A stretch of 64,000 nucleotides of DNA, from positions 124,001 through 188,000 of the forward strand of contig NZ_JADYVX010000002.1 of the NCBI RefSeq assembly GCF_020194175.1, read 5' to 3'. The position numbers were made by a program, and so were the translations under genes. Of the stretch, positions 1-64,000 are shown piece after piece. This DNA is from Bradyrhizobium sp. BRP22 (lineage in GTDB: Bacteria; Pseudomonadota; Alphaproteobacteria; Rhizobiales; Xanthobacteraceae). The number at the start of each line of letters is the position of its first letter. Within the stretch, counting starts at the first letter, position 1. The notes under the pieces are model-generated. The model was given only the letters and a program-made list of their open reading frames with translations, did not search any database and had not been told where the DNA came from.

Positions 1-255
1 GCGGTTCTGGATTTGTTGTGTACGCTCCAGTTCGCCCTGCCTTTGCTGCTCAACCAAATCATCGAATTCATAGAGGTACGGCGGCCATGCACTCCGCGAG
101 CCATGCCCTTCGCCTGGCAACAACCGCAATGTCTGCATCGCCTCGACCAGCCGCAAGCCAACATGCTCGCCGCTCCACACCGCGGGCAACATCGTCTGCT
201 CATCAAGCGGGTCGAACGGCAGCGGGTCTTCAACGCGTCGCAACAGGATCGTCAT
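1..255 (-). CDS. Phage-type hypothetical protein (3' end outside window)
   Basis: An open frame of 85 codons reads leftward from ATG at 255 and runs off the window without a stop. It begins MTILLRRVEDPLPFD and contains VWSGEHVGLRLVEAMQTL, followed by a W-P-P-Y-x-Y-E-F-D stretch. A GGAG Shine-Dalgarno sequence lies 6 nt before the ATG, and the start overlaps the end of the upstream gene by 26 nt, as expected for a coupled phage operon. The pattern 'RLVEAMQTLRLLP...WPPYLYEFDDLVEQ' recalls the DUF6362 group of small phage proteins, but that resemblance is from memory and weak. Function unknown. Confidence 0.6.
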   Translation of the reverse strand, partial: MTILLRRVEDPLPFDPLDEQTMLPAVWSGEHVGLRLVEAMQTLRLLPGEGHGSRSAWPPYLYEFDDLVEQQRQGELERTQQIQNR

Positions 256-754
256 AGCTCCACTCCCTCGTACTGGTTCTGATGTCGGAGATCTCGGCGC
301 CAGAAAACACGCGCTTCACATCGATAACCGCCGGCAACTTCGCCAGCAGCGCAGCCACCTCATCTGGCGTGATGAACACCACGTCGCCGCCGAATTTTTC
401 CTTGACCCGGTCGACCGCGGCGCGCGCGTCGCCGATCGCCACCGTGACGCCGCCATCGCTTCCGATCAGGTAAGCATCATCCGCGGCGCCGGCCGTCTGC
501 ATCGCTGCGGCGCACATGGCATAGCCCCGGCACATGCCGCCGCCATGGGTCTCGATCTGCTCGGCGGTGCCGTCCTCGACCGCCTCCTGATACAACCGGG
601 TTTGCAGATCAAGCCGGTCAGCCAAATCCGGGGCAACCCGGCGTAGCGCGTTGCGCGTCCAGCGCGCTTCGAAGGCGAGCGCTGCCGCCGTCACCCGCGG
701 TGGCCACACCCGCAGCGCGTTGTCAATCCGACCGGTGATCTCGCGCGCCGTCAT
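230..754 (-). CDS. Hypothetical protein of the element
   Basis: Leftward gene of about 174 residues starting MTAREITGRIDNALRVWPP. I chose the ATG at 754 because GGGGG lies just before it; an in-frame ATG at 778 (MPALSGAS) is an alternative. The frame stays open back to 961, but that extension encodes a low-complexity E/K/R run and is probably untranslated. The protein has an alanine-rich middle (AAALAFEARWTRNALRR) and a C-terminal part with VVFITPDEVAALL. No domain is recognised. It follows the primase gene in the same direction and its end overlaps the next start, so it is probably cotranscribed with replication genes. Confidence 0.6.
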   Translation of the reverse strand: MTAREITGRIDNALRVWPPRVTAAALAFEARWTRNALRRVAPDLADRLDLQTRLYQEAVEDGTAEQIETHGGGMCRGYAMCAAAMQTAGAADDAYLIGSDGGVTVAIGDARAAVDRVKEKFGGDVVFITPDEVAALLAKLPAVIDVKRVFSGAEISDIRTSTREWSYDDPVATR

Positions 755-779
755 CGACGCCCCCGACAGCGCCGGCATG

Positions 780-908
780 ACACAATGCCACTTCGTGACC
801 GAGATTCCCCTATATTCGCTATTACCTCTATTACCACCTTCCTTCTCCCTCTCTCTTTCTTCTTTCTCTGTTCTTCCAGCTATTAGAAAAGAAGTGTCAT
901 AACGGTCA
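780..908 (-). other. Purine-rich AT-rich spacer after the primase gene
   Basis: About 130 bases between the primase stop and the next gene. Read on the minus strand it is almost pure A/G (runs such as GAAAGAAGAAAGAGAGAGG) and then AT-rich. The surroundings are GC-rich, so the strand bias is striking. No hairpin with a T-run was seen. It may be a strand-biased replication or processing signal, or simple drift in a noncoding spacer. Confidence 0.4.
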
Positions 909-3653
909 TTAGAACGGAGGATCATCAGGCCCCTCAGAAGCTTGCGTCGATGACCCGTCATTTGTGCCGCTTCCGTCGGTATCGTTGTCAGGTGTCATGC
1001 GGCGCGCCGTTGCCGCCTTCTTCTTCTGCGCATGCCTCATCGATGACACGCACGGCTTCGCACTCCATGAGCCTGGAATAAAGCCATTGGGGTCACCTTG
1101 CGGCGATGTCGTGCTGGCGGTTTTGCCCTCGAACAGATTGCCCTCGACGGCGCGCTTCCAATAGCCCTGCCCGGCGTCGTTCAACCTGATGCCGGCGTAG
1201 TAGCGGCGGTGGGTTTCGCGCAACTCGCTGCGGTTGATGGCGATGCGAGGATCGCCTAGCGCCACCATCGCGCGGCCGATGCTGTCGTTGCTCGGAACAT
1301 GTCGGTCCTCGCCCTTGTTTTCGACCCACCACACCGCCAGCGCGGCGCAGAAATCCGGCACCGATATCCGCCGCTCGGGATCGTATTCGACGCAGTCGGC
1401 GATGAAGCCCGCAGCGAGATTGCTATCGCGCCTGATCTCTTCAGCGGTTTCCCTGACGGCATCGGTCAACTCGATGAAGCCCCGCTTCCGCGCCGCCCGT
1501 AGCCCGGCAATCGCCCAGTTGAGCAAGCCAGGTCGCTCGGTGTTCAGGACCAGTGCCGATGCCTTGTCATACCCACATCGCTTCGCTTCGGCGGCGGCGC
1601 CGATCAGCGGCTCACTCTCGACGAATTCGCGGGTGCAGATCAGCACGATGATGCGGTTGGTGATGGCCTTGGTGGCTTCCTTGAACTGCGGCGCGTAGTT
1701 GGCGCCCCAGAAGATCGGCACCGTGATCCGTTTACTAAGCAGTGGACCATTCTTGATGTTGATCGGCACCGGCTCGCCCGTGATGATCGCCTTCACCGTC
1801 GCCGACAGATGCCATTTGCCCGGCTGAAACGCCTCATGCAGCACCCACGGCACCCGGCGCACGAAGCGCATCAAGCCGTGCGCGCTCTCCAGCGCATCGA
1901 GCCCAGTCGAATTGATCTCGTCACCGAACAGACCGCCAAGCACCTCGAGGATCTCCGATTTGCCGACATTGGAGATGCCTTGCAGGATCAGCACCTTTGA
2001 TTGCGAGCGCGGCTTGACATCGATCAGCGCTGCACCGAGCAATTCTTGGACAATGCGGATATAAGCCTTGCGCGTTTCCTCCGCCTGGTCGGCGAAAGTG
2101 TCGTTGAGCATGGTTTGCCACCATGGGCACGTCGCTTTCGGATCATAGTCGCACTCGATGCGCCACGTGCAGAAGTCGTCCGGCTTGGTCGGCGTCAGCT
2201 CTAACGTGTCGGGATCGATCAGGCCCGACCTTGTCGGGATTTTGCGATGCGCATCCCACGGGATTTCACCGTCGCGCCACAACTGTGGTTGCCGCATGAT
2301 CCAGCTGCGGGTCTCGAAAATTAATTTGCTCTTGCTCTTGAAGCCGATGACGACGCAGGCATCTTCGATCTTCACATCCAGCCAGTGGGTGCCGATGCGC
2401 AATTCCCAGATGCCGTGGCTGTAAACCCATGCGGCTTTTGCCGTGAACATCACTGCTTCGCCAGCATCGTGCATCATCCGCAGTACGATGTTGCCGAGCA
2501 CGACATGCTCCAGCTCTTTCTTTGGCGGCTTCGGCGGCGATGGCGGTGGCGCCGGCTTGTTGAACTCGAGGATCTTGGCGCCGCCGCCGCTGGCAGCGCT
2601 CGCGCGTTCGTCCTGCTGTTCTTGATAAAGCTTGCCGAGTTGTTCGCCGGCGTCTCGCGGTGCCGGGACCGGTTTGGCTTCCTTGGGCTTCTGCGGATGT
2701 TTGGCCAACCAGGTCTCGCACATCCGGCGGATGTTCTTTTCCTCACGTCGCCAATTCCATCGCGCTCCGTAGTGTCCGGCCGCATTCCTGGTGGCTTCCA
2801 GGATCAGCCTCACGACATCGTCGATATCCTCGCCGGCATTGAGCAGCGAGGCCGACACCGCGATCTGGGTGGCATGGATCGCGGATTCGCCGCCGCCCAT
2901 GAACATCATCGCGTTCAGTCGCTTCTCGACATCGAGCGACGGCTTATAGCCATGCTCGATGGCATAGCGCAGATAGGGATTGTCAGCCGCCTGCCCTGCG
3001 GTGACGGCTTGCGGGCGATCCTTGCGCAGGATTACCGGACTGGCTTCCGCCAGCCATTCCTCCAGATCGCCCAACTCATAGCGCGCCTCGGTCAGCCTGA
3101 TGACCTCGACCTCGACCCAGCCATCGTTCTTGGTGTTGTGGCTGCCGGGCAGTCGCAGCACCCGCGACACCTCGCAGCATTGCAGATCGCCGCCAACCAG
3201 GTCGGCGAGTTGACGCAGCGCCGACTCGATGCGCTCGATGTCGCTCTGGGTATCGAAGGCTTCCTTGAACAGCCAGTAGCAATGCAGTCCGCCGCCGGAG
3301 GCCACCACCGCAGTCGGCGGATAGCGGAGCTTGGCAAGCTGGCGCACGACCTCGTCGCGGGTTTCGGTAATGTTCTTGAAATCGATGTCGACAAATAATC
3401 CGGGGGTCTCGACGATGTTTTCCTTGGCCCGCCGCATGCCGGCCTTCACGGTGCCGGCGCAGAAGAACAGGCCCCGCTTCGCTCGGTCCCACTTCGCGGC
3501 GAACGCAGTGATATGCGACGGAGTCCGCGTCGCGACATGGCGCTCGGGCGGCTCGGTGTCATCGTTGCGCTCGTTGGGAAACGAGCACAGGTACACCGGG
3601 TGCTCGGTGCTGACACCGAACAGTGCGTGAATGAATGTTACCGCAATCGTCAT
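909..3653 (-). CDS. RepB-type primase / SF3 helicase fusion (phage replication protein)
   Basis: A 914-residue protein likely to prime and unwind DNA for element replication. The N-terminal part resembles the RepB-like primase fold: a D-x-D pair at 89/91 in FVDIDFKN, SGGGLHCYW at 119-127 and RVLRLPGSHNTK near 164-175. A helical linker and a proline-rich stretch (about 368-380) follow. The C-terminal half resembles the DUF5906/D5 helicase of P4-type primases, with Walker A GISNVGKS at 559-566, a Walker B-like VPWVLHEAF near 601 and an arginine-containing NRIIV segment downstream. The start at 3653 has a GGGGA ribosome site; upstream in-frame codons overlap the preceding small gene and were rejected. 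Domain names rest on motif recognition, not on a search. Confidence 0.88.
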   Translation of the reverse strand: MTIAVTFIHALFGVSTEHPVYLCSFPNERNDDTEPPERHVATRTPSHITAFAAKWDRAKRGLFFCAGTVKAGMRRAKENIVETPGLFVDIDFKNITETRDEVVRQLAKLRYPPTAVVASGGGLHCYWLFKEAFDTQSDIERIESALRQLADLVGGDLQCCEVSRVLRLPGSHNTKNDGWVEVEVIRLTEARYELGDLEEWLAEASPVILRKDRPQAVTAGQAADNPYLRYAIEHGYKPSLDVEKRLNAMMFMGGGESAIHATQIAVSASLLNAGEDIDDVVRLILEATRNAAGHYGARWNWRREEKNIRRMCETWLAKHPQKPKEAKPVPAPRDAGEQLGKLYQEQQDERASAASGGGAKILEFNKPAPPPSPPKPPKKELEHVVLGNIVLRMMHDAGEAVMFTAKAAWVYSHGIWELRIGTHWLDVKIEDACVVIGFKSKSKLIFETRSWIMRQPQLWRDGEIPWDAHRKIPTRSGLIDPDTLELTPTKPDDFCTWRIECDYDPKATCPWWQTMLNDTFADQAEETRKAYIRIVQELLGAALIDVKPRSQSKVLILQGISNVGKSEILEVLGGLFGDEINSTGLDALESAHGLMRFVRRVPWVLHEAFQPGKWHLSATVKAIITGEPVPINIKNGPLLSKRITVPIFWGANYAPQFKEATKAITNRIIVLICTREFVESEPLIGAAAEAKRCGYDKASALVLNTERPGLLNWAIAGLRAARKRGFIELTDAVRETAEEIRRDSNLAAGFIADCVEYDPERRISVPDFCAALAVWWVENKGEDRHVPSNDSIGRAMVALGDPRIAINRSELRETHRRYYAGIRLNDAGQGYWKRAVEGNLFEGKTASTTSPQGDPNGFIPGSWSAKPCVSSMRHAQKKKAATARRMTPDNDTDGSGTNDGSSTQASEGPDDPPF

Positions 3654-3682
3654 CACCGTTCCCCGCAAACGGCCAGTCAACT

Positions 3683-3853
3683 CTACTGTTGGTCCTCGCC
3701 GTATCTTTCTTTGAGCTTTTCGAGATAGAGAAGGCGCGGCATCTGATTGCAGATGCAAGCTGCGGGTACCCGGGCGGCACACTCGGCATGTCCATCCAAC
3801 ACACAGCGCAGCATTCGATTGTCCGGCTCGCGCGGCTCTCCTTGCTTGACCAT
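3683..3853 (-). CDS. 56-residue cysteine-rich small protein
   Basis: A short leftward ORF between the SSB-like gene and the primase. It starts MVKQGEPREPDNRMLRC and contains four cysteines (C17, C25, C33, C35), then a basic C-terminal helix with LLYLEKLKERYGEDQQ. A GAGGAG Shine-Dalgarno sequence lies 7 nt before the ATG, and the stop is 29 nt before the primase start, so it sits exactly as an operon member. The cysteines could bind a metal, but their spacing matches no finger I know. Small proteins in this position often modulate replication proteins; that is inference only. Confidence 0.6.
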   Translation of the reverse strand: MVKQGEPREPDNRMLRCVLDGHAECAARVPAACICNQMPRLLYLEKLKERYGEDQQ

Positions 3854-3919
3854 CACTCGCTCCTCTTTGACAGACAGGGCCTGCCCGGCATGATCACCGG
3901 GCAGGCAGAACGTGTCGGC

Positions 3920-4612
3920 TCAGAACGGGATGTCAGTTTGTTTCGGCTTTTCCTCCGCAGCCGCCGCCGCTGCCGCCTGGCCAAGCGCTTCGGCGAATTC
4001 CGCCTTGGCGGACCATCCGACGATTTCGAAGATCGGGAATTTGATCCGGCCGAATTGCTTGTTCGAATGCGCATACGAGCCGACATCAAGCTTGACAATG
4101 GGGAATTCGTCGGGCCGTTGCCGCATCACCTTGCCATAGGCCTTGCACAATTCGCCGATCGCACCGATGCCGCCCTTGCTCGCCGTGGTGAAGGTGAACA
4201 GCGCATCATCGGGATCATCTTCGCCAGGCGTCTTCATGATGAGGTAATTGGAAAATTGCCACGGGTCGCGTGGCTGACCATCGTCATCACGCTCCCACTG
4301 GGTTTCATCCTGATCGCCCAGATCCTTGCGCTTCAGTGGCTGGTATCCGTCCGCGAGGCGACCCATGATCTGTTCCGCCGGCTTGTTGTCTTCCCATTTG
4401 ATCCAGCCGATCATCAGCTCATCCATGTTGGCGATCAGCTCGGTGCCGCGTGGCATCTCGGCATTGTGCTCGCCGACGAGGTAATCACCTTTGCTGAACT
4501 TCAGCAGGCGGCCGACGATGTTGCGTTGCGATGCCTGTTCGCCATATTGGGTGAAGAAATTGCCTTGGGCCGGCGCGGCTTCGGTGCCGTTGCGCGTTGC
4601 GAGTTCGGACAT
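3920..4612 (-). CDS. SSB-like phage protein with DIPF C-terminal tip
   Basis: A 230-residue leftward gene placed between the Cas4-like nuclease and the primase. The body (GRLLKFSKGDYLVGEH..., IKWEDNKPAEQIMG..., YGKVMRQRPDEFPIVKLDVGSY) looks like the rhizobial phage proteins annotated as hypothetical or ssDNA-binding-like. The tail is an alanine-rich linker (residues about 211-219) followed by EEKPKQTDIPF. A flexible linker ending in D-I-P-F is the hallmark of single-stranded DNA-binding proteins, which use it to recruit replication and repair partners. Binding of ssDNA is therefore inferred from the tail and the gene neighbourhood, not from a clear OB-fold signature. Confidence 0.72.
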   Translation of the reverse strand: MSELATRNGTEAAPAQGNFFTQYGEQASQRNIVGRLLKFSKGDYLVGEHNAEMPRGTELIANMDELMIGWIKWEDNKPAEQIMGRLADGYQPLKRKDLGDQDETQWERDDDGQPRDPWQFSNYLIMKTPGEDDPDDALFTFTTASKGGIGAIGELCKAYGKVMRQRPDEFPIVKLDVGSYAHSNKQFGRIKFPIFEIVGWSAKAEFAEALGQAAAAAAAEEKPKQTDIPF

Positions 4613-4708
4613 GATTCATCACTCTCTGATTTGAGGGGTTCATTCGTGTCGCTCCTTGCGAATCCGCAGGCAGGCATGCGCGCCTGTGCGGGGCGGGTGG
4701 AAACTCTC

Positions 4709-5758
4709 TTAATGCGAGACCAGGATGGTCAACCGGTCTCCCGGTTCGCCTTCTGTCCTGAATTCCTCGAGATCGACCCCGAGGTCTTCCAGCATTTGAC
4801 GGATGCGCGCGTTGTCCCAGCCGGCCCTGCCCTTAACCGCGCTCCAGGTCACCACGCCTGGCACCCGTCGCAGGTTGCGCTCGCGCAGCCGGTCCTTGAT
4901 GGTTTGATGGGCTTCGCGCAGCGCGGCATCGGCGGCATCACGTTCGGCCTCGATCTGTTTCGCCGTCCGCGCGTGGTCGGTGATCTCGGCGATGAACTGA
5001 TCATCGAGATTGCCCAGCATTTCCTTATGCGGAACACTGCGTCGCTCGATGCCGCACGGCTTGGTGAACGGGCACAGTTCGCATTCGTGGCCGCCCGCGA
5101 TCCAGCCCTCTGGTTTAAGATCATGGGCCGATGTCGCGGTCATAATCCGCGCCGCGCGCGCTTTGGCAGCCTCGAAGATCTTAGGGTCGAACGGAATGAT
5201 GAACTCCGGCCCCTCATCCCAGAAACTGGCATCGGTATAGGACAGCACCGAATGCGTCGGCTTGTATTCGGTCAGCTCACGCACGAGGCCGAGCTGCACC
5301 TGCGTTTGAAAGACGTTCTCAGCCTTGGGACTGGCGAGGTTGGTGCGCGGGTCGGCGGTCTTGCATTCAACCGTGACCTCACTGCCGCTGCCAGGTGCGA
5401 TCTCATCCGGCTTGCATCCGGTAAGCACGCCATCCGGGGTCGCCGATAAGAACCCTGACACGAATGTGCGTTGCTCCGGCCCGGAAAATTTCAATCGGTC
5501 ACCGAAGGCTTCCTTGAGCGCCGGATACCAGAAATAATTTTCGAAGAAGCTGCCGCGCGCCCGTGCGCCCCAGCGGTCCCGGTAATCCTCATCACGCGGC
5601 GCGCCATGTTTATGGTCGCGTTCGTTCTTGACGTAATAGACTTTGCGTTCGCATTGACCGATATCCGAGGCGCCAACGGTCTGCGCCCGGTCCTCGGGAT
5701 CAAACGCATTATGGTGCTGCGCAAAGGCTTCGAGCGCCGGGCGGATGATGGTGCCCAT
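4709..5758 (-). CDS. Cas4/RecB-like PD-(D/E)XK nuclease with iron-sulfur cysteines
   Basis: A 349-residue protein with the layout of a Cas4/AddB-type exonuclease. C36 lies in GASDIGQCERKVYY, E73 in RGSFFENYF, D109 in SATPDG, E131-x-K133 in TVECK and Q152/Q154 in QTQVQ. A C-terminal CELCPFTKPC supplies C226, C229 and C235. One early cysteine plus three late cysteines is the usual [4Fe-4S] arrangement of this family. The C-terminal 90 residues form a charged helical tail. The start at 5758 follows GGGAG; longer in-frame versions overlap the upstream gene. Stop and start are spaced by a few bases from the 151-aa gene, suggesting coupling. Likely role: end resection or recombination during element replication. 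Confidence 0.85.
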   Translation of the reverse strand: MGTIIRPALEAFAQHHNAFDPEDRAQTVGASDIGQCERKVYYVKNERDHKHGAPRDEDYRDRWGARARGSFFENYFWYPALKEAFGDRLKFSGPEQRTFVSGFLSATPDGVLTGCKPDEIAPGSGSEVTVECKTADPRTNLASPKAENVFQTQVQLGLVRELTEYKPTHSVLSYTDASFWDEGPEFIIPFDPKIFEAAKARAARIMTATSAHDLKPEGWIAGGHECELCPFTKPCGIERRSVPHKEMLGNLDDQFIAEITDHARTAKQIEAERDAADAALREAHQTIKDRLRERNLRRVPGVVTWSAVKGRAGWDNARIRQMLEDLGVDLEEFRTEGEPGDRLTILVSH

Positions 5759-5760
5759 GG

Positions 5761-6216
5761 CTAGGCTCCCGTGATTTCTTTTCGGAGGATCAGGAAAGCG
5801 TTGTCGGGCTCGCCGGGCAGCGCGTCGTCGAATGGTGGCAGACCTGCGTGCACCCGGGCGCGGACGATCGCCATGTCCATCATCGACAGCACGGTGAACT
5901 GCTGATCGCGGTCGCAAGCCTTGATCCAGCGCGCACCTTTCACATAGTCGACCAGCTCGTGCGACGACTGCGGTGTCAGCCGTCGCAACAGCGCCAGGAG
6001 AATGCGATAGTTCGCGCTGTGCTCGCTGCTTAATAGTGCGGTGCTCTCAGTGCGTACCGCCCGCTTGTAGCGCGCGAACTGTACGCTGTTGTCGCGCTGC
6101 TCTTTCTCCAGCACGGTCGGCACCAGTGGTGCATTGGCCTCCGACCGCACCACGCGCACCGGCTTGCTGCGGCGCGGCGCCGCCATCGCGGCATATCGTT
6201 CGAAGCTGTTGCTCAT
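5761..6216 (-). CDS. Hypothetical protein of the leftward operon
   Basis: A 151-residue basic protein starting MSNSFERYAAMAAPRRSK. Its ATG at 6216 lies one base after the stop of the upstream winged-helix gene (TAGCATG), so translation is probably coupled; a farther upstream in-frame ATG was rejected for that reason. The middle (NYRILLALLRRLTPQSSHELVDYVK) is helical and could be a helix-turn-helix, and it shares the 'RILALL.R' opening seen in the preceding gene. No catalytic motif is visible. Function not recognised; position suggests a replication or regulatory accessory. Confidence 0.65.
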   Translation of the reverse strand: MSNSFERYAAMAAPRRSKPVRVVRSEANAPLVPTVLEKEQRDNSVQFARYKRAVRTESTALLSSEHSANYRILLALLRRLTPQSSHELVDYVKGARWIKACDRDQQFTVLSMMDMAIVRARVHAGLPPFDDALPGEPDNAFLILRKEITGA

Positions 6217-6217
6217 G

Positions 6218-6508
6218 CTAGGTCGATGCCTCGAAATGCACATCGGCACTGCAGCCCGATCGCGTCCTGCGCTTGCCGCGCGTCACCAGCCAACCCTTGC
6301 GCTTCATGTCGGAGAAGCGCGCGCTGCAGGTTTGGTGGCGCATGCCAAGAAGGATCTCGGCTTCATCGCAGGTGAGACCTGCCGGCCGTTGGTGCAGCAG
6401 TGCGAGAATGCGCAAATAGTCAGTGTTCTTGCGCGGCTTGGTGGCTTCGCGCGCCTCGACGCTGCGCGAATGGCCGCCGTGATAATTGGCGATGATGTCG
6501 TCGCTCAT
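6218..6508 (-). CDS. Small winged helix-turn-helix protein
   Basis: A 96-residue protein. Residues about 30-80 fit a winged helix: YLRILALLHQRPAGLTCDEAE, then a recognition-type helix with RHQTCSARFSDMKRKGWL and a basic wing (GKRRTRSG). The Q-T-x-S-A-R-x-x-x-x-K-R-K-G-W pattern is common in phage DNA-binding proteins that sense or coordinate replication. An excellent GGAGG ribosome site lies 8 nt before the ATG. It may regulate the operon or act in origin recognition; the sequence does not say which. Confidence 0.7.
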   Translation of the reverse strand: MSDDIIANYHGGHSRSVEAREATKPRKNTDYLRILALLHQRPAGLTCDEAEILLGMRHQTCSARFSDMKRKGWLVTRGKRRTRSGCSADVHFEAST

Positions 6509-6536
6509 GGCCGCCCTCCGTCACGAATGTCGGTGG

Positions 6537-6866
6537 TCATTGCGCGAACCTCCGCGGATGAGCGACATTCCATTCGAAATATTTGCAGGCCTCGGCACTG
6601 TCGGGCACCGCGGCGCCCGCCTTGCCGGTGATCGCCCGGTATTTGCGGCACGGCGCCGGCTTGATCATCCCGTGATATTTGCCGTTCTTGGAGTGGTACT
6701 CATAAGCGTGATGCTCCCAGTGCAGGCATTGCCGGCACGTCATGTTGCTGTCGCCATAGGTGCCGGCGAAATGCGCCATGCCGGGATACGTCGCGCGCGC
6801 CTGCCGGGTCAGCGTCGGGTCAGGCTCGGTCAGCTTGTCGGACAAGGGATCGCGGAATAGCGTCAT
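6537..6866 (-). CDS. Cys/His-containing small phage protein
   Basis: A 109-residue protein with MTCRQCLHWEHHAYEYH in the middle and later single cysteines in APCRKY and EACKYFEW. Two C-x2-C style cysteines plus scattered Cys/His suggest a metal-binding fold. It begins within the ATGA overlap with the VRR-NUC gene stop, so it is translationally coupled. Proteins of this type are frequent in temperate phages of Rhizobiales beside VRR-NUC genes, but no function is known to me. Confidence 0.65.
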   Translation of the reverse strand: MTLFRDPLSDKLTEPDPTLTRQARATYPGMAHFAGTYGDSNMTCRQCLHWEHHAYEYHSKNGKYHGMIKPAPCRKYRAITGKAGAAVPDSAEACKYFEWNVAHPRRFAQ

Positions 6867-7258
6867 AGGATCACCACGCCCGGCTTGAGCACGTTCCAGC
6901 CCCGCAAGATCTCGAGCGCCTGCTCGACCGACTTCGCCATGCCCCAGCGAATGCCGAGCCGCTGACAGATCGCGCGAAATCCCTTCTGTTCATCGGAGAG
7001 CGCGCCGCCGCGCGCCTTCAGCTCCAGCCATGCGACCGCGCCCTCGGCGCTCGGGAACAGAAAACAGAGATCGGCGATACCGGAGCGCAGTCCTTCGGCT
7101 TTCATTCGCACCGCGTTACGGATGCGGCGGTTGCTCTGGTTCGGAATCGCAAACACGAAAATCTCTTCCCGCTTAGCGTAGGCAAGGATGGTCAGCAGCT
7201 GCACCTGGAGCGAGTGCTCGCTCGGCTCGATCCGGGCGATGCGCTTGCGTCCGCTCAT
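6863..7258 (-). CDS. VRR-NUC domain nuclease
   Basis: A 131-residue single-domain protein of the VRR-NUC branch of the PD-(D/E)XK superfamily (as in FAN1 and in phage recombination nucleases). The expected residues are present: E14 in EHSLQVQ, PN at 39-40, SGIADL with D63, E79-L-K81 in WLELKARGG, and Q91. Such stand-alone phage copies are thought to act as Holliday-junction-type nucleases. ATG at 7258 overlaps the stop of the GcrA-like gene (ATGA), which fixes the start. It belongs to the leftward early operon. Confidence 0.9.
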   Translation of the reverse strand: MSGRKRIARIEPSEHSLQVQLLTILAYAKREEIFVFAIPNQSNRRIRNAVRMKAEGLRSGIADLCFLFPSAEGAVAWLELKARGGALSDEQKGFRAICQRLGIRWGMAKSVEQALEILRGWNVLKPGVVIL

Positions 7259-7677
7259 GGCGCCCGCCGCTGGTGGAATTTCTTGTGATGCTCGGCGCAA
7301 TAGGATGATCGCGCGCCGCTTGCGAGCCACACGGTTGGCTTGCCGCAATACAGCGGGTTGGCCTGATTGCTGGCATCGAGCAGCGCGCGGCAATGATGCG
7401 AACGCAGATTGAAGAGCCGCACCGGTTTATGCGGCTTGCCTGGAGGATCGTTCTGAATGGGCTGTGTCAACAGTGGTCGCCTCGACTGTGATGGCGCCCG
7501 CATCTGAATCCGCTGCGTCGCTCCGAGCGGCAGTCCCAGGCGATGCACCTTGCCGCACACCGCATTGCGCGAACGCCGCAGCTCGGCGGCGATCAGCGAG
7601 GCGCTTTTGCCGCTCTGCCAGTCGCGTATCAGGGTTTCGATCTCAGGTGCCGTCCATGGCGCTGCCAACGTATCCAT
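7255..7677 (-). CDS. GcrA-like transcription regulator
   Basis: A 140-residue protein resembling GcrA, the alphaproteobacterial cell-cycle regulator that binds sigma-70 RNA polymerase at methylated GANTC promoters. The N-terminus has the GcrA-type helix-turn-helix (WTAPEIETLIRDW, then S-A-S-L-I-A-A-E-L...RNAVCGKVHRLGL). The C-terminus has a C-R-x-L...YCG...SYCAEHH segment like the GcrA sigma-contacting tail. It is the second gene of the leftward operon, after the repressor-like gene. A phage-borne copy could bring methylation- or cell-cycle-dependent timing to element genes; that part is inference. Confidence 0.82.
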   Translation of the reverse strand: MDTLAAPWTAPEIETLIRDWQSGKSASLIAAELRRSRNAVCGKVHRLGLPLGATQRIQMRAPSQSRRPLLTQPIQNDPPGKPHKPVRLFNLRSHHCRALLDASNQANPLYCGKPTVWLASGARSSYCAEHHKKFHQRRAP

Positions 7678-7682
7678 GACGT

Positions 7683-7916
7683 TCACCGCGCATTGGCAAA
7701 ACGACGGTCGAAATCGGTGGGATATAGATCCGGCCGCACCTCGCTCGGATGCAGACCCATGAATTCTGCGACCTTGAGGGCATGCCTTGCCGGCACTCGG
7801 TTGGGCCACATACAGACGGCACTGCGTCCAATGCCGCAGGCTTGCGCCAGCTTGGCGGCCAGCGCGGTGTCCTTGCTCAGCGCGACGAAGACTTTGTTTC
7901 GCATCTCTGCGCGCAT
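7683..7916 (-). CDS. YdaS/Cro-like phage repressor
   Basis: A 77-residue protein with one helix-turn-helix: KDTALAAKLAQACGIGRSAVCMW, followed by VPARHALKVAEFMGLHPSEVRPDLYP. This is the pattern of the YdaS/Cro family of phage regulators. I chose the ATG at 7916 because GGAG lies 7 nt before it; an ATG at 7934 is also possible. It heads the leftward operon and faces the ACGATAACT repeats in the divergent region, so it is the natural candidate to bind them. Confidence 0.82.
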   Translation of the reverse strand: MRAEMRNKVFVALSKDTALAAKLAQACGIGRSAVCMWPNRVPARHALKVAEFMGLHPSEVRPDLYPTDFDRRFANAR

Positions 7917-7998
7917 CAGCCAACTCCATTGCAAAGATGTCGATGAACGTCGCCAATGGATAGGCGTGATCGCGGCGTTGGTCAGCAGGCGCCGCCCG

Positions 7999-8115
7999 AG
8001 TTATCGTTCAGAAAATGCACGCCGGCTCAATTTTGTTGACGATAACTCTGTTGCGATGCGTCGCGCTTCTAAGCGGTGTGCGGTACTCGGTCGCTAAATT
8101 TCTTTAACGATAACT
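7999..8115. promoter_or_regulatory. Three-copy ACGATAACT operator array
   Basis: The nonamer ACGATAACT occurs at 8039-8047 and 8107-8115 on the plus strand and inverted at 7999-8007. It sits in the only long intergenic gap between the divergent early clusters. The inverted copy overlaps a possible leftward -10 (TTGAGC, 18-nt spacer, CGATAA on the minus strand). The copy at 8039 overlaps a TTGACG -35-like box. This is the arrangement expected for a lambdoid-style switch operated by the adjacent Cro/YdaS-like protein. Binding is inferred from position and repetition. Confidence 0.6.
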
Positions 8116-8199
8116 TTTGCCAGCCAGCCTGGCAAAACAGGGGTTAAGTCTTTGATCCGACATGACGCAAACCCTTAGTTTTAGGGCGTTTCTAATCTA

Positions 8200-8231
8200 T
8201 TGACAGCACCGTGCGAACAGGCTCGCATATA
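8200..8231 (+). promoter_or_regulatory. Putative rightward promoter
   Basis: A perfect TTGACA at 8200-8205 is followed by a weak CATATA-like -10 at 8226-8231. The spacer is 19-20 nt, longer than ideal. It lies about 70 nt before the first rightward gene and is the best promoter candidate for the DnaA-like/histone-like cluster. Confidence 0.35.
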
Positions 8232-8298
8232 CGCGTCATGGCAATTTCGATCTGAGCAACAGCGCCACCACCATTGAATGATGGAAGGGCATTGAGCG

Positions 8299-8646
8299 AT
8301 GGCGGCTGCCATGAGTGAACACAAGCAAGACGCCGCCGCCTATCGCGCGATGGCGTTGGAATACCAGCGGCGCTGCGCGGACAGTCCGCAGATCAGCCGA
8401 TACATTCTCGCCCGCAACGCCGGCCTTCGCGCGTTCAACGTCTCGCTGGCCGATGTGCTCTCGGACTGCCGCAAACAGCACATCGCTCAACCACGGATGA
8501 AGATCATGGCGGCAACGGTGGTGCTGACCGGCGGCAGTCATAGCGGCGTCGGCCGTGTCTTCAACCGCTGGCAATCGACCGTCGCCCACGCGGTCTCGCT
8601 CTATGGCGAGAGCGTGCGTCGGGTGCTTGCGCAGGCAGCGGCATGA
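8299..8646 (+). CDS. DnaA domain IV-like DNA-binding protein
   Basis: A 115-residue protein whose second half matches the pattern of DnaA domain IV, the part that binds DnaA boxes: FNVSLADVLSDCRKQ, then QPRMKIMAATVVLTGGS, then VGRVFNRWQSTVAHAV, which parallels the DnaA signature G-x-x-F-G-x-R-D-H-T-T-V-x-H-A. No AAA+ domain is present. The D-H-T signature is changed to R-W-Q-S-T, so specificity may differ. The start at 8299 has GGAAGG about 10 nt upstream; ATG 8311 is an alternative. First gene of the rightward cluster. It could bind the host or element origin or compete with host DnaA; that is inference. Confidence 0.75.
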   Translation: MAAAMSEHKQDAAAYRAMALEYQRRCADSPQISRYILARNAGLRAFNVSLADVLSDCRKQHIAQPRMKIMAATVVLTGGSHSGVGRVFNRWQSTVAHAVSLYGESVRRVLAQAAA

Positions 8647-8736
8647 TCAAAACGGAATTTCCCACGCGAAATCGGGAAATGATTGCGAGCCGATCAGCGC
8701 AATTCAAACAATCTGATCCAACCGAAGGAGTCACAT

Positions 8737-9048
8737 ATGGCTAAAGTCAAGGGTGCACAGCCGGCATCGCCATCGGCCACGGCACCGTCGGGCGCGCCGC
8801 CGAAGAAGAAGGCGCGCAAGGCCGTGAAGCGGAAGGTGTCGCGCCCGGCCGTCGCCGCGGTCGCCAAGCGAACCACCAAGCGCCGCGCCAGGAGATCAGC
8901 CAAGCGAGCCGCCAAGGCCGCTCGGAAGGGTGCGGCGGCTGGCGTTTCGAAACTGGTGAACGCCACCAACAGCGCGCTTAGCCGCGCACACCATCGCCTG
9001 ACGGCGGTGATCGCCGAGCTGCGCTCGCTGCAACTGGCGATGCGCTGA
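8737..9048 (+). CDS. Histone H1-like basic protein
   Basis: A 103-residue protein composed mainly of Lys, Arg and Ala (PPKKKARKAVKRKVSRP, KRRARRSAKRAAKAARK) in its first 75 residues, ending in a helical TNSALSRAHHRLTAVIAEL segment. This resembles H1-like nucleoid proteins and the C-terminal tail of alphaproteobacterial HU variants. GAAGGAG lies 6 nt before the ATG at 8737, a near-ideal ribosome site; the longer frame from 8683 was rejected. It probably coats or condenses DNA without sequence specificity. A hairpin with a T-run follows it. Confidence 0.7.
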   Translation: MAKVKGAQPASPSATAPSGAPPKKKARKAVKRKVSRPAVAAVAKRTTKRRARRSAKRAAKAARKGAAAGVSKLVNATNSALSRAHHRLTAVIAELRSLQLAMR

Positions 9049-9062
9049 ACATCCGGATTGTT

Positions 9063-9098
9063 AGGCGCGCCTGATAATGGCGCGCCTGCCGTCTTTTT
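9063..9098 (+). terminator. Hairpin terminator or attenuator
   Basis: AGGCGCGCC at 9063-9071 pairs with GGCGCGCCT at 9079-9087 across a 7-nt loop, and TTTTT follows at 9094-9098. It sits right after the histone-like gene, so it may reduce read-through into the small downstream genes. Confidence 0.6.
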
Positions 9099-9117
9099 GA
9101 GAAAGGCGCAGCCCGAC

Positions 9118-9312
9118 ATGATCGCGAAAATCAGATTCGACAAGCCGAACGGCGCGGAGATCGACGACATTGCCGCTTTTATCCATGACGCACTGACATC
9201 TTGGGGCGGTCAGTTTCACCCTGACGATCCGCTGTTTCATTCGCTCAACGTCAGCCGCATTACCGTGCACGGTCAGGAATATTTCTGTGCTCAGAAGCGC
9301 TACCATGACTAG
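9118..9312 (+). CDS. Hypothetical small phage protein
   Basis: A 64-residue protein starting MIAKIRFDKPNGAEIDDIAAFIHDAL and ending HGQEYFCAQKRYHD. The ATG at 9118 has AAAGG about 12 nt upstream; the frame is open from 9058, but that extension overlaps the terminator. The next gene starts inside its last codons. No domain recognised. Confidence 0.55.
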   Translation: MIAKIRFDKPNGAEIDDIAAFIHDALTSWGGQFHPDDPLFHSLNVSRITVHGQEYFCAQKRYHD

Positions 9313-9526
9313 CGGCATCACCTACACCGAGCTGCTGACCGCGTTGTGCTGCGGTGACCGCTGTATGCGCGACGGCGAGCACTGCCACCGCCATGACTTC
9401 GGTGGTGAAGCCGACCGCGTCATGCGCCTGCTGGCCCGCGCACACCACCAGCGCGAGCTGGATATGTCCATCGCATTTCAGGAAGCCGGAAGTGACGACA
9501 GTGAGGGAGATGCATCATGCCAGTGA
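9305..9526 (+). CDS. Hypothetical small phage protein (Cys/His-rich N-terminus)
   Basis: A 73-residue protein starting MTSGITYTELLTALCCGDRCMRDGE. The segment CCGDRC...EHCHRHDFGG has several Cys and His residues and may bind metal. Its ATG overlaps the previous gene's end by 8 nt and its stop overlaps the next start, so the small genes from 9118 to 10535 form one coupled series. Function unknown. Confidence 0.55.
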   Translation: MTSGITYTELLTALCCGDRCMRDGEHCHRHDFGGEADRVMRLLARAHHQRELDMSIAFQEAGSDDSEGDASCQ

Positions 9527-9783
9527 TGACCCAACAAGATCATGACCACGAGCTGCTGATCGAACTCACCGACGACATCGGCGAGGTTCTCGAGCGGCTT
9601 CCGGATGACACGCCTGTTGCCGTGATCCTCGGCGCGTTCGGCGGCAATATCCAGCGGGTGATGAACGTGGTCGTGTCGACGGACGCCAAGCGCCAGCTTT
9701 TTGACTGGTTCATCGGGCAGCTGCACGAGAACATCGGCAGCACGATTGCCGCACCGGGACACTTCAACGGCGACAGCACCTGA
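9517..9783 (+). CDS. Hypothetical small acidic phage protein
   Basis: An 88-residue protein starting MPVMTQQDHDHELLIELTDDIGEVLERL. It is acidic, mostly helical, with VAVILGAFGGNIQRVMNVVV in the middle and DWFIGQLHENI near the end. The start overlaps the preceding stop by 10 nt. No family recognised. Confidence 0.55.
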   Translation: MPVMTQQDHDHELLIELTDDIGEVLERLPDDTPVAVILGAFGGNIQRVMNVVVSTDAKRQLFDWFIGQLHENIGSTIAAPGHFNGDST

Positions 9784-9793
9784 CGTGTTAACC

Positions 9794-10105
9794 ATGCCGC
9801 GCGATCACCTGCCGCAACGTCGCCGCTCCGAGACCTTCACCATCATGTGGGGCAACTTTCCGCACGTCGTGACCGTGGGCTTCTATGCCGATGGCCGGGT
9901 CGGCGAATGCTTCGTGACCGGCGGCAAGAGTGGCGAGACCCTGGAAGCCATTGCCCGTGATGGCGCGGTGCTGCTCAGCCTCGCGCTTCAGCATGGCGTT
10001 GACTTAGCGACGATCAGCCACGCCATCACCCGCGACAGCCAGAACAATCCGTCGTCGGTGATCGGCGCGGTGATCGACCGCCTGATGGAGGTTGAGCATG
10101 GCTAA
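9794..10105 (+). CDS. Stand-alone TSCPD-domain protein
   Basis: A 103-residue protein starting MPRDHLPQRRRSETFTIMWGN. The rest (VTVGFYADGRVGECFVTGGKSG, then ARDGAVLLSLALQHGVDLATISHAI, then VIGAVIDRL) has the pattern of the TSCPD domain, a piece otherwise found near the C-terminus of ribonucleotide reductases such as NrdJ. The NrdJ in this window has the matching region [17 protein letters not shown]...[19 protein letters not shown]...[10 protein letters not shown]. No catalytic reductase domain is present. It may bind nucleotides or modulate the host reductase; the function of the lone domain is not established. Confidence 0.75.
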   Translation: MPRDHLPQRRRSETFTIMWGNFPHVVTVGFYADGRVGECFVTGGKSGETLEAIARDGAVLLSLALQHGVDLATISHAITRDSQNNPSSVIGAVIDRLMEVEHG

Positions 10106-10535
10106 TGCTACACGTGAGCGCCGCCGGGTCTATGCCGCCGACACCAAGACGCCAGTCACGCAAACCCGCGCCGAGATCGAGGCGACGCTGGCAAAATTCG
10201 GCGCCACCGCGTTCGCGTTCGCGAGCCATCAAAAGGGCGCGACGGTGATGTTCGAATGCGCCGGCCGCCGGGTGCGGTTCGAGCTGCCGCTCAATGGCGA
10301 TGTCTCCGATGCCAAGACCGCGCGCCATCATCGCGAGCGTTGGCGCGCGCTCTTCCTCACCATCAAGTCGAAATTGGTCAGCATCGATTGCCAGATCGAG
10401 ACCTTTGAAGAGGCATTCCTGGCGCATGTCGTGATGCCCGACGGCTCGACCGTGGGCGACCGCGTGCGCCCGCAAATCGCCGACCAGTACAAGGGCGGCA
10501 ATATGCCGTTGATGCTGGCGGGGCCGGAAAAGTGA
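10098..10535 (+). CDS. Conserved phage hypothetical protein
   Basis: A 145-residue protein starting MANATRERRRVYAADTKTPV. The series RAEIEATLAKFGATAFAFA, VMFECAGRRVRFELPL, RWRALFLTIKSKL and EEAFLAHVVMPDGSTVGD is familiar from temperate phages of Rhizobiales and Methylobacterium, where it is always hypothetical. GGAGG lies 6 nt before the ATG at 10098, which decides the start over a TTG two codons earlier. It overlaps the TSCPD gene's last codons. No known fold. Confidence 0.7.
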   Translation: MANATRERRRVYAADTKTPVTQTRAEIEATLAKFGATAFAFASHQKGATVMFECAGRRVRFELPLNGDVSDAKTARHHRERWRALFLTIKSKLVSIDCQIETFEEAFLAHVVMPDGSTVGDRVRPQIADQYKGGNMPLMLAGPEK

Positions 10536-10559
10536 GTCAAATCAAGGCTGTCAGGTTCC

Positions 10560-10588
10560 TTGATAAAGCGGGCATTTTGCCCTATATA
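10560..10588 (+). promoter_or_regulatory. Promoter for xis-int with palindromic operator
   Basis: TTGATA at 10560-10565 and TATATA at 10583-10588 are separated by exactly 17 nt. The spacer itself contains the inverted repeat GGGCA-TTT-TGCCC (10570-10582), a natural repressor site between the boxes. The excisionase start is 15 nt after the -10, which leaves a very short leader. Confidence 0.65.
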
Positions 10589-10602
10589 TGAGGAATTGAG
10601 TT

Positions 10603-10989
10603 ATGCGTGCCAAAATCCCGGCACTGACTGACATCACTACCTCTACGCCATTACGTCTCGAAGTCGCGGCGCAATTGGCTTTCCCTGATGGATCGATGTC
10701 AGTTTCTGCTTTGCGCCGATTGGTTGTTGCTGGGCAAGTGTCGCACGAATTGATCGCTGGCAAGTATTACGTCACGCTTGCCGCTATAGAGGAAATGAGA
10801 TCGTCATGCCGCGTCCCAGCAAGCCGCCCTACCTCCGCAAAAAGAGGCGTGCCGGCAGAGAAACCATGTGGATCATCCGCGACGGCGACAAAGACGCTGG
10901 CACGGGATGCTATGAACATGATCGCGCAGGAGCTGAAAAAGCCCTCGCCGCGTACATCACCAAAAAGCACGACCCAAAGAAGGCGCTGA
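10603..10989 (+). CDS. Excisionase-like helix-turn-helix protein overlapping the integrase
   Basis: A 128-residue protein. The first 70 residues (LRLEVAAQLAFPDGSMSVSALRRLVVAGQVSHELIAGKYYVTLAAIEEMRSSC, interrupted here only for description) follow the helix-turn-helix/excisionase pattern 'AA..AFP.G..S...LR...A.G.L....I.GK.YVT...I..M'. The C-terminal 60 residues are Ser/Thr/Lys-rich and lie in a different frame over the integrase start, an arrangement I recognise from other rhizobial elements. GAGGAA lies 9 nt before the ATG. It should direct the integrase towards excision. Confidence 0.75.
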   Translation: MRAKIPALTDITTSTPLRLEVAAQLAFPDGSMSVSALRRLVVAGQVSHELIAGKYYVTLAAIEEMRSSCRVPASRPTSAKRGVPAEKPCGSSATATKTLARDAMNMIAQELKKPSPRTSPKSTTQRRR

Positions 10990-11987
10990 GCGCTAACGAC
11001 GTAAACACGATCAAGATCACCGACGTTTGCTCGCTCGAAATTCGACACATCAGTAAGCGCAACATCGATCAGACGTATAAGAACCAACTGATCTCCGCCA
11101 TCCAGCGCATCGGCAATTGGTTTGCCGATTACACCATCGGCGATCTCGATGGCGCGCTGCAAGAACGGTACGCCGAAGAGCGCTTAACAGAGACCGGTGC
11201 ATCAGCGTTTCGTGATCTGAAGTTATTGCAGGCGGCGATCAATCGTTGCGTTAAGAAAACCAAGGGCGGCATCCAGCCGAAGTTCAGTGCGACGCTACCG
11301 CCCGCGCCAAAGTCTCGCGAGCGCTATTTAGAGCGCGGCGAGGCCGCGAAGATGTTGTGGACCGCTTGGCGATATCGCAAGGCGACCAAACTAGCGACCA
11401 GCAAGGGTCGCCACACGCTGCGCCATCTCGCGCGATATATCCTTGTCGGTCTCTACACTGGTTCGCGCAACGGCGACATCTGCAACGCGGCTGTGATCCC
11501 GACCATCGGTCGCGGTTATGTCGATCTTGAGCGCGGCATCTTCAAGCGCAAGCCGGACAACAAGGAGGCGACCAGCAAGCAGCAGCCGACAGTGCCGCTG
11601 CCGCCTCGCCTGCTTGCGCACATGCGTCGCTGGAAGCGGCTCGGCATCTCCAACCACTCCGTTGTCGAATTCATGGGCAAGCCCGTAAAGCGCGTTCACG
11701 ATGGCTGGGAAAGCCTCGTTGAGAAGGCTGGGCTCGGGACTGACGACAAGCGCCGCAAGGTGGTGCGCCACACGCTGCGCCACACTGCGATCACGTGGTA
11801 CCTTGACGCGGGGGTGGATATCGAGCTGGTGAGCCAATATTGCGGCGTGTCGGTCGAGACCATTCGCAAGACCTACCGGCACGAGACGCCGCGCACGTTC
11901 GACAACTTGCTGGGCGTGAAGCTGAGTCGCTCCCGAAAACCAAACGTTTCCGGGACCGTTTCCGGGACCGCGCAGCGGCAGAATTAA
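10806..11987 (+). CDS. Tyrosine recombinase (phage integrase)
   Basis: A 393-residue site-specific recombinase that should integrate and excise the element. The C-terminal catalytic domain shows R221 (GSRNGD), H322-x-x-R325 (HTLRHT), and the nucleophile Y357 in RKTYRHETP, preceded by YCGVSVETI. The N-terminal 170 residues contain the arm-binding and core-binding regions (ISKRNIDQTYKNQLISAIQ...). Its first 184 nt overlap the excisionase gene in another frame. The tail encodes VSGTVSGT from a tandem 12-bp repeat. It lies at the edge of the element, as expected for int next to the attachment site. Confidence 0.93.
   Translation: MPRPSKPPYLRKKRRAGRETMWIIRDGDKDAGTGCYEHDRAGAEKALAAYITKKHDPKKALSANDVNTIKITDVCSLEIRHISKRNIDQTYKNQLISAIQRIGNWFADYTIGDLDGALQERYAEERLTETGASAFRDLKLLQAAINRCVKKTKGGIQPKFSATLPPAPKSRERYLERGEAAKMLWTAWRYRKATKLATSKGRHTLRHLARYILVGLYTGSRNGDICNAAVIPTIGRGYVDLERGIFKRKPDNKEATSKQQPTVPLPPRLLAHMRRWKRLGISNHSVVEFMGKPVKRVHDGWESLVEKAGLGTDDKRRKVVRHTLRHTAITWYLDAGVDIELVSQYCGVSVETIRKTYRHETPRTFDNLLGVKLSRSRKPNVSGTVSGTAQRQN
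11946..11969 (+). repeat. Tandem 12-bp repeat at the end of int
   Basis: GTTTCCGGGACC occurs twice in a row at 11946-11957 and 11958-11969, and GTTTCCGG recurs at 12027. The copies encode VSGT-VSGT in the integrase tail. Short direct repeats near the end of int can be arm-type integrase sites; that is a guess. Confidence 0.55.
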
Positions 11988-12179
11988 AAGAATCCTTCAA
12001 AAACAAGTACATGCGTCTAACCCGCCGTTTCCGGCGGGGAAAGGGCGGCATCCACCACTGGTCAGCCTGCACTCCCCGTGAAATAGTTCCGCGCCAACCA
12101 AGATCCGCGAGCCCGCAGCGCGGAAAATCACAAGAATCCGGAATTCGCACCGGAGAAGCCAGAGGAAGCCCCAACAAAG
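11988..12179. other. Intergenic junction between element and host genes
   Basis: About 190 bases between int and the esterase. It contains a perfect 7-bp hairpin CCCGCCG-TTTC-CGGCGGG (12021-12038) without a T-run. The element's right attachment site most likely lies here, but no tRNA 3' end or recognisable core could be seen, and the left end is not available for comparison. Confidence 0.4.
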
Positions 12180-13130
12180 ATGCCCGTCGTTCTCGATCCC
12201 GATGCCGCCGCTGTCTTCAAGGCGTTTCAGGAGGCCGGCCGCCCCGCTTACGAAACGCTGACCGCTCCCGAAGCACGCGCGTATTACCTGCAGGCGCGCT
12301 TTGTCAGTAATCCGGAGCCGCCGGAGCTGGCGCAGATCGAGCCGTTATCGATCCCCGCCCCGCACGGCGCGATCCCGGCGCGAATCTACCGGCCGAAGAA
12401 GCTGCGCCAGAAGGATGGGATGTCTCCGGCGCTGGTGTTCTTCCACGGCGGCGGCTGGGTGATCGGCGATCTCGACACTCATGACGTGGTCTGCCGCAAG
12501 CTTGCCGATGAAGGCGAGCTGATCGTGATCTCCGTCGACTACCGCCTTGCGCCCGAGCACAAATTCCCCGCGGCCGTGGAGGATGCCATCGCCGCGACGA
12601 AATGGGTGGCGGCAAACGCAAGGCAGCTCGGCATCGACGCCGCGCACTTGTGCGTCGGCGGCGACAGTGCCGGCGGCAATCTCGCCGCTGTCGTGTCGAT
12701 CGCTGCGCGCGATGAGGGCAACCCTGCGATCGCGGGACAGGTGCTGATCTATCCGGCGGTCGATTTCGCGATGACGCATCCCTCGCACAGCGAGCCCGAA
12801 ACCAGCATCCTGCTCACCCACTCCGTCATCCGCTGGTTTCGCGATCACTATCTCAGCAGCGCCGCCGACGCGCATGACTGGCGCGCTTCGCCGGCCCGCG
12901 CAAGCACCCTGATCGGCCTGCCGCCGGCCTTTGTGCTGACCGCCGGCGCCGATCCCTTGCGCGACGAAGGCGACGAATATGCCGAGCGTCTCAAAGCGGC
13001 CGGCGTGCCCGTGACCTACAAGCACTTCCCCGGCCAGTTCCACGGCTTCTTCACCATGGGCAAACTGCTCGACCAGGCCAACGTCGCAGCAAGCGATATC
13101 GGCGCGTGGCTGAAACAGTTGAACGCGTAA
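12180..13130 (+). CDS. HSL-family alpha/beta hydrolase (esterase)
   Basis: A 316-residue esterase of the hormone-sensitive-lipase group. HGGGW at 89-93 forms the oxyanion hole and GDSAGG at 161-166 carries the nucleophile S163. D258 (GADPLRDEG) and H288 (GQFHGF) complete the triad. YRLAPEHKFP is also typical of the family. No signal peptide, so it acts in the cytoplasm, probably on short-chain esters. It is the first host gene to the right of the element and converges on the GlxA-type regulator. Confidence 0.92.
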   Translation: MPVVLDPDAAAVFKAFQEAGRPAYETLTAPEARAYYLQARFVSNPEPPELAQIEPLSIPAPHGAIPARIYRPKKLRQKDGMSPALVFFHGGGWVIGDLDTHDVVCRKLADEGELIVISVDYRLAPEHKFPAAVEDAIAATKWVAANARQLGIDAAHLCVGGDSAGGNLAAVVSIAARDEGNPAIAGQVLIYPAVDFAMTHPSHSEPETSILLTHSVIRWFRDHYLSSAADAHDWRASPARASTLIGLPPAFVLTAGADPLRDEGDEYAERLKAAGVPVTYKHFPGQFHGFFTMGKLLDQANVAASDIGAWLKQLNA

Positions 13131-13142
13131 CCGAACGGGCGA

Positions 13143-14090
13143 CTAGACGCTTTCCCCCGCCCTCGCCGCCCGCCGCAGCGATTGCGGAGGCTGGCCGAAG
13201 GCGCGGATGAAGGCGCGTCGCATCCGCTCCGGATCGCGGAAACCGGTCGCCTCCGCGACGCGTTCGATGGCTTCGGCGGAGGACTGCACGCGCTGCCGCG
13301 CCACCTCGATGCGCAGGCGCTCCACCGCCTTCGATGGCGTGGTGCCGGTCTCGGCGACGAAGGCGCGGGTGAAGTGACGCGAGCTCATGCCGGCCTTCTC
13401 CGCCATGTCCTCGACCGTCAGCGGCGCATTGAGATGCTCGCGCGCCCAGGCGAGCAGCGGGCCGAAGCGGCCGTTTGCAGCCTTCAACTCCAATAGCGAG
13501 GAGAACTGGGACTGGCCGCCGCTGCGGCGATGATAAAGCACGAGCTGCCGCGCGGTCTTCTGCGCGATCTCCTCGCCGTAGTCCTCGGTGATCATCGCTA
13601 GCGCGAGGTCGATGCCGGCGGTGATGCCGGCCGAGGTCCAGATGTTGTCGTCGCGGGTGAAGATGCGATCCGGCTCGAGTTTCACTTTCGGATAGGCGGA
13701 AAGAAAATGCTTGGTCCGCTGCCAATGCGTGGTGGCGCGTCGGCCGTCGAGCAGGCCGGCTTCCGCGAGGATATAGGCGCCCGAGCAGACACTGGCGACG
13801 CGGACACCGCGCCTGGCGAGCCCGCGCACGAATGCCAGCGTCTTCGTACACTTCGCCGCCGCGCGCACGCCCTCGCCGCCTGCCACCACCAGTGTGGTGA
13901 TCGCCGCTGACGGTCGCAGGCCCCGCGCGAACATCTCGGCGCCGGACGACGAACGCACCGGCCCTGGCGTCACCGCGATCACCTTCAGCTCGGGTGGATT
14001 GCCGGCAAAGCGCGCGGCGATCTCGAAGGCCGAGATCGGGCCGGCGGCATCCAGCAATTGAAAGTCCGGAAATACGAGAACGCCGATCAT
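13143..14090 (-). CDS. GlxA-family AraC-type regulator with DJ-1/PfpI sensor domain
   Basis: A 315-residue transcription factor. The N-terminal part is a DJ-1/PfpI-like domain (MIGVLVFPDFQLLDAAGP..., and VASVCSGAYILAEAGLLDGRRATTHW around the nucleophile-elbow cysteine). The C-terminal 100 residues are a pair of AraC-type helix-turn-helix motifs (VEDMAEKAGMSSRHFTRAF..., RVAEATGFRDPERMRRAFIRAFG). The ATG at 14090 follows GGAGAAG. It is transcribed divergently from a DJ-1/PfpI-family gene, a common regulator/target pairing. Confidence 0.9.
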   Translation of the reverse strand: MIGVLVFPDFQLLDAAGPISAFEIAARFAGNPPELKVIAVTPGPVRSSSGAEMFARGLRPSAAITTLVVAGGEGVRAAAKCTKTLAFVRGLARRGVRVASVCSGAYILAEAGLLDGRRATTHWQRTKHFLSAYPKVKLEPDRIFTRDDNIWTSAGITAGIDLALAMITEDYGEEIAQKTARQLVLYHRRSGGQSQFSSLLELKAANGRFGPLLAWAREHLNAPLTVEDMAEKAGMSSRHFTRAFVAETGTTPSKAVERLRIEVARQRVQSSAEAIERVAEATGFRDPERMRRAFIRAFGQPPQSLRRAARAGESV

Positions 14091-14211
14091 CGGGGCTTCT
14101 CCTGTCGACGTCAGAACCAAAGGGCTGAGTCCTGAAATAAGGGAATTATGCCATTTTGGACATCAGGCCACCATGCCATTCTGTCGCGGTCAACGGATAT
14201 TTGAGGCCCCC

Positions 14212-14898
14212 ATGTCGACCCCGCTACAGATCGGACTTCTGGTGTTTCCCAAGGTGACGCAGCTCGACCTCACGGGGCCGCTGCAGGTGTTCTCCTCCGT
14301 GCCCGGCGCCAAAGTGCATCTGGTATGGAAACGGATCGAGCCGGTGCCGAGCGATACCCCGCTGGCGCTGACGCCCACGGTCAGCTTCGTCGACTGCCCG
14401 CAGCTCGACGTGATCTGCGTTCCCGGCGGCATGGGCGCCGACGACATGGCGAACGATGAGGAGATGCTCGCCTTCCTGCGCAAGCAGGCGGAGGGCGCAA
14501 AATATATCACCTCGGTGTGCACAGGATCGCTGGTGCTCGGCGCCGCCGGCCTGCTTAGGGGTTATCGCGCCACGACGCATTGGTCAGCGATCGATTTTCT
14601 CGCAGCCTTCGGTGCGATCCCGACGCGGACGCGGGTCTGCGTCGATCGTAACCGCATCACCGGCGGCGGCGTCACCGCCGGCATCGATTTCGCGCTGACG
14701 CTGGTGTCGGAGCTCGTCGACCGCAAGACGGCGCAAGCCATTCAGCTTCGTCTCGAATACAACCCGAAGCCGCCGTTCAATGCCGGTTCGCCGGATACCG
14801 CACCAGCCGAAATCCTCGCCTTCATGAAAGAGAAGATGGCATCGTCACAGGCGCGCCGTGGCGAACTGATCGCCCGCGCCGCGGCGCAGCTCGGATAA
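14212..14898 (+). CDS. DJ-1/PfpI family protein, isonitrile hydratase-like
   Basis: A 228-residue protein starting MSTPLQIGLLVFPKVTQLDLTGP. The nucleophile-elbow region SVCTGSLVLGAAGLLRGYRATTHW matches isocyanide hydratase-like members of the DJ-1/PfpI superfamily, where the cysteine attacks the isonitrile carbon. C-terminal VTAGIDFALTLVSEL is also conserved. The ATG at 14212 follows a GAGG; a longer frame from 14173 has no support. Substrate is inferred from family. A strong terminator follows. Confidence 0.82.
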   Translation: MSTPLQIGLLVFPKVTQLDLTGPLQVFSSVPGAKVHLVWKRIEPVPSDTPLALTPTVSFVDCPQLDVICVPGGMGADDMANDEEMLAFLRKQAEGAKYITSVCTGSLVLGAAGLLRGYRATTHWSAIDFLAAFGAIPTRTRVCVDRNRITGGGVTAGIDFALTLVSELVDRKTAQAIQLRLEYNPKPPFNAGSPDTAPAEILAFMKEKMASSQARRGELIARAAAQLG

Positions 14899-14914
14899 AT
14901 CGCGAGCCAAAGAA

Positions 14915-14946
14915 AAAGGCCGCCAGGTTTCCCGGGCGGCCTTTCC
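14915..14946 (+). terminator. Rho-independent terminator after the DJ-1/PfpI gene
   Basis: AAAGGCCGCC at 14915-14924 pairs with GGCGGCCTTT at 14935-14944. It begins 16 nt after the stop codon and ends in a short T-run. Confidence 0.85.
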
Positions 14947-15233
14947 TGTCTTACGGTGGCCTCACATTAACGGGCGATTTCAGGACGTCTGCACCGGGGG
15001 CCTATGTCCCGCGCGCATCCCACTCGGAAGCCGCTGCTCATCGGGGCAGTCGCGATCTGGAGCCCGATCCGACGCGGTGGTCATCCACCTCCGTAAGATG
15101 ACCCTATTGAGCTCCGCCCCCGCGTGAAGCGCAAGGACGTCGTATCGCCCGTCCCCGCTGTTACCGTTGTTCACAGCCACGCGTGCGCCGCACGCGCAAT
15201 TGCGCGCTCGCACAACGTCCGAATGAGGTTGAT
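14947..15233. other. Intergenic region without a recognised gene
   Basis: About 290 bases between the terminator and the NDUFA12-like gene. Only poorly supported overlapping ORFs occur. I see no promoter or structured RNA that I can name. Confidence 0.4.
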
Positions 15234-15644
15234 TCAGCTTGCGGGCGTCCAGGGCTGATAGTCGCCGGTCGCCTTCGGGCGGCGGCCGCTTGCCAGCGTC
15301 GAGCCGGACGGACGATACGCCGCCGGTGTGCCCGTCATGTTCGGCACATGCGGCTTTTCCCATTCCCGCGGCGTGTATGTCTCTTCGGTCGGCGGCACGT
15401 CGACGACGTGATGCAGCCAGCCATGCCAGGACGGCGGCACCCGCGAGGCCTCAGCGTAACCGTTGTAGATCACCCAGCGGCGCTCGAAATGCAGCACCGG
15501 ATCGATCGCACCGCCACGGGTGCGATAGTAGCGATTGCCCTGCTCGTCCGTGCCGACCAGTTCGCCGAAGCGCCAGGTCCAGAGCTGCGTGCCAAAGGTC
15601 TGGCCGTTCCACCACGTGAAGAATTTGAGCAGGAATTGTTTCAT
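15234..15644 (-). CDS. NDUFA12-type accessory subunit of NADH:ubiquinone oxidoreductase
   Basis: A 136-residue protein with the family's opening KFFTWWNGQTFGTQLWTW and then GTDEQGNRYYRTRGG, RRWVIYNGYAEASRVPPSWHGWLHH and PREWEKPHVPNMTGT. These are conserved between alphaproteobacterial complex I and mitochondrial NDUFA12. The protein sits on the peripheral arm of complex I and supports assembly. In this genome, as usual in the group, it lies away from the nuo operon. Confidence 0.93.
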   Translation of the reverse strand: MKQFLLKFFTWWNGQTFGTQLWTWRFGELVGTDEQGNRYYRTRGGAIDPVLHFERRWVIYNGYAEASRVPPSWHGWLHHVVDVPPTEETYTPREWEKPHVPNMTGTPAAYRPSGSTLASGRRPKATGDYQPWTPAS

Positions 15645-15908
15645 GAAGCGCCGGCCGGTTCGGGATCGTTGGGCTCTGATGCCATCGGCGGATCGAATTG
15701 TCCAGATTGCCGCACATGTTGTGATCCGGACCGGAACATCACGGCGCAGTGTTGGCGGCCAATTGTCGCGGAATTGGGTCTAACCCGTTCATTCGCCATA
15801 CAGTTCCTATTTGAAAGGCTGACGCCCCGCGCATCGATGTGGCGCGAGGTTCGGGAACACCGGCCCCCGGAAAGGGTTGGATCATGTCCCGCAGATGGAG
15901 TCCCAACG

Positions 15909-16577
15909 ATGATCAATCTCAAGGTTTTAAGCACCGCCGCGGCGCTGGCCCTGGTGGTGCCGCTCGTCATTCCTAGCGAAGGTTTTGCCCAGGGCACCAA
16001 GTTCTCCGCTGGGCGGGTCGGCGGAGGCGGTATGGCTATTGGAGGCGGCGGCGGAGGATTCCGTGGAGGTGGCGGTTTCGGCGGTGGAGCAGCCATCGGC
16101 GGAGGCGGATTCCGCGGCGGCGGCTACGCCGGTGGCGGCGGCTTCCGTGGCGGCGGCTTTGCCGCCGGCAGCCCTGGCCTTGGCACCAAGTTCGCGGGCG
16201 CTCCCGCTTACCGCGGCGGCGCGATCGCCAATCCTAACTGGGGTGCCGGCCGGCCCGGATGGAGTGGCGGATATCGTCCCGGCTGGCGCGGCGGCTATTA
16301 TGGTCATCGCCGCTACGGAGTCTGGCCCGGCGTCGCGGCAGGTGCCCTGATCGGCGGCGCACTCGCATCGAGCGCTTATTATGATCCCTACTACTATGGC
16401 TACGGCTATGGGCCGGGCTACGGCTATTACGACGATGGATACTATGATGACAGCGTAGCGGTTGCGGCCGCACCTGACGGCGGTGACGACACCTACTGCC
16501 GGCAACGCTACAAGTCATATGATCCGGCGTCAGGCACCTATCTCGGTTATGACGGCAGGCGTCATCCCTGCCCCTGA
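15909..16577 (+). CDS. Glycine-rich secreted BA14K family protein
   Basis: A 222-residue protein with a signal peptide (MINLKVLSTAAALALVVPLVI...FA-Q), then long Gly-rich repeats (GGGGFRGGG units, residues about 35-90), a Tyr/Gly-rich stretch, and a C-terminal BA14K-like unit with YCRQRYKSYDPASGTYLGYDG. A GGAG lies before the ATG at 15909; the much longer frame from 15183 is an artefact of the GC-rich sequence. BA14K proteins are envelope or lectin-like proteins of Rhizobiales. The glycine-rich part is disordered and prone to repeat expansion. Confidence 0.88.
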   Translation: MINLKVLSTAAALALVVPLVIPSEGFAQGTKFSAGRVGGGGMAIGGGGGGFRGGGGFGGGAAIGGGGFRGGGYAGGGGFRGGGFAAGSPGLGTKFAGAPAYRGGAIANPNWGAGRPGWSGGYRPGWRGGYYGHRRYGVWPGVAAGALIGGALASSAYYDPYYYGYGYGPGYGYYDDGYYDDSVAVAAAPDGGDDTYCRQRYKSYDPASGTYLGYDGRRHPCP

Positions 16578-16597
16578 CCGACTGAGTCCTCTCGCGT

Positions 16598-16627
16598 GAA
16601 AAAGGGCGGCAAGAGCCGCCCTTTTTT
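16598..16627 (+). terminator. Rho-independent terminator
   Basis: AAAAAGGGCGGC pairs with GCCGCCCTTTTTT across an AAGA loop, 20 nt after the BA14K gene stop. Confidence 0.9.
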
Positions 16628-16786
16628 GTTGAGAGGTCGCCCCCACATCGCACAACATGAATTCTGCCTTAAGCGAATCTCGTATGCACCGCATCTTGCA
16701 GACGCGCTATCGCGCTTCCGCCTTAATCAAACAGTCGGCCGTGCTGGTCGGCAGATACCGATATCGTCTCGACAAGAGGATCCGTC

Positions 16787-17191
16787 GTGCCGCGCGTTCT
16801 CGTGGTCGATGACGACCTCATGGTGTCCGCCACCATCGAGGTCTGTCTGAAGCGCAAGGGGTTTGACGTCACCGTCGCTGACGGCGCCGAGGCCGGAATG
16901 GTTGCGCTCGAAGGTAACAGCTTCGATGTGATGCTGGTCGACGTCTTCATGCCGCATATGCGCGGCTTCGAATCGATCCGGATTTTCCACGAGCGCGCGC
17001 CGGACATCCCGGTGATCGCGATGTCCGGCTACGCCTTCGCCAACGCCGATCGTGCGCCGGATTTCCTGCGCATGACGCTCGAACTTGGTGCAACGCGCTG
17101 CCTGCGCAAGCCGTTCACGCCGGAGGCGCTGATCACCACCGTCAACGAATGCCTCGGCAAATCGGCAACGTCGGCCCGCTTCTCGAAATGA
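16787..17191 (+). CDS. Single-domain response regulator
   Basis: A 134-residue receiver domain without output domain. It has the acidic pair D8-D9-D10 (VVDDD), the phospho-acceptor aspartate in VMLVDVFMPHMRG, the S/T in VIAMSGYAF and K in CLRKPFTPE. The start is GTG with AGAGGA 7 nt upstream. No kinase gene is adjacent; it converges with an EamA gene. It probably signals by phosphorylation-dependent protein contact. Confidence 0.88.
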   Translation: MPRVLVVDDDLMVSATIEVCLKRKGFDVTVADGAEAGMVALEGNSFDVMLVDVFMPHMRGFESIRIFHERAPDIPVIAMSGYAFANADRAPDFLRMTLELGATRCLRKPFTPEALITTVNECLGKSATSARFSK

Positions 17192-18088
17192 CTACGACCG
17201 CGTCGCCAGCACGACGGCGCCGAACGTGAAGACCAGCGCCACGATCTGCGTCGGTCCAAGCGGCTCGCGCAGCGCAACCGCTGATGCTACGACGCCGATG
17301 ACGGGGACCGCCATGGTGCCGATCGCCGCGATCGAGGCCGGCAATCGCCTGAGCGCGGCGAACCAACTCACATAGGCGATGCAGAACTGGATCACGGTGG
17401 AATAGACCAGCAGCCACCAGCCGAGCGTCGTCACGCGATCGAGATGGGAGGTCTCGATGAGGAGCCCGACCACGGCGACCGGCAGACAGCCGAGCCCGAT
17501 CTGCCAGGCCGCCGCCGGGACTGGCGCCATCTTGAGCGGCAGTCTCTTCGCGAGCACCGTCCCGAGCGCAAAGCCGAACGAGCCCGTGATCGCCATGATG
17601 ATCCCGGGCAGCTTCTCGCGGCTCGCGGAAAGCCCGTTGCCGCCCATGATGACGGCGAGCCCGGCAAAGGCCATCACCAGCGCGATGGTGCGCAGCAGCG
17701 TCGGCCGTTCGCCGAGCACCGGCCAGGCCAGGATCGAGGCCCAGACCGGCATGGTGTAGGCGATCAGCGCGGCTTCGCTGGCCGGCAGCCAGAGCAGCGC
17801 GAGGCCCATCAGCACCATCCAGCCGGTGACGTTCAACAGCGCCGCCAGCATCAGCCGCAGCCACATCTCGCGGCCGACCAGAAGGCTCTGCCCGCGAAGG
17901 ACCGCAAGCAGCGCCAATAGCGCGGCCCCGATCACGCCGGTCGAGCCGCGCAGCGTCAGCGGCGGCAGTTCGCTCAGGAGGTACTTCGTCACCGGCCAAT
18001 TGAAGCCCCAGCCCACCGAAGTGACGGCGAGGAACAGGAAGCCCGCGGGCGCGAGGCGGCCGCGCGCGGTCGGTTTTGATTCTGTCAT
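17192..18088 (-). CDS. EamA-family (DMT) inner-membrane transporter
   Basis: About 298 residues with ten hydrophobic segments arranged as two EamA repeats (GFLFLAVTSVGWGFNWPVTKYLL..., and GIIMAITGSFGFALGTVLAKRL...). Such proteins export metabolites or amino acids. The start at 18088 (MTESKPTARG) is the last plausible Met before the first membrane segment; no strong ribosome site is visible and upstream Met codons exist. It is divergent from the TetR gene. Substrate unknown. Confidence 0.82.
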   Translation of the reverse strand: MTESKPTARGRLAPAGFLFLAVTSVGWGFNWPVTKYLLSELPPLTLRGSTGVIGAALLALLAVLRGQSLLVGREMWLRLMLAALLNVTGWMVLMGLALLWLPASEAALIAYTMPVWASILAWPVLGERPTLLRTIALVMAFAGLAVIMGGNGLSASREKLPGIIMAITGSFGFALGTVLAKRLPLKMAPVPAAAWQIGLGCLPVAVVGLLIETSHLDRVTTLGWWLLVYSTVIQFCIAYVSWFAALRRLPASIAAIGTMAVPVIGVVASAVALREPLGPTQIVALVFTFGAVVLATRS

Positions 18089-18223
18089 GGAGCCCGGCAG
18101 GGAATGGAATCGGAGCATACCGTGCCGGTAATCGGTCAACGAGACCAGCGGCAACGCGACATGCCAGCCGAGCATGCCGGTTCTAACCCTGCAGCGGGTT
18201 GGCCGCACCAGCGTTGACACGAT

Positions 18224-18243
18224 TAAGACGATCGGTCATATTG
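18224..18243 (-). promoter_or_regulatory. TetR operator upstream of the TetR gene
   Basis: On the minus strand this reads CAATATGACCGATCGTCTTA. It matches 18 of 20 positions with the site before the OYE gene and ends 6 nt before the TetR start codon, which suggests autorepression. Confidence 0.7.
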
Positions 18244-18249
18244 AACGTT

Positions 18250-18825
18250 ATGGCGAGACCAAGTGTCAAAGAAAATATCGTTGCGGCTGCCCTTGAAACC
18301 CTGCACAGCCGGGGCTTCAACGCAACCGGCGTGCAGGACATCACCGATGCGGCAGGGGTGCCGAAAGGATCGTTCTACAATCATTTCGAAAGCAAGGAAG
18401 AGCTCGGCGTCGAGGTCATCGAGCGCTACTGGCAAAGGGCGCTCGCCTCGTTGAGCATGCTCAGCGATCCCAATGTCCCGCCACTCGTCCGGCTCAAGTC
18501 GTATTTCCGGTCGCTCGACGAAATCTCGCGCAAGCAAAAATATCAGCGCGGCTGCCTGATCGGAAATATGGCCACCGAGATGTCAGGCCAGAGCCGTCCG
18601 ATTCGCGAACGATTGGCCATCATCTTGGCCGCGTGGAGCCGCGGCATCGAATCCTGCGTCAGGGAAGCCCAGGCCGACGGGTCGATGCGCGGCGATATCG
18701 ACGCCAAGCTGATAGCCTCTTTTCTCTTGAACGCCTGGGAAGGCACCGTCATGCGGGCGAAGGTCGACAAAGACCGGGCTGCGCTCGAAGCGTTCGAAAA
18801 GGTGGTGTTCACCAGCCTCTCGTGA
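18250..18825 (+). CDS. TetR-family repressor (NemR-like position)
   Basis: A 191-residue repressor. The N-terminal helix-turn-helix reads VKENIVAAALETLHSRGFNATGVQDI...GVPKGSFYNHFESKEELG. The C-terminal domain (about 70-190) is the ligand-binding part, with a cysteine in YQRGCLIGN that is common in the TetR_C_16-like group sensing electrophiles. It lies directly upstream of an Old Yellow Enzyme gene and both promoters carry the same 20-bp site, so it very likely controls itself and that gene in response to a reactive substrate, as NemR does for nemA in other bacteria. The parallel is inference. Confidence 0.88.
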   Translation: MARPSVKENIVAAALETLHSRGFNATGVQDITDAAGVPKGSFYNHFESKEELGVEVIERYWQRALASLSMLSDPNVPPLVRLKSYFRSLDEISRKQKYQRGCLIGNMATEMSGQSRPIRERLAIILAAWSRGIESCVREAQADGSMRGDIDAKLIASFLLNAWEGTVMRAKVDKDRAALEAFEKVVFTSLS

Positions 18826-18864
18826 TGAAGGCAGAAGCGCGACCCGCTGTCGCTTGATTGCATA

Positions 18865-18884
18865 CAATATGACCGGTCATCTTA
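18865..18884 (+). promoter_or_regulatory. TetR operator upstream of the OYE gene
   Basis: CAATATGACCGGTCATCTTA contains the perfect 12-bp palindrome ATGACCGGTCAT (18869-18880). It lies 10 nt before the OYE start, so a bound repressor would block translation initiation-proximal transcription. Confidence 0.72.
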
Positions 18885-18893
18885 GAAGGAAAA

Positions 18894-20015
18894 ATGAGCG
18901 TGACACTGCATTCTTCTCTCAGAATTGGCCGCTACGAACTGGCGCACCGCGTGGTCATGGCACCGCTCACGCGGATGCGAGCGTCGGAGCCGGGCTCCGC
19001 GCCGACCTCCTTGAACGCCCGCTATTACGGACAGCGCGCCAGTCCAGATGGCTTGATCATTGCCGAGGCAACTCAAATTTCCTGGCAAGGCAAGGGATAC
19101 CCCCGCACGCCGGGTATCCACACCGATGAGCAAGTTGCCGGCTGGAAGGGAGTTGTGGACGCGGTTCATGACAAGGGCGGCCTGATCTTCCTGCAGCTTT
19201 GGCATACCGGTCGAATCTCACATTCGAGCCACAGACCTGATCGTGGACTGCCGGTCTCCGCTTCGGCCATCACTCCAGCCGGACAAGCGTTCGGGTCGGC
19301 ATTCGAACGTCTGCCCTACGAAACGCCTCGCGCGCTCGATACCGAGGAGATTCCGGAGGTTGTCGAGGACTATAAGCGGGCGGCCGCTCGCGCGATCTTC
19401 GCCGGATTCGACGGTGTCGAACTACACGGCGCCAATGGTTACCTGATCGACCAATTTCTGCAGGATCGTACGAATAATCGCACCGATCAGTATGGCGGCT
19501 CGATCGCGAACCGCGTCCGTTTTCTGCTGGAGGTGACCGACGGACTGATCAACGTGTGCGGCAACGAGCGGGTCGGTGTTCGACTCTCGCCGTTCGGAAC
19601 GGTCGGTGACATCGGAGACTCTGATCCGCTTCGGCTGTTTGCCCACGCCATCGAGGCGCTGTCCGCGCGGCGTATTGCATATCTTCATCTGATCGAACCC
19701 CGCGCGAACGCAGGTGTCCGTGACGAGGCGAATCTGGATGCGCCAGCGTCCGTGGCAGCCCTGTTTCGCAGGGCGTTCAAAGGCCCTCTGATCGCCTCAG
19801 GCGGCTTTACAAAGCTCTCCGCCGAAGCGGAGCTCAAGTCCGGAACCGTCGACGCCATCGCGTTCGGTCGCGCCTTCATCGCCAATCCGGACCTGCCGCA
19901 TCGCCTCGCGATCGATGCGCCCCTCAATGCCTTTGACCGCCGGACATTCTACGGCGGCGACGAGCGGGGATACACCGACTACCCCGCCCTCGCCTCATTG
20001 CGCGGTGTCGCCTGA
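18894..20015 (+). CDS. nemA: Old Yellow Enzyme / N-ethylmaleimide reductase-like flavoprotein
   Basis: A 373-residue FMN-dependent ene-reductase with the OYE signatures: RVVMAPLTRMRA, IAEATQIS, LQLWHTGRISH, GVELHGANGYLIDQFLQD, NRTDQYGGSIANR, GVRLSPFGT and AFGRAFIANPDLP. The His/Asn-type substrate-binding pair lies in HGANGY. It reduces activated alkenes, quinones or nitro compounds with NAD(P)H in the cytoplasm. AGAAGGA lies before the ATG. The TetR gene and operator upstream suggest induction by electrophiles. The symbol follows family resemblance; orthology is not proven. Confidence 0.9.
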   Translation: MSVTLHSSLRIGRYELAHRVVMAPLTRMRASEPGSAPTSLNARYYGQRASPDGLIIAEATQISWQGKGYPRTPGIHTDEQVAGWKGVVDAVHDKGGLIFLQLWHTGRISHSSHRPDRGLPVSASAITPAGQAFGSAFERLPYETPRALDTEEIPEVVEDYKRAAARAIFAGFDGVELHGANGYLIDQFLQDRTNNRTDQYGGSIANRVRFLLEVTDGLINVCGNERVGVRLSPFGTVGDIGDSDPLRLFAHAIEALSARRIAYLHLIEPRANAGVRDEANLDAPASVAALFRRAFKGPLIASGGFTKLSAEAELKSGTVDAIAFGRAFIANPDLPHRLAIDAPLNAFDRRTFYGGDERGYTDYPALASLRGVA

Positions 20016-20045
20016 CTTCGCTCCCAAATCATTCGGAGGAAAAAA

Positions 20046-20147
20046 GTGCTGACGGTCCAAGTCGTGGATTATGGAAAGCCGTGGGACGTGGTGAAGACAG
20101 TGGATTCACACCGTCCTGATTTCGATCGGAGTGCACGCAATGCCTAA
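20046..20147 (+). CDS. 33-residue ORF upstream of the MDR reductase gene
   Basis: A GTG-started ORF (VLTVQVVDYGKPWDVVKTVD...) with GGAGG 5 nt before the start. It ends in a TAA that overlaps the first codons of the next gene, so the two are translationally coupled. The start resembles the first beta strand of zinc-type alcohol dehydrogenases, so it could be a leftover N-terminal fragment. It could also be a true leader peptide. Nothing else supports a function. Confidence 0.4.
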   Translation: MLTVQVVDYGKPWDVVKTVDSHRPDFDRSARNA

Positions 20148-21147
20148 AAATCAAATGATCCTGCTCAAGCGTCGCCCGACGGGAATGCCCTGCGACGAAG
20201 ATTTTGAGCGGTCTGAGCAGACAACGCCGGAGCTCTCGGAGGGGGAAGCCCTGGTGAAGACGCTTTACCTGTCTCTCGACCCCTACATGCGCGGGATCAT
20301 GGACCAGAAGGAATCGTACATCCCCTCGGTCAACCTCGGGGAGGTCATGCGAGGGCATGTCGTCGGCGTCGTGGTCCAATCGCGGGCGGCGACGCTCGAT
20401 CCTGGCGACCATGTTCATGGCATGGGCGGCTGGCAGGCTTACTCGGTCGGCCCGGCCAGCACATGGCGCAAGATCGACACCATGCTGGCTCCGCTGCCGG
20501 CCTGGCTTGGACCTCTCGGATTGCCGGGATGGACCGCTCATGTCGGCCTGATGGACCTCGGCTCTCCCAAGCCGGGCGAGACGGTCGTGGTTTCCTCGGC
20601 AGCCGGGGCGGTCGGAACGGTCGCCGGTCAGCTCGCCAGGATCGCCGGTTGTCGCGTGGTTGGAATCGCCGGCGGGTCCGATAAATGCCGCTATGTCGTT
20701 GACGAACTCGGGTTTCACGCCTGCGTGGACTACAAGGCGCCCGATTTTGACCGCGCGCTGGCGGCAGCCGTCCCCAGCGGCATCGATATCAACTTCGAGA
20801 ATGTCGGCGGGAGCGTGCTCGATACAATCTGGCCACTCATGAACCGGCATTCCCGCCTTGTCGTTTCAGGGTTGATCGCTCAGTACAACCAAACCGCGCC
20901 CTGCCCGGGGCCTGATCTGACGGTGCTGCTCCGCAACCGCATCAACATACGCGGGTTCATTATCTCCGAGCATCTTGCGCAGATTCCGAATGCGGTTCAG
21001 CAGGTCGGACGGCTGTTGCGCGACGGCCAGATCAAGACGCGGGAGGACATCGTGGACGGCCTCGACAAGGCTCCGGCCGCTTTCATCGGGATGCTGAATG
21101 GACGAAACTTCGGCAAGCTCATGGTTCGGCTCGCAGAGGGGCAGTAG
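20140..21147 (+). CDS. NADP-dependent MDR-family reductase (CurA/leukotriene-B4 dehydrogenase type)
   Basis: A 335-residue zinc-independent medium-chain reductase. Features are the substrate-side LSLDPYMRGIMDQKESY, the proton-relay region GHVVGVV, the Rossmann motif SSAAGAVGTVAGQLAR with GIAGGSDKC after it, YKAPDF, and NFENVGGSVLD. These fit 2-alkenal or prostaglandin/curcumin reductase-type enzymes. The ATG at 20140 has GGAG 8 nt upstream. It follows the OYE gene in the same direction, so both ene-reductases probably serve the same detoxification response. Confidence 0.88.
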   Translation: MPKNQMILLKRRPTGMPCDEDFERSEQTTPELSEGEALVKTLYLSLDPYMRGIMDQKESYIPSVNLGEVMRGHVVGVVVQSRAATLDPGDHVHGMGGWQAYSVGPASTWRKIDTMLAPLPAWLGPLGLPGWTAHVGLMDLGSPKPGETVVVSSAAGAVGTVAGQLARIAGCRVVGIAGGSDKCRYVVDELGFHACVDYKAPDFDRALAAAVPSGIDINFENVGGSVLDTIWPLMNRHSRLVVSGLIAQYNQTAPCPGPDLTVLLRNRINIRGFIISEHLAQIPNAVQQVGRLLRDGQIKTREDIVDGLDKAPAAFIGMLNGRNFGKLMVRLAEGQ

Positions 21148-21152
21148 GTTCG

Positions 21153-21608
21153 ATGACGTCCCCGGATTGGAGCCTCCCGCCCCCCGTGCTGACGCTGATA
21201 TGCCATGTTCGCGCGGAACTGGGCGAGCGGTTGTCACTGTCAGGCACGCCACTGGGTGAACGGGCGATCGCCGAGGTCAAGGCACTCACGATGAGCGGCA
21301 ATCGCCTGAACGCCTCGCTGGCGGGCAAAGCCGCGGCAGACTGGCTGATCGTTGCTCCCGACCGGTCATTCAGTCTCCTCGACGTGCGCTTTACCGCGCG
21401 AACGGACGACGACGTCCTCATATTCGTCCAGTACAATGGCCGTTTGCGTTTCTCGACGGAGGGGCACTTGCACAAAGTCGTCGTCGCGCCACGGTTTGAG
21501 ACCGGCGATCCGCGCTATGCCTGGTTGAATGGCGTCCAGGCTGTCGGCAACGGGGAGTTCGATGCGCGTGCCCGCAGCCTGCGATACGCCTTCTACGCTG
21601 TTGAGTGA
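21153..21608 (+). CDS. DUF3237 family protein
   Basis: A 151-residue protein that ends with the DUF3237 pattern: ADWLIVAPDRSFSLLDVRFTARTDDDVLIFVQYNGRLRF, shown here as a family hallmark in pieces, then RFETGDPRYAWLN and a C-terminal FYAVE. DUF3237 forms a beta-barrel of unknown activity and is often linked to oxidoreductases in aromatic or xenobiotic metabolism. Its start lies 5 nt after the MDR gene stop, so it is the last gene of the OYE operon. Confidence 0.82.
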   Translation: MTSPDWSLPPPVLTLICHVRAELGERLSLSGTPLGERAIAEVKALTMSGNRLNASLAGKAAADWLIVAPDRSFSLLDVRFTARTDDDVLIFVQYNGRLRFSTEGHLHKVVVAPRFETGDPRYAWLNGVQAVGNGEFDARARSLRYAFYAVE

Positions 21609-21890
21609 CGCGGGCGATTCGCACGAGCCGCGGCGGATAGAGAATGTCCGCCATAGCCGCGTTCTCCGTAAGCCCACGTGAGTCTTCGAAATTCAATCCG
21701 TCGGCTGCCAAAAATACCTGCCCTGTGAAAAGCGGGCGAAGCGTTGTTCCACAGCACCCATGAGATTTTTTTCTCTTGGGAATCCTTCAGGACTCACTGA
21801 TACTTGGCGGTATCACAGGCGTGGCACCGCCCCTGTTTTCCTCCGTTTTCCACCATATTTAGTATTTGATTCAGGAACTCGTACTAGTCC
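21609..21890. other. Intergenic region between DUF3237 gene and nrdJ promoter
   Basis: About 280 bases. It contains T-rich and AT-rich parts (TTTTTTCTC near 21769 and CATATTTAGTATTTGATT near 21853). No gene or named element is seen. Confidence 0.4.
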
Positions 21891-21919
21891 TTGACGGGCG
21901 GTACGGACTTGGCCTAGCT
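21891..21919 (+). promoter_or_regulatory. Putative nrdJ promoter
   Basis: TTGACG at 21891-21896, a 17-nt spacer and CTAGCT at 21914-21919. The -35 is near consensus for alphaproteobacterial sigma-70; the -10 is weaker. Transcription would start near 21926. Confidence 0.5.
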
Positions 21920-21925
21920 TTCCTC

Positions 21926-22345
21926 CTGTTCGGCGCGAGTGTGTTTCGGGTCCCCGCCGGTCGCTCCCAAAAGGGTCCAGAACGACCACTCCGTCAGCCG
22001 ATCAGGCTGCGGGTGAAGGATTTTTTGCCCTTGGTTTCGGGGCAGTTTGGGACGCCAACAACGGGCCGGAAAAGGCTCATCGGTGACCTGCCGCGTTGAT
22101 GAGTTTTGGGGCGTTGAATGCACGAACCGAACGGTCCGCCTGGGCCGGTCAGGGTCGTGCCGCCGCCGGATCGGTGCCAGCCGATTCCCTGCGGTCGAGA
22201 GAAACAGGCCGGTCCACCGGCTGAGCTTGCGGGGCTCTGGCCCCCCACCCTTTGGACGGAAGGATGGGACCGGGGACTCGCTCTAGGAATAACATTTCCG
22301 GACCACCCCAACGCAGGGAGGCCGGGCAGAAGACGGGGCACGAGC
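21926..22345 (+). promoter_or_regulatory. Long GC-rich leader of nrdJ
   Basis: About 420 nt without a convincing gene precede the nrdJ start. Several perfect short hairpins are present: CAGCC-GATCA-GGCTG (21997-22011), GCCGG-TCCA-CCGGC (22208-22221) and GGGGC-TCTG-GCCCC (22231-22244). I looked for the conserved cobalamin-riboswitch boxes and did not find them. The region may fold into a regulatory RNA of another kind. Confidence 0.45.
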
Positions 22346-25300
22346 ATGCATATCGAACGGCGCAACACCACGGCCGGAGAATCTCCTTACGCCGGAATCA
22401 ATTTCAGACTGACCACGTCTGAGATCCGCAATCCGGATGGCTCCGTCGTATTCCGTGCTGACAATGTCGAGGTGCCCGAATTCTGGTCGCAGGTCGCCTC
22501 CGACGTGCTCGCCCAGAAATATTTCCGCAAGGCCGGCGTCGCCGCGCGGCTGAAGAAGGTCGAGGAGGAGACTGTTCCCTCGTGGCTGTGGCGCTCGGTG
22601 CCCGACAGCGAGGCGCTGGCGCTCCTGCCTGAGAGCGAGCGCATCGTCGGCGAGACCTCGGCCAAGCAGGTGTTCGACCGCCTCGCCGGCTGCTGGACCT
22701 ATTGGGGCTGGAAGGGCGGCTACTTCTCCTCCGATGAAGACGCGCAAGCCTTCTTCGACGAGATCCGCTACCAGCTCGCCAAGCAGATGGTGGCGCCGAA
22801 CTCGCCGCAATGGTTCAACACCGGCCTGCACTGGGCCTATGGCATCGACGGCCCCGGCCAGGGCCACTATTACGTCGACTACAAGACCGGCAAGCTGACG
22901 AAGTCGAAATCGGCTTACGAGCATCCGCAGCCGCACGCCTGCTTCATCCAGGGCATCGAGGACGACCTCGTCAACGACGGCGGCATCATGGACCTCTGGG
23001 TACGCGAGGCGCGCCTGTTCAAATATGGCTCCGGCACCGGCTCGAACTTCTCGCGCCTGCGCGGCGAAGGCGAAAAACTGTCCGGCGGCGGCCGCTCGTC
23101 CGGCCTGATGAGCTTCCTCAAGATCGGCGACCGCGCCGCCGGCGCGATCAAGTCCGGCGGCACCACGCGCCGCGCCGCCAAGATGGTCGTGGTCGACATC
23201 GATCACCCCGACATCGAGACCTATATCGACTGGAAGGTGAAGGAGGAGCAGAAGGTCGCCGCCCTCGTCACCGGCTCCAAGATCAACCAGAAGCACCTGA
23301 AGGCGGTGCTGAAGGCCTGCGTCAACTGCGAAGGCTCGGGCGACGACTGCTTCGATCCCGAGAAGAACCCCGCGCTCCGCCGCGAGATCAAGCTGGCGCG
23401 CCGCGCCATGGTGCCCGACAATTACATCAAGCGGGTGATCCAGTTCGCCAGGCAAGGCTACAAGGACCTCCAGTTCGACATCTACGACACCGACTGGGAT
23501 TCGGAGGCCTATCTCACCGTCTCCGGCCAGAACTCCAACAACTCGGTCTCGCTGAAGGACGACTTCCTGCGCGCCGTCGAGACCGACCGCGACTGGAACC
23601 TGGTCGCCCGCACCAACAAGAAGATCACCAAGACGCTGAAGGCGCGCGATCTCTGGGAGAAGATCGGCTATGCCGCCTGGGCCAGCGCCGATCCGGGCCT
23701 GCACTTCAACACCACGATGAACGACTGGCACACCTGCAAGGCGTCCGGCGACATCCGCGCGTCCAACCCGTGCTCGGAATACATGTTCCTGGACGACACC
23801 GCCTGCAACCTGGCGTCCACGAACCTGCTCACCTTCTACGACACCACCACCAAGCGCTTCGACATCGAGTCCTACGAGCATCTGTGCCGGCTCTGGACCA
23901 TCGTGCTCGAGATCTCTGTGCTGATGGCGCAATTCCCCTCGAAGGCGATCGCGGAGCTGTCCTACGAATTCCGTACGCTCGGCCTCGGCTTCGCCAATAT
24001 CGGCGGCCTGCTGATGACCATGGGCCTGCCCTATGACTCCAGGGAAGGCCGTGCGCTTTGCGGCGCGCTGACCTCGATCATGACCGGCATCGCCTACAAG
24101 ACCTCGGCCGAGATGGCGGCCGAGCTCGGCACCTTCCCCGGCTACAAGAAGAACGCGGCCCACATGCTGCGGGTGATCCGCAACCATCGCCGCGCCGCGC
24201 ATGGCCAGGCCACCGGCTATGAGGCGCTCTCGGTCAACCCGGTGCCGCTCGACCACGCCTCCTGCCCGCAGGCCGATCTGATCGGCCACGCGACCAGGGC
24301 CTGGGACGATGCGCTTTCGCTCGGCGAGACCAACGGCTATCGCAACGCGCAAGTCACCGTGATCGCGCCGACCGGCACCATCGGCCTGGTGATGGATTGC
24401 GACACCACCGGCATCGAGCCTGATTTCGCGCTGGTGAAGTTCAAGAAGCTCGCCGGCGGCGGCTACTTCAAGATCATCAACCAGGCAGTGCCGGCAGCCT
24501 TGCGCGCGCTCGGCTATCGCGAGAGCGAGATCGCGGAGATCGAGGCCTACGCCGTCGGCCACGGCTCGCTCTCCAACGCGCCGGGCATCAATGCCTCTAC
24601 GCTGAAGGCAAAGGGCTTCACCGATGAAGCCATTGCCAAGGTCGAGAAGGCGCTGCCGACCGCGTTCGACATCAAGTTCGCCTTCAACAAGTGGACCTTC
24701 GGCGAGGACTTCATCCGCGACCAGCTCGGCATCGGCGCGGAAGCGATCGCCGCCCCCGGCTTCGACCTGCTCTCGGCGATCGGCTTCTCCAAGCGCGAGA
24801 TCGAGGCCGCCAACGTGCACATCTGCGGCGCGATGACGGTGGAGGGAGCTCCACACCTCAAGGCCGAACACTATCCGGTGTTCGACTGCGCCAACCCCTG
24901 CGGCAAGATCGGCAAGCGCTATCTCTCGGTCGAGAGCCACATCCGCATGATGGCGGCGGCGCAGCCGTTCATCTCGGGCGCGATCAGCAAGACCATCAAC
25001 ATGCCGAACGACGCCACGGCCGAGGACTGCAAGGCAGCCTACATGCTGTCCTGGAAGCTGGCGCTGAAGGCCAACGCGCTCTATCGCGACGGCTCGAAGC
25101 TGTCGCAGCCGCTCAACTCGCAGCTCATCAGCGATGATGAGGACGAGGACGATGCGGTCGAGGCGCTCTACGAGAAGCCGATGGCCGCGCGCGCCGCGCA
25201 GGTCTCGGAGAAGATCGTCGAGAAGCTGGTCGAGCGCATCGTCGTGATGCGCGAGCGCGAGAAGATGCCGGATCGCCGCAAGGGCTACACCCAGAAGGCG

Positions 25301-26107
25301 GTGGTCGGCGGCCACAAGGTCTATCTCCGGACCGGCGAATATGACGACGGCCGCCTCGGCGAGATCTTCATCGACATGCACAAGGAAGGTGCGGCGCTCC
25401 GCTCCTTCATCAACAACTTCGCGATCGCGGTCTCGCTCGGCCTGCAATACGGCGTGCCGCTCGATGAATATGTCGACGCCTTCACCTTCACCCGCTTCGA
25501 GCCCGCAGGGCCAGTGCAGGGCAACGACTCCATCAAGTACGCGACCTCGATCCTTGACTATGTCTTCCGCGAGCTCGCGGTGAGCTATCTCGCCCGCTTC
25601 GACCTCGCCCATGTCGATCCCAACGAGAGCGGCTTCGACGCGCTCGGCAAGGGCGTCGAGGAAGGCAAGGACCCGGAGGCGCCGCAGCACCAGGCAACAA
25701 AATACCTGTCGCGCGGTCTCACCCGCTCGCGCACCGACAACCTCGTCGTCATGCGCGGCGGCTCGACCGCCGTCAGCCAGACCACCGACAACGCGCCCGC
25801 CGGCGGCTCCCGCGTCACCGCCCTCTCCTCGCAAGGCGCGCAGTCCCGCGTCTCCGACACCATCGAAGGCGCGGTGGCGCTGAAGCAGGAAACGGAGCAC
25901 GACCTCTCGCCGGCGGAAAAGGTAGGGCACTGGAGCAAAGCCGGCACCGCCGCTGCGGTTGCGCCGACGAAGGCCGAACGCCGCGCGGAAGCGAAGGCCA
26001 AGGGCTATGAGGGCGAGATGTGCTCGGAGTGCGGCAACTTCACGCTGGTGCGGAACGGTACGTGCATGAAGTGCGACACGTGCGGAAGTACGACGGGGTG
26101 TTCGTGA
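22346..26107 (+). CDS. nrdJ: Class II (adenosylcobalamin-dependent) ribonucleotide reductase
   Basis: A 1253-residue enzyme that reduces ribonucleotides to deoxyribonucleotides with coenzyme B12. The start [17 protein letters not shown] is chosen because the typical alphaproteobacterial NrdJ begins this way; the longer frame from 22118 lies in the leader. Catalytic-barrel motifs include [21 protein letters not shown], the substrate-loop [18 protein letters not shown], and [31 protein letters not shown]-like domain follows near residues 975-1090, and the tail ends in a zinc-ribbon-like MCSECGNF...[14 protein letters not shown] that can carry redox cysteines. A perfect terminator follows. Confidence 0.96.
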
Positions 26108-26154
26108 TTCTGCGATGACGGTCATGCTGCCCGGCCTTGACCCGAGCATCCACG

Positions 26155-26180
26155 AAAGGCGGCCGAAAGGCCGCCTTTCC
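26155..26180 (+). terminator. Rho-independent terminator after nrdJ
   Basis: AAAGGCGGCC-GAAA-GGCCGCCTTT is a perfect 10-bp stem with a GNRA-type tetraloop, 47 nt after the nrdJ stop. Confidence 0.9.
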
Positions 26181-26190
26181 TATGTTCAAA

Positions 26191-26220
26191 TTGTGTCGAA
26201 CTCGATCCATAACCTATAAT
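26191..26220 (+). promoter_or_regulatory. Sigma-70-like promoter of the TIR-like/ATPase operon
   Basis: TTGTGT (26191-26196), an 18-nt spacer and a perfect TATAAT (26215-26220), 43 nt before the first start codon. The consensus -10 is unusual among the GC-rich promoters of this window. Confidence 0.6.
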
Positions 26221-26263
26221 TGCAGAGTGCGACAACAAACATCTTTCACCAGTAAGACTTGTC

Positions 26264-27094
26264 ATGACGACTGACGAAAAGACTACCAAAAAGGAAGCCC
26301 TTTGCTTTGTCGTAGGCCCAATCGGCAAAGAGGGTACTCCCGAGCGAAAGCACGCAGATTTGCTGCTAAATGCGATCATCAAGCATGTGTTGGAGAACAA
26401 CGAGTTCGGTTACAAGGTCAGACGTGCCGATGAGGACGCAGATCCTGGCATGATCGGAGATCGCGTTATTGCCGATATAACAAGATCACCGCTGGTTATT
26501 GCCGACCTGACCGATTTAAATCCGAACGCATTTTATGAACTAGGAATTCGTCATGCAACTGAACTACCGACCATACACATCGCGAGGTCCGGCACACCTC
26601 TGCCATTCGACAACGTTGCCCATCGCACTATATTCGTCGATCTAACTGATTGGCAAAGCATCGAACAAGCTCGCAGTCGACTGGCAGATTCCGCCAGAGC
26701 AATCGCCAAGCCGGACTACAGGGTTAGCAATCCCATTACACAAGCCAACGCCAGCTTTAAGATGCGGCAAAGTGAAGATCCCCGCGAGAGACTTCTAGCT
26801 GAACTACAGGAACGCCTGGTATCCATTGAGAGTGCGCTAGCTCAGTCATCCCGCAGACAAAGCTCCAAATTGTGGGACGACACTAAAAATCGAGAAAAAA
26901 TAAGAGATCGCGTCTCAGATGAAATAATTGAGATCGCCAGCGCAGAACGAAAAAACGGACGCAGCAGCGATGAAATCCTGGCTTTACTAAACACTCATAT
27001 ATTCGAAGAGACGCCAACTGACATCCGTCTCGATGGCAACAACATCTCAATTAGCTATCCGGGAGTTTCTTACTCTAGCAACTTAGTTGATTAG
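26264..27094 (+). CDS. TIR-like / nucleoside deoxyribosyltransferase-fold protein (putative defence effector)
   Basis: A 276-residue protein. The first 150 residues form a Rossmann-like sensor or nucleotide-hydrolase fold: CFVVGPIG (14-21), ERKHADLLLNAII, RADEDADPGMIGDRVIADI, then VIADLTDLNPNAFYELGIRHA. D81, N86-N88 and E92 sit where deoxyribosyltransferases and TIR-like NAD hydrolases keep catalytic residues. LPTIHIARSG and RTIFVDLTD complete the core. The last 100 residues contain a charged coiled coil (about 165-215) and a small C-terminal domain. Codon use is AT-rich compared with neighbours, which suggests transfer. It is followed after 89 nt by an Sll1717-type ATPase gene, probably one operon. 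The enzymatic activity is inferred. Confidence 0.75.
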   Translation: MTTDEKTTKKEALCFVVGPIGKEGTPERKHADLLLNAIIKHVLENNEFGYKVRRADEDADPGMIGDRVIADITRSPLVIADLTDLNPNAFYELGIRHATELPTIHIARSGTPLPFDNVAHRTIFVDLTDWQSIEQARSRLADSARAIAKPDYRVSNPITQANASFKMRQSEDPRERLLAELQERLVSIESALAQSSRRQSSKLWDDTKNREKIRDRVSDEIIEIASAERKNGRSSDEILALLNTHIFEETPTDIRLDGNNISISYPGVSYSSNLVD

Positions 27095-27100
27095 CTCGTC

Positions 27101-27132
27101 GGCGGATTAGCCGAAGGCCTAATCCTCCGCCG
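27101..27132 (+). promoter_or_regulatory. Hairpin between the two operon genes
   Basis: GGCGG-ATTAG-CC at 27101-27112 can pair with GG-C-CTAAT-CCT-CCGCC ending at 27132, with two small bulges and a GAA loop. There is no T-run. It could set the ratio of the two gene products or be a weak terminator. Confidence 0.45.
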
Positions 27133-27183
27133 CTCACTCCTCGCACTCTCGACAATCTTGTAGACGAAAACGAGCAGAAAATC

Positions 27184-28680
27184 ATGCCCATTAATTTATC
27201 GACCATTTCTAATTTTGGCGGGACAGACGCGGATGAAGATGCCTTGCTGCTGGACTCCTTCGAAGATCATCCGGCTTACTCGCAAATTGTGCAGCACGAA
27301 AGATTCTGCATTCTTGGCCGGAAAGGGAGCGGAAAAACAGCGATCTTCAAGAAAATCCTACAGGACAGGCAAGCCAACGCATTCTCGTTCGGCCACACAT
27401 TCACAGATTACCCATGGCACCACCACGACAAACAAAAAAAGGCCGGAGTGCCTGAGGAACAGTGCTTCGTGCAAAGCTGGACCTATCTTTGTCTGATCTC
27501 GCTGTCAAAAATCCTTCTCAATCAAGACCACTCACAGCCCTATAGCGAGGGCACCGTTGATCATATCCAGCGCGTTGAAAGATTCATTCTCGACACGTAC
27601 GGCAGTCGTGACCCGGACGTTACACAGATATTTTCTCCTTCCCATAAACTGCGATTCTCGGGCGACATCGGGATCAATTGGAAAATCTTTAAGGCATCCA
27701 CAAAGATAGACAGCATCGAGATGGAGCATCTACCGACGATTGCCCAAGAGGTGAATCATAATCTCCGCACGTCCGTTGTCGAAAGCCTCAATCCCGAGAA
27801 CCACTACTACGTCTTATTCGACCAGTTAGACCTCGGATTTTCGATTGAAGACAAGGCGTACTCCTTGAGGCTGATCGGATTGCTGCTCGCCGCAAAGGAG
27901 CTTAACGTTCTCGCCAAGGCAAAAGGAAAAAAGCTGACGATAGGTATTTTCTTGAGAGACGACATTTACGGCTCACTGCGCTTTGAAGACAAAAACAAAA
28001 TAACCGAAAATTTTGCCGCCCCCGTCTATTGGGATCACGGGCCGAACCATCGCACGATGAAGAGCCTTATGGAAAAGCGGTTCACCACGGTTACGCAGTC
28101 GAGCAAGCACATCGATTGGGAGGAAATATTTGATGAACTACACAAGATGACCGGTCGACAGACCAAGTACCAATACATGAGCGATCGAACATTCTTGCGA
28201 CCGCGCGATATGATTAAGTTTTGCAATGAAACGTTGACGGCTTACAAAGCGTCTATGGATGGCGCTGGAAGGTTCGAGAACAAACACATTTTGGCTGCTC
28301 AATCTCATTATTCGGACTACCTTTACAGAGAGCTTGAGGATGAAATTCACAAACAGATTTCGAACTATGAATTTTATGTCGAAGTTCTGAAAAATTTGGA
28401 CTCTCTCCAATTTACCCGAGACGATTTTCTTCAATCATGGGAAAGCCGAAGATCGCTCTTGTCCGGCGACGATAAGCCTGACCTCGCAATGAAGCAGCTA
28501 TATAGTTTCTCACTCATTGGCTATTATTCGCCGGGTGGCGGAGCGGGTGGATCGGAGTACATCTGGAAATACAAAGACCAAAAAAGCACATTCAATGAGA
28601 ACGCATCGCAGTTCCGAGTTCATCCCGGCTTTAAAGAAGTGCTTGGCCTAAAGAAGTTCAGCCGCTCGGACCCAGGCTAG
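27184..28680 (+). CDS. Sll1717-family P-loop ATPase (putative defence partner)
   Basis: A 498-residue protein of the type annotated 'P-loop ATPase, Sll1717 family'. It opens with FGGTDADEDALLLDSFEDHPAY, then Walker A GRKGSGKT at 45-52 and Walker B YYVLFDQLD near 208-216. A sensor-like IGIFLRDDIYGSL and FLRPRDMIKFCNETL follow, as in STAND/KAP-like ATPases. The C-terminal 150 residues look helical and may be a substrate or DNA/protein sensor. The gene is AT-rich and shares direction and promoter with the TIR-like gene. Large ATPases of this kind often act as sensors in antiphage systems; the pairing here is inference. Confidence 0.78.
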   Translation: MPINLSTISNFGGTDADEDALLLDSFEDHPAYSQIVQHERFCILGRKGSGKTAIFKKILQDRQANAFSFGHTFTDYPWHHHDKQKKAGVPEEQCFVQSWTYLCLISLSKILLNQDHSQPYSEGTVDHIQRVERFILDTYGSRDPDVTQIFSPSHKLRFSGDIGINWKIFKASTKIDSIEMEHLPTIAQEVNHNLRTSVVESLNPENHYYVLFDQLDLGFSIEDKAYSLRLIGLLLAAKELNVLAKAKGKKLTIGIFLRDDIYGSLRFEDKNKITENFAAPVYWDHGPNHRTMKSLMEKRFTTVTQSSKHIDWEEIFDELHKMTGRQTKYQYMSDRTFLRPRDMIKFCNETLTAYKASMDGAGRFENKHILAAQSHYSDYLYRELEDEIHKQISNYEFYVEVLKNLDSLQFTRDDFLQSWESRRSLLSGDDKPDLAMKQLYSFSLIGYYSPGGGAGGSEYIWKYKDQKSTFNENASQFRVHPGFKEVLGLKKFSRSDPG

Positions 28681-28791
28681 ACCGACGGAAACCAGCGGAT
28701 GAATTGCCTGCGGTTTTGCCACGCCGGCGCCCCGTCGCTCCTCAATGGCCTTCAGCGCGTCGGGCGAATTAACTGATCCGCCCAGCGCGCT

Positions 28792-29712
28792 CTACCGCTG
28801 TCGTTGCGCCAGATAGAATCCGGACAGCACCAGGACCAGCCCTGTCGCCTGCAGCGCGGTCGGGGGCTCGCCGAGCAGGAGCCAGCCGACGAGCAGGGTC
28901 AGCGCCGGCACCATCGCCGGGAAGACGGCGGCGCGGGCGACGCCGAGAAGCTGGATCGAGAATGCGAACAGATACAGCGCCGCGGGGCCGGCCAAGATTC
29001 CCTGCCCCACGGCCTGCAGCGCGTTTTCGCCGAGGCCCAGCGCCACCACGCGGCCGAGCCCGCCGGATGCCGCATAGACCGGCAGCAGCAAGAGCGACAG
29101 CACGCTGATGACGGTGGCCGCGGAGAAGGCGGAGATGCTCCAACGGCGCAGCAGCGCGGCGAAGACCGCGAACATCAATCCGGTCAGGACGAAGATCAGA
29201 TCGCCCAGCACGCCGTCGGGCCCGATATGGCCGATCGATTCAGCCCCGATCACGGCCAGGCCGCCGACGATGACGACCGCCCCGAACACCCGCGAAAACG
29301 AAATCCGCTCCTTCAGCAAAACGGTGGCGAGAAACAGGCCGCCGAGCGTCGCGCAGGAAGGCTGGATGACGCTGCCATGCCCCAACGGCACGAACAGGAA
29401 GCCGGTATAGCTGATGATTGACATCACGGGTCCGCCGAGCACCATCAGCACCAGTCCACGGCCCCATCCGATGCCGCAGAGATTGCCTAGTCCGGCGCGA
29501 AGCACGAGCGGCAGGAACGCGATGCCCGACCACATATAACGATGCATCAGCAGGTCCGCGGGCGTGAATCCGACCTTCAGCCCGTGCCGTGTCGAGACGA
29601 AGCCGAGCGCCCAGCACAACGCCGCGCCAAGGCCGCAGGCGACCCCAAGCAAGGCCGGTTTCGCATCCGATTTGTGGGTTGGAGCATCGGCGCCGATGGT
29701 CGGCTTGGTCAT
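28792..29712 (-). CDS. EamA-family (DMT) transporter
   Basis: A 306-residue inner-membrane protein with ten hydrophobic segments in two EamA repeats (GVACGLGAALCWALGFVSTRHGL..., and GDLIFVLTGLMFAVFAALLRRW...). The motif GHGSVIQPSCATLGGLFLATVLLKER is typical of the end of repeat one. Likely exporter of a small metabolite. It is transcribed towards the ATPase gene and divergently from bluB. Substrate unknown. Confidence 0.88.
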   Translation of the reverse strand: MTKPTIGADAPTHKSDAKPALLGVACGLGAALCWALGFVSTRHGLKVGFTPADLLMHRYMWSGIAFLPLVLRAGLGNLCGIGWGRGLVLMVLGGPVMSIISYTGFLFVPLGHGSVIQPSCATLGGLFLATVLLKERISFSRVFGAVVIVGGLAVIGAESIGHIGPDGVLGDLIFVLTGLMFAVFAALLRRWSISAFSAATVISVLSLLLLPVYAASGGLGRVVALGLGENALQAVGQGILAGPAALYLFAFSIQLLGVARAAVFPAMVPALTLLVGWLLLGEPPTALQATGLVLVLSGFYLAQRQR

Positions 29713-29987
29713 CGCCGACGCTTACGTCAGCCGCCACAGCGGATCAACCCACGGCCATGCAAGGCTGACGGGCGCATGGGCCATCGAAAGAGGGTAACGA
29801 AAACGTGGACCTCGGGCATTTTGTGCCGCGAGAACGCGGACCCGCATCGCATCCGCTGTTTGACAATCGAATCGAAGCACGTAGCCGCAGGCAGGATAGT
29901 TAGTCCAATTTTCTCGCCGGTGCCGAATATCCGGGAGACACCCATCCAGTTGACCGCCGCGCTCTTTCATCCGAGTCTGCAACTCTG
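29713..29987. other. Intergenic region upstream of bluB
   Basis: About 275 bases between divergent genes. I searched for the conserved boxes of a cobalamin riboswitch, which often precedes B12 genes, and did not find them. No clear promoter recognised. Confidence 0.4.
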
Positions 29988-30620
29988 ATGGTTACCTTCG
30001 ACGAGCAATTTCGCCGGCAGTTGCGCGAACTCCTGATCTGGCGGCGCGACGTGCGGCGATTCCGGACCGATCCGCTGCCTGACGGTGCGCTGGAGCGGCT
30101 CATCGACATCGCCTGTCTGTCCCCGTCGGTCGGTCTGAGCCAGCCGTGGCGGTTCGTCATCGTGGAGGACCCGGTGCGACGCAGCGCTGTGATCGACGAC
30201 TTCAGGGCCTGCAACGCCGATGCTCTGGCATCCTATTCGGGCGATCGCGCGGCGCGATATGCCGCATTGAAGCTGGCAGGTCTCGAGGAGGCGCCGGGTC
30301 ATCTCGCTGTGTTCGCGGACAAGGCCAGCGAGATCGGCCACGGCCTCGGACGCGCAACCATGCCGGAGACAGTCGAATATTCGGTCGTCGCGGCCATCTG
30401 CTCGATGTGGCTCGCCGCGCGGGCCGAAGGAATCGGACTCGGATGGGTGTCGATCCTGAACCCTGTGCGGATCAATGAAATTCTGGACGTACCAAGCTCT
30501 CAGAAGCTCGTCGCTTATCTCTGCGTCGGTTATCCGCAGATGGAGCTTGACCATCCCGAGCTTGAACGAGAAGGTTGGGAAAATCGACATCACTCGCGTG
30601 AGTTCACGACGCGACGATAA
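29988..30620 (+). CDS. bluB: 5,6-dimethylbenzimidazole synthase
   Basis: A 210-residue flavin-destructase that cleaves reduced FMN to make the lower ligand of vitamin B12. Family motifs are clear: LLIWRRDVRRFRTDPLP, SPSVGLSQPWRFV, YSGDRAARYAALKLAGLEEAPGHLAVF, GLGRATMPETVEYSVVAAI and WLAARAEGIGLGWVSILNP. The conserved Asp and Ser around the FMN (in DVRRFR and PSVG) are present. The enzyme is cytoplasmic. It stands alone here, about 4 kb from the B12-dependent NrdJ. Confidence 0.95.
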   Translation: MVTFDEQFRRQLRELLIWRRDVRRFRTDPLPDGALERLIDIACLSPSVGLSQPWRFVIVEDPVRRSAVIDDFRACNADALASYSGDRAARYAALKLAGLEEAPGHLAVFADKASEIGHGLGRATMPETVEYSVVAAICSMWLAARAEGIGLGWVSILNPVRINEILDVPSSQKLVAYLCVGYPQMELDHPELEREGWENRHHSREFTTRR

Positions 30621-30682
30621 CGCGTCACGAGGCGGCTCGGAGCGAACAAGCACCGTGTGGGGTTCTTTATCTCGAGACGATC

Positions 30683-30928
30683 TCAGCGCGGCGGCGGCCA
30701 ACGGCCCGGCTGCGTGTAGACAAAGGCAAAGCGCGGGTTGATTCCGCAATACGAGAACGTGCCGGACGCGCTCGCCAGGCATTGTTGGTAGGTCCGGAAG
30801 TAGCAGAGGCCCGGAAGGCCATAGTCCTTTCCCTGCAGGCAGAAAGGATAGTCCTGCGCGGCGGCTGGCGAGATTGCTCCCAACGCTGCTGAAACCGCAA
30901 CGGTCAGGGCGAGCATAAGTCGTCGCAT
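30683..30928 (-). CDS. DUF3551 small secreted protein
   Basis: An 81-residue protein with a signal peptide (MRRLMLALTVAVSAALGAISPAAAQ) and a mature part DYPFCLQGKDYGLPGLCYFRTYQQCLASASG, quoted in pieces, carrying four cysteines as in the DUF3551 family of Bradyrhizobium. It probably forms a small disulfide-bonded periplasmic fold. Function unknown. GAGGTATC lies before the ATG. Confidence 0.88.
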   Translation of the reverse strand: MRRLMLALTVAVSAALGAISPAAAQDYPFCLQGKDYGLPGLCYFRTYQQCLASASGTFSYCGINPRFAFVYTQPGRWPPPR

Positions 30929-31073
30929 GAGATACCTCCTTAAGGATTGGTGCCTGGTTCGACGGAGGAAGTCGTTCTTGCGCCCGGTTGATCTGGGTCA
31001 ACGCGGCTTGGGAAGAATATGCAATCGATGGCAGCCGCGAAACTGGGAGAGTAGACATGTAGGAGAAATAGAC

Positions 31074-31319
31074 ATGATGACCAAAACGATGTTGACGGCA
31101 GCCACGGCATTTTCCCTCCTGGCCATGCCAGTCATGGCGCAGCGCGGCGACGCGGAAAGGAGTGGCCATCATTATTCGGGCGGCCCCAAGACTGAAGTGC
31201 CGCACCATATGGGCAAGAAGCAAACCACCGGCTCTTCCAAAAAGGCGAGGTCCGGAGGTCACCACTACACCGGAGGCCCCGCCACCGGCACTCCGCACCA
31301 CATGGGCGAGAAGCAGTAG
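31074..31319 (+). CDS. Small secreted protein with two HHYxGGP...PHHMG repeats
   Basis: An 81-residue protein with a signal peptide (MMTKTMLTAATAFSLLAMPVMA) and two repeats of about 19 residues: HHYSGGPKTEVPHHMGKKQ and HHYTGGPATGTPHHMGEKQ, joined by a Ser/Lys linker. Paired histidines suggest metal binding in the periplasm. AGGAGA lies 8 nt before the ATG at 31074; the longer frame from 30927 was rejected. No named family is known to me. Confidence 0.75.
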   Translation: MMTKTMLTAATAFSLLAMPVMAQRGDAERSGHHYSGGPKTEVPHHMGKKQTTGSSKKARSGGHHYTGGPATGTPHHMGEKQ

Positions 31320-31761
31320 CGCGGCTTGGCTGCTCTTTTCTCGAACAGGTGCGCCCCGCCGATGGATTGTCCGTGCTGCTTTCGACCATCTTTGGCGTTT
31401 TCGAAGGGCCAGGACGTGTTCCTGAAAACCGTCGCGTGCGACAAGAGGAAGGAATGATTTCGTTCTGCATCTGACTCTATTTCGTTCCCAAAGAACGAAT
31501 CGGAATCGAGCAGATCGGGCGCGATGAAAGCCTAACGATTGGTTTCTGCCGGACTGGTCGAAGACGCAAACAGCTCGGCGTTTATGAGAGCTGCGCCTAC
31601 CGCGCCGGGCGCACGAACTCGCCGGAAGCGGCCAGCCGAGGCCGCCATAAATTTTCCCTCACGCCCGCGTTGTCTTGATCAAAGCGGCGGCAGGACCTAT
31701 CCTCTCGCTCATCTCGGACTGCCGCACTCCGTTGATGCAAGACTGAATGGAGAGCGCATCG
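31320..31761. other. Intergenic region with a small hairpin
   Basis: About 440 bases. A perfect 7-bp hairpin TTCGTTC-CCAAA-GAACGAA lies at 31481-31499. Otherwise only weak overlapping frames are seen. Confidence 0.4.
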
Positions 31762-32700
31762 GTGCCCCAGACGGACGACCCGAAGCCGGACCAACCGCAC
31801 GGCATGAAACCCGCCGATGGCGATCTGGCTCGCGCCTATGAACGGATCAAGAGCGCCGAGGAAGATCTGGCGCGGCTGGACCGGTTGGTCTCCGGATTGG
31901 AGCACCGCGGTGACAGCCCACCTCCCCCGCAGGAAGGAACTGGTGCAGAGCCAAGCGGCGCTCCTGTGGACGCGGCGCCAACGTCGGAGAAGAACGAGGC
32001 TCGCCAGCCAGACCCGAAACGCGGCCGCCCCATGCTGCGAGTCCTCGTCGGCCTTCTGTTGGCGATAGGCATCGTTGGCGCAGCGTTCGCTGCGCGATAT
32101 GGCAATGAGGCCAAGGCGATCATGGCGCGATGGGCGCCGCAAGCCTCAGCGCCCCCGGCGGCATCCGAGCCTCGCGCGTCGACGAAATCGCTGATGGTCG
32201 AGGTCGCCGATGCCGGTGAACAGCCCTCCACGCCGTCTCCTTCGAGCCAGAAAGACGTGCCGGCGCCTTCCAGCAGCAAGGAAAGCAAGGACGTTCCGTC
32301 AGCCGGCGCGCCGCCACCAGCCAATTCGACCTCGGCCGATGTGGCACAATCGCTGAAGGCCATCGCGCAGGGCCTTGCGAACATCAACGAAAAGCTTGAG
32401 CAACTGAAGAGCAGTCACGACCAGACGCTTCGCGAGCATGCCGACTCCATTCAGCAGCTCAAGACGGCGCAGGAGCAAGGCGCCCGGGACAACGCGCGCA
32501 TCGCCGAGCAGGTGCAGGCGCTGCAAGCGCAGCTCGCCACTCTGTCCGCGAAAGCCGCCGCGCCAGGGGTGAAGAAGGAGACCGATGCGGCTGCGCGTCC
32601 GCGCCTGCCTGTAGCCACACCTCCGCGGCCCAGGCGGCCGCCACCGCCTTGGAGGCCGCCCCCGTATATGGCCGAACCCTGGGACGATCCCTATTGGTGA
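31762..32700 (+). CDS. Membrane-anchored coiled-coil, proline-rich protein
   Basis: About 312 residues. Order: a short helical segment (LARAYERIKSAEEDLARLDRLV), one membrane segment (MLRVLVGLLLAIGIVGAAFAARY), the motif AKAIMARWAPQ, a disordered Pro/Ser part, a coiled coil (SLKAIAQGLANINEKLEQLKSS... to about residue 265) and a proline-rich tail. The GTG at 31762 has GGAG 9 nt upstream; ATG 31747 is an alternative without a ribosome site. It has a clear paralogue at 44674-45615 with the same order of parts. Function unknown; an envelope scaffold is plausible. Confidence 0.72.
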   Translation: MPQTDDPKPDQPHGMKPADGDLARAYERIKSAEEDLARLDRLVSGLEHRGDSPPPPQEGTGAEPSGAPVDAAPTSEKNEARQPDPKRGRPMLRVLVGLLLAIGIVGAAFAARYGNEAKAIMARWAPQASAPPAASEPRASTKSLMVEVADAGEQPSTPSPSSQKDVPAPSSSKESKDVPSAGAPPPANSTSADVAQSLKAIAQGLANINEKLEQLKSSHDQTLREHADSIQQLKTAQEQGARDNARIAEQVQALQAQLATLSAKAAAPGVKKETDAAARPRLPVATPPRPRRPPPPWRPPPYMAEPWDDPYW

Positions 32701-32856
32701 GGTGCACGATCGTTCCGAGATCGCTACGCGCAATGCTGGCGTTCTCGGATCGCACGAGAAACGACACCAATCAGCGAGTACAAACGCTGAGTTTATTTTT
32801 GTCCGGCGCGCTGCTGCGTACATTCACTCCTGGAGCACACGCTAACGGAGGCAAGA

Positions 32857-33326
32857 ATGAAAACTTTCATTGCTTTATTGTCGACGATTTTCGTGCTGGT
32901 CGTTCCTGCACAGGCGTATTCAAGAACCGTTTTTGTCGGGAAAGTGCCCAGTGTCTGGCGTACGCCCAACGGTGCTGCCTTTTTGGAATTCCGGCACAAT
33001 CCCGATTCAAATCGCGTGTGGGTGTCAGCGACCCTGTGCGACAAATACGTCACCGGGGATTGGGCGGCATCCGACTGCAAACTCTACAACCAGCACAAAA
33101 TCAGAGTTGCCGGCCTTGTCTACATAGTTCGTCAGGCGCCATTCGCTTTGGCAGCCACGTCTGCGCATGGGTGGAAAATGGACCGGGGACGCCGATCTAT
33201 CGGCAGACAGGCGACTGCAAGCTCAACATCCACACTGTTCGCGCCGATTACGACAATGGGTTTGAGAGGTACTGGCGCCCGATGGATGTGATCACCATGC
33301 AACTGAATAATCCACGTGGCAGATAG
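32857..33326 (+). pseudogene. Secreted-protein gene disrupted by a frameshift
   Basis: The first frame encodes a signal peptide (MKTFIALLSTIFVLVVPAQA) and about 85 coherent residues up to VYIVRQAPFA. The following sequence in another frame continues coherently as GSHVCAWVENGPGTPIY...TGDCKLNIHTVRADYDNGFERYWRP to a stop at 33326. Joined, the two parts give a protein of about 155 residues with paired cysteines (LCDKY, SDCKL, HVCAW, GDCKL). The shift lies near 33140-33160. It may be a real pseudogene or a sequencing error. The first frame alone would end at 33291. Confidence 0.6.
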
Positions 33327-33380
33327 CACGTCGGCGGGTTACGCTTCCCTAACCCGCCCCACGCACTTCGCCTCGATGCG

Positions 33381-33650
33381 TCACGCCGCCTTGGCGGTCT
33401 TCTCCGGCGGAGCCGTTTCCATCGCGCGCATGTAGAGATCGAGCAGGCTTTCGCGTTCGTCGCGTTCCTCTTTATCCTCTTTCCGCAACTTGATGATTTC
33501 CTTGAGGATCTTCACATCGAAACCTTCGGCCTTGGCTTCCGAGAAGACCTCCTTCTTCTGCTCGTTCAACTCCTGCAATTCGGTGTCCAGATTCTCGATC
33601 CGCTCGACGAAGGAACGAATACGCCCGCCGGGAATAGTGATGTCAGACAT
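33381..33650 (-). CDS. gapR: GapR family nucleoid protein (DUF2312)
   Basis: An 89-residue protein with PGGRIRSFVERIENLDTELQELNEQKKEVF and ILKEIIKLRKEDKEERDE, the hallmark of GapR, which encircles overtwisted DNA and helps gyrase and topoisomerase IV ahead of replication and transcription. The mature protein is a coiled-coil tetramer/dimer. The ATG at 33650 (MSDITIPGG) is the family start; AGAGG lies before it. It is essential in Caulobacter; here the copy number is unknown. Confidence 0.9.
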   Translation of the reverse strand: MSDITIPGGRIRSFVERIENLDTELQELNEQKKEVFSEAKAEGFDVKILKEIIKLRKEDKEERDERESLLDLYMRAMETAPPEKTAKAA

Positions 33651-33909
33651 GGTGCCTCTTTGCTGAATGAGGTCGTGAAAATGACCGAAAAGAAATAACC
33701 AATGTGTTAACCTCAAAGCCTGCCGGAAGCAGCGCTCGCCCGACCAAACGCATGACGGATCAAGCCTCAGGCGAGTCGCCCGATCACGCGGCTTGAGTCG
33801 AATCCCCTGCATTCTCCGTAATTTCCCGATGGGGGATCACCCGGATTCTCCGCCGTCCTCACTGCTGCTATCGATAGAGCGTGAGGTCGCTTACCGCAGG
33901 AGGCGGAAC

Positions 33910-34140
33910 ATGGCTGAACTCTATTTCCATTGCTCTGACGCCGAACACGTTCTGATCGATGAATGCGGTCATGCCATGGACCTGGCCGAGGCGCGCGAGC
34001 ATGCAGAAGGCCTGGTGCGCGCCCTCATCATGACGCCCAGCGATGAAGATTGGCGGAGCTGGATCGTGCACGTCACCGATGAGCTCGGCGAGGAACACTT
34101 CGCCCTGCCGTTCACGTCCGTGCTTGGCAAATTGCACTGA
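33910..34140 (+). CDS. DUF6894-like small protein
   Basis: A 76-residue protein starting MAELYFHCSDAEHVLIDECG. The pattern 'YFH..D....IDE.G....L..A..HA..L' and the C-terminal IVHVTDELGEEHFALPF fit the DUF6894 group of small Rhizobiales proteins. AGGAGG lies 6 nt before the ATG, an ideal site that decides the start. Function unknown. Confidence 0.8.
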   Translation: MAELYFHCSDAEHVLIDECGHAMDLAEAREHAEGLVRALIMTPSDEDWRSWIVHVTDELGEEHFALPFTSVLGKLH

Positions 34141-34151
34141 GGCGACCCGCC

Positions 34152-34316
34152 ATGCGGCTCGCACACCCGTCCTGGAGACCGCTGCGCCGGCGCCTGAACG
34201 CGATCATCGCCGGCTGCCACAGGCTGATCGAAAGCGTCTGTAATCCCTACCGGCCCGAGCTTCATTACATGCGAGGACCCGGCCCGAAGTGGCAGGCGAG
34301 GCATCGGCCCCGGTAA
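34152..34316 (+). CDS. 54-residue basic small protein
   Basis: An ORF directly after the DUF6894-like gene (gap 11 nt), starting MRLAHPSWRPLRRRLNAIIAGC. It is Arg-rich and ends PGPKWQARHRPR. GAGGCG lies about 10 nt before the ATG. A terminator follows within 35 nt, which supports a two-gene transcript. No family recognised. Confidence 0.5.
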   Translation: MRLAHPSWRPLRRRLNAIIAGCHRLIESVCNPYRPELHYMRGPGPKWQARHRPR

Positions 34317-34349
34317 GGGCCGCCGACTCGCGATCTGAGCCCCCCATCA

Positions 34350-34378
34350 AAAAGCCCGCGACCAAGTCGCGGGCTTTT
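34350..34378 (+). terminator. Rho-independent terminator
   Basis: AAAAGCCCGCGAC-CAA-GTCGCGGGCTTTT, a perfect 13-bp stem. It can serve the upstream plus-strand genes and, because A-tracts flank the other side, also the convergent gene at 34406-34681. Confidence 0.9.
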
Positions 34379-34405
34379 GCTGTCACAGGGCTTTGGACGC
34401 GTCGC

Positions 34406-34681
34406 TCAGCGGGATGCGAGACCGGTTTCGGTCCGCGCGGCCGCCGTCGCCGCCCTTACCTTCGGGCGCGGGGTCAGGACGCTGAGCTGGTGCGGGGAAG
34501 CCGCCGAAGGGGCGACCTGCGGTTGCTCCTGGACATTCGCGGCTCCAAGCAGCCCGATTTGCACCGGCGAGATCGGCAGCCCCTTAACTGCGTAGGTCGG
34601 CAACTCCGCAGCGAAGCTGGCAGTGCCACCTGCGATCGAGATAGCGAGGGCGGCTGCGATGGTGAGGGAAGTCTTCTTCAC
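34406..34681 (-). CDS. Small secreted protein
   Basis: A 91-residue protein with a signal peptide (MKKTSLTIAAALAISIAGGTASFA) followed by AELPTYAVKGLPISPVQIGLLG, a pattern found in small Bradyrhizobium exported proteins, then a disordered basic tail. The start is GTG with GGAGA 7 nt upstream. Function unknown. Confidence 0.75.
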   Translation of the reverse strand: MKKTSLTIAAALAISIAGGTASFAAELPTYAVKGLPISPVQIGLLGAANVQEQPQVAPSAASPHQLSVLTPRPKVRAATAAARTETGLASR

Positions 34682-34880
34682 TGCAATTCTCCTGGGTAGG
34701 TTCGAAGGCAGGAGATAAGCATCCTATTGCGCTGCGGTATGCGCCTTGTTGCATTGCAACAATGCAGGATTGCGATCCGTTGCCTGGCGAAGCGATTTCT
34801 TTCGTCGCTCGCGCGCGGCACAGCATCGAATGGCTGAAATTTACGCCAAAACAGAATGCCCTTCTGGCCCCGCCTTCGAT

Positions 34881-34984
34881 CCTCATCCCGAGGAGCCGCG
34901 AAGCGGCGTCTCGAAGGATGGGCCGCGGGCGAGAGTGGGGCCTCATGGGTTCGAGACGGCGCTTTGCGCCTCCTCACCATGAGG
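34881..34984. repeat. REP-like inverted doublet
   Basis: CCTCATCCCGAGGAGCCGCG..., with the hairpin AGCCGC-GAA-GCGGC, is followed by an inverted imperfect copy ending CGCCTCCTCACCATGAGG with the hairpin GGCGC-TTT-GCGCC. The two units face each other across about 20 nt. I associate this sort of unit with intergenic repeats of Bradyrhizobium; that is from memory. Confidence 0.65.
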
Positions 34985-35326
34985 GTCTGAGAGCGCGCGG
35001 CGAGGCGAATTTAGCCAGCAATTCCAACGTGATTTGCTCCGTCCAGCCTTGCCGCAAAAAACATTCCGCTTCCGCCGTCGGGCAAATCAGCATTATGACT
35101 CCGCGCGTCTCACCCGAATGAGGGGCGGCTCGCGATCGTCACGAACGTTGCGGTGAGATGCGGTGGACGCGGGTGTTGCGACTGACGAGCGCGGCATCAG
35201 CGGACGGCGAAGTCGTGTGGTTCTGGCGCCCCGACGCTGGCGCTAAGTTCGCGGAGATGATCTGCGGGCGACGGTGGCAAGAAAGCCCGGTCACCGGGAA
35301 GAGCGCGAAGTAAGCCGTAAACCATC

Positions 35327-35430
35327 GCGCAGGGAAAGCCGGTGTGAATCGGTTGAACCTGTGGCCCTACCCCCGTGCTTTTTGCTGCACGGGGCCCACG
35401 GGTGCAACCAGCACCCGGCTTTCCCTGCGC
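35327..35430. repeat. Nested triple-hairpin repeat element
   Basis: Outer arms GCGCAGGGAAAGCCGG (35327-35342) and CCGGCTTTCCCTGCGC (35415-35430) are a perfect 16-bp inverted repeat. Inside lie CCCCGTGC (371-378) with GCACGGGG (387-394) and GGGTGC-AACCA-GCACCC (35400-35416). The whole can fold into a branched structure. I recall very similar sequences scattered through Bradyrhizobium genomes, where they are often mis-called as ORFs. Confidence 0.75.
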
Positions 35431-35516
35431 CCTCACTTCGACGAGAGGGCGGAAAGTGAAGCAAGACTCGGACGCCATGCGCCGCGAGAACGCGAACTCA
35501 CATCCTCACTCCACCG

Positions 35517-35650
35517 TCATGCCCGCGAAGGCGGGCATCCAGTAACCCGCGGCGTCTGGGCATAAGCACTGACGTCTCTGGAATACTGGATCGCCCGCCG
35601 GAGCCTGTCATCGGGCGGCCGTTCGGCCGACCCGGTGGCGGACGATGACA
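35517..35650. repeat. Long imperfect inverted repeat with REP-type hairpin
   Basis: ATGCCCGC-GAAG-GCGGGCAT (35519-35538) is a perfect 8-bp stem. TCCAGTA (35538-35544) pairs with TACTGGA (35584-35590), and TGTCATCG (35606-35613) with CGATGACA (35643-35650). This looks like a composite intergenic repeat. Confidence 0.6.
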
Positions 35651-35683
35651 GCGGAAAGCTGTTTGAAAATTGAATGGAATCCC

Positions 35684-36940
35684 TTACCGCGCCACCGGCC
35701 GGTCCTGATCGTACAGCACGCGGACGCGGATGGTGCCCTCGACAGCCCTCAGGTCGGCCAAAAGTCCCTCGCCCTCGCCGCCGACGACGTCCGTCTCGAG
35801 CACGACATAGCCGACTTCCGGATCGGTCTGCAGATACTGCGCGAGGATGTTGATGCCGTGGCGGGCGACGGCGTCGTTCACCTGGCGCAACACGCCGGGG
35901 ACGTTACGGTGGACGTGGATGAAGCGGGTGCCGGTGGGACGAGCCGGCAGTTGCACCTGCGGGAAGTTGACAGCCCCGAGGGTCGAGCCGACATCCGAAT
36001 AGTCGATCAGCTTGCGCGCGACCTCGCCGCCGATGCGGTCCTGGGCTTCCTCGGTGGAGCCGCCGATATGCGGGGTCAGGATCACGTTGGAAAGGCCCTG
36101 CAGCGGCGAGACGAAGCGGTCCGCGTTGGAAGCTGGCTCCACGGGGAAGACGTCGACGGCCGCGCCGGCGAGCCGGCCCTCGCCCAGCACGCGGGCCAGC
36201 GCCTCGAGGTCGACGACGGTGCCGCGCGAGTTGTTGATGAGGTAGGCGCCCTGCTTCATCTGCCGCAGCTCGCGCTCGCCGATCATGTTGGCGGTGGCCG
36301 GCGTCTCCGGCACGTGCAGGGAGACGACGTCGCTTGCCGCCAGCAATTCGTCCAGCGTCTCGACCGGTTCGGTGTTGCCGTGACGGAGCTTGTCGGTCTG
36401 GTCGAAGAAGATCACGCGCATGCCCATGGCTTCGGCGAGATTGGACAATTGCGAGCCGATATTGCCGTAGCCGACGATGCCGAGCGTCTTGCCGCGCACC
36501 TCGCGGCTGCCCTCCGCGGACTTGTCCCAGCCGCCGCCATGCGCCGCGACCGAGCGCGGGAACACCCTTCGAAGCAGCATCACCACCTCGGCGATGGTGA
36601 GTTCCGCCACGCTGCGGGTGTTGGAATAAGGCGCGTTGAACACAGGGATGCCGAGCCGCCGCGCCGCATCGAGATCGACCTGGTTGGTGCCGACCGAGAA
36701 GCAGCCGACCGCGATCAGCCGATCGGCCGCCTCGATCACATCGGCGGTGAGCTGGGTCCGGGAGCGGATGCCCAGCATATGCACGCCCGACAGCGCCCGC
36801 TTGAGCTCCTTGGCACCGAGCGCCTTCGGCAGGCGCTCGACCTCGGTATAGCCATTGGCGTTGAACAGGCGGACGGCGGATTCGTTCACGCCCTCCAGCA
36901 AGAGGACGCGGATCTTTTGCTTGGGCAGGGACAGGGGCAT
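35684..36940 (-). CDS. serA: D-3-phosphoglycerate dehydrogenase
   Basis: A 418-residue NAD-dependent enzyme that starts serine synthesis by oxidising 3-phosphoglycerate. It has the E. coli-type layout: substrate domain, Rossmann domain with GYGNIG (GIVGYGNIGSQLSN), catalytic H in LTPHIGGST with the partner Glu in FPVEPAS, Arg in NNSRGTVVD, and a C-terminal ACT domain (GTRFIHVHRNVPGVLRQVND...) for serine feedback. Length agrees with the 410-residue class. Cytoplasmic. Confidence 0.93.
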   Translation of the reverse strand: MPLSLPKQKIRVLLLEGVNESAVRLFNANGYTEVERLPKALGAKELKRALSGVHMLGIRSRTQLTADVIEAADRLIAVGCFSVGTNQVDLDAARRLGIPVFNAPYSNTRSVAELTIAEVVMLLRRVFPRSVAAHGGGWDKSAEGSREVRGKTLGIVGYGNIGSQLSNLAEAMGMRVIFFDQTDKLRHGNTEPVETLDELLAASDVVSLHVPETPATANMIGERELRQMKQGAYLINNSRGTVVDLEALARVLGEGRLAGAAVDVFPVEPASNADRFVSPLQGLSNVILTPHIGGSTEEAQDRIGGEVARKLIDYSDVGSTLGAVNFPQVQLPARPTGTRFIHVHRNVPGVLRQVNDAVARHGINILAQYLQTDPEVGYVVLETDVVGGEGEGLLADLRAVEGTIRVRVLYDQDRPVAR

Positions 36941-37069
36941 CGGTCGTCCGATCGTGGTCTGGCCGGGCCGATCATCGGAAATTTGCGCTGGCCCGGACGA
37001 GCGGACGGATATCCGCCCTCGCCGTCCGAGGCAACCGGAGAAAGCGCGTGCCGCCGCCTTGTGCTCCGG

Positions 37070-37276
37070 TCACCCGCCCAGCACGTTTCCCCAGCCGTCG
37101 AACACGAACTCGCGCCATGCGATCGCCCCGTCGGCGCGCGCGTTGCTGGAGCGGCGGAAGTCGTCGGCTTCGTCGCCGGTCCAGGTGACAATCTCGTCCG
37201 TGGCGCGGTCGTGCAGGACCGCCGGCTCGGACGGGTCGAAATACTTCATGGGATGCAGGGTCTCTTGAGCTGTCAT
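37070..37276 (-). CDS. Small conserved hypothetical protein
   Basis: A 68-residue protein starting MTAQETLHPMKYFDPSEPAVL and containing RATDEIVTWTGDEADDFRRSS, then IAWREFVFDGWGNVLGG. It looks like a conserved small Bradyrhizobium protein of unknown role. ATG at 37249 (MKYFDPSE) is an equally possible start; neither has a strong ribosome site. The frame upstream to 37381 is unlikely. Confidence 0.6.
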   Translation of the reverse strand: MTAQETLHPMKYFDPSEPAVLHDRATDEIVTWTGDEADDFRRSSNARADGAIAWREFVFDGWGNVLGG

Positions 37277-37444
37277 GGCCCGACAACGCCTTGGAGACCA
37301 GGAAAGTTGCGCTCCATCGATCACATGCATCGCGACTACAACGGTAACGCCATCGATCAGGCACCGAGGGCTTGCAGTCATCGCAATGCCTCAATCAGCT
37401 CCAAAGCCTGCCAGCGATCCGACAGATTGGGCGAGTTATCCAAA

Positions 37445-38305
37445 GTGTCCCTGCAATTCGAACTTGATCGGCAGCAGAGCGGCTCGATCGGCACGAGTGC
37501 CCTCGTCGTCGCGGCGGCGTTGCGCTGGACGACGATCGCCCTTGTGGCCGCGGTCTGGATCAGCGCGGCGATCTTCGGCTGCTATATCGTGGCAATCTAT
37601 CTCGGCGCGCTGGCGGATGGAAATCTCGATCAATGGAACCGGGACCTGCCGCGCCTTTACGATCCGCATTCGTGGATGGCAACGATGGGGATCGGGCTGC
37701 ATTTTGCGGCCGGCACGGTGCTGCTCCTGCTTGGGCCATTGCAGCTGATCAGGGCCGTGCGGGCGAGCGCGCCGGCGTTTCATCGCTGGGTCGGCCGGCT
37801 CTATGCATTGTCCGCGCTCATGGCGGGGTTGGGCGGGCTGGCTTTTATCGCCGTGCAGGGCACGATCGGCGGGACGCCGATGAATATCGGTTTCAGCCTC
37901 TATGGCGCGCTCACGGCGATCGCCGCCGTGGCAACCTTCTGGCATGCGCGCATGCGACGCTTCGAGCAGCATCGCGCCTGGGCGATCCGGCTGTTTGCGC
38001 TGGTGATCGGATCATGGCTCTACCGGATGGATTACGGCTTCTGGCATTTGCTCGGCCACAACATGGGTCATACGCCCACGTTCGATGGCGGCTTCGACGT
38101 CGTGATGGCCTTCTTTTTCTACATTCCCAATCTGATCATAGCAGAAGCCTTCATCCGCGCGCGCCGGCACCGCTCGCCCAGCTATGTCAAACTGGGAGCG
38201 GCAATTTGCATGGGCCTCGGCGCGGCGTTCATCGCAGTGAGCACGTATTATTTCACCGCCTTGCACTGGGGACCGAGGATTGTGCAGAGGCTTCTGACAT
38301 TGTGA
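37445..38305 (+). CDS. DUF2306 family membrane protein
   Basis: About 286 residues with seven or eight hydrophobic segments. LRWTTIALVAAVWISAAIFGCYIV begins the membrane part, and GIGLHFAAGTVLLLLGPLQLI, FHRWVGRLYALSALMAG, FEQHRAWAIRLFALV and MDYGFWHLLGHN are typical of DUF2306. His residues in the helices could bind heme or metal. I chose GTG 37445; the 886-codon frame from 35645 is mostly antisense to serA. A terminator follows 40 nt after the stop. Function unknown. Confidence 0.78.
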   Translation: MSLQFELDRQQSGSIGTSALVVAAALRWTTIALVAAVWISAAIFGCYIVAIYLGALADGNLDQWNRDLPRLYDPHSWMATMGIGLHFAAGTVLLLLGPLQLIRAVRASAPAFHRWVGRLYALSALMAGLGGLAFIAVQGTIGGTPMNIGFSLYGALTAIAAVATFWHARMRRFEQHRAWAIRLFALVIGSWLYRMDYGFWHLLGHNMGHTPTFDGGFDVVMAFFFYIPNLIIAEAFIRARRHRSPSYVKLGAAICMGLGAAFIAVSTYYFTALHWGPRIVQRLLTL

Positions 38306-38347
38306 CGGAGCGCGCTCGGCCCGGTGGCTTCAACTCCGCCCAGAGAA

Positions 38348-38382
38348 AAGACCGGCGGGCGTTACGCCGCCGGTCTTCTCTT
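38348..38382 (+). terminator. Rho-independent terminator
   Basis: AAGACCGGCGG (38348-38358) pairs with CCGCCGGTCTT (38367-38377), followed by a T-containing tail. Confidence 0.8.
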
Positions 38383-38698
38383 GCAGCTGCCGGCTCCCGG
38401 AGTCCGGTTCCGCTGCAGATTGCCGTGCCCTTAGGCTGACCGCGATAAGTTTAATAAAGTCCTAACAAAGCAAGAGTGGGCCAGATCACACTCTACCGGC
38501 AACCCCTCGGCGCACAGAACCGGCGCTCACGTCACCGAAAAATTACGGAGCCGTTCATTGCGCGATGAGTCGCATGATGCATTCGCGCATCACTGCACAT
38601 TGTTTGCGCGCCGCGCTTAACCATTGCGCGTTGCTTGTCTTAGGGAACCACCGACTCAGTGCTACCATGCAGTGCATACCGAAACAGGAGCGCTTCGG
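38383..38698. other. Intergenic region
   Basis: About 315 bases. It includes an AT-rich part (GATAAGTTTAATAAAGTCC near 38444). I see no gene or named signal. Confidence 0.4.
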
Positions 38699-38941
38699 AT
38701 GCCTTGCTACAGCTTTGATCTCGTCATTGGTGAAGAGTTCAAAAATCAGGGCTCGATCATCCTCGAGGACCTGCACGTTGCCTCCGACAGAGCCGACCAA
38801 CTCGCCAACGAGCTCTCACAAGTCAAACCCGAATTGAAATCGAGAGGCTGCGCGGTTCGCGTCACCGACATCGACAACGTGGAGCTCTATCGCACGCCAC
38901 TCGATCCAATTCCGGCGTGGCGCTCCGCAAGGAGGATGTGA
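38699..38941 (+). CDS. DUF6894-like small protein
   Basis: An 80-residue protein starting MPCYSFDLVIGEEFKNQGSI. It resembles the small DUF6894-type proteins: an N-terminal beta strand, EDLHVASDRADQLANELS as helix, and VRVTDIDNVELYRTPLDPIPAW. AGGAG lies 7 nt before the ATG. Function unknown. Confidence 0.7.
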   Translation: MPCYSFDLVIGEEFKNQGSIILEDLHVASDRADQLANELSQVKPELKSRGCAVRVTDIDNVELYRTPLDPIPAWRSARRM

Positions 38942-39046
38942 GTAACAACACGTTCTAAACCGCATGAAGGCGGACGGCGCGAACGCGATCCGCCTTCGTC
39001 TGAAAAGGCCGGCGGCTCACACTATGCCAGCCGGACTGCTACTACA

Positions 39047-39289
39047 TCACTGTCTGGAAACGTGACGCCTCGCGGACGGGCGCGCGTGTCGCACCGGAGG
39101 CGCCGCAACCGACAGGTCGACACGGCCGACGGACGCCAGTGCGTTCTGCGGGTACGAATTAGAGCCGACGCCGAGGCTCTGATAGAATGCCTGCGCGCCA
39201 GGCTCCTGCACCGCCTGTTGCGCAACCACTGGAGTTGCGACCACGGCCGATACCAACGCAACCGCGCTAAACAGTTTGAACCTAGTCAT
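39047..39289 (-). CDS. Small secreted protein
   Basis: An 80-residue protein with a signal peptide (MTRFKLFSAVALVSAVVATPVVA) and a mature part QQAVQEPGAQAFYQSLGVGSNSYPQN. The Q-E-P-G-x-x-x-F motif recurs in the secreted protein at 40176-40535, so both belong to a related group. The C-terminus is Arg-rich. Function unknown. Confidence 0.7.
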   Translation of the reverse strand: MTRFKLFSAVALVSAVVATPVVAQQAVQEPGAQAFYQSLGVGSNSYPQNALASVGRVDLSVAAPPVRHARPSARRHVSRQ

Positions 39290-39812
39290 TGCCTATTCCC
39301 CTTTCGATTGACCAAACCAATAGCGTTTGAATTCGCCAACGTTTCGAAGTCGTCGTGGCGTTCGCACGTGCACATAGCGATCAGGCGCTCACGTTCAATC
39401 GAATGATGATCATCATTTAAAAACATCATCGTGATCGGGCGCCACGGGCCCGTGAGCTCGACGAGGTCGAGGCATCCGCCTTGCGCGTCATTGGAAGAAT
39501 CTTCGCCGTGACGGCGGCCTGCGAAACCAGGCCTTCCTGATCGGGGACTGAAATAGAATGATCTTCCCAGACACCGACTGCCGCTGCACGCCTTAGTCCG
39601 CCGAGCCGACTCTCTTGCGATTTCGATCGGCCGTTCACGAGTTGCTGAGCTGCTAGCCAGCTGTACGACGCGATCACGCGTTGGCTGTATGGCGCGCTAT
39701 CATTCTCGCATTCGACGCAATAAGCGCACCGTCCACCGCGAACGGTGCATGGCCGCGCGAGTTGCGGACACGGAATTCGCAGGGTGAATTAGCGTGAGCG
39801 TAATCTGCCAGA
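39290..39812. other. Intergenic region with a 16-bp palindrome
   Basis: About 520 bases. AATGATGATCATCATT at 39402-39417 is a perfect palindrome 113 nt upstream of the secreted-protein gene start. A minus-strand frame from 39677 to 39426 (83 codons, GTG start) lacks a ribosome site and known motifs, so I do not call it. Confidence 0.5.
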
Positions 39813-39980
39813 TCAAGCGGCCAACAATCGATCGAACTCCGCTGGGGCGTACGATTTCCCCTCTTCGTCCGTGATCACCACCTGCCAGCCAGCGCTGGCG
39901 AACACGCGCGCCTTGGCGACGATGATCAATGAACTCTGGCGTTCGACCCTGACCTTCTCGTTGTCGCGTTCTGCGATCAT
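39813..39980 (-). CDS. Small conserved hypothetical protein
   Basis: A 55-residue protein: MIAERDNEKVRVERQSSLIIV, then ASAGWQVVITDEEGKSYAPAEFDRLL. It looks like a conserved Bradyrhizobium family in which the sequence '...WQVVITDEEGK' is diagnostic. A TTG at 39992 with AAAGGGA before it is an alternative start with a better ribosome site. Function unknown. Confidence 0.68.
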   Translation of the reverse strand: MIAERDNEKVRVERQSSLIIVAKARVFASAGWQVVITDEEGKSYAPAEFDRLLAA

Positions 39981-40128
39981 CCTGTAGGACAAATTCTTTA
40001 TCCCTTTGCGCCTGTTCCGTCCTTGCCAATAGCCAATAGGCTTTGGCCGCAATTCGCCCGGAACGTGACGATTTGATGGAACTCGCCAACGCGCCTTCGG
40101 CCGACGGGTGCATAGCGGAAGCGGCAAC

Positions 40129-40154
40129 AAAAAAGCGGCCCCTTGGGGGCCGCT
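40129..40154 (-). terminator. Rho-independent terminator of the gene at 40176-40535
   Basis: AGCGGCCCC (40134-40142) pairs with GGGGCCGCT (40146-40154) across TTG. Read on the minus strand it is followed by TTTTTT. Confidence 0.85.
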
Positions 40155-40175
40155 CTCCTGTCGCCACTCCGTTCC

Positions 40176-40535
40176 TCAGTAGGGATCGTAGCCGTAATAG
40201 GCGTACGAATCATAGGGCTCGAACGGCGCTGCGGCGATCGCGGCCGCTGTGCCGATCGCGCCGCCGACGACGCCGGCCGCGACCTCGCCTGGACCCGGCC
40301 CATAATACGGTCGGTGATAGACCGGTCCGTAATAGACCTGCCGATAATACCCCATGCGGGGATAGCGGCCGGTGTTATAGGGCGTGCCGACGCCATAGCT
40401 GCCGGTCAGGTAGCGCGAATTCGGATAGTTGAATCCGATCGAGCCCGGTTCCTGTGTAACGCCCTGCGCCATCAGGGGCGTGGCGAACGTTGTCGCCAAT
40501 GCCGCGGCGGCGCCCAATAATGCAAGCTTCTTCAT
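40176..40535 (-). CDS. Secreted Tyr/Gly/Pro-rich protein
   Basis: A 119-residue protein with a signal peptide (MKKLALLGAAAALATTFATPLMA), a QGVTQEPGSIGF start, then a Tyr-rich segment (YYRQVYYGPVYHRPYYGP), a hydrophobic AAGVVGGAIGTAAAIAAA stretch and a Tyr-rich tail. The hydrophobic stretch resembles the glycine-zipper segments of small outer-membrane-linked proteins. GGAGG lies before the ATG at 40535. Function unknown. Confidence 0.75.
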   Translation of the reverse strand: MKKLALLGAAAALATTFATPLMAQGVTQEPGSIGFNYPNSRYLTGSYGVGTPYNTGRYPRMGYYRQVYYGPVYHRPYYGPGPGEVAAGVVGGAIGTAAAIAAAPFEPYDSYAYYGYDPY

Positions 40536-40652
40536 CGCTCCTCCTCCAATATGCCCCTTCGAAAGCGGCAACGATGGAATGAGGACGCCGTTCCCATTTT
40601 TCGTTCAACGGGCCCTGAAGTTCCGGTTCCTCCGCGCTCCGACGCTCGCGGG

Positions 40653-40697
40653 TAGAGCGCTTTCGAGCGGAGTGAAACGCGTCAAAACAGGAATCTA
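40653..40697 (+). repeat. Partial copy of the GAGCGTTTTCGAGCG repeat family
   Basis: GAGCGCTTTCGAGCGGAGTG is followed by AAACGCGTCAAAACAGGAATCTAGA. It lacks the central segment present in the full copies at 56115-56220 and 57130-57230. Its end supplies the TAG stop of the PepSY gene. Confidence 0.65.
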
Positions 40698-41843
40698 GAT
40701 CTTGCTCTCCACGGCGTGCCGCACACGCGGCAACTTCGTCCGTGCCGGCGCGGTGCGCCGCTTGGCAATCCACAGATAAATGCCGCTGCCCAGCACGATG
40801 ATGGTGACGAGATCAAGCAGCGCCCAGACGATCTTGAGCGGCAGCCCGCCGTAGTCCCCGAAATGCAGCGGTCGCGAGACCTGCAGCGCCCTCAGATACC
40901 AGGGCACCTGCGGGGCAATGATGTTCTCGCCATTGTTGGCGTCGACCAGCACCGGCTGCAACATGCGCGCCGTGAATGGCGTTGCGCCCTTGGTCCAGAC
41001 GATGACATGTTGCGGGCTCCCGAAGCGCGCCGAGGTCGGCATGGTGACAGATGTCACCAATCGGTCGGGAAATTTTTCACGCACGCGGCTGACGGCCGAT
41101 TGAACGGAGGGTATCGGCGCGACCGGCTTGCCCTGGTACGGGGCGAGCAGAACCGGCACGAGTTGCGCGCGCCACAGGTCAAACAGCGGCGTCGCCAGCG
41201 TGTTGATCGTGCCCGTGATGCCAACCACCACGGCCCAGGTCACCGTGACGATGCCGAGCAGATTATGCGTGTCGAGCCATTTGAGCCGCGGCGATGATCC
41301 GCGTCGGATCGTGCCAAAATCCAGCCGCCGCATGAACGGCCAATAGACAATGATGCCCGAGATCAGTGACACCACGAACACGAGCCCCATCACGCCGAGG
41401 AACAATTCGCCCGGCAAGCCCGTGAACATGTCCTTGTGGATGCGCAGCACGATATCCATGACGTCCTGATGCGGCGTCTCCTCGCCGAGCACCTCGGCCG
41501 TGCGCGCATCGATGGTCACGCGATGAAACTGGCCGGGCGCAGGAATGGCGGTCGGCGACATCGCGACTGTGACCAGTGGTTCGGTCTGCTTCAGATTGGC
41601 GAGGAGGACGAACTGGCCGGGATAGCGCTGCTTTGCCACCTCGATCGCCCGATCAAGCGAGGCGCGGGGCGTATCGGCCGGCATCTCGGGCGCCGCGATC
41701 TCCTCTTCAAGGAGTTCGTCGATCTCGTCATGGAAAACCAGCGGCAGGCCGGTCACGCACAGCATCAGCAGGAACACCATGCTGATGAGCGAGGTCCAGG
41801 TGTGAATGCGCGACCACAGCCGGATTGTTTGCGGTCGGGCCAT
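40695..41843 (-). CDS. PepSY-associated membrane protein
   Basis: About 382 residues with four membrane helices. Order: a first helix after RLWSRIHTWTSLISMVFLLMLCVTGLPLV, a periplasmic PepSY part (RASLDRAIEVAKQRYPG..., VTIDARTAEVLGE), helices at LGVMGLVFVVSLISGIIVYWPF and DTHNLLGIVTVTWAVVVGITG, a second periplasmic part, and a final helix before IAKRRTAPAR. This layout is shared by PepSY_TM proteins linked to iron uptake or ferric reduction. The start at 41843 follows the upstream stop by 8 nt. Confidence 0.85.
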   Translation of the reverse strand: MARPQTIRLWSRIHTWTSLISMVFLLMLCVTGLPLVFHDEIDELLEEEIAAPEMPADTPRASLDRAIEVAKQRYPGQFVLLANLKQTEPLVTVAMSPTAIPAPGQFHRVTIDARTAEVLGEETPHQDVMDIVLRIHKDMFTGLPGELFLGVMGLVFVVSLISGIIVYWPFMRRLDFGTIRRGSSPRLKWLDTHNLLGIVTVTWAVVVGITGTINTLATPLFDLWRAQLVPVLLAPYQGKPVAPIPSVQSAVSRVREKFPDRLVTSVTMPTSARFGSPQHVIVWTKGATPFTARMLQPVLVDANNGENIIAPQVPWYLRALQVSRPLHFGDYGGLPLKIVWALLDLVTIIVLGSGIYLWIAKRRTAPARTKLPRVRHAVESKI

Positions 41844-41851
41844 GGGCGCGT

Positions 41852-42190
41852 CTACCAGCGACAGCCCACTGCGCCCGCGACGGTGCGCGGGCTTGTGCAT
41901 TGGCAGCCGCTAGTCGTGGTGCAGGCCATGGCGACGCGGTCGGTAATGCGCTTCACGTTGAGTGCCGAGTTCATGCCTAGGGACTGACGGTAATGGTAGC
42001 GGATACCGCCGCCCGATCCCCAGCCATCCAGCTTGCCGGACTGGACAGCGCAATCCACATAGACGGGTGCGCGTTGCCGCGCAACCAGAACCGGTACCTT
42101 GTGCCGCACGACCATTGCGGTCGAAGTTGGAATTATTCCAATTGAGAACAGCGGCATCAAAAGCAGGGCAATCGCGGCCGACCGCGCCAC
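41852..42190 (-). CDS. Secreted hypothetical protein
   Basis: About 112 residues with a GTG start and a signal-like N-terminus (MARSAAIALLLMPLFSIGIIPTSTA). The mature part contains VYVDCAVQSGKLDGWGSGGGIRYHYRQSLG, given in part, and three late cysteines in ACTTTSGCQCTS. No ribosome site is clear, so the start is uncertain (ATG 42157 is possible). It precedes the PepSY gene closely, suggesting one operon. Confidence 0.55.
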   Translation of the reverse strand: MARSAAIALLLMPLFSIGIIPTSTAMVVRHKVPVLVARQRAPVYVDCAVQSGKLDGWGSGGGIRYHYRQSLGMNSALNVKRITDRVAMACTTTSGCQCTSPRTVAGAVGCRW

Positions 42191-42210
42191 CGCAATTGGC
42201 GGCGAGCAAA

Positions 42211-42243
42211 AAAGAAAGCCCCGCCTCCACGTGGAAGGCGGGG
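42211..42243 (-). terminator. Rho-independent terminator of the RlpA-like gene
   Basis: CCCCGCCT (42219-42226) pairs with AGGCGGGG (42236-42243), with extra pairing of CCACGTGG inside. On the minus strand it is followed by CTTTCTTTTTT. Confidence 0.85.
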
Positions 42244-42412
42244 TTGAAGTTCATTGGGTAAGAAATCCGCACGCAATGGACTCAAAGCGCGGGACGTAGC
42301 GTTACGAATTTTATCGACGCGACAGGTGCCGACAACGTGATTAAAGCGCCGAGAGCAAGGGAGATTTTCCCGACAGCGACGGAGAAAATTCCCGGCCAGC
42401 GAGCCCACCGGG

Positions 42413-42994
42413 CTAATGGAGCACGTCGAGCCTGACGTTGGTGAGCCCCTTGCCGACCATTCCGAGTTCTTGCGCGGCGGAATAGGAGACGTCGACGATC
42501 CGCCCCCGCACATACGGACCGCGGTCGTTGACCCTCACGGTCACCGAGCGGCCGCTTTTGACGTCGGTAACGCGAAGCTTGGTGCCGAACGGCAAGCTCG
42601 GATGCGCCGCGGTCAATTGATTCTTGTCGAACTTCTCTCCGCTCGCGGTCTGCGAATCCTCACTGTAGAAGCTCGCGACACCCTGGGATGCGCCTTTGGC
42701 ATCGCCGCTCTTGCGCGACGCGACCCGCGTGTACTTTCGCGTCGCCGCCACCCGCTTCTTCATCGCGACCGCCGCGGTGCGGGTCTGCACGAACGATGCC
42801 TGCCTGCTCGCGCCGATTTCCGATCGTTGGCCGACGACGGTTGACTGCGCACAAGCCGCCAACGAAGCGGCCCCGAGGACAACCGCAAAGAGTCGCGTGG
42901 CTCTCCACACAGGACCGGACGACACCAGGTGCGCCTCAACCTGCGCCCGCCCCCTGATGTCGACGTACGAATTTACGGCACGGTCGAAACACAT
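42413..42994 (-). CDS. rlpA: RlpA-like septal ring lipoprotein
   Basis: About 193 residues. A lipobox-like LAAC (C48) follows a hydrophobic run (LFAVVLGAASLAAC), then a disordered basic linker, then the double-psi beta-barrel: GVASFYSEDSQTASGEKFD, AHPSLPFGTKLRVTDVKSG, VTVRVNDRGPYVRGRIVDVSYSAAQELGM. The D in NDRGPY is the catalytic-type aspartate of the RlpA lytic transglycosylases. No SPOR domain is present. I kept ATG 42994, which has GGGGA before it, although a GTG at 42910 would place the signal peptide at the very N-terminus. Confidence 0.85.
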   Translation of the reverse strand: MCFDRAVNSYVDIRGRAQVEAHLVSSGPVWRATRLFAVVLGAASLAACAQSTVVGQRSEIGASRQASFVQTRTAAVAMKKRVAATRKYTRVASRKSGDAKGASQGVASFYSEDSQTASGEKFDKNQLTAAHPSLPFGTKLRVTDVKSGRSVTVRVNDRGPYVRGRIVDVSYSAAQELGMVGKGLTNVRLDVLH

Positions 42995-43282
42995 GTTGCA
43001 TCCCCAACTCGCGCCCCTAGCCCAAGCCGAAATCCAACGGCCTAAGGGCGAACTCCAATCGGGGCGTAACCGGGGCAGGAAGCGACAGCGCGCGTTTACC
43101 GTTGCGCAATTCCGTCGAGGTGTGGTGATTGCGCCACAGCCGGCGCTGTCATTCCGGGCGGAATGCGCGCGAAATACGCAGGCCCGAATCAAATAGCTGC
43201 AGGCGCAACGCGAAAACGCATTCCGGGTTCGGCGCTAACGCGCCGCCCCGGAATGAGAGATCGTGAATTGGGTCAGATCAAA

Positions 43283-43939
43283 TCAGCCGCGACGGGCGCT
43301 GAACGGCCCGACCGAGGCCGTGCCAGCGGCGGGCGGCAGCACGACGACGGTCGCGCCCGGCTTCACGCGGCCAAACAGATCGATCACGTCGGCATTGGCC
43401 ATGCGGATACAGCCGGAAGAAATCGCCTGCCCGATGTATTCCGGCTGGTTGGTGCCGTGAATGCGGTACAGCGTGTCCTTGTTGCCCTGGTAGAGATAGA
43501 GCGCCCGCGCGCCGAGCGGATTGGCCGGACCGCCGGCGACACGCGACGGATAAGGCCCGAGCCGCTCCTGGATCTCCCTGGTCGGAACCCAGTCCGGCCA
43601 CTCGGCCATGCGGCCGACGGTGGCTACGCCGGAGAAAGCCATCGCCTCCTCCCCGACCGCCACGCCGTAGCGGATCGCCTTGCCATCCGGCAGCACATAG
43701 TACAGATAGCGCGCGTCGGTATCGACCAGGATCGAACCCGGCTGTTCCTTTCGCGTATAGTCGACGATGTGGCGCTGGAACTGCTGCGGGATCGAAGCCT
43801 GCGCGTAAGGCGGATGGGCCAGCAATTGCCGATCGCGCGGCGTCATGTTGGCATCTGTGGATGGCGACAGCGTCGCCTGCATGCAGCCGGCAAGCGTCAC
43901 CGCCCCCGTCAGCAGAACCGCGAGCCCCAGTCTCGACAC
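43283..43939 (-). CDS. L,D-transpeptidase lipoprotein (YkuD/ErfK)
   Basis: About 218 residues. The GTG at 43939 follows GGGGAGA and yields an ideal lipoprotein signal (MSRLGLAVLLTGAVTLAGC, C19); longer frames were rejected for this reason. The catalytic YkuD domain is clear: ILVDTDARYLYYVLPDGKAIRYGVAVG near its start and YRIHGTNQPEYIGQAISSGCIRM with the nucleophilic Cys in SSGCIRM. It cross-links peptidoglycan or attaches proteins to it in the periplasm. It is about 290 bp upstream of the RlpA-like gene in the same direction, which suggests a cell-wall gene pair. Confidence 0.93.
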   Translation of the reverse strand: MSRLGLAVLLTGAVTLAGCMQATLSPSTDANMTPRDRQLLAHPPYAQASIPQQFQRHIVDYTRKEQPGSILVDTDARYLYYVLPDGKAIRYGVAVGEEAMAFSGVATVGRMAEWPDWVPTREIQERLGPYPSRVAGGPANPLGARALYLYQGNKDTLYRIHGTNQPEYIGQAISSGCIRMANADVIDLFGRVKPGATVVVLPPAAGTASVGPFSARRG

Positions 43940-44114
43940 CGCACGTCTCCCCTGCGTTAACCTGTTACCCAGTTGTTGCCAGAATAGTGCTGAAATCAAG
44001 GCAAAGCGTGTTGGAACACGTCTGTTTGATTGAGCCGGCACGTTCTGCCTTGCCTCGGTTGCACGGCGCCTCGGTAGACGCTAGCCTCCCCGAAAAAACA
44101 GGAGGTTCCCGAGG

Positions 44115-44495
44115 ATGCGCTATACTTTGTTAATCGCAGGCCTGCTGCTCGCAGCGCAGCCTGCGCAAGCCGATCCGCGGTCGGCCTATGTCGCGCTGGT
44201 GCTGCAGGCATTTGCCGCCAAGGTCGAATGCCCCAACACCGATCTCGTCTATCAAGACCTCGTGCAGAAGGCCGAAGAGATGCACCTTCCCGATGGAACC
44301 ACGGAGAAGGTGCGCAAGGCGATCGCTTTCCTACACACTGGCGGCAAGATGGGCGAGCGCCAGGACGACGAACTCATGGCCGAAGTCGCGGTCGCCACAC
44401 AGGCCACTGACCTCAACCAGCGCAGGCTGGGGATGACGACCTGGTGCGAAGCGCAGAAGACTCACCTCACTGGCTTCATCCGCCCGAAGAACTAG
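44115..44495 (+). CDS. Secreted hypothetical protein
   Basis: A 126-residue protein with a signal peptide (MRYTLLIAGLLLAAQPAQA) and a helical mature part starting DPRSAYVALVLQAFAAKVECP. Two cysteines (VECP and TWCEAQ) could form a disulfide. AGGAGG lies before the ATG. No family recognised. Confidence 0.75.
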   Translation: MRYTLLIAGLLLAAQPAQADPRSAYVALVLQAFAAKVECPNTDLVYQDLVQKAEEMHLPDGTTEKVRKAIAFLHTGGKMGERQDDELMAEVAVATQATDLNQRRLGMTTWCEAQKTHLTGFIRPKN

Positions 44496-44673
44496 CCGCG
44501 CGCCCGATGCCCGAGTTCCAGCGGAACGCGGCGGCGTGGGCGGCCCCAGACTCTCCCTCCTCTTGCCTTGCTTTGGTCAAACCTGACTGGAGTCGTGGGG
44601 CCGATGGTTGACGTAATGTAAATCCGCCGGCCGCTTCCTGAGCGGGTGGCATTGGACTGAAGATGGAGCGCCA

Positions 44674-45615
44674 ATGCTTTCCACGCTGAATGCCAAAGAA
44701 TCCGATCCGCACGATGTGTTCGTGATCGATCCCGAAGTCGTGCTGGCGACCCGCGGGGATCGTGCACCACCAACTCCGCGCACTGAGGTGAATCACGCGC
44801 CGGCACCGCAGAGCTACGCGGCATCGAGCGTCGCTGCGCCATCGCTGGATAGCAGTTTTCGCGTGACGGCCAGCGATCACATCCAGTTGCCGAGCGAGCC
44901 TTCGGCCTTCGCCAAATGGGCCAAGCGCGCCACGATGGCCTTCCTGTTTGCCTTGATCAGCGCTTTCGCGGCGGCAGCCTGGAAGCATCATGGCGACACG
45001 GCCAAGCAGATGATCGCTGAGTGGATACCGCAGTTCTCGCTGTTGTCGTCACCTTCGGAAGACGCAACGGCCTCCGCGGAGCAACCGGCTCCCCCCGCTG
45101 TTCAGACCGCCACGGAGCAACCGCCCGCGCCCGCCGTTCAAACCGCCTCGACCGATCAGGCGGTCGCGCAGCCGGAGGCCCCGACCCAGGCTCAGCCCGC
45201 GGAAGCCGCCGCGCCGACGACGGCCGCCGCCCTCCCTGCCGATTCCTCGCAGTTGCTGCAGTCGATGGCGCACGATCTCGCGACGATGGGCCAGCAGATC
45301 CAGCAGCTCAAAGCCAGCATCGAGCAGCTCAAGTCTGGCCAGGATCAGATGGCGCGCGACATCGCCCGGAATGCCGAGGCCAGGGTTTCGGCACAAGCCG
45401 TGCAGCCGCGGACGGCGGCTCCCCCGCCACGGCCGGTTGCAGCGCCCGTGCGCAGGCCGAAGCCGCCGGCCTACCCGCCGGCACAAACCGCGGCTGCTGC
45501 TCCGCCGCCACTGCCGCCGCCGTCCGCACCGGCCCCGGTGCAAACGGTACCCGCGCCGCAGCCTCAAGCGCAGGATGGCGGGCCGGTGGTACGACCGCCG
45601 ATGCCGGTGCGTTAA
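44674..45615 (+). CDS. Membrane-anchored coiled-coil, proline-rich protein (paralogue)
   Basis: A 313-residue protein with the same order of parts as the gene at 31762-32700: N-terminal disordered region, one membrane segment (AKRATMAFLFALISAFAAAAWKHHGD), then AKQMIAEWIPQ, Ala/Pro-rich repeats, a coiled coil (LLQSMAHDLATMGQQIQQLKASIEQLKSGQDQM...) and a proline-rich tail. GGAG lies 6 nt before the ATG. The motif 'A-K-x-M/I-x-A-x-W-x-P-Q' after the membrane segment is shared by both. Function unknown. Confidence 0.78.
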   Translation: MLSTLNAKESDPHDVFVIDPEVVLATRGDRAPPTPRTEVNHAPAPQSYAASSVAAPSLDSSFRVTASDHIQLPSEPSAFAKWAKRATMAFLFALISAFAAAAWKHHGDTAKQMIAEWIPQFSLLSSPSEDATASAEQPAPPAVQTATEQPPAPAVQTASTDQAVAQPEAPTQAQPAEAAAPTTAAALPADSSQLLQSMAHDLATMGQQIQQLKASIEQLKSGQDQMARDIARNAEARVSAQAVQPRTAAPPPRPVAAPVRRPKPPAYPPAQTAAAAPPPLPPPSAPAPVQTVPAPQPQAQDGGPVVRPPMPVR

Positions 45616-45624
45616 CTCGTCAGC

Positions 45625-45810
45625 TCAGCTCTGGTGGGGGCCGCGCATGATCTTCATGGCGGCTTCGATGTGACGCCATTCTCGGGCCTCGTCGTCGTCG
45701 CCTTGACTCTCGCAGGCCTGCGCCTTCTGCGCCGCACGGGCGATCGCCTCGAAGCCGTGCTGCTCCAACATCTGCCGCGCGATCACGTGAATCTGCGTCT
45801 CCGACATCAT
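45625..45810 (-). CDS. Small conserved cytosolic protein
   Basis: A 61-residue protein starting MMSETQIHVIARQMLEQHGFEAI and then ARAAQKAQACESQGDDDEAREWRHIEAAMKIM, given in part. It is a predicted helical bundle of a small family common in Bradyrhizobium. GGGAG lies 6 nt before the ATG. It converges on the coiled-coil gene. Function unknown. Confidence 0.75.
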   Translation of the reverse strand: MMSETQIHVIARQMLEQHGFEAIARAAQKAQACESQGDDDEAREWRHIEAAMKIMRGPHQS

Positions 45811-46024
45811 GTCGCTCTCCCGATGTTGCTTGCTCCCGTGGTCACCCTGCTGGTTGGTGTGGGGCTGCAGCTCTTCTAAACCGCCGAACCGCGGCCTCGT
45901 TCCCCCGGTCAGAGGGCGCTCGTCATTTTCCGATCGTTAAGCAAAGCTCGGTACGCTGGGCCACTCGGCAAAAAATTTCCACAATTGCTTATAGAAAAAT
46001 CTGCATCGAAAAGGAGAACCTCCG

Positions 46025-46279
46025 ATGCGGATCGCAACAGTGATCTTCGCCGGTTCGGTGGCCGCGTTCGCGCATTTTGCGACGCCGGTGCTTGCGAAGA
46101 ACTCAGAAACCCAGTCCGACGCCCAGAAGACCGACGCCAAGCAGGCTGCATCGCCGTGCCGCGCCTATCAGAAGGCGGCCGACGGTTCATGGCAGGAAAT
46201 GCCCTGCCAGGAGATGGGCGCGCCTGCCGAGACCAAGCGCAAATCGGCAACCGGTAATTCGGATCAGCGAACGCGTTAG
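46025..46279 (+). CDS. Small secreted protein
   Basis: An 84-residue protein with a signal peptide (MRIATVIFAGSVAAFAHFATPVLA) and a mature part with two cysteines in SPCRAYQKAADGSWQEMPCQE. Its tail is basic and disordered. AAGGAGA lies before the ATG. A repeat copy begins right after the stop. Confidence 0.75.
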   Translation: MRIATVIFAGSVAAFAHFATPVLAKNSETQSDAQKTDAKQAASPCRAYQKAADGSWQEMPCQEMGAPAETKRKSATGNSDQRTR

Positions 46280-46283
46280 CTGG

Positions 46284-46425
46284 AGAGCGTTTTCAAGCGA
46301 CGTGGACACCGGTTCGCGTAGCAATCAAGCTTGCGCAGATTGCGTAGACTTGTCTGCGCAGAAAACGCGGTCAAAAGAGAGCCTAATTTAGAGCTTCGGT
46401 TCTGATTCGATCGGAACCGAAGCTC
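46284..46425 (+). repeat. GAGCGTTTTC repeat with terminal hairpin (variant copy)
   Basis: GAGCGTTTTCAAGCGACGTGGACACCGGTTCGCGT starts the unit (given for position 46284-46319 in pieces), an extra 50-nt segment interrupts it, and GAGCTTCGGTTC/GAACCGAAGCTC (46391-46402 and 46414-46425) forms the end hairpin. It lies between convergent genes and may terminate both. Confidence 0.7.
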
Positions 46426-46444
46426 CAGGCGTCCGCTCGCCTCA

Positions 46445-47035
46445 TCAATAAGGCGGCTTCTTGCGCGCCCGCTGCTCCTTGGCAGCTTCGACCCACCACA
46501 TGAGGTCATCGGCAAAGCGCGGGAACGCTCGCTCCAGCGCCTTGCCGCCCTCGCCGATCGGCTTTCCGTCCTCCGACAGGGTCTGTGCGATCGGCCCAGC
46601 GCCGATCGTGCTTGAAATCACCACCATGCCCATCTCGGAGAGCGTGCCATGCCAGGCGGTGGCGGCACGCACGCCGGAGAAGCGTCCGGCGGAATAGCTT
46701 GCGATCGCGGCGGGCCGCCAGAACCACTCCTCCAGGAAATGGTCGGTGAGATTCTTCAGCCCCGGCTGGATGCCCCAATTGTATTCGCCAGTGATGAACA
46801 CGAAGCCATCGGCCTCGCGGATCTGGCCGGCAAGCTTCTCCAGCGCCGTGGGCGCCGCCCCATTGGGATATTCCTTGTACATGCGGTCGAGCATCGGCAG
46901 CCCGACCTCCTTGGCGTCGATGAATTCGACGTCCTCGCCGCGAGCGCGCAGGCCTTCAACCACGAAGCTCGCGAGCCGAATGCCCATGCGGTCGGAGCGG
47001 TAGGAACCGTAGAAGACGAGGATGCGGTGGGCCAT
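46445..47035 (-). CDS. NADPH-dependent FMN reductase
   Basis: A 196-residue flavodoxin-fold protein. The phosphate-binding loop [13 protein letters not shown] and the strand [23 protein letters not shown] are signatures of the NADPH_FMN_red family (chromate or azo reductase relatives). [15 protein letters not shown] is in the third conserved region. The start at 47035 has GGAG 9 nt upstream. It probably reduces quinones or free FMN in the cytoplasm. Divergent from the chemoreceptor. Confidence 0.9.
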
Positions 47036-47133
47036 GCCGGTCACTCCGATTGGAAAGCGTCAACGCGGGATTAATCCGCGCTGGTTATCATGGAGCTATA
47101 CGCTCCTTTATTGTCCAGAATGGCATCAATAAC

Positions 47134-49218
47134 ATGAAAATTGGAACTCTCCTGACCACCGCGATCGTCTCGCTGTCGGCCGTGGGCGGTGGACTGGCCG
47201 TCTATGTCGCGGCCTCGAAATACCAGACGATGCAGAATGTATCGGTAGCGCAGGAGCGGCTCGCAATCGCGCGCGCAATCAGTGACATCCCGCGCTATCT
47301 TAATTCGGAGCGTGGCTTCACCACCAACATCCTGTTCGGGCCGCCGGTGGTCGATCCGAAGCAGCGGGCCGATCTGAACGAGAAGATGCGCACGGCGACC
47401 GATCGCGCCCGCGACAAAATGACCGCGCTGCGCAAAGCGCTACCCGGCTCGCTCGACGACGGCGAAGCGATTGGCGCCGGCATCGATGGGCTGAACGCGA
47501 AATTCAACGCGCTGCGAGAGGCGATGGACAAGGCGATCGACGGCCCGGCGGACGCGCGCAAGGACGCCGCCAGGAAGATCATCGCCGACAATGCGGTGCT
47601 CAATAATGCCGCCGCCTCCCTGCTCGACGGCCAGGTGCGCAAGATGGCCCTGATCGACGGCGACGCCTACCGGCAGGCGGTCTACGCCAACATCGCCTGG
47701 TCGCTGCGCGACGTCGGCGGCTTCAATGCAAGCCAGCACAAGAACCTCGTCGGCGCCAGGCGCGCAGCGACCGAGACCGAGAAGGTCGATCTCGCCCGCG
47801 CCCAAGGACGCGCGGACCAGGTGCTGATGTCGCTGCAGGAGCTGCGCGGCAATCCGAACCTACCCGCCAATGTCACAGCCGCGCTCGATCGCATGAACGA
47901 GGCCTATGTCGATCGGTTCGGCAAGGAGCTGAAGCTCGTGAAGGAAGGTGCGGCCAGCGGCAAGTACGAGCACGATGTCGATACTTTCTACGCGGAATCG
48001 CAGCGTGGGCTCAATTCGATCATCGAGGTGCGCGACGCCTTCTATGACAACGCCGGCCAGGTGCTCTCCTCCGCTTATTCCTCTGCGCGGCTCAGCTTCC
48101 TGATCGCGCTCGCCGGCCTGATCGCCGTGCTCGCCGCCAGCGGCGCCCTCGTGATGATGGTGCACCGCCGGGTCTGCAGGCCGATCGTGGAATTGACCGC
48201 CAGGATGTCGCGGCTTGCCGCCGGTGACGTCGCGGACGAGATCGCCGGCGCCGAACGCGGCGATGAGATCGGCGCGATGGCGCAGGCCGTGCGCGTCTTC
48301 AAGGACAACATGATCAAGGCCGATCGCCTTGCTGCCGAGAAGGAAGCCGAGAACCAGATCAAGATGCGCCGCGCGCAAGTGCTCGACAACCTGACTCACG
48401 CGTTCGAGGAGAAGGTCAGCGAGCTCGTCGGCGGGCTCTCGGCCGCCTCCGCCACCATGGAGGAGACCGCGCAGTCGATGTCCTCGACGGCATCGGCCAC
48501 CAACCAGCAGGCTGCTGTGGTGGCGGCGGCCTCCGACCAGACCTCGACCAATGTGCAGACGGTTGCAAGCGCGACCGAGGAGCTGACGTCCTCGATCTCG
48601 GAAATCGGCCGCCAGGTCACCCAGTCGACCGAGATCGCGGCGCGCGCCGTGGAGAATGCCCGCCGTACCGGCGATACCGCCCGCTCGCTTGCGGAAGGTG
48701 CGCAGAAGATCGGCGATGTCGTCACGCTGATCCAGAACATCGCGGCGCAAACCAATCTGTTGGCGCTGAATGCGACGATCGAGGCCGCGCGCGCCGGCGA
48801 CGCCGGACGCGGCTTTGCCGTGGTTGCCTCGGAGGTGAAGTCGCTGGCCGGCCAGACCGCGAAAGCGACCACCGAAATTTCCGAGCAGATCGCCACCATT
48901 CAGGCGGCAAGCGACGAGACGGTGAAAGCGATCCAGAACGTCGTCGACGTCATCACCGAGATCGACCAGATCGGCACCGCGATTGCCGCCGCGATCGAGG
49001 AGCAGGGTTCGGCGACCAAGGAGATCTCGCGCAGCGTCCAGGAAGCGGCGCGCGGCACGCAGGAGGTCAATTCGAACATTTCCGGCGTGCAGCGCGCGGC
49101 CGACGACACCGGGGCGGCCGCCAACCAGGTGCTCGGCGCCGCCGAACAGCTTTCTGCGCAATCGCGCGATCTCGCCGGCCAAGTCAACCGCTTCCTCGCG
49201 GAAGTCCGGACAGCGTAA
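47134..49218 (+). CDS. Methyl-accepting chemotaxis protein
   Basis: A 694-residue chemoreceptor. Order: N-terminal membrane segment (about 7-29), a periplasmic helical sensor of about 290 residues (including [20 protein letters not shown]-like), a second membrane segment ([21 protein letters not shown]), HAMP ([21 protein letters not shown]), and the cytoplasmic signalling domain with the tip [20 protein letters not shown] and [13 protein letters not shown]. There is no CheR-binding pentapeptide at the C-terminus. The ATG at 47134 lacks a strong ribosome site; an upstream frame from 47050 is unlikely. Ligand unknown. Confidence 0.92.
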
Positions 49219-49331
49219 TCGCGGGCATGGGTTGTCGATTTGGCGGAGCAATCGGCGCGCTACCAACTTGATCGGAGCAAAATTTCGATATCCAATCCGC
49301 CCCGCCACTTTGGCAAACAGGGAGAGAAGCC

Positions 49332-49580
49332 ATGCTCAAGCGGATAATGTTGGCAGCGGTCGTTACGACCTTTGCGATGGGCGCGGCGTTCGCGCAGGAA
49401 TCCTGCGAGAGCAAGGCCGTCGGCAAGGACGGCAAGGCGCTGTCGGGTGCGGCGAAGACCTCGTTCATGAAGAAATGCGCCACCGATGCCTGCGAGGCCA
49501 AGGCGGTCGGGTCCGACGGCAAGAAGCTCGCCGGCGCCGCGAAGACCAGCTTCATGAAGAAATGTCAGAGCGGCGCATAG
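49332..49580 (+). CDS. PsiF-like repeat secreted protein
   Basis: An 82-residue protein with a signal peptide (MLKRIMLAAVVTTFAMGAAFAQ) and two repeats: CESKAVGKDGKALSGAAKTSFMKKC and the near copy starting CEAKAVGSDGKKLAG, each bounded by cysteines. This is the PsiF repeat found in small periplasmic proteins, some of them phosphate-starvation induced. GGGAGAG lies before the ATG. Function unknown. Confidence 0.85.
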   Translation: MLKRIMLAAVVTTFAMGAAFAQESCESKAVGKDGKALSGAAKTSFMKKCATDACEAKAVGSDGKKLAGAAKTSFMKKCQSGA

Positions 49581-49600
49581 GAGACAAAAGCCGGAACGTC

Positions 49601-49621
49601 AGTTCTGATTGAATCGGAACT
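49601..49621. repeat. Isolated hairpin of the repeat family
   Basis: AGTTCTGATTGAATCGGAACT is a near-perfect palindrome, the end hairpin of the repeat seen at 46284, 56115 and 57130. It lies between convergent genes and could act as a terminator. Confidence 0.6.
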
Positions 49622-49642
49622 GCCGTTCTAGATTCGGTGCGG

Positions 49643-50593
49643 TCAGCTTCGGGAACGCCGCGACCTCGCCAGCGTCTCGGACGGCGATTCGCCAAAGTGC
49701 GACCGGTATATTCTGGAAAAGTCGCTCAGGTGCCAGAAGCCATAGGCGAGCGCGCAGGCCTTGACGCTGTGAGCGCCGGCCAAGAGGTTTTGGCGAACGA
49801 GCCAGAGCCGGCGCAGGCGGAGATATCGGTGCAGGCTCATGCCCCGATAGCGCTGCACCGCATCGTGCATGGTGCGCACTGACACGCCGATCTCACTGGC
49901 AAGGTCGCTGCTATAGATCGGCTGCGCGAGATCGCTGGACAGGATCGCCTGCACATCCTTGAACACCTTGAACTGCCGCGCAGTATTCGCCCGCGCCATC
50001 CACTTGGCCGGCACCACCTCGGCGAATGCATGATCGATCGCAGCCATCAGGGATTCGCGGATCGCCACTGCGACGCCAGGAACATCAGGTGCTTCGGCCA
50101 AATGCGGCGCGATCGCCAGGACCTCCCGCACCAATTGGCGCAGCCGCCATTTCGCGGTCTCGCTGGTTTCGTAGAGATTGAAACTCGGCCCGGTTTTGGG
50201 CCAGCCGCGATCCTCGACAGTAGGCTTGAAAACGATCGAGGCATATTGCCGGGGCGTTCTCTCGAGCGCGCTGTAGGCCGCCCCACCGCTCCCGATCACC
50301 AGCAACGAGCGATCATGCTCCACACCGTTGAAGCGAATGGCGGCACCATCGTCCATCGGGAACCCGACGGCTGTCGTGTTCGGCGCAAGCTGCACATCAA
50401 TCACGCGCGGGAACGCCTTGGTGTAGTTCAGATCGCAGCCTGGCAGGTTCAGGATGGTTTGCTCGGCTGAAATCTCCCGCGCGAGCGGAATGCACTCCAC
50501 CTGCACGTTTCGAATGAAGCTCCGAAACGTGTCGATATCATTGAAGCGAAATACCTTCGGCACCAGCGTCGGCGCCGGTGAATGATCATTCAT
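49643..50593 (-). CDS. AraC-family transcription regulator
   Basis: A 316-residue regulator. The C-terminal third is the AraC double helix-turn-helix: SSDLASEIGVSVRTMHDAVQRYRG and VKACALAYGFWHLSDFSRIYRSHFGESPSETL. The N-terminal 200 residues are an AraC_binding_2-like sensor domain (MNDHSPAPTLVPKVFRFND...). The start at 50593 is the last Met before the conserved region; no ribosome site. Target and signal unknown; the region upstream (50594-50890) is AT-rich and likely its control region. Confidence 0.88.
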   Translation of the reverse strand: MNDHSPAPTLVPKVFRFNDIDTFRSFIRNVQVECIPLAREISAEQTILNLPGCDLNYTKAFPRVIDVQLAPNTTAVGFPMDDGAAIRFNGVEHDRSLLVIGSGGAAYSALERTPRQYASIVFKPTVEDRGWPKTGPSFNLYETSETAKWRLRQLVREVLAIAPHLAEAPDVPGVAVAIRESLMAAIDHAFAEVVPAKWMARANTARQFKVFKDVQAILSSDLAQPIYSSDLASEIGVSVRTMHDAVQRYRGMSLHRYLRLRRLWLVRQNLLAGAHSVKACALAYGFWHLSDFSRIYRSHFGESPSETLARSRRSRS

Positions 50594-50890
50594 TGAAAAT
50601 TGTTCTGTAAGACCAACACCCGTCGATGGCGGGCATCCATGCCGCACTGCAAAAAGGCGGGCGACCTTCGCTCGACGATTCGTTCCGTCACCCTCCTATT
50701 CGCTAGTTGGGCCGCGGCTCCGTAGAAAGACAACGCGGCAAAATACCATTGCCGAATTTCGATACTGTTTTGTGGTAGAATTTTGGCGAGGATACAACCT
50801 TAAAATACCAATTTACAGTGGTAATTAACAATCTAGGCGCGAAATCGGCTGACGGACAGCGACGTCCTCCAGCGGATTATTGGTGCCGCC

Positions 50891-52024
50891 ATGACTGCCA
50901 TTGCCTCGACCGAGCTTATTGCGGAACTTGAAGATGTTGTCAGAGCCGGCTCACCCGAACGCCGCATCCGGATATTGCGGCAGGTAGCAAGCCTGTTCCT
51001 CGCGGACGCCGACCGGCTCAGCGAGCACCAGATCGATATATTCGACGACGTCCTGGTCCGCCTGATCGGGACAGTCGAAGCGCGTACGCTGACCAAGCTC
51101 AGCGCTCCCCTCGCCGATCTGAAGTCTGCACCAAAGGAGGTGATGCGCCGCCTCGCCCAGCACGAGGACGCGGCGGTCGCCGTCCCGATCCTTCGCAAGT
51201 GCGAATGCCTGTCTGAAGACGACCTCATCGAGGTCGTCAGGACCCGCGGCGAAAAACACCTCGGCGCCATCGCCGGCCGCAGCGTCGTAGGCCGCGCCCT
51301 CACGGATACCCTGCTGATGCGCGGCGACGCTGCCATCTGCTGCATCCTCGCGAGGAATCCCGGCGCGCACTTCTCCGTCGCGGGCTTTGCGACCCTGGTC
51401 GAGATGGCCCTGCGCGATGACGATATCGCCGACGCGCTGGTGCAGCGGCCGGATCTGCCGCGCGATGTGCTCTGCGAGCTGGTGGCAAAGTGCAGCCCGT
51501 TCGCGCGGGCCCGACTGCTTAAGACCGCGCCGCCCGAGCGGCATGTCGTGGTCAGAACCCTGATCGAGGAGACCGCCGCGCGCGGGCGCGCTCGCAAGCC
51601 TGCTGCGATCGACTATTCCGAGGCAAAAGCTGCGGTGCTCGCGCTCAACAATGCCGGCCAATTGAACGATTCCATCGTCAACCGTTTCGCGATCCGGCGC
51701 GACCATCGCAGCGTCGTCGCTGCGCTGTCGCTGCTGGCAGCCGTTCCGATCGAAACCATCGAGCCGCTGATGGATATGGAGGATTGCCACGGACTGGTCC
51801 TCGCCTGCCGGGCATCGCGGCTCGATTGGCAGACCGCGGTCGCCATCATCAGGAGCCGCAAGGGCGTCAAGCCGGTTTCGCCGCAACAACTCGAACAGGC
51901 CAGGGAGGCCTTCGACACGCTTTCGCTTTCCACCGCGCAGCGCGCCATCCGCTTCGGATCCGTAAGCGACCTCGGCGCCAGGCCCTTGTCCGCCGATACG
52001 CCTTCAGCAGGGGGAGTGCATTGA
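50891..52024 (+). CDS. DUF2336 family protein
   Basis: A 377-residue cytosolic helical-repeat protein. ELIAELEDVVRAGSPERRIRILRQVASLFL starts the family, in pieces, and the HEAT-like repeats continue (VMRRLAQHEDAAVAVPILRKC..., LVQRPDLPRDVLCELVAKCSPFARARLL). DUF2336 proteins are typical of Bradyrhizobium and Caulobacter relatives and are often beside cyclic-di-GMP or flagellar regulators. Its stop overlaps the PilZ start by one base. Confidence 0.88.
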   Translation: MTAIASTELIAELEDVVRAGSPERRIRILRQVASLFLADADRLSEHQIDIFDDVLVRLIGTVEARTLTKLSAPLADLKSAPKEVMRRLAQHEDAAVAVPILRKCECLSEDDLIEVVRTRGEKHLGAIAGRSVVGRALTDTLLMRGDAAICCILARNPGAHFSVAGFATLVEMALRDDDIADALVQRPDLPRDVLCELVAKCSPFARARLLKTAPPERHVVVRTLIEETAARGRARKPAAIDYSEAKAAVLALNNAGQLNDSIVNRFAIRRDHRSVVAALSLLAAVPIETIEPLMDMEDCHGLVLACRASRLDWQTAVAIIRSRKGVKPVSPQQLEQAREAFDTLSLSTAQRAIRFGSVSDLGARPLSADTPSAGGVH

Positions 52025-52326
52025 TGGCTTATGGAAACCGAAGAGCCGAGCGGGTTCACTTCGAGCACCGCTATCCCGTCAACCTGATGGGCGTCGACGG
52101 CACCTGGCGGCGAAGCTGCGTTCTGCTCGACGTATCGCAAACCGGTGCCAAGCTCGAGGTCGACGGCCCGCTCGACGTGCTGCGGGCCCAGGAATTCTTC
52201 CTGATCCTGTCATCGAGAGGGCTCGCGTTCCGGCGATGCGAACTGGTCCGGGTCGAGGGGACTAACATCGGCGTGAAGTTTGTCGCCGAAAGAAAGAAGA
52301 AAGGGCGCGCCATCATTCCAAAGTGA
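52024..52326 (+). CDS. PilZ-domain cyclic-di-GMP-binding protein
   Basis: A 100-residue single PilZ domain. The N-terminal R-x3-R motif is in NRRAERVHF and the D-x-S-x-x-G motif in DVSQTGAKLEV, which together clamp cyclic-di-GMP. GGGGGAG is the ribosome site inside the preceding gene. It is coupled to DUF2336 and precedes an HD-GYP gene, so the cluster probably writes out a cyclic-di-GMP response for motility or attachment. Confidence 0.92.
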   Translation: MAYGNRRAERVHFEHRYPVNLMGVDGTWRRSCVLLDVSQTGAKLEVDGPLDVLRAQEFFLILSSRGLAFRRCELVRVEGTNIGVKFVAERKKKGRAIIPK

Positions 52327-52364
52327 GAATGTCCGCGGCGCAATTTCCCAGGGAGAAACGACCG

Positions 52365-52556
52365 ATGTCCGTACACAAGATCGCAGCTTTCTCCGTCACC
52401 ACTGATTGTGCGGAGCCGCTGCGCGGAATTGTCGAGATCGACATGGCCGGAACGACGCTGCGATTCGAACTCAACGAGGAGCTCGCGCACATTCTCTGCA
52501 GCGATCTCGATCAATTTCTCGCCCAGGCCCAGCAGCGGGCTTTGAACAAGATCTGA
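52365..52556 (+). CDS. Small conserved protein of the PilZ cluster
   Basis: A 63-residue protein starting MSVHKIAAFSVTTDCAEPLRG and ending with a helix FELNEELAHILCSDLDQFLAQAQQ. GGGAGAA is its ribosome site; a longer frame from 52323 overlaps the PilZ end and is unlikely. It lies in the same direction with short spacing before the HD-GYP gene. Function unknown. Confidence 0.7.
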   Translation: MSVHKIAAFSVTTDCAEPLRGIVEIDMAGTTLRFELNEELAHILCSDLDQFLAQAQQRALNKI

Positions 52557-52577
52557 AACAATGACGACACCATCTCG

Positions 52578-53570
52578 ATGTCCGTTTATGTTGTAGCCGA
52601 TACGCAGGCCGGGCTTTCGTCATTGCGCGCCATGCTGCAGGCGAAGCATCACGTCGCGGGGGATTTGCTTGGCACGGCCAGCGTTCGCGGCAATGACGTC
52701 GCGGCCGTTGTCGTCAACGCCGACCTGCGTGTCGTCGACAACATCACCGCGCTCAAGGCCTTGTCGAGCACGTTCTCGCGTATCCCCAAGCGCATCTTCG
52801 TCCTCAACGAGCGCAGCCGGCTGGCGGTGGTCCAGGCCCACGCCCTCGGCGCGACGCATGCATTGCTCAGTCCGGTCAAGCCGGCCCAATTGCTGGCAAA
52901 GCTCGCGCGCAACGAGACCCCATCGATCGTTCCGAGCGAACCCGCGTCGAGCAGCCGGGAGGCTGCGTCGGTTGGAGCTGCGAGCTTCGCCTCGATGTTC
53001 TCGGCAGTCACCTGCGGCTGGACCGTCAATGTCGCGGAGGCCAGGGACGCCGGCAGCGTGATCGCCGAGACGATCGCCGAGCATGGACTGTCCGACTGGC
53101 TGGCGACGGTTCGCCGTCATCACGAGGGCACCTACCAGCACTGCCTGCTGGTCACCGGCATCGCCGTCGATTTCGGCCTCAGCCTCGGCATGGCAAAGAT
53201 CGATATCGAGCGGCTCTATGCGGCCGCGATGTTTCACGATCTCGGCAAGGCACGGATTCCGCTTGCCGTCCTGGACAAGCCCGGCAAGCTCGACCCCGAG
53301 GAGCGTGCGCTGATCGAGACCCATCCTGCCGCCGGCCATGCCGTGCTGAAGGGTACGCCCGGCATCTCGGCCGAAATCCTCGATGCGGTGCGGCACCATC
53401 ACGAATTCCTTGATGGCAGTGGCTATCCGGACGGGCTTTGCGCCGAGAGCATCTCCGATATCGTCCGCATCCTGACCATCTCCGACATCTTCTCGGCGCT
53501 GATCGAACAGCGGACCTATAAACAGGCGATGCTGGTCGAGGCGTTCAGGGACGTCGCCCTGAACCGCTGA
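52578..53570 (+). CDS. HD-GYP cyclic-di-GMP phosphodiesterase with receiver-like domain
   Basis: A 330-residue protein. Residues 1-110 look like a receiver fold (MSVYVVADTQAGLSSLR..., RIFVLNERS, LLSPVKPAQLL), but the phosphorylation Asp is not clear: the expected position reads VVVNADL. Residues 170-325 form an HD-GYP domain: HHEGTYQH, MFHDLGKARIP with HD at 220-221, ETHPAAGH, HHHEFLDGSGYPDGL with GYP at 282-284, and ISDIFSAL. It should degrade cyclic-di-GMP. The cluster with PilZ is functional context. Confidence 0.9.
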   Translation: MSVYVVADTQAGLSSLRAMLQAKHHVAGDLLGTASVRGNDVAAVVVNADLRVVDNITALKALSSTFSRIPKRIFVLNERSRLAVVQAHALGATHALLSPVKPAQLLAKLARNETPSIVPSEPASSSREAASVGAASFASMFSAVTCGWTVNVAEARDAGSVIAETIAEHGLSDWLATVRRHHEGTYQHCLLVTGIAVDFGLSLGMAKIDIERLYAAAMFHDLGKARIPLAVLDKPGKLDPEERALIETHPAAGHAVLKGTPGISAEILDAVRHHHEFLDGSGYPDGLCAESISDIVRILTISDIFSALIEQRTYKQAMLVEAFRDVALNR

Positions 53571-53583
53571 TCCGCCCTCGAGG

Positions 53584-55206
53584 CTAGCTCCGCAGCCCCG
53601 GTGCTTCCTGGCCGGTGCGGGCGACATATTCGGTATAGCCGCCGCCATATTGGTGGATGCCGTCCGGCGTCAGCTCGAGAACGCGATTGGAGAGCGCGGC
53701 GAGAAAATGCCGGTCGTGCGAGACGAACAGCATCGTGCCGTCAAACTCCGACAGCGCGTTGATCAGCATCTCCTTGGTCGCGAGGTCGAGGTGGTTGGTC
53801 GGCTCGTCCAGCACCAGAAAGTTCGGGGGATCGTAGAGCATCTTCGCCATCACCAGCCGCGCCTTCTCGCCGCCGGACAGCACCCGGCACCTCTTCTCGA
53901 CGTCGTCCCCTGAAAATCCGAAGCAGCCGGCGAGCGCGCGCAAGGAGCCCTGCCCGGCCTGCGGGAACGCATCCTCGAGCGACTGAAACACCGTGCGCTC
54001 GCCGTCGAGCAGATCCATCGCGTGCTGCGCGAAATAGCCCATCTTGACGCTGCCGCCGAGCACGACCGTGCCGTTGTCCGGCTCGGTCGAACCCGCCACC
54101 AGCTTCAGCAATGTCGATTTGCCCGCGCCATTGATGCCCATCACGCACCAGCGCTCGCGCCGGCGGATCATGAAGTCCAGTCCTTCATAGATCCGCTTGC
54201 TGCCGTAGCCTTTGTGGACGCTCTTCAACGCGACGACATCCTCGCCGGAGCGCGGCGCCGGCTGGAATTCGAACGCCACAGTCTGGCGGCGTCTCGGCGG
54301 CTCGACCCGCTCGATCTTGTCGAGCTTCTTGACGCGGCTTTGCACCTGGGCGGCGTGGGAGGCCCGCGCCTTGAAGCGTTCGATGAACTTGATCTCCTTG
54401 GCCAGCATCGCCTGCTGGCGCTCGAACTGCGCCTGCTGCTGCTTGTCGGCCATCGCGCGCTGCTGCTCATAGAACTCGTAGTCGCCGGAGTAGGTGGTGA
54501 GCGCGCCGCCGTCGATCTCGATCACCTTGCCGATCACGCGGTTGATGAACGCGCGGTCGTGCGACGTCATCAACAAGGCGCCCTCATACCCCTTCAGGAA
54601 CTGCTCGAGCCAGATCAGGCTTTCGAGATCGAGATGGTTGCTCGGCTCGTCCAGCAGCATGACATCGGGCCGCATCAGGAGGATGCGCGCCAGCGCCACG
54701 CGCATCTTCCAGCCGCCCGACAGCGCGCCGACGTCGCCCTCCATCATCTCCTGGCTGAAACCGAGGCCTGACAGCGCCTCGCGCGCCCGCCCTTCGAGCG
54801 CGTAGCCGTCAAGCTCCTCGAAACGTCCCTGCACCTCGCCATAGCGCGCGATGATGTCGTCCATCTCGTCGGCGCGGTCAGGATCGGCCATCGCCGTCTC
54901 GAGCTCTTTCAGCTCGGCCGCAACGATACTGACGGGACCGGCGCCATCCATCACCTCGGCGACCGCGCTGCGGCCGGACATCTCGCCGACATCCTGGCTG
55001 AAATAGCCGATCGTAATGCCGCGATCGACCGCTACCTGCCCTTCATCAGGCTGGTCCTGCCCCGCAATCATGCGGAACAATGTCGACTTGCCGGCGCCGT
55101 TCGGGCCGACGAGACCGATCTTTTCACCCCGGTTGAGCGCTGCGGAAGCTTCGATGAAGAGGATTTGGTGGCCGGCCTGCTTGCTGACGTTATCGAGACG
55201 GATCAT
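53584..55206 (-). CDS. ABC-F family ATPase
   Basis: A 540-residue soluble protein with two ABC domains and no membrane segments. First Walker A GPNGAGKST with FSQDVGEMSG nearby and LSGGWKMRVALARIL; second Walker A GINGAGKST and LSGGEKARLVMAKML; both Walker B motifs end in LDEPSNHLD or LDEPTNHLD. The interdomain linker is helical and Gln/Lys-rich (EQQRAMADKQQQAQFERQQAM). ABC-F proteins act on the ribosome. The closest type is Uup/YbiT. I chose ATG 55206 because the family begins MIRLDNVSK; ATG 55227 is an alternative. Confidence 0.9.
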   Translation of the reverse strand: MIRLDNVSKQAGHQILFIEASAALNRGEKIGLVGPNGAGKSTLFRMIAGQDQPDEGQVAVDRGITIGYFSQDVGEMSGRSAVAEVMDGAGPVSIVAAELKELETAMADPDRADEMDDIIARYGEVQGRFEELDGYALEGRAREALSGLGFSQEMMEGDVGALSGGWKMRVALARILLMRPDVMLLDEPSNHLDLESLIWLEQFLKGYEGALLMTSHDRAFINRVIGKVIEIDGGALTTYSGDYEFYEQQRAMADKQQQAQFERQQAMLAKEIKFIERFKARASHAAQVQSRVKKLDKIERVEPPRRRQTVAFEFQPAPRSGEDVVALKSVHKGYGSKRIYEGLDFMIRRRERWCVMGINGAGKSTLLKLVAGSTEPDNGTVVLGGSVKMGYFAQHAMDLLDGERTVFQSLEDAFPQAGQGSLRALAGCFGFSGDDVEKRCRVLSGGEKARLVMAKMLYDPPNFLVLDEPTNHLDLATKEMLINALSEFDGTMLFVSHDRHFLAALSNRVLELTPDGIHQYGGGYTEYVARTGQEAPGLRS

Positions 55207-55285
55207 TGCGCTATCTGGTGGGGACATATGATGCGGGCGCTCTTAGTCGATTTCGCCCGCCAGCGCAAAGATGTTACGAGATCAG

Positions 55286-55435
55286 CTAGTGGCGCTTGAA
55301 ATACTGCACCTCGCGCTCGTGCCTTTCGGCCGCGGCGCGCGTCTTGAAGGTGCCGAGATTGCGGCGCCTGCCCGTCTTCGGATTGACCTTCCGTGAATAG
55401 AGGCGGTATTCGCCGGATCGCAATTTGCGGATCAT
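55286..55435 (-). CDS. 49-residue basic conserved protein
   Basis: Short protein MIRKLRSGEYRLYSRK...GRRRNLGTFKTRAAAERHEREVQYFKRH, about half basic. AAGGAG lies 8 nt before the ATG at 55435. The small family with 'R-L-Y-S-R-K...R-R-N-L-G-T-F' recurs in Proteobacteria with no known role; it may bind nucleic acid. Confidence 0.75.
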   Translation of the reverse strand: MIRKLRSGEYRLYSRKVNPKTGRRRNLGTFKTRAAAERHEREVQYFKRH

Positions 55436-55484
55436 GATCGGGTCTCCTTTGCCCGATGAACCACAACGAGCGGCCTCGGTTCCG

Positions 55485-55958
55485 TCACGGCTTGCGCTGT
55501 GGCGGAAACATCTGATTGGCGAATGGCTCCCGGCCGGTGGGAACACGGATCGCGATGAAACTTCGGTTCATCGACGAGTGGCAAGAATTGCAGCCCTCGG
55601 TCAGATCGCCGAGGGCCTTTGCAAACTTGCGACCGTCCTTCGCTGCGATCGCATCGGAAACCGACTGCAGCGGATCCTTCAGCGTGGTGACGTTGCTGAC
55701 GGGGATACCGGAATACTGCATGGCGGCTTCGGCGAGACTGGACTCGAGCTGGCCAAGTTCATAGGCCGCAAGCTGCCAGTTCTGAGCCTTGCCAGCCAAC
55801 CATAGTTTCTGGTGCTGCGATAGCGCTGCGCTCATGATGTCACCAAGCCGCGGAATATACTGGTCGGTCGAGGAAGGCCGTTTCAGATCCGACTGCGCCA
55901 CCGCCAACGGCATCGATGCCGCCAAGAGCAGCACCGCCACCACACCGCGCCATTTCAT
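55485..55958 (-). CDS. Secreted c-type cytochrome-like protein
   Basis: A 157-residue protein with a signal peptide (MKWRGVVAVLLLAASMPLAVA) and one heme-attachment motif C-N-S-C-H (GCNSCHSSMN) near the C-terminus. The mature part is helical (IMSAALSQHQKLWLAGKAQNW..., DAIAAKDGRKFAKALGDL), suggesting a four-helix or small cytochrome c fold. It probably transfers electrons or binds a ligand in the periplasm. Confidence 0.82.
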   Translation of the reverse strand: MKWRGVVAVLLLAASMPLAVAQSDLKRPSSTDQYIPRLGDIMSAALSQHQKLWLAGKAQNWQLAAYELGQLESSLAEAAMQYSGIPVSNVTTLKDPLQSVSDAIAAKDGRKFAKALGDLTEGCNSCHSSMNRSFIAIRVPTGREPFANQMFPPQRKP

Positions 55959-56114
55959 TGCAAGACTCCATTTCTTCCCCGCGGCAGCGACCGCAGAACA
56001 TTGTCTTGCTGCAGCCTACCGAGGAGAGTCATGAGGGTCTTGCGCTTGATCAATGCCCCTGCGGAATTCGACCAAGCTGCGCAACAGACGGCCGGGCTAC
56101 CATTGATCGCGCTA

Positions 56115-56220
56115 GGAGCATTTTCGGTTCTGATTGAATCAGAACCGAAGCTCTAGATTCTTGTTTTCACGCGTTTTCTTCACGCGAACCGGTGTCCGCT
56201 TCGCTCGAAAACGCTCTAGA
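56115..56220 (-). repeat. GAGCGTTTTCGAGCG repeat, inverted copy
   Basis: Read on the minus strand it opens TCTAGAGCGTTTTCGAGCGA and ends in the 27-nt palindrome TTCGGTTCTGATT-G-AATCAGAACCGAA (56123-56149). Its outer edge TCTAGA supplies the stop codon of the Sel1 gene. It faces the copy at 57130-57230 across that gene. Confidence 0.8.
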
Positions 56221-57040
56221 AACAGAGATTCGTGACGACGTTGCCGCGCTTGTCCTTGATCGTCATCGGACATCGCGCCCGCTCCAGCGCCTTCTTGGCG
56301 TCCTCGTCGCCGAGCGCGGCCGCGCGCTCGTAATAGGCTTTCGCGGCGTCCGAGTCCTTCGGGCCCCCGCGGCCGGATTGCGCGAACGCGCCCATCCGCT
56401 CCAGCGCGCCGGCGTGGTTCTGCGCCGCCGCCTTCTCGAACAGCGCGCGCGCCGCGACATCATCCTTTTCGCCGCCGTTCCCTTCGGAAAGCATCAGGCC
56501 GAGCTGATATTGCGCTTCGGGATTGGTCTCGGCCGCCTTCGCGAGCAATTCGCGGGCACGCGCCGGGTCGGCCGCCGAGGAGCCGCCGAGCGCTGCCAGA
56601 TTGGTGACGCCGCGCGGATTGCCGGCCTGCGCCGCGCGCTCGAACAGTTTGCGCGCCTGCGCCTCGTCTTTCGCGACGCCCGCACCGGTCCCATAGAGCA
56701 CGCCAAGCTCGACCATCGCCGAGGTCGAGCCCTTGTCGGCCGCCTTGCGCCAGGACGAGACCGCCTCCGCCGCTTGCCGATTGGCCGCATAAGCGCGCCC
56801 GAGCTGATACATCGCCCGACGCGAGGATTTCGCCGCGACCGCGCAGTATTTGATCGCGGTCGCAATGTCGGCCGAGGCGACCTCCGGCACGCCCTTGACA
56901 TCAGCAGGCTTGTCGGGATCCGAGGGATCCGCCGCAAGGCGATCGCAGAGCACGAGGTCGGCCGATTGCGCATGGGCAAGGCCCGTCACCGCGCCAATCA
57001 TGAGGGCGGCAACCAGATAGCAGGAAAGTCGTTTCTTCAT
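56216..57040 (-). CDS. Sel1-repeat protein
   Basis: A 274-residue secreted protein with a signal peptide (MKKRLSCYLVAALMIGAVTGLAHA) and about five Sel1/TPR-like repeats, e.g. SAMVELGVLYGTGAGVAKDEAQARKLFERAAQAG in part, PEAQYQLGLMLSEGNGGEKDD, and ALERMGAFAQSGRGGPKDSDAAKAYYERAAALGD in part. Such superhelices are scaffolds for protein contacts. The two last Cys (RCPMT, NLCF) may pair. Its TAG stop lies in the terminal bases of a repeat copy. Confidence 0.88.
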   Translation of the reverse strand: MKKRLSCYLVAALMIGAVTGLAHAQSADLVLCDRLAADPSDPDKPADVKGVPEVASADIATAIKYCAVAAKSSRRAMYQLGRAYAANRQAAEAVSSWRKAADKGSTSAMVELGVLYGTGAGVAKDEAQARKLFERAAQAGNPRGVTNLAALGGSSAADPARARELLAKAAETNPEAQYQLGLMLSEGNGGEKDDVAARALFEKAAAQNHAGALERMGAFAQSGRGGPKDSDAAKAYYERAAALGDEDAKKALERARCPMTIKDKRGNVVTNLCF

Positions 57041-57129
57041 GCCGCTACGTTGCTTCGGCGGCCCGGCAAATTCAAGGCTGCCGATGGCGGCAAAGCCCCC
57101 GTTCGACAGCCTTGTGAAAATCGCAGGTC

Positions 57130-57230
57130 CAGAGCGTTTTCGAGCGAAGTGGACACCGGTTCGCGTGAAGAAAACGCGTCAAAACCAGAATCTGGAGCGT
57201 CGGTTCTGATTGAATCAGAACCGACGCTCT
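57130..57230 (+). repeat. GAGCGTTTTCGAGCG repeat, direct copy
   Basis: It opens AGAGCGTTTTCGAGCGAAGT and ends in a 35-nt palindrome: 17-bp arms (57195-57211 and 57213-57229) around one base. The hairpin can terminate the SGNH gene, whose stop touches its last bases. It is inverted relative to 56115-56220. Confidence 0.8.
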
Positions 57231-58276
57231 TAGGCTGCCCGGCCGAACAGCATGCGTGATGCAATTGCCGGCGTCTCGAACGTGCCGGACTTCGGCAGGC
57301 TCTTCAGCACGGCATCAAAGCGAGCGGCGGTCTTTGCGGCGCCGGCCGACGTCGGATGCAATTCGTCGCGCCACTCGTTCTTGCCGATCGCCCCGCGCAG
57401 GTCAACGTAGCGATAGTTCGAATAGGTCGCGGCAAAGCCCGCAAGCCCCTTGTTGAAGGCATCGGTCATGATGCGCATGATCGCCTGGCAGAGGTCGGCC
57501 TGGAAGGTCGGGTCCAGTCCCACGAACATCATGCCATTCCCGATCCATGGGCCGCTGCTGCGCGGGAGCGCGTAGTCGTAGCCGTGGCCGACCATGATGA
57601 CATCGGGCGCGCGCAAATGGACGCGCTGGATCAGCGACTCGTAGCTCTGCAGCACCAGTTTGAGGTTTTCGTAGAATTCCGGCTTGACGTAGTAGGCGGC
57701 ATCCGACGGATTGGCGTGATCGGGATCGAACAGGTTGAGGAAGCGCGCAACACCGCCTTCCCCTCCGAGCATGTCGTTTCCTCCGCCGGAAAACAGAAAC
57801 GTATCCGCCCGCCCGGAGATCAGCGCGGGCCAGAACTGGCCTGCCTGGGTCATTTCGGTGAGCGTATCGCCCCAATGCGCCAGATTGCTGATGGGATAGG
57901 CGTCACTCTGCTCGAGCTCGTCGATCAGCGTCGGAGGCATGATCAACGGCGGCAGCCGAAACCATGAATCGCCCTCGGCGATAAGCGGGACCTTGCGGCC
58001 AAAACCTTTTGGCGGGGTGGTCGGAGCAAGTCTTTCGTCTCGGCCGATCGACGCGTCATGCGCGAGCGCGTCGGCCAGCCTGGCGGATTTTTCGATCCCC
58101 TGAAGATCAACGGCGGCGCGGTTCAAACCGACCGTGAAATCGAACGGCCGCCGCGGATTGGGCTGGGCGATAAAGAAATTCGAAATATCAGCGTCGCTGA
58201 TGCTGCGGTTCTGGATCTTTTCGACGACGGCGTGGAATGGCGTCTTGCCGCCGGCAGACTTTGGCTTCTTGGCCAT
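57230..58276 (-). CDS. SGNH/GDSL-like hydrolase
   Basis: A 348-residue protein without a signal peptide. Block I is PLIAEGDSWFRLPP with the Ser nucleophile in GDSW, block III is FLFSGGGNDMLGGEGG, and block V is RDELHPTSAGAAKTAARF with the D-x-x-H pair. These support esterase or lipase-type activity. The first 95 residues are a helical extension. GGAGGG lies 7 nt before the ATG at 58276. Substrate unknown. Confidence 0.85.
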   Translation of the reverse strand: MAKKPKSAGGKTPFHAVVEKIQNRSISDADISNFFIAQPNPRRPFDFTVGLNRAAVDLQGIEKSARLADALAHDASIGRDERLAPTTPPKGFGRKVPLIAEGDSWFRLPPLIMPPTLIDELEQSDAYPISNLAHWGDTLTEMTQAGQFWPALISGRADTFLFSGGGNDMLGGEGGVARFLNLFDPDHANPSDAAYYVKPEFYENLKLVLQSYESLIQRVHLRAPDVIMVGHGYDYALPRSSGPWIGNGMMFVGLDPTFQADLCQAIMRIMTDAFNKGLAGFAATYSNYRYVDLRGAIGKNEWRDELHPTSAGAAKTAARFDAVLKSLPKSGTFETPAIASRMLFGRAA

Positions 58277-58379
58277 GGCAATTCCCTCCAATGGAATGCC
58301 ATGAGCATGACACTACCTTAAGTTTGCATCAACTCGATTGGCACCTCGGGGAGAATCGCAAGCGGCCCGCGGCCATGCG

Positions 58380-59066
58380 TCAAGGTTCTAGTCCCTCTTC
58401 GCGCAGCACCGGCGCGACCTCGGCAGAAGCGAGATAGCGCAGCAGGCGGTCGGCCTGCCCCGCCTTCTGCGAGCCTGTCATGCGACCGGCGGAGAATACC
58501 GCTGCCGTCTGCAATTCGCGCGGAATTGATCCGACGACCTCGACGCTCGCAACCTGCTTCAATTCGCTGATCTGCTGCACGGCGAGATCGGCCTCATCAG
58601 TGATGAGCCGTTCCGCAGTGAAGCCCGATGGAATGATGGTTGCACGAGCGTTGACCTCTGCCGCTATCCCCAATCGTTCGATCAGTTGCGCAAACAGGAT
58701 GCCGCTGGCGCCGATCCTCGAATAGGCAATCGACCGTGCGCCAAGAAGCGCTGCGCGCAATGCGGCCTCGCTGGCGACGTCAGGGTGAACGGCGCCCGCC
58801 CGCACGGCGATGCCGACATAGGAGCGCGCGAGATCGACGGAGCTCTCCGCGGCTACGCGTCCTTCGCGCACGAGCTCGGCTAGGCCTTCTTGCGTCAGGA
58901 TGAGGACGTCGGCGCCCTCGCCGCGCCTGATCCGCTCGAGCAGCGCCAGAGTCGGCGCGAAATCGGCATCGATCCGCACCCCGCTGGAGGCCTCATACTG
59001 TCCGGCAAGACGGACGACCGCGCCTTTCAGCGCCAGTGTCGAGAGCAGGCGAATGGTGTCAGGCAT
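58380..59066 (-). CDS. ModA-like solute-binding protein without signal peptide
   Basis: A 228-residue protein resembling the periplasmic molybdate/substrate-binding (ModA/SBP_bac_11) fold: LLSTLALKGAVVRLAGQYEASSG at the N-terminus, DVLILTQEGLAELV, and SRIGASGILFAQLIERLGI. There is no export signal at the N-terminus (MPDTIRLLSTLAL), so either it acts in the cytoplasm or an exported start was lost. It lies in the same direction just after a GrlR-like gene (gap 6 nt). Confidence 0.8.
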   Translation of the reverse strand: MPDTIRLLSTLALKGAVVRLAGQYEASSGVRIDADFAPTLALLERIRRGEGADVLILTQEGLAELVREGRVAAESSVDLARSYVGIAVRAGAVHPDVASEAALRAALLGARSIAYSRIGASGILFAQLIERLGIAAEVNARATIIPSGFTAERLITDEADLAVQQISELKQVASVEVVGSIPRELQTAAVFSAGRMTGSQKAGQADRLLRYLASAEVAPVLREEGLEP

Positions 59067-59072
59067 CGCGTG

Positions 59073-59780
59073 CTACAGGCGGCGCATCAGCTTCAGCACC
59101 GCGGTCAATCGCAGGCTGCGCTTGCCGGCGAGCGCGGTTGCTTCCAGCACCGCTCCCTCTTCATCACAGGTGCCGGAAAAGCCGATGCCGACTTCGTGGC
59201 CGCCGAAGATCGGATTCTCTCCCCTGGTCGGCGTGTGTTCCTGGTTGAGGATCTGGCCTTTCCAGCGGCCCTTCTCCGAGAAATAGGTGCCGAGATAATA
59301 GAAGCACGCGTCGCCGCCGACGATGCGGCCGTCCTTGAGCAACATCACGCCGGTCAGGCCGCCCGAAATTCCATCCAGCAGGCGGAGATGGATCGAATAG
59401 AGGCCGTTGGCGATCCCACCTTCGCCGACCCCACCGGCGATCGGGATTTCCTGCTCCTCGATCGGCGTCAAGACCGCCTGAAACGGCACGCCGGGCACCT
59501 CCCGCAATCCGCCCTCGAAACGATAGGTATCGCCATCGGGTCGGCCCCGCGCCACCAGCGTCGCATCATCGGTGCCGGCCATCGCGGGATAATTGGGATC
59601 CGGGTTGTGGCGCACGGTCCTGACCACGACCGAGACGTCGTCGCCGCTTTCCTCGTAGGTGCCGATATGGGCGAAGGCCGAGTTGCCGCCGAGCATCTTG
59701 CCGTCGTGGGCGTGCATCACGCTGCGGCCGACCGCATCGTTGAGCTGAAACCTGACCTTGTAGAAGCCTCCGAAACCCAC
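59073..59780 (-). CDS. Tandem GrlR-like domain protein
   Basis: About 235 residues. Two similar halves begin GFYKVRFQLNDAVGRSVMHAHDGKMLGGNSAFAHIG and NGLYSIHLRLLDGISGGLTGVMLLKDGRIVGGDACFYYLG, given as family hallmarks in part. Single units of this fold are the GrlR regulators of enteropathogens. The GTG at 59780 has GGGGA before it; a longer TTG frame from 59858 has no support. Function in this genus unknown. Probably cotranscribed with the ModA-like gene. Confidence 0.72.
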   Translation of the reverse strand: MGFGGFYKVRFQLNDAVGRSVMHAHDGKMLGGNSAFAHIGTYEESGDDVSVVVRTVRHNPDPNYPAMAGTDDATLVARGRPDGDTYRFEGGLREVPGVPFQAVLTPIEEQEIPIAGGVGEGGIANGLYSIHLRLLDGISGGLTGVMLLKDGRIVGGDACFYYLGTYFSEKGRWKGQILNQEHTPTRGENPIFGGHEVGIGFSGTCDEEGAVLEATALAGKRSLRLTAVLKLMRRL

Positions 59781-59907
59781 GTCGGTCCCCGGCCTGCGCG
59801 CATCCGAACCTACCCTATCGCGCTTTGGGCGAGGTCGATACCGGCTTATGCTGAACAAAGCGTGTCGATGCCTGGAAGCGCAACCAATCCAATGTCATTA
59901 AAATGCA

Positions 59908-59943
59908 AACGCCCGCCAAAGCCGTCCGGCTTTGGCGGGCGTT
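59908..59943 (-). terminator. Rho-independent terminator of glnII
   Basis: AACGCCCGCCAAAGCCG pairs with CGGCTTTGGCGGGCGTT (59927-59943), a 17-bp perfect stem. On the minus strand a T-rich tail (TTTGCATTTT) follows. Confidence 0.92.
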
Positions 59944-59985
59944 GTTACGGCCCCGGGCGCCCCCAGCCCCTGGCCGGGAGCCCGG

Positions 59986-61020
59986 TTAGGCGGCTGCCTT
60001 CTTGTCGGTCGGGACCTGGGAGATCGTCTTCAGGATCTGCGAAGCAATCTGGTAGGGGTCGCCCTGGGAGTTCGGACGGCGGTCTTCCAGATAGCCCTTG
60101 TAGCCGTTGTTGACGAAGGAGTGCGGAACGCGGATCGAAGCGCCGCGGTCGGCCACGCCGTAAGAGAAGGTATCGATCGAGGCCGTCTCGTGCTTGCCGG
60201 TCAGGCGCATGTGGTTGTCAGGACCGTAGACCGCGATGTGGTCGGCGCGGTTGGCCTTGAAGGCCTCCATCAGCGCCTCGAAGTACTCCTTGCCGCCGAC
60301 TTCGCGCATATAGGCGGTCGAGAAGTTGGCGTGCATGCCGGAGCCGTTCCAGTCGGTGTCGCCGAGCGGCTTGCAGTGGAATTCGATGTCGATGCCATAG
60401 CTCTCGGTCAGGCGCAGCATGAGGTAGCGGGCCATCCACATTTCGTCGGCAGCCTTCTTGGAGCCCTTGCCGAAGATCTGGAATTCCCACTGGCCCTTCG
60501 CCACTTCGGCGTTGATGCCCTCGTGGTTGATGCCGGCGGCCAGGCAGAGGTCGAGATGCTCTTCCACGATCTTGCGGGCGACGTCACCGACGTTCTTGTA
60601 GCCGACGCCGGTATAGTACGGACCTTGCGGCGCCGGATAGCCGCTGGACGGGAAGCCGAGCGGGCGACCGTCCTTGTAGAAGAAATACTCCTGTTCGAAG
60701 CCGAACCATGCGCCGGCGTCATCCAGGATGGTGGCGCGCTTGTTGGAGGGATGCGGAGTGACGCCGTCGGGCATCATGACTTCGCACATCACCAAAGCGC
60801 CGTTCGTGCGCGCGGCGTCGGGATAGACAGCGACCGGCTTCAGCACGCAATCGGAGCTGTGGCCTTCGGCCTGCATGGTGGAGGAGCCGTCGAAGCCCCA
60901 GAGCGGAAGCTGCTCGAGCGTCGGAAACGACGCGAATTCCTTGATCTGCGTTTTGCCGCGCAAATTCGGTGTCGGCGTATACCCGTCGAGCCAAATATAC
61001 TCGAGCTTGTACTTGGTCAT
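59986..61020 (-). CDS. glnII: Glutamine synthetase II (eukaryote type)
   Basis: A 344-residue enzyme that makes glutamine from glutamate, ammonia and ATP. MTKYKLEYIWLDGYTPTPNLRGKT, WGFDGSSTMQA, GFEQEYFFYKDG, AGINHEGINAEVAKGQWEFQ and DTDWNGSGMHANFST mark the GSII class of Rhizobiales, distinct from the large GlnA. Length agrees with Bradyrhizobium GlnII. GAGAGG lies before the ATG at 61020; the extension to 61044 is rejected. A sigma-54-type promoter lies upstream and a strong terminator downstream. Regulated by nitrogen status by analogy. Confidence 0.97.
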   Translation of the reverse strand: MTKYKLEYIWLDGYTPTPNLRGKTQIKEFASFPTLEQLPLWGFDGSSTMQAEGHSSDCVLKPVAVYPDAARTNGALVMCEVMMPDGVTPHPSNKRATILDDAGAWFGFEQEYFFYKDGRPLGFPSSGYPAPQGPYYTGVGYKNVGDVARKIVEEHLDLCLAAGINHEGINAEVAKGQWEFQIFGKGSKKAADEMWMARYLMLRLTESYGIDIEFHCKPLGDTDWNGSGMHANFSTAYMREVGGKEYFEALMEAFKANRADHIAVYGPDNHMRLTGKHETASIDTFSYGVADRGASIRVPHSFVNNGYKGYLEDRRPNSQGDPYQIASQILKTISQVPTDKKAAA

Positions 61021-61116
61021 TGAGCCTCTCTGTTGATGATGCAAAAACGTGAGGAGCCGAAGCCCAGTCGGTTTCGCCCCACGCGTACCCGGCCACCATC
61101 GGCCAAGGATTTACCA

Positions 61117-61132
61117 AGCAATTTGAATGCCA
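61117..61132 (-). promoter_or_regulatory. Sigma-54 promoter of glnII
   Basis: On the minus strand TGGCAT-TCAAA-TTGCT fits the -24/-12 consensus TGGCAC-N5-TTGCW with one change. The start codon lies about 96 nt downstream. NtrC-dependent sigma-54 control of glnII is established in rhizobia, so the site makes sense. Confidence 0.8.
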
Positions 61133-61566
61133 ATCGCGGCCGTGCGGGACCGAGCTTCTGGGGAAAAGTCCAGACGGCTCGCTGTCATTTTCGCTGCGAC
61201 ATAGGAGCGCGGCTGGCATGCGCACCAAGCGGCCAAATGACGCTTAGACCACGCGGTCGTCGCTCGATTCTCCGGCAATTTCGGCCAGGTGCCGACCCTG
61301 CGATTAAAGCCTCGGCAGGCTGCTTCGACATTCCCCGGACGCGCCGCTCCGCGCCAGCAACTTTCGGCCCGGCTCAAGCGTTAGTCACCTGCTTCGTGCC
61401 TCACACGGAGCAAAACCGAAACTGCCTATAGAATGATCATTCAGTGACATTTTTTGATCATCTTGCATCCAAGCGGGGCACGGCCGATATCGCCAATCGG
61501 TAACCACACGAGAACGAGTCGGGCGCACCATGGAGGATCGCGGTTTCGACCGTAGGAGGGAATGAG
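61133..61566. other. Intergenic control region between glnII and the DUF2735 gene
   Basis: About 430 bases between divergent genes. A GCATGCGCACCAAGC part (near 61217) is only a weak resemblance to an NtrC half-site. TTTTTTGATCATC and GATCATTC repeats lie near 61434-61462. No gene is seen. Confidence 0.4.
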
Positions 61567-61770
61567 ATGATAAATACGGGTTTGAATCAGGGGTCTGCGA
61601 AGATCTACCAATTCCCGGTCGGCGGCCGGGCCTCGCTCGCGGGGCGACGCTACGGCGAAACCAGGTCGGCGCTCGAGATTGCCGCCTCACAGGTCAACAA
61701 GGCCGATTGCAGCGGCAGCTGGTATCACGAGGCGGCTATCCAGGAATCCAAGCCGGCGCGTGACCACTGA
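61567..61770 (+). CDS. DUF2735 small protein
   Basis: A 67-residue protein with GSAKIYQFPVGGRASLAGRR, the DUF2735 hallmark, and a C-terminal NKADCSGSWYHEAAIQ. AGGAGGGA lies before the ATG. DUF2735 genes sit beside glnII in many Rhizobiales and are suspected to act in nitrogen regulation. Function unproven. Confidence 0.85.
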   Translation: MINTGLNQGSAKIYQFPVGGRASLAGRRYGETRSALEIAASQVNKADCSGSWYHEAAIQESKPARDH

Positions 61771-61860
61771 TGCCGGGCAAAGATCTGATCGCCTCCCGAC
61801 GGAAATGTCGGGCATCGGCAGCGTAGCAAAGGGTCGGAACGAGCGCGTTTCGGCCCTTTT

Positions 61861-62175
61861 TCATGCCACCTCGCAGGCGGTGGCGGGCCGTCTGGCGTGC
61901 TTGAGCGTGGCGAGACCGGCTTTGGTGATCCTCAGCGTGACGCCGCCGCCAGAGTAGCGCGCGCCTGATAGCGTCAGCCGCTTCAGCAGCGTCACCGCCT
62001 TGCCGTCGAGCTGGAGATGGGCACGGGAATCGTACTGGAAAAATCCGACGATGAACTGCGTGCCGTCAGCGCAGCGATAGTTCCGGAACGCGCTCTGCGC
62101 CGCCGCTTGCGACCCGCCGGCCACGGTTCCCGCCATCAAGACCGCGGCGAAGATCGCTGTCTGTCGATGATTCAT
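61861..62175 (-). CDS. MliC-like lysozyme inhibitor
   Basis: A 104-residue secreted protein with a signal peptide (MNHRQTAIFAAVLMAGTVAGGSQAAAQ). The mature part (FRNYRCADGTQFIVGFFQYDSRAHLQLDGKAVTL, partly quoted, then SGARYSGGGVTLRITKAGLATL and a late Cys) fits the MliC/PliC beta-barrel. Two cysteines (YRCADG and ATACE) would form the disulfide. It likely protects peptidoglycan from host lysozyme in the periplasm. Confidence 0.8.
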   Translation of the reverse strand: MNHRQTAIFAAVLMAGTVAGGSQAAAQSAFRNYRCADGTQFIVGFFQYDSRAHLQLDGKAVTLLKRLTLSGARYSGGGVTLRITKAGLATLKHARRPATACEVA

Positions 62176-62276
62176 GCTTCGTCCCTGGAGCCTGCTTGAG
62201 TATAGACGAGTGCGGGACGCGCACCATCTCCGATCCGGTCATCTGCCTGCCGCAGAAGATTGATTAAGTCAGCCCG

Positions 62277-63026
62277 ATGCCAGACTCCCCTGCCCGACAT
62301 TTCAATCTCGCCGGCGCCAGCAATTTCCGCGACCTCGGCGGCTACGCTACGCGCGACGGCCGCAGTGTCCGCTGGCGCCAGATCTTTCGCTCCAATCATC
62401 TCGGCCGGCTCACCGACGACGACATCGCGGTGGTCCGCGGCCTCGGCGTCCGCTGCGCCTTCGATTTCCGCGGGCAGGAGGAGCGCGCGGAGGGCTTGTG
62501 CGGGATGGCCGATATCACCGTGCATTCGCTGCCGGTCGAACCGACGGTGGTCGCCGCGCTCCGCGCCATCGCCGCCAGCGGCAATCCGCCGACCGAGAAC
62601 GATGCCATCGAGGTGATGCGTGACTCCTATCGCAGCTATGTGCAGGAGAACACGCCGCGCTTCCGTGCGCTGTTTGCGCATCTGTTGGAGGACCGCGCAC
62701 CGCTCGTCATCCATTGCAGCGCCGGCAAGGACCGCACCGGCTTCGCCTGCGCGCTGATCCTGCATGCGCTCGGTGTCCCCGATGAAGTGATCTCGGAAGA
62801 CTATCTGCTGACCAATCGCTTCTATCGGCGCGACCCCTCCGTGACCAGCGACCTGCCTGACAGTGTCCTGCAGGTGATCGGCACGGCGCGGACCGCTTTC
62901 CTGGCCACGTCGTTCGCGGCCATCAACGCCGATTACGGCGGTCTCGACAATTATATCCGCGACGGCCTTGGTGTCGGAGAAGCCGAGCGCAAGCAGCTTG
63001 CCGCGCTCTATCTCGAGAGACTTTAA
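62277..63026 (+). CDS. Tyrosine-protein phosphatase (Y_phosphatase3 type)
   Basis: A 249-residue protein with the active site HCSAGKDRTG (C and R of the P-loop) and an N-terminal NFRDLGGYATRDGRSVRWRQIFRSN motif of the family. Aspartate general acid is probably in the DFRGQEER region. Such enzymes remove phosphate from tyrosine or phosphoinositides. No signal peptide. Its stop overlaps the convergent small gene's stop. Confidence 0.9.
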   Translation: MPDSPARHFNLAGASNFRDLGGYATRDGRSVRWRQIFRSNHLGRLTDDDIAVVRGLGVRCAFDFRGQEERAEGLCGMADITVHSLPVEPTVVAALRAIAASGNPPTENDAIEVMRDSYRSYVQENTPRFRALFAHLLEDRAPLVIHCSAGKDRTGFACALILHALGVPDEVISEDYLLTNRFYRRDPSVTSDLPDSVLQVIGTARTAFLATSFAAINADYGGLDNYIRDGLGVGEAERKQLAALYLERL

Positions 63027-63220
63027 GCCGCCGCTTCCAGCTCGGCGTCGAGATCGGCGATGACTTCCTCGAACGCCGAGATCGCCTGCTGCACCGCCGC
63101 GATCTGCATCAACTCCCAACCGCTGACAGGACCGGTGCGGTTCTGCAACGCGACGACCAGGTCCCGCCGCTGCTCCTTAAGCTGAACGAGCGGTAAACCG
63201 TGATCGGGTAAGTTTCCCAT
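63023..63220 (-). CDS. Small helical hypothetical protein
   Basis: A 65-residue protein: MGNLPDHGLPLVQLKEQRRDLVVAL, then an amphipathic helix QAISAFEEVIADLDAELEAA. GGGGA lies before the ATG. It converges with the phosphatase gene and its stop codon overlaps that gene's stop. Function unknown. Confidence 0.65.
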   Translation of the reverse strand: MGNLPDHGLPLVQLKEQRRDLVVALQNRTGPVSGWELMQIAAVQQAISAFEEVIADLDAELEAAA

Positions 63221-63325
63221 GGTGTGATCCCCTGCCTTGATCGGACCTCACTTGTAGCGAATGGCTTCTGCGATCGACTTACGGAAGTTGCGCAAATTTT
63301 ACCGATCAACGGCAGGGCCCTAGTC

Positions 63326-64000
63326 CTACGTGGATGGCGGCGCTTCTGTCGCCTGCTTGATCACGTCGAACAGTGCATGCGTGACGCAGCCTGTCGCCCA
63401 CTCGCTGGTGTGAAGTCCCCCGCCATCATCCAGTTCCGGAAGCGGGACGTTGTCTTCCACCACCCAGCGCTGCATGAGAGCAAAACGACTGAATAAATTG
63501 ACGCCTTTCGCATTGGCGACGCTCGAGATCAGAGCGGTCATTTCCTTCGACCGTTTCAGCTTGCTGGGCTCCTCGACGACAGCCCTTACGTATTGGGAGT
63601 CCATGATCACGACGTCTGCCGGCAACGTGGACAGCATGTCGAGTCCAACTTCGATCGCTGCCCTCACCTCGTCCGGATTATAGTGGTCGCGATAGACCGC
63701 GTTGGTGCCGACCTGCCAGATTACAAGCGCTGGTGCTTCGCCGAGAACATCGGATTCGAAGCGGGACAATTCTTCGGGAGCCTCCTGCCCTCCGATGCCG
63801 CGGTTGAGAATGTCGATCATGCGGCCATAGAAGCCTTGTATCCCGTGCCTATCGCCCTGCCGCAACAGCATTTCGAGCCGCGGCGGATAAGGCAGCACAC
63901 CTTCAGTACCAGCGGTCGAGGACGATCCAATGGCCACGACCTTGACCTTACGCTGATGTCTCAGCGCATTCGCGAAATGGGTCAGCGGTTTGAATTTGAA
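63326..64000 (-). CDS. SGNH/GDSL hydrolase (5' end outside window)
   Basis: A minus-strand frame open to the right edge. The part beyond 63937 encodes FKFKPLTHFANALRHQRKVKVV, which leads straight into VAIGSSSTAGTEG, a normal SGNH start, so the gene begins outside the window and the GTG at 63937 is not the start. Block I is GSSSTAG with the nucleophilic Ser, block III is IWQVGTNAVY, and the late DDGGGLHTSEWATG holds the Asp/His pair. The enzyme probably acts on an envelope ester. Confidence 0.85.
   Translation of the reverse strand, partial: FKFKPLTHFANALRHQRKVKVVAIGSSSTAGTEGVLPYPPRLEMLLRQGDRHGIQGFYGRMIDILNRGIGGQEAPEELSRFESDVLGEAPALVIWQVGTNAVYRDHYNPDEVRAAIEVGLDMLSTLPADVVIMDSQYVRAVVEEPSKLKRSKEMTALISSVANAKGVNLFSRFALMQRWVVEDNVPLPELDDGGGLHTSEWATGCVTHALFDVIKQATEAPPST

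Follow-up and report, generated by a model that had tools for sequence, protein, structure and literature searches.

The protein encoded at 8299–8646 of the window, the whole 64,000-nucleotide stretch of Bradyrhizobium sp. BRP22 DNA that was analysed, is a DnaA domain IV fold without an ATPase. It belongs to a prophage and its gene lies at a divergent switch with operator-like repeats, which may serve as operators. We suggest, with a probability of roughly 0.37, that this protein (P0001) is a phage regulator that acts at its own control region and sets the lytic or lysogenic state. Coordinates without prefix are those of the window, and the prefix C96 marks those of the contig from which the window was taken.

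A DnaA domain IV without an ATPase

8299–8646, + strand: P0001, stand-alone DnaA domain IV protein of 115 aa (Pfam, phmmer, AlphaFold, Foldseek, VIA-align)

The open reading frame starts with ATG, and a GGAAGGG sequence ends 9 nt upstream of the start. The protein has an N-terminal helix (residues 2–28), and residues 44–99 match Pfam Bac_DnaA_C (PF08299) with an E value of 9.8e-10 and 38.8 bits, above the cut-off of 31.5. Pfam gave no match to an AAA+ domain, for which 115 residues are too few, so that the original prediction of a domain IV lacking its ATPase is borne out. Neither was there a Pfam match to an XRE-type helix-turn-helix, the kind present in the repressor of the sister prophage L038 discussed below. 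With phmmer, P0001 matched PDB entry 1j1v, the E. coli domain IV with a DnaA box (E 0.0027). The AlphaFold model, built from a 16-sequence alignment, has a mean pLDDT of 94.9 and a pTM of 0.87. The top nine rows of a Foldseek comparison with the PDB are all DnaA chains, the best of them at an E value of just 0.015. VIA-align returned six DnaA entries with Z scores of 8.9 to 6.4 (8.9 for both 3pvp and 1j1v) and 4.9 for the top unrelated row, on a scale where values below about 13 are common for helical models. Rows with Z below 5, among them sigma region 4 and DeoR, were taken as common helical arrangements. By both structural comparisons the model matches domain IV best, in line with the fold originally proposed.

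Residues of P0001 were equated with those of E. coli DnaA by an offset of 341, obtained from the range of the model that matches 1j1v, together with the one-residue gap of the phmmer alignment. The base contacts of the E. coli protein are at positions 399, 423, 432–435 and 438–439, according to the available text of PMC5043019. P0001 retains R399 (R58), R407 (R66), R432 (R90) and H439 (H97). The D-H-T signature, originally noted as altered, reads W91-Q92-S93 (D433 = W91, H434 = Q92, T435 = S93), and further equivalents are Q408 = M67, P423 = S82, T436 = T94 and L438 = A96. Four of the eight base-contact positions are therefore changed (P423, D433, H434 and L438), besides the replacement of T435 by Ser. 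Among the 16 aligned stand-alone DnaA-IV sequences R407 is invariant and the position of His434 is His in 14, the other two being P0001 with Gln and L036 with Arg.

The protein had also been suggested to titrate host DnaA boxes or block host initiation, with a search of the element for clusters of DnaA-box-like sites as a check. Over 51 kb of prophage, a stretch that excludes the part beyond C96:85001, there is no exact TTATNCACA, and copies with one mismatch, which form no cluster, number 8, where the expectation from 20 random sequences matched in dinucleotide composition is 12.15. The sequence TTATCCACA occurs 4 times in the whole window (4.4 expected). Clusters of DnaA boxes were discarded as candidate targets more widely: none was found with TTATNCACA in 14 stretches, which include phages whose DnaA-IV protein keeps D-H-T. 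The highest count in the other 13 stretches, 8 against 4.25 in L039, equals the maximum of the 20 random sequences, and a single exact copy in those 13 stretches lies in L098.

These results bear on the view that P0001 acts on the host, by titrating or blocking DnaA boxes or by disturbing DnaA regulation as proposed for HdaB. The fold is shared with host DnaA, and the first description of HdaB, which is the same protein as GafY, placed its action at replication initiation, according to a title cited in the accessible part of PMC9632790. However, the contacts are changed at D433W, H434Q, P423S and L438A, DnaA boxes are not enriched in the prophage, and the GafY authors ascribe the replication effects of HdaB to gene transfer agent production (same part of PMC9632790). 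An action on the host, including a block of initiation, of which we saw no sign, is in our opinion highly improbable, and neither titration of DnaA boxes nor competition for them finds support.

The prophage and its sister

The element, about 50 kb long or longer, is a tailed prophage. Its phage character, as originally claimed, is evident from genes for terminase, portal, sheath, tape measure and tail fibre, all left of the window, and for an integrase. Phage genes span 50 kb, from the tail fibre gene (C96:86001) to the integrase (C96:135984). Likeness to the sister prophage L038 extends to about C96:75300 and may reflect phage DNA or a common host flank. A search for attL gave no repeat of at least 16 bases in common with the integrase end, and flanks of empty sites gave nothing useful.

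909–3782, − strand: primase-helicase (RepB_primase and D5_N), leftward operon
7258–7680, − strand: GcrA-like protein (Pfam GcrA, 2.7e-15)
7683–7934, − strand: Cro/YdaS-like helix-turn-helix gene, heading the leftward early operon (matches to HTH_35 and YdaS_toxin below cut-off)
8737–9048, + strand: basic Lys/Ala/Arg-rich protein of 103 aa, next rightward of P0001
10603–10989, + strand: excisionase-like protein (phrog_1840, E 0.0026)
10806–11987, + strand: tyrosine integrase, 99% identical in the sister L038

The leftward operon starts at 7934 and encodes the Cro/YdaS-like protein, the GcrA-like protein, a VRR-NUC protein, a RecE-like exonuclease and the RepB-primase/D5 protein. The rightward operon consists of P0001, the basic protein, small genes, the excisionase-like protein and the integrase. 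This gene order fits the claim that P0001 is the first gene of a rightward transcript, but a scan of the + strand between 7600 and 9100 gave no sigma-70-like promoter.

Several other genes of the element deserve description. The basic protein has a histone-H1-like composition, no convincing family match and no match in L038. A small TSCPD-domain protein (9839–10105, + strand; Pfam 2.1e-8) has relatives in L037–L041. Left of the window, the stretch C96:120051–121611 (L035:16051–17611) encodes a PIN_12-domain protein (Pfam 5.2e-25) and, behind it, a protein without a match that is perhaps a membrane protein; the strand is opposite to that of the late genes, and the two form a possible cargo pair. 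Just to the left of the tail genes there are two small XRE genes (C96:85107 and C96:80861), which fall either within the prophage or next to it; the 96-aa product of one of them matches Pfam HTH_3 at 4.2e-14.

Integrase relatives were found in 15 of 257 genomes including its own (10 regions compared) and primase relatives in 8 of 265, again including its own. As sister phages these were rejected, except for L038 and the short L055: the others that were compared have no early region in common with the window prophage, and so are uninformative on the pairing of proteins and sites.

Judged from sequence, L038, which is identical over 12,376 bp to IMGVR_UViG_2513237098_000002, is a mosaic sister of the window prophage. 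Besides the integrase, the excisionase is 95% identical, the right flank is 91.6% identical over 10560–14000, and the leftward proteins at 6863–7393, 6537–6866, 6218–6508 and 5761–6249 are 72–93% identical. It is regarded as mosaic because the primase, the GcrA-like protein and the 3920–4612 protein have no match in the portion of L038 compared, in which the exonuclease is matched over 58 aa only. The YdaS proteins are 55% identical over 63 aa and the DnaA-IV proteins 31%, that of L038 keeping DHTT. No DNA match at E 1e-5 connects the two prophages across 7230–9321, nor across 9784–10559, and the first of these unmatched stretches resembles, by analogy, the immunity regions of related phages.

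In L038 a 262-aa XRE repressor (Pfam HTH_3 and Phage_CI_repr) is encoded between ydaS and the DnaA-IV gene. No CI-type repressor gene lies between ydaS and P0001 in the window prophage, and P0001 comes first at that locus, preceded by a short leader that the two prophages share:

8265–8278, + strand: 14-bp leader CCACCACCATTGAA, common to the leader just upstream of the L038 cI-type gene (E 0.003)

The leader thus sits just before P0001 in the window and just before cI in L038. An HTH_3 search of the own genome, which is the relevant repressor test as it would detect a repressor of the L038 type, gave no match from C96:85262 to the integrase. An S24 search gave none on contig C96, and the L038 repressor itself has no Pfam S24 match. 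A repressor may also be encoded elsewhere than at the switch, for example by the XRE genes left of the tail genes.

Relatives of P0001 in other prophages

The genome encodes domain IV in host dnaA, in P0001 and in a second copy beside an integrase on contig C107. This second element (L036:9813–10103) encodes a 96-aa DnaA-IV-like protein, below the Pfam cut-off, with H-R-S for D-H-T. A search of 257 genomes of the genus with profile A1 detected at least 13 phage-type copies, spread over 9 genomes, with scores of 64–180 bits against about 49 for host dnaA; six of these copies are rows of the profile itself. Stand-alone DnaA-IV proteins thus recur in prophages of the genus, where most are unnamed. 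Searched directly with P0001, viral_contigs, genome_contigs, phages and plasmids yielded no relative. The closest stand-alone relatives in the genus and family share 29–36% identity with it, and its identity to the 15 other aligned sequences is 17–34%. The nearest PHROG, annotated as 'DnaA-like replication initiation protein', is a weak match for P0001 (E 0.051) and is matched by 11 of the 16 members at E ≤0.1 (best 0.003), and P0001 does not match NCBIfam PRK06030 at E 0.1.

The genetic context was compared in 16 DnaA-IV loci (the window, L036–L041, L061, L062 and L094–L100). By eye, the gene directly follows recT in ten of them, with a PDDEXK-type nuclease gene further upstream; a Pfam check of this neighbourhood found RecT in L039 and L061 and the PDDEXK nuclease in L039. 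The proteins of L097–L099 are longer (184–190 aa), keep D-H-T and occur in another early-operon context. The L036 gene lies near the integrase, and those of the window and L038 are at the switch. GcrA-like genes tend to accompany the DnaA-IV genes: one is present in 10 of the 16 loci, three of which are query sources (window 7258–7680, − strand, L037, L039, L040, L041, L061, L062, L095, L096 and L098), against none of the 15 loci used for comparison (5 from primase relatives and 10 from integrase relatives), which are unmatched controls and include partial prophages. In L098 the GcrA-like and DnaA-IV genes abut. GcrA homologues are known in phiCbK-like phages (available text of PMC3556154), and a table of S. 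meliloti prophages in the part of PMC12429752 at hand lists GcrA five times and DnaA once.

An asymmetric motif confined, within its genome, to the prophage

An asymmetric 18-bp motif, ATTTYNTKRACGAYAACT, occurs five times in the 8.36-Mb genome, and all five copies are exact and located in the prophage. At up to one mismatch no further copy is present elsewhere in this genome, and the backward-read control gave 0. Three of the five sites are found between P0001 and the divergent YdaS-like gene:

7999–8016, − strand: site 1, motif ATTTYNTKRACGAYAACT, inverted pair with site 2
8030–8047, + strand: site 2, 18-bp motif, pair kept in L055
8098–8115, + strand: site 3, 18-bp motif, overlaps the −10 element of a leftward promoter-like match

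Sites 1–3 are 65–181 bp from the start of ydaS versus 184–300 bp from P0001. A matrix scan located sites 4 and 5 as a tandem with a spacing of 21 bp, at C96:122414 and C96:122435 (window −1586 and −1565); both fall in the 3' end of a leftward ORF that has no match. The sole promoter-like match near the sites is the leftward one, a chance-level match, with its −10 overlapped by site 3. One strand reads AGTTATCGT in four of the five sites, and the site at C96:122414 has TTGTC instead of TTATC. While AGTTATCGT retains the TTAT half of the DnaA box, the rest is changed; TTATC within an 18-mer is weak evidence, and the motif is longer than the 9-bp box. Right after site 3 there is a perfect 9-bp inverted repeat, TTTTGCCAG/CTGGCAAAA (8115–8137), which can fold into a hairpin, with a z score of −2.75 for the stretch 8085–8150.

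Alternatively, the sites could be those of the YdaS-like (Cro) protein or of one of the XRE proteins left of the tail genes, with P0001 as an accessory that has another role. The three switch sites are nearer to ydaS than to P0001, and XRE proteins, such as the 96-aa one with its HTH_3 match, are usual phage repressors. However, helix-turn-helix dimers usually bind sites with dyad symmetry, which by inspection is absent from the 18-bp sites. Moreover, L038 has no such site in spite of its 55%-identical YdaS, and no copy of the motif adjoins either XRE gene. We consider ownership of the sites by one of these proteins possible but doubtful.

In the 257 genomes the motif at up to one mismatch gave 73 matches in 61 genomes, against 11 for the backward-read control. 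Matches outside the own genome have one mismatch, are scattered and are in many cases identical in sequence; the recurring sequence probably represents a conserved host gene. The exception is contig C77 of Bradyrhizobium elkanii WSM2783 (G037; locus L055), which carries an exact and a one-mismatch copy as an inverted pair. This pair is homologous to that of the window (77% over 111 bp, E 1e-17). It lies in an element of about 4 kb (L055:4602–5031, NZ_AXAP01000169.1) that has an excisionase/regulator, a RepB-type primase and the inverted site pair, and no integrase was seen on the contig. The pair precedes the excisionase/regulator (phrog_2790), which we take to be of the AlpA type, and the primase follows. 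This primase is 58–60% identical to that of the window over residues 41–370, the only protein link seen between the elements, and neither a DnaA-IV nor a YdaS gene was found on the 7-kb contig. A scan for the site-pair pattern found the B. elkanii WSM2783 contig alone in genome_contigs and nothing in viral_contigs; such scans detect exact matches only, and these collections perhaps lack records close to the genome of the window. L055 may be a satellite with the operator of its helper or a remnant, or its site pair may be an origin recognised by the primase.

The last option touches on a role of P0001 in replication, in which it would bind the phage origin, containing the site pair, and help to load the primase-helicase or guide recombination-dependent replication. 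Both elements carrying the site pair also encode a RepB-type primase, and the pair can form a hairpin in single-stranded DNA, with z scores of −2.4 and −3.9. It is retained as a possible ssi or hairpin origin of the primase. The weak PHROG annotation and the position directly behind recT in 10 of 16 loci point the same way. On the other hand, P0001 and the replication genes are in opposite operons, the tandem sites 4 and 5 fold at a z score of −1.0 only, the stretch with site 3 folds through another repeat, and the genomes of the primase relatives L052–L054 have no sites. A replication factor is a rather unlikely description of P0001, although several observations agree with it.

Proposed role of P0001

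In the regulator mechanism that we prefer, the isolated domain IV would bind the asymmetric control-region sites as a monomer or small oligomer. The control region lies between the leftward early operon, from the YdaS-like gene to the primase, and the rightward operon of P0001 itself, and occupancy would set the lytic or lysogenic state of the phage. P0001 would repress the leftward operon, standing in for the missing CI; repression is slightly favoured over activation. Both the binding to the five sites and the direction of the effect are what we infer from sequence. By analogy, P0001 may be a putative repressor conferring immunity. Regarding the original suggestion that it binds an origin, binding to a control region or origin of the element is possible: repeated sites are clustered upstream of the gene, though these differ from DnaA boxes.

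P0001 is favoured as the binder because the sites are asymmetric, like those of monomeric DnaA domain IV, and because the TTAT half is kept, which is in line with the retention of R399 and the change of residues 433–435. A further reason is that L038 lacks the sites and its DnaA-IV protein differs more from that of the window than its YdaS does. Replacement of CI is slightly favoured since P0001 occupies the place of the L038 CI and is preceded by the common 14-bp leader.

The proposal of a regulator is weakened mainly by the L055 pair, which occurs where there is no gene for P0001 or YdaS. Further weaknesses are the position of sites 1–3 nearer to ydaS than to P0001, the deviating TTGTC at C96:122414, the length of the motif (18 versus 9 bp for a DnaA box), the XRE proteins encoded at C96:85107 and 80861, either of which could be the repressor, and the fact that 10 of the 16 family loci are beside recT and not at a switch. 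A more far-reaching version, in which a DnaA binding domain has turned into an immunity regulator that replaces CI and reads a private five-site code, perhaps also controlling the primase-bearing satellite-like element of B. elkanii in trans, is speculative and we judge it unlikely.

Comparison with known systems

DnaA-IV proteins without an ATPase are already known: GafY/HdaB, the N-terminus of GafA, PHROG 27829 and PRK06030 (available parts of PMC9638019, PMC9632790 and PMC11150451). P0001 resembles GafY/HdaB (CCNA_01111 of Caulobacter crescentus) in being a domain IV without ATPase in an alphaproteobacterial, phage-derived setting. GafY binds promoters and contacts RpoD (accessible text of PMC11150451 and PMC9632790). 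Unlike GafY/HdaB, which is host-encoded together with gafZ and serves gene transfer agents, P0001 is part of a tailed prophage and lies at the cI locus. It could nevertheless be a late-gene activator like GafY, working with IHF and a GafZ-type partner. The same domain is used alone, and the equivalent of T435 is Ser both in P0001 and in GafA, where it is S43 (PMC9638019, in the text available). However, no DUF6456/GafZ-like match was found by Pfam in the 27 other ORFs, most late-region ORFs being covered by PHROGs only or lying outside the scan, and we regard such an activator as very unlikely.

The prophage DnaA-IV proteins of PHROG 27829 and NCBIfam PRK06030 ('hypothetical protein') share the domain, size range and phage context of P0001, which differs from them in lacking the equivalent of His434. 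With DnaA domain IV itself (E. coli 1j1v, M. tuberculosis 3pvp) it has the fold, R399, R407, R432 and H439 in common, whereas the AAA+ domain is absent and W-Q-S replaces D-H-T. The locus is organised like a phage CI/Cro switch, with a divergent Cro-like gene, repeats in between and the int-xis operon on the repressor side, but a DnaA-IV gene occupies the position of the L038 CI and the sites are asymmetric. A DnaA-IV phage repressor was not found in our searches of the literature, which is no proof of absence. A possible parallel is the monomeric immunity repressor of the mycobacteriophage L5/TipsytheTRex type, which has two DNA-binding domains and 26 asymmetric sites at promoters and elsewhere (PMC9283540, as far as its text was available). 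The window prophage likewise has asymmetric candidate sites, five in number, at putative promoters and elsewhere, but P0001 is a different protein and would bind these sites by our proposal only.

As far as the searches go, the combination of an altered recognition helix with a position at the cI locus and with a set of sites private to the prophage is new. The literature on the Caulobacter protein, in the parts available, is split between replication (HdaB) and transcription (GafY), and the present case offers a small and concrete test, with one protein, few rivals and five sites confined to a prophage. If P0001 binds the five sites, the DnaA domain IV fold would have been retuned to a new code and put to use as a phage switch.
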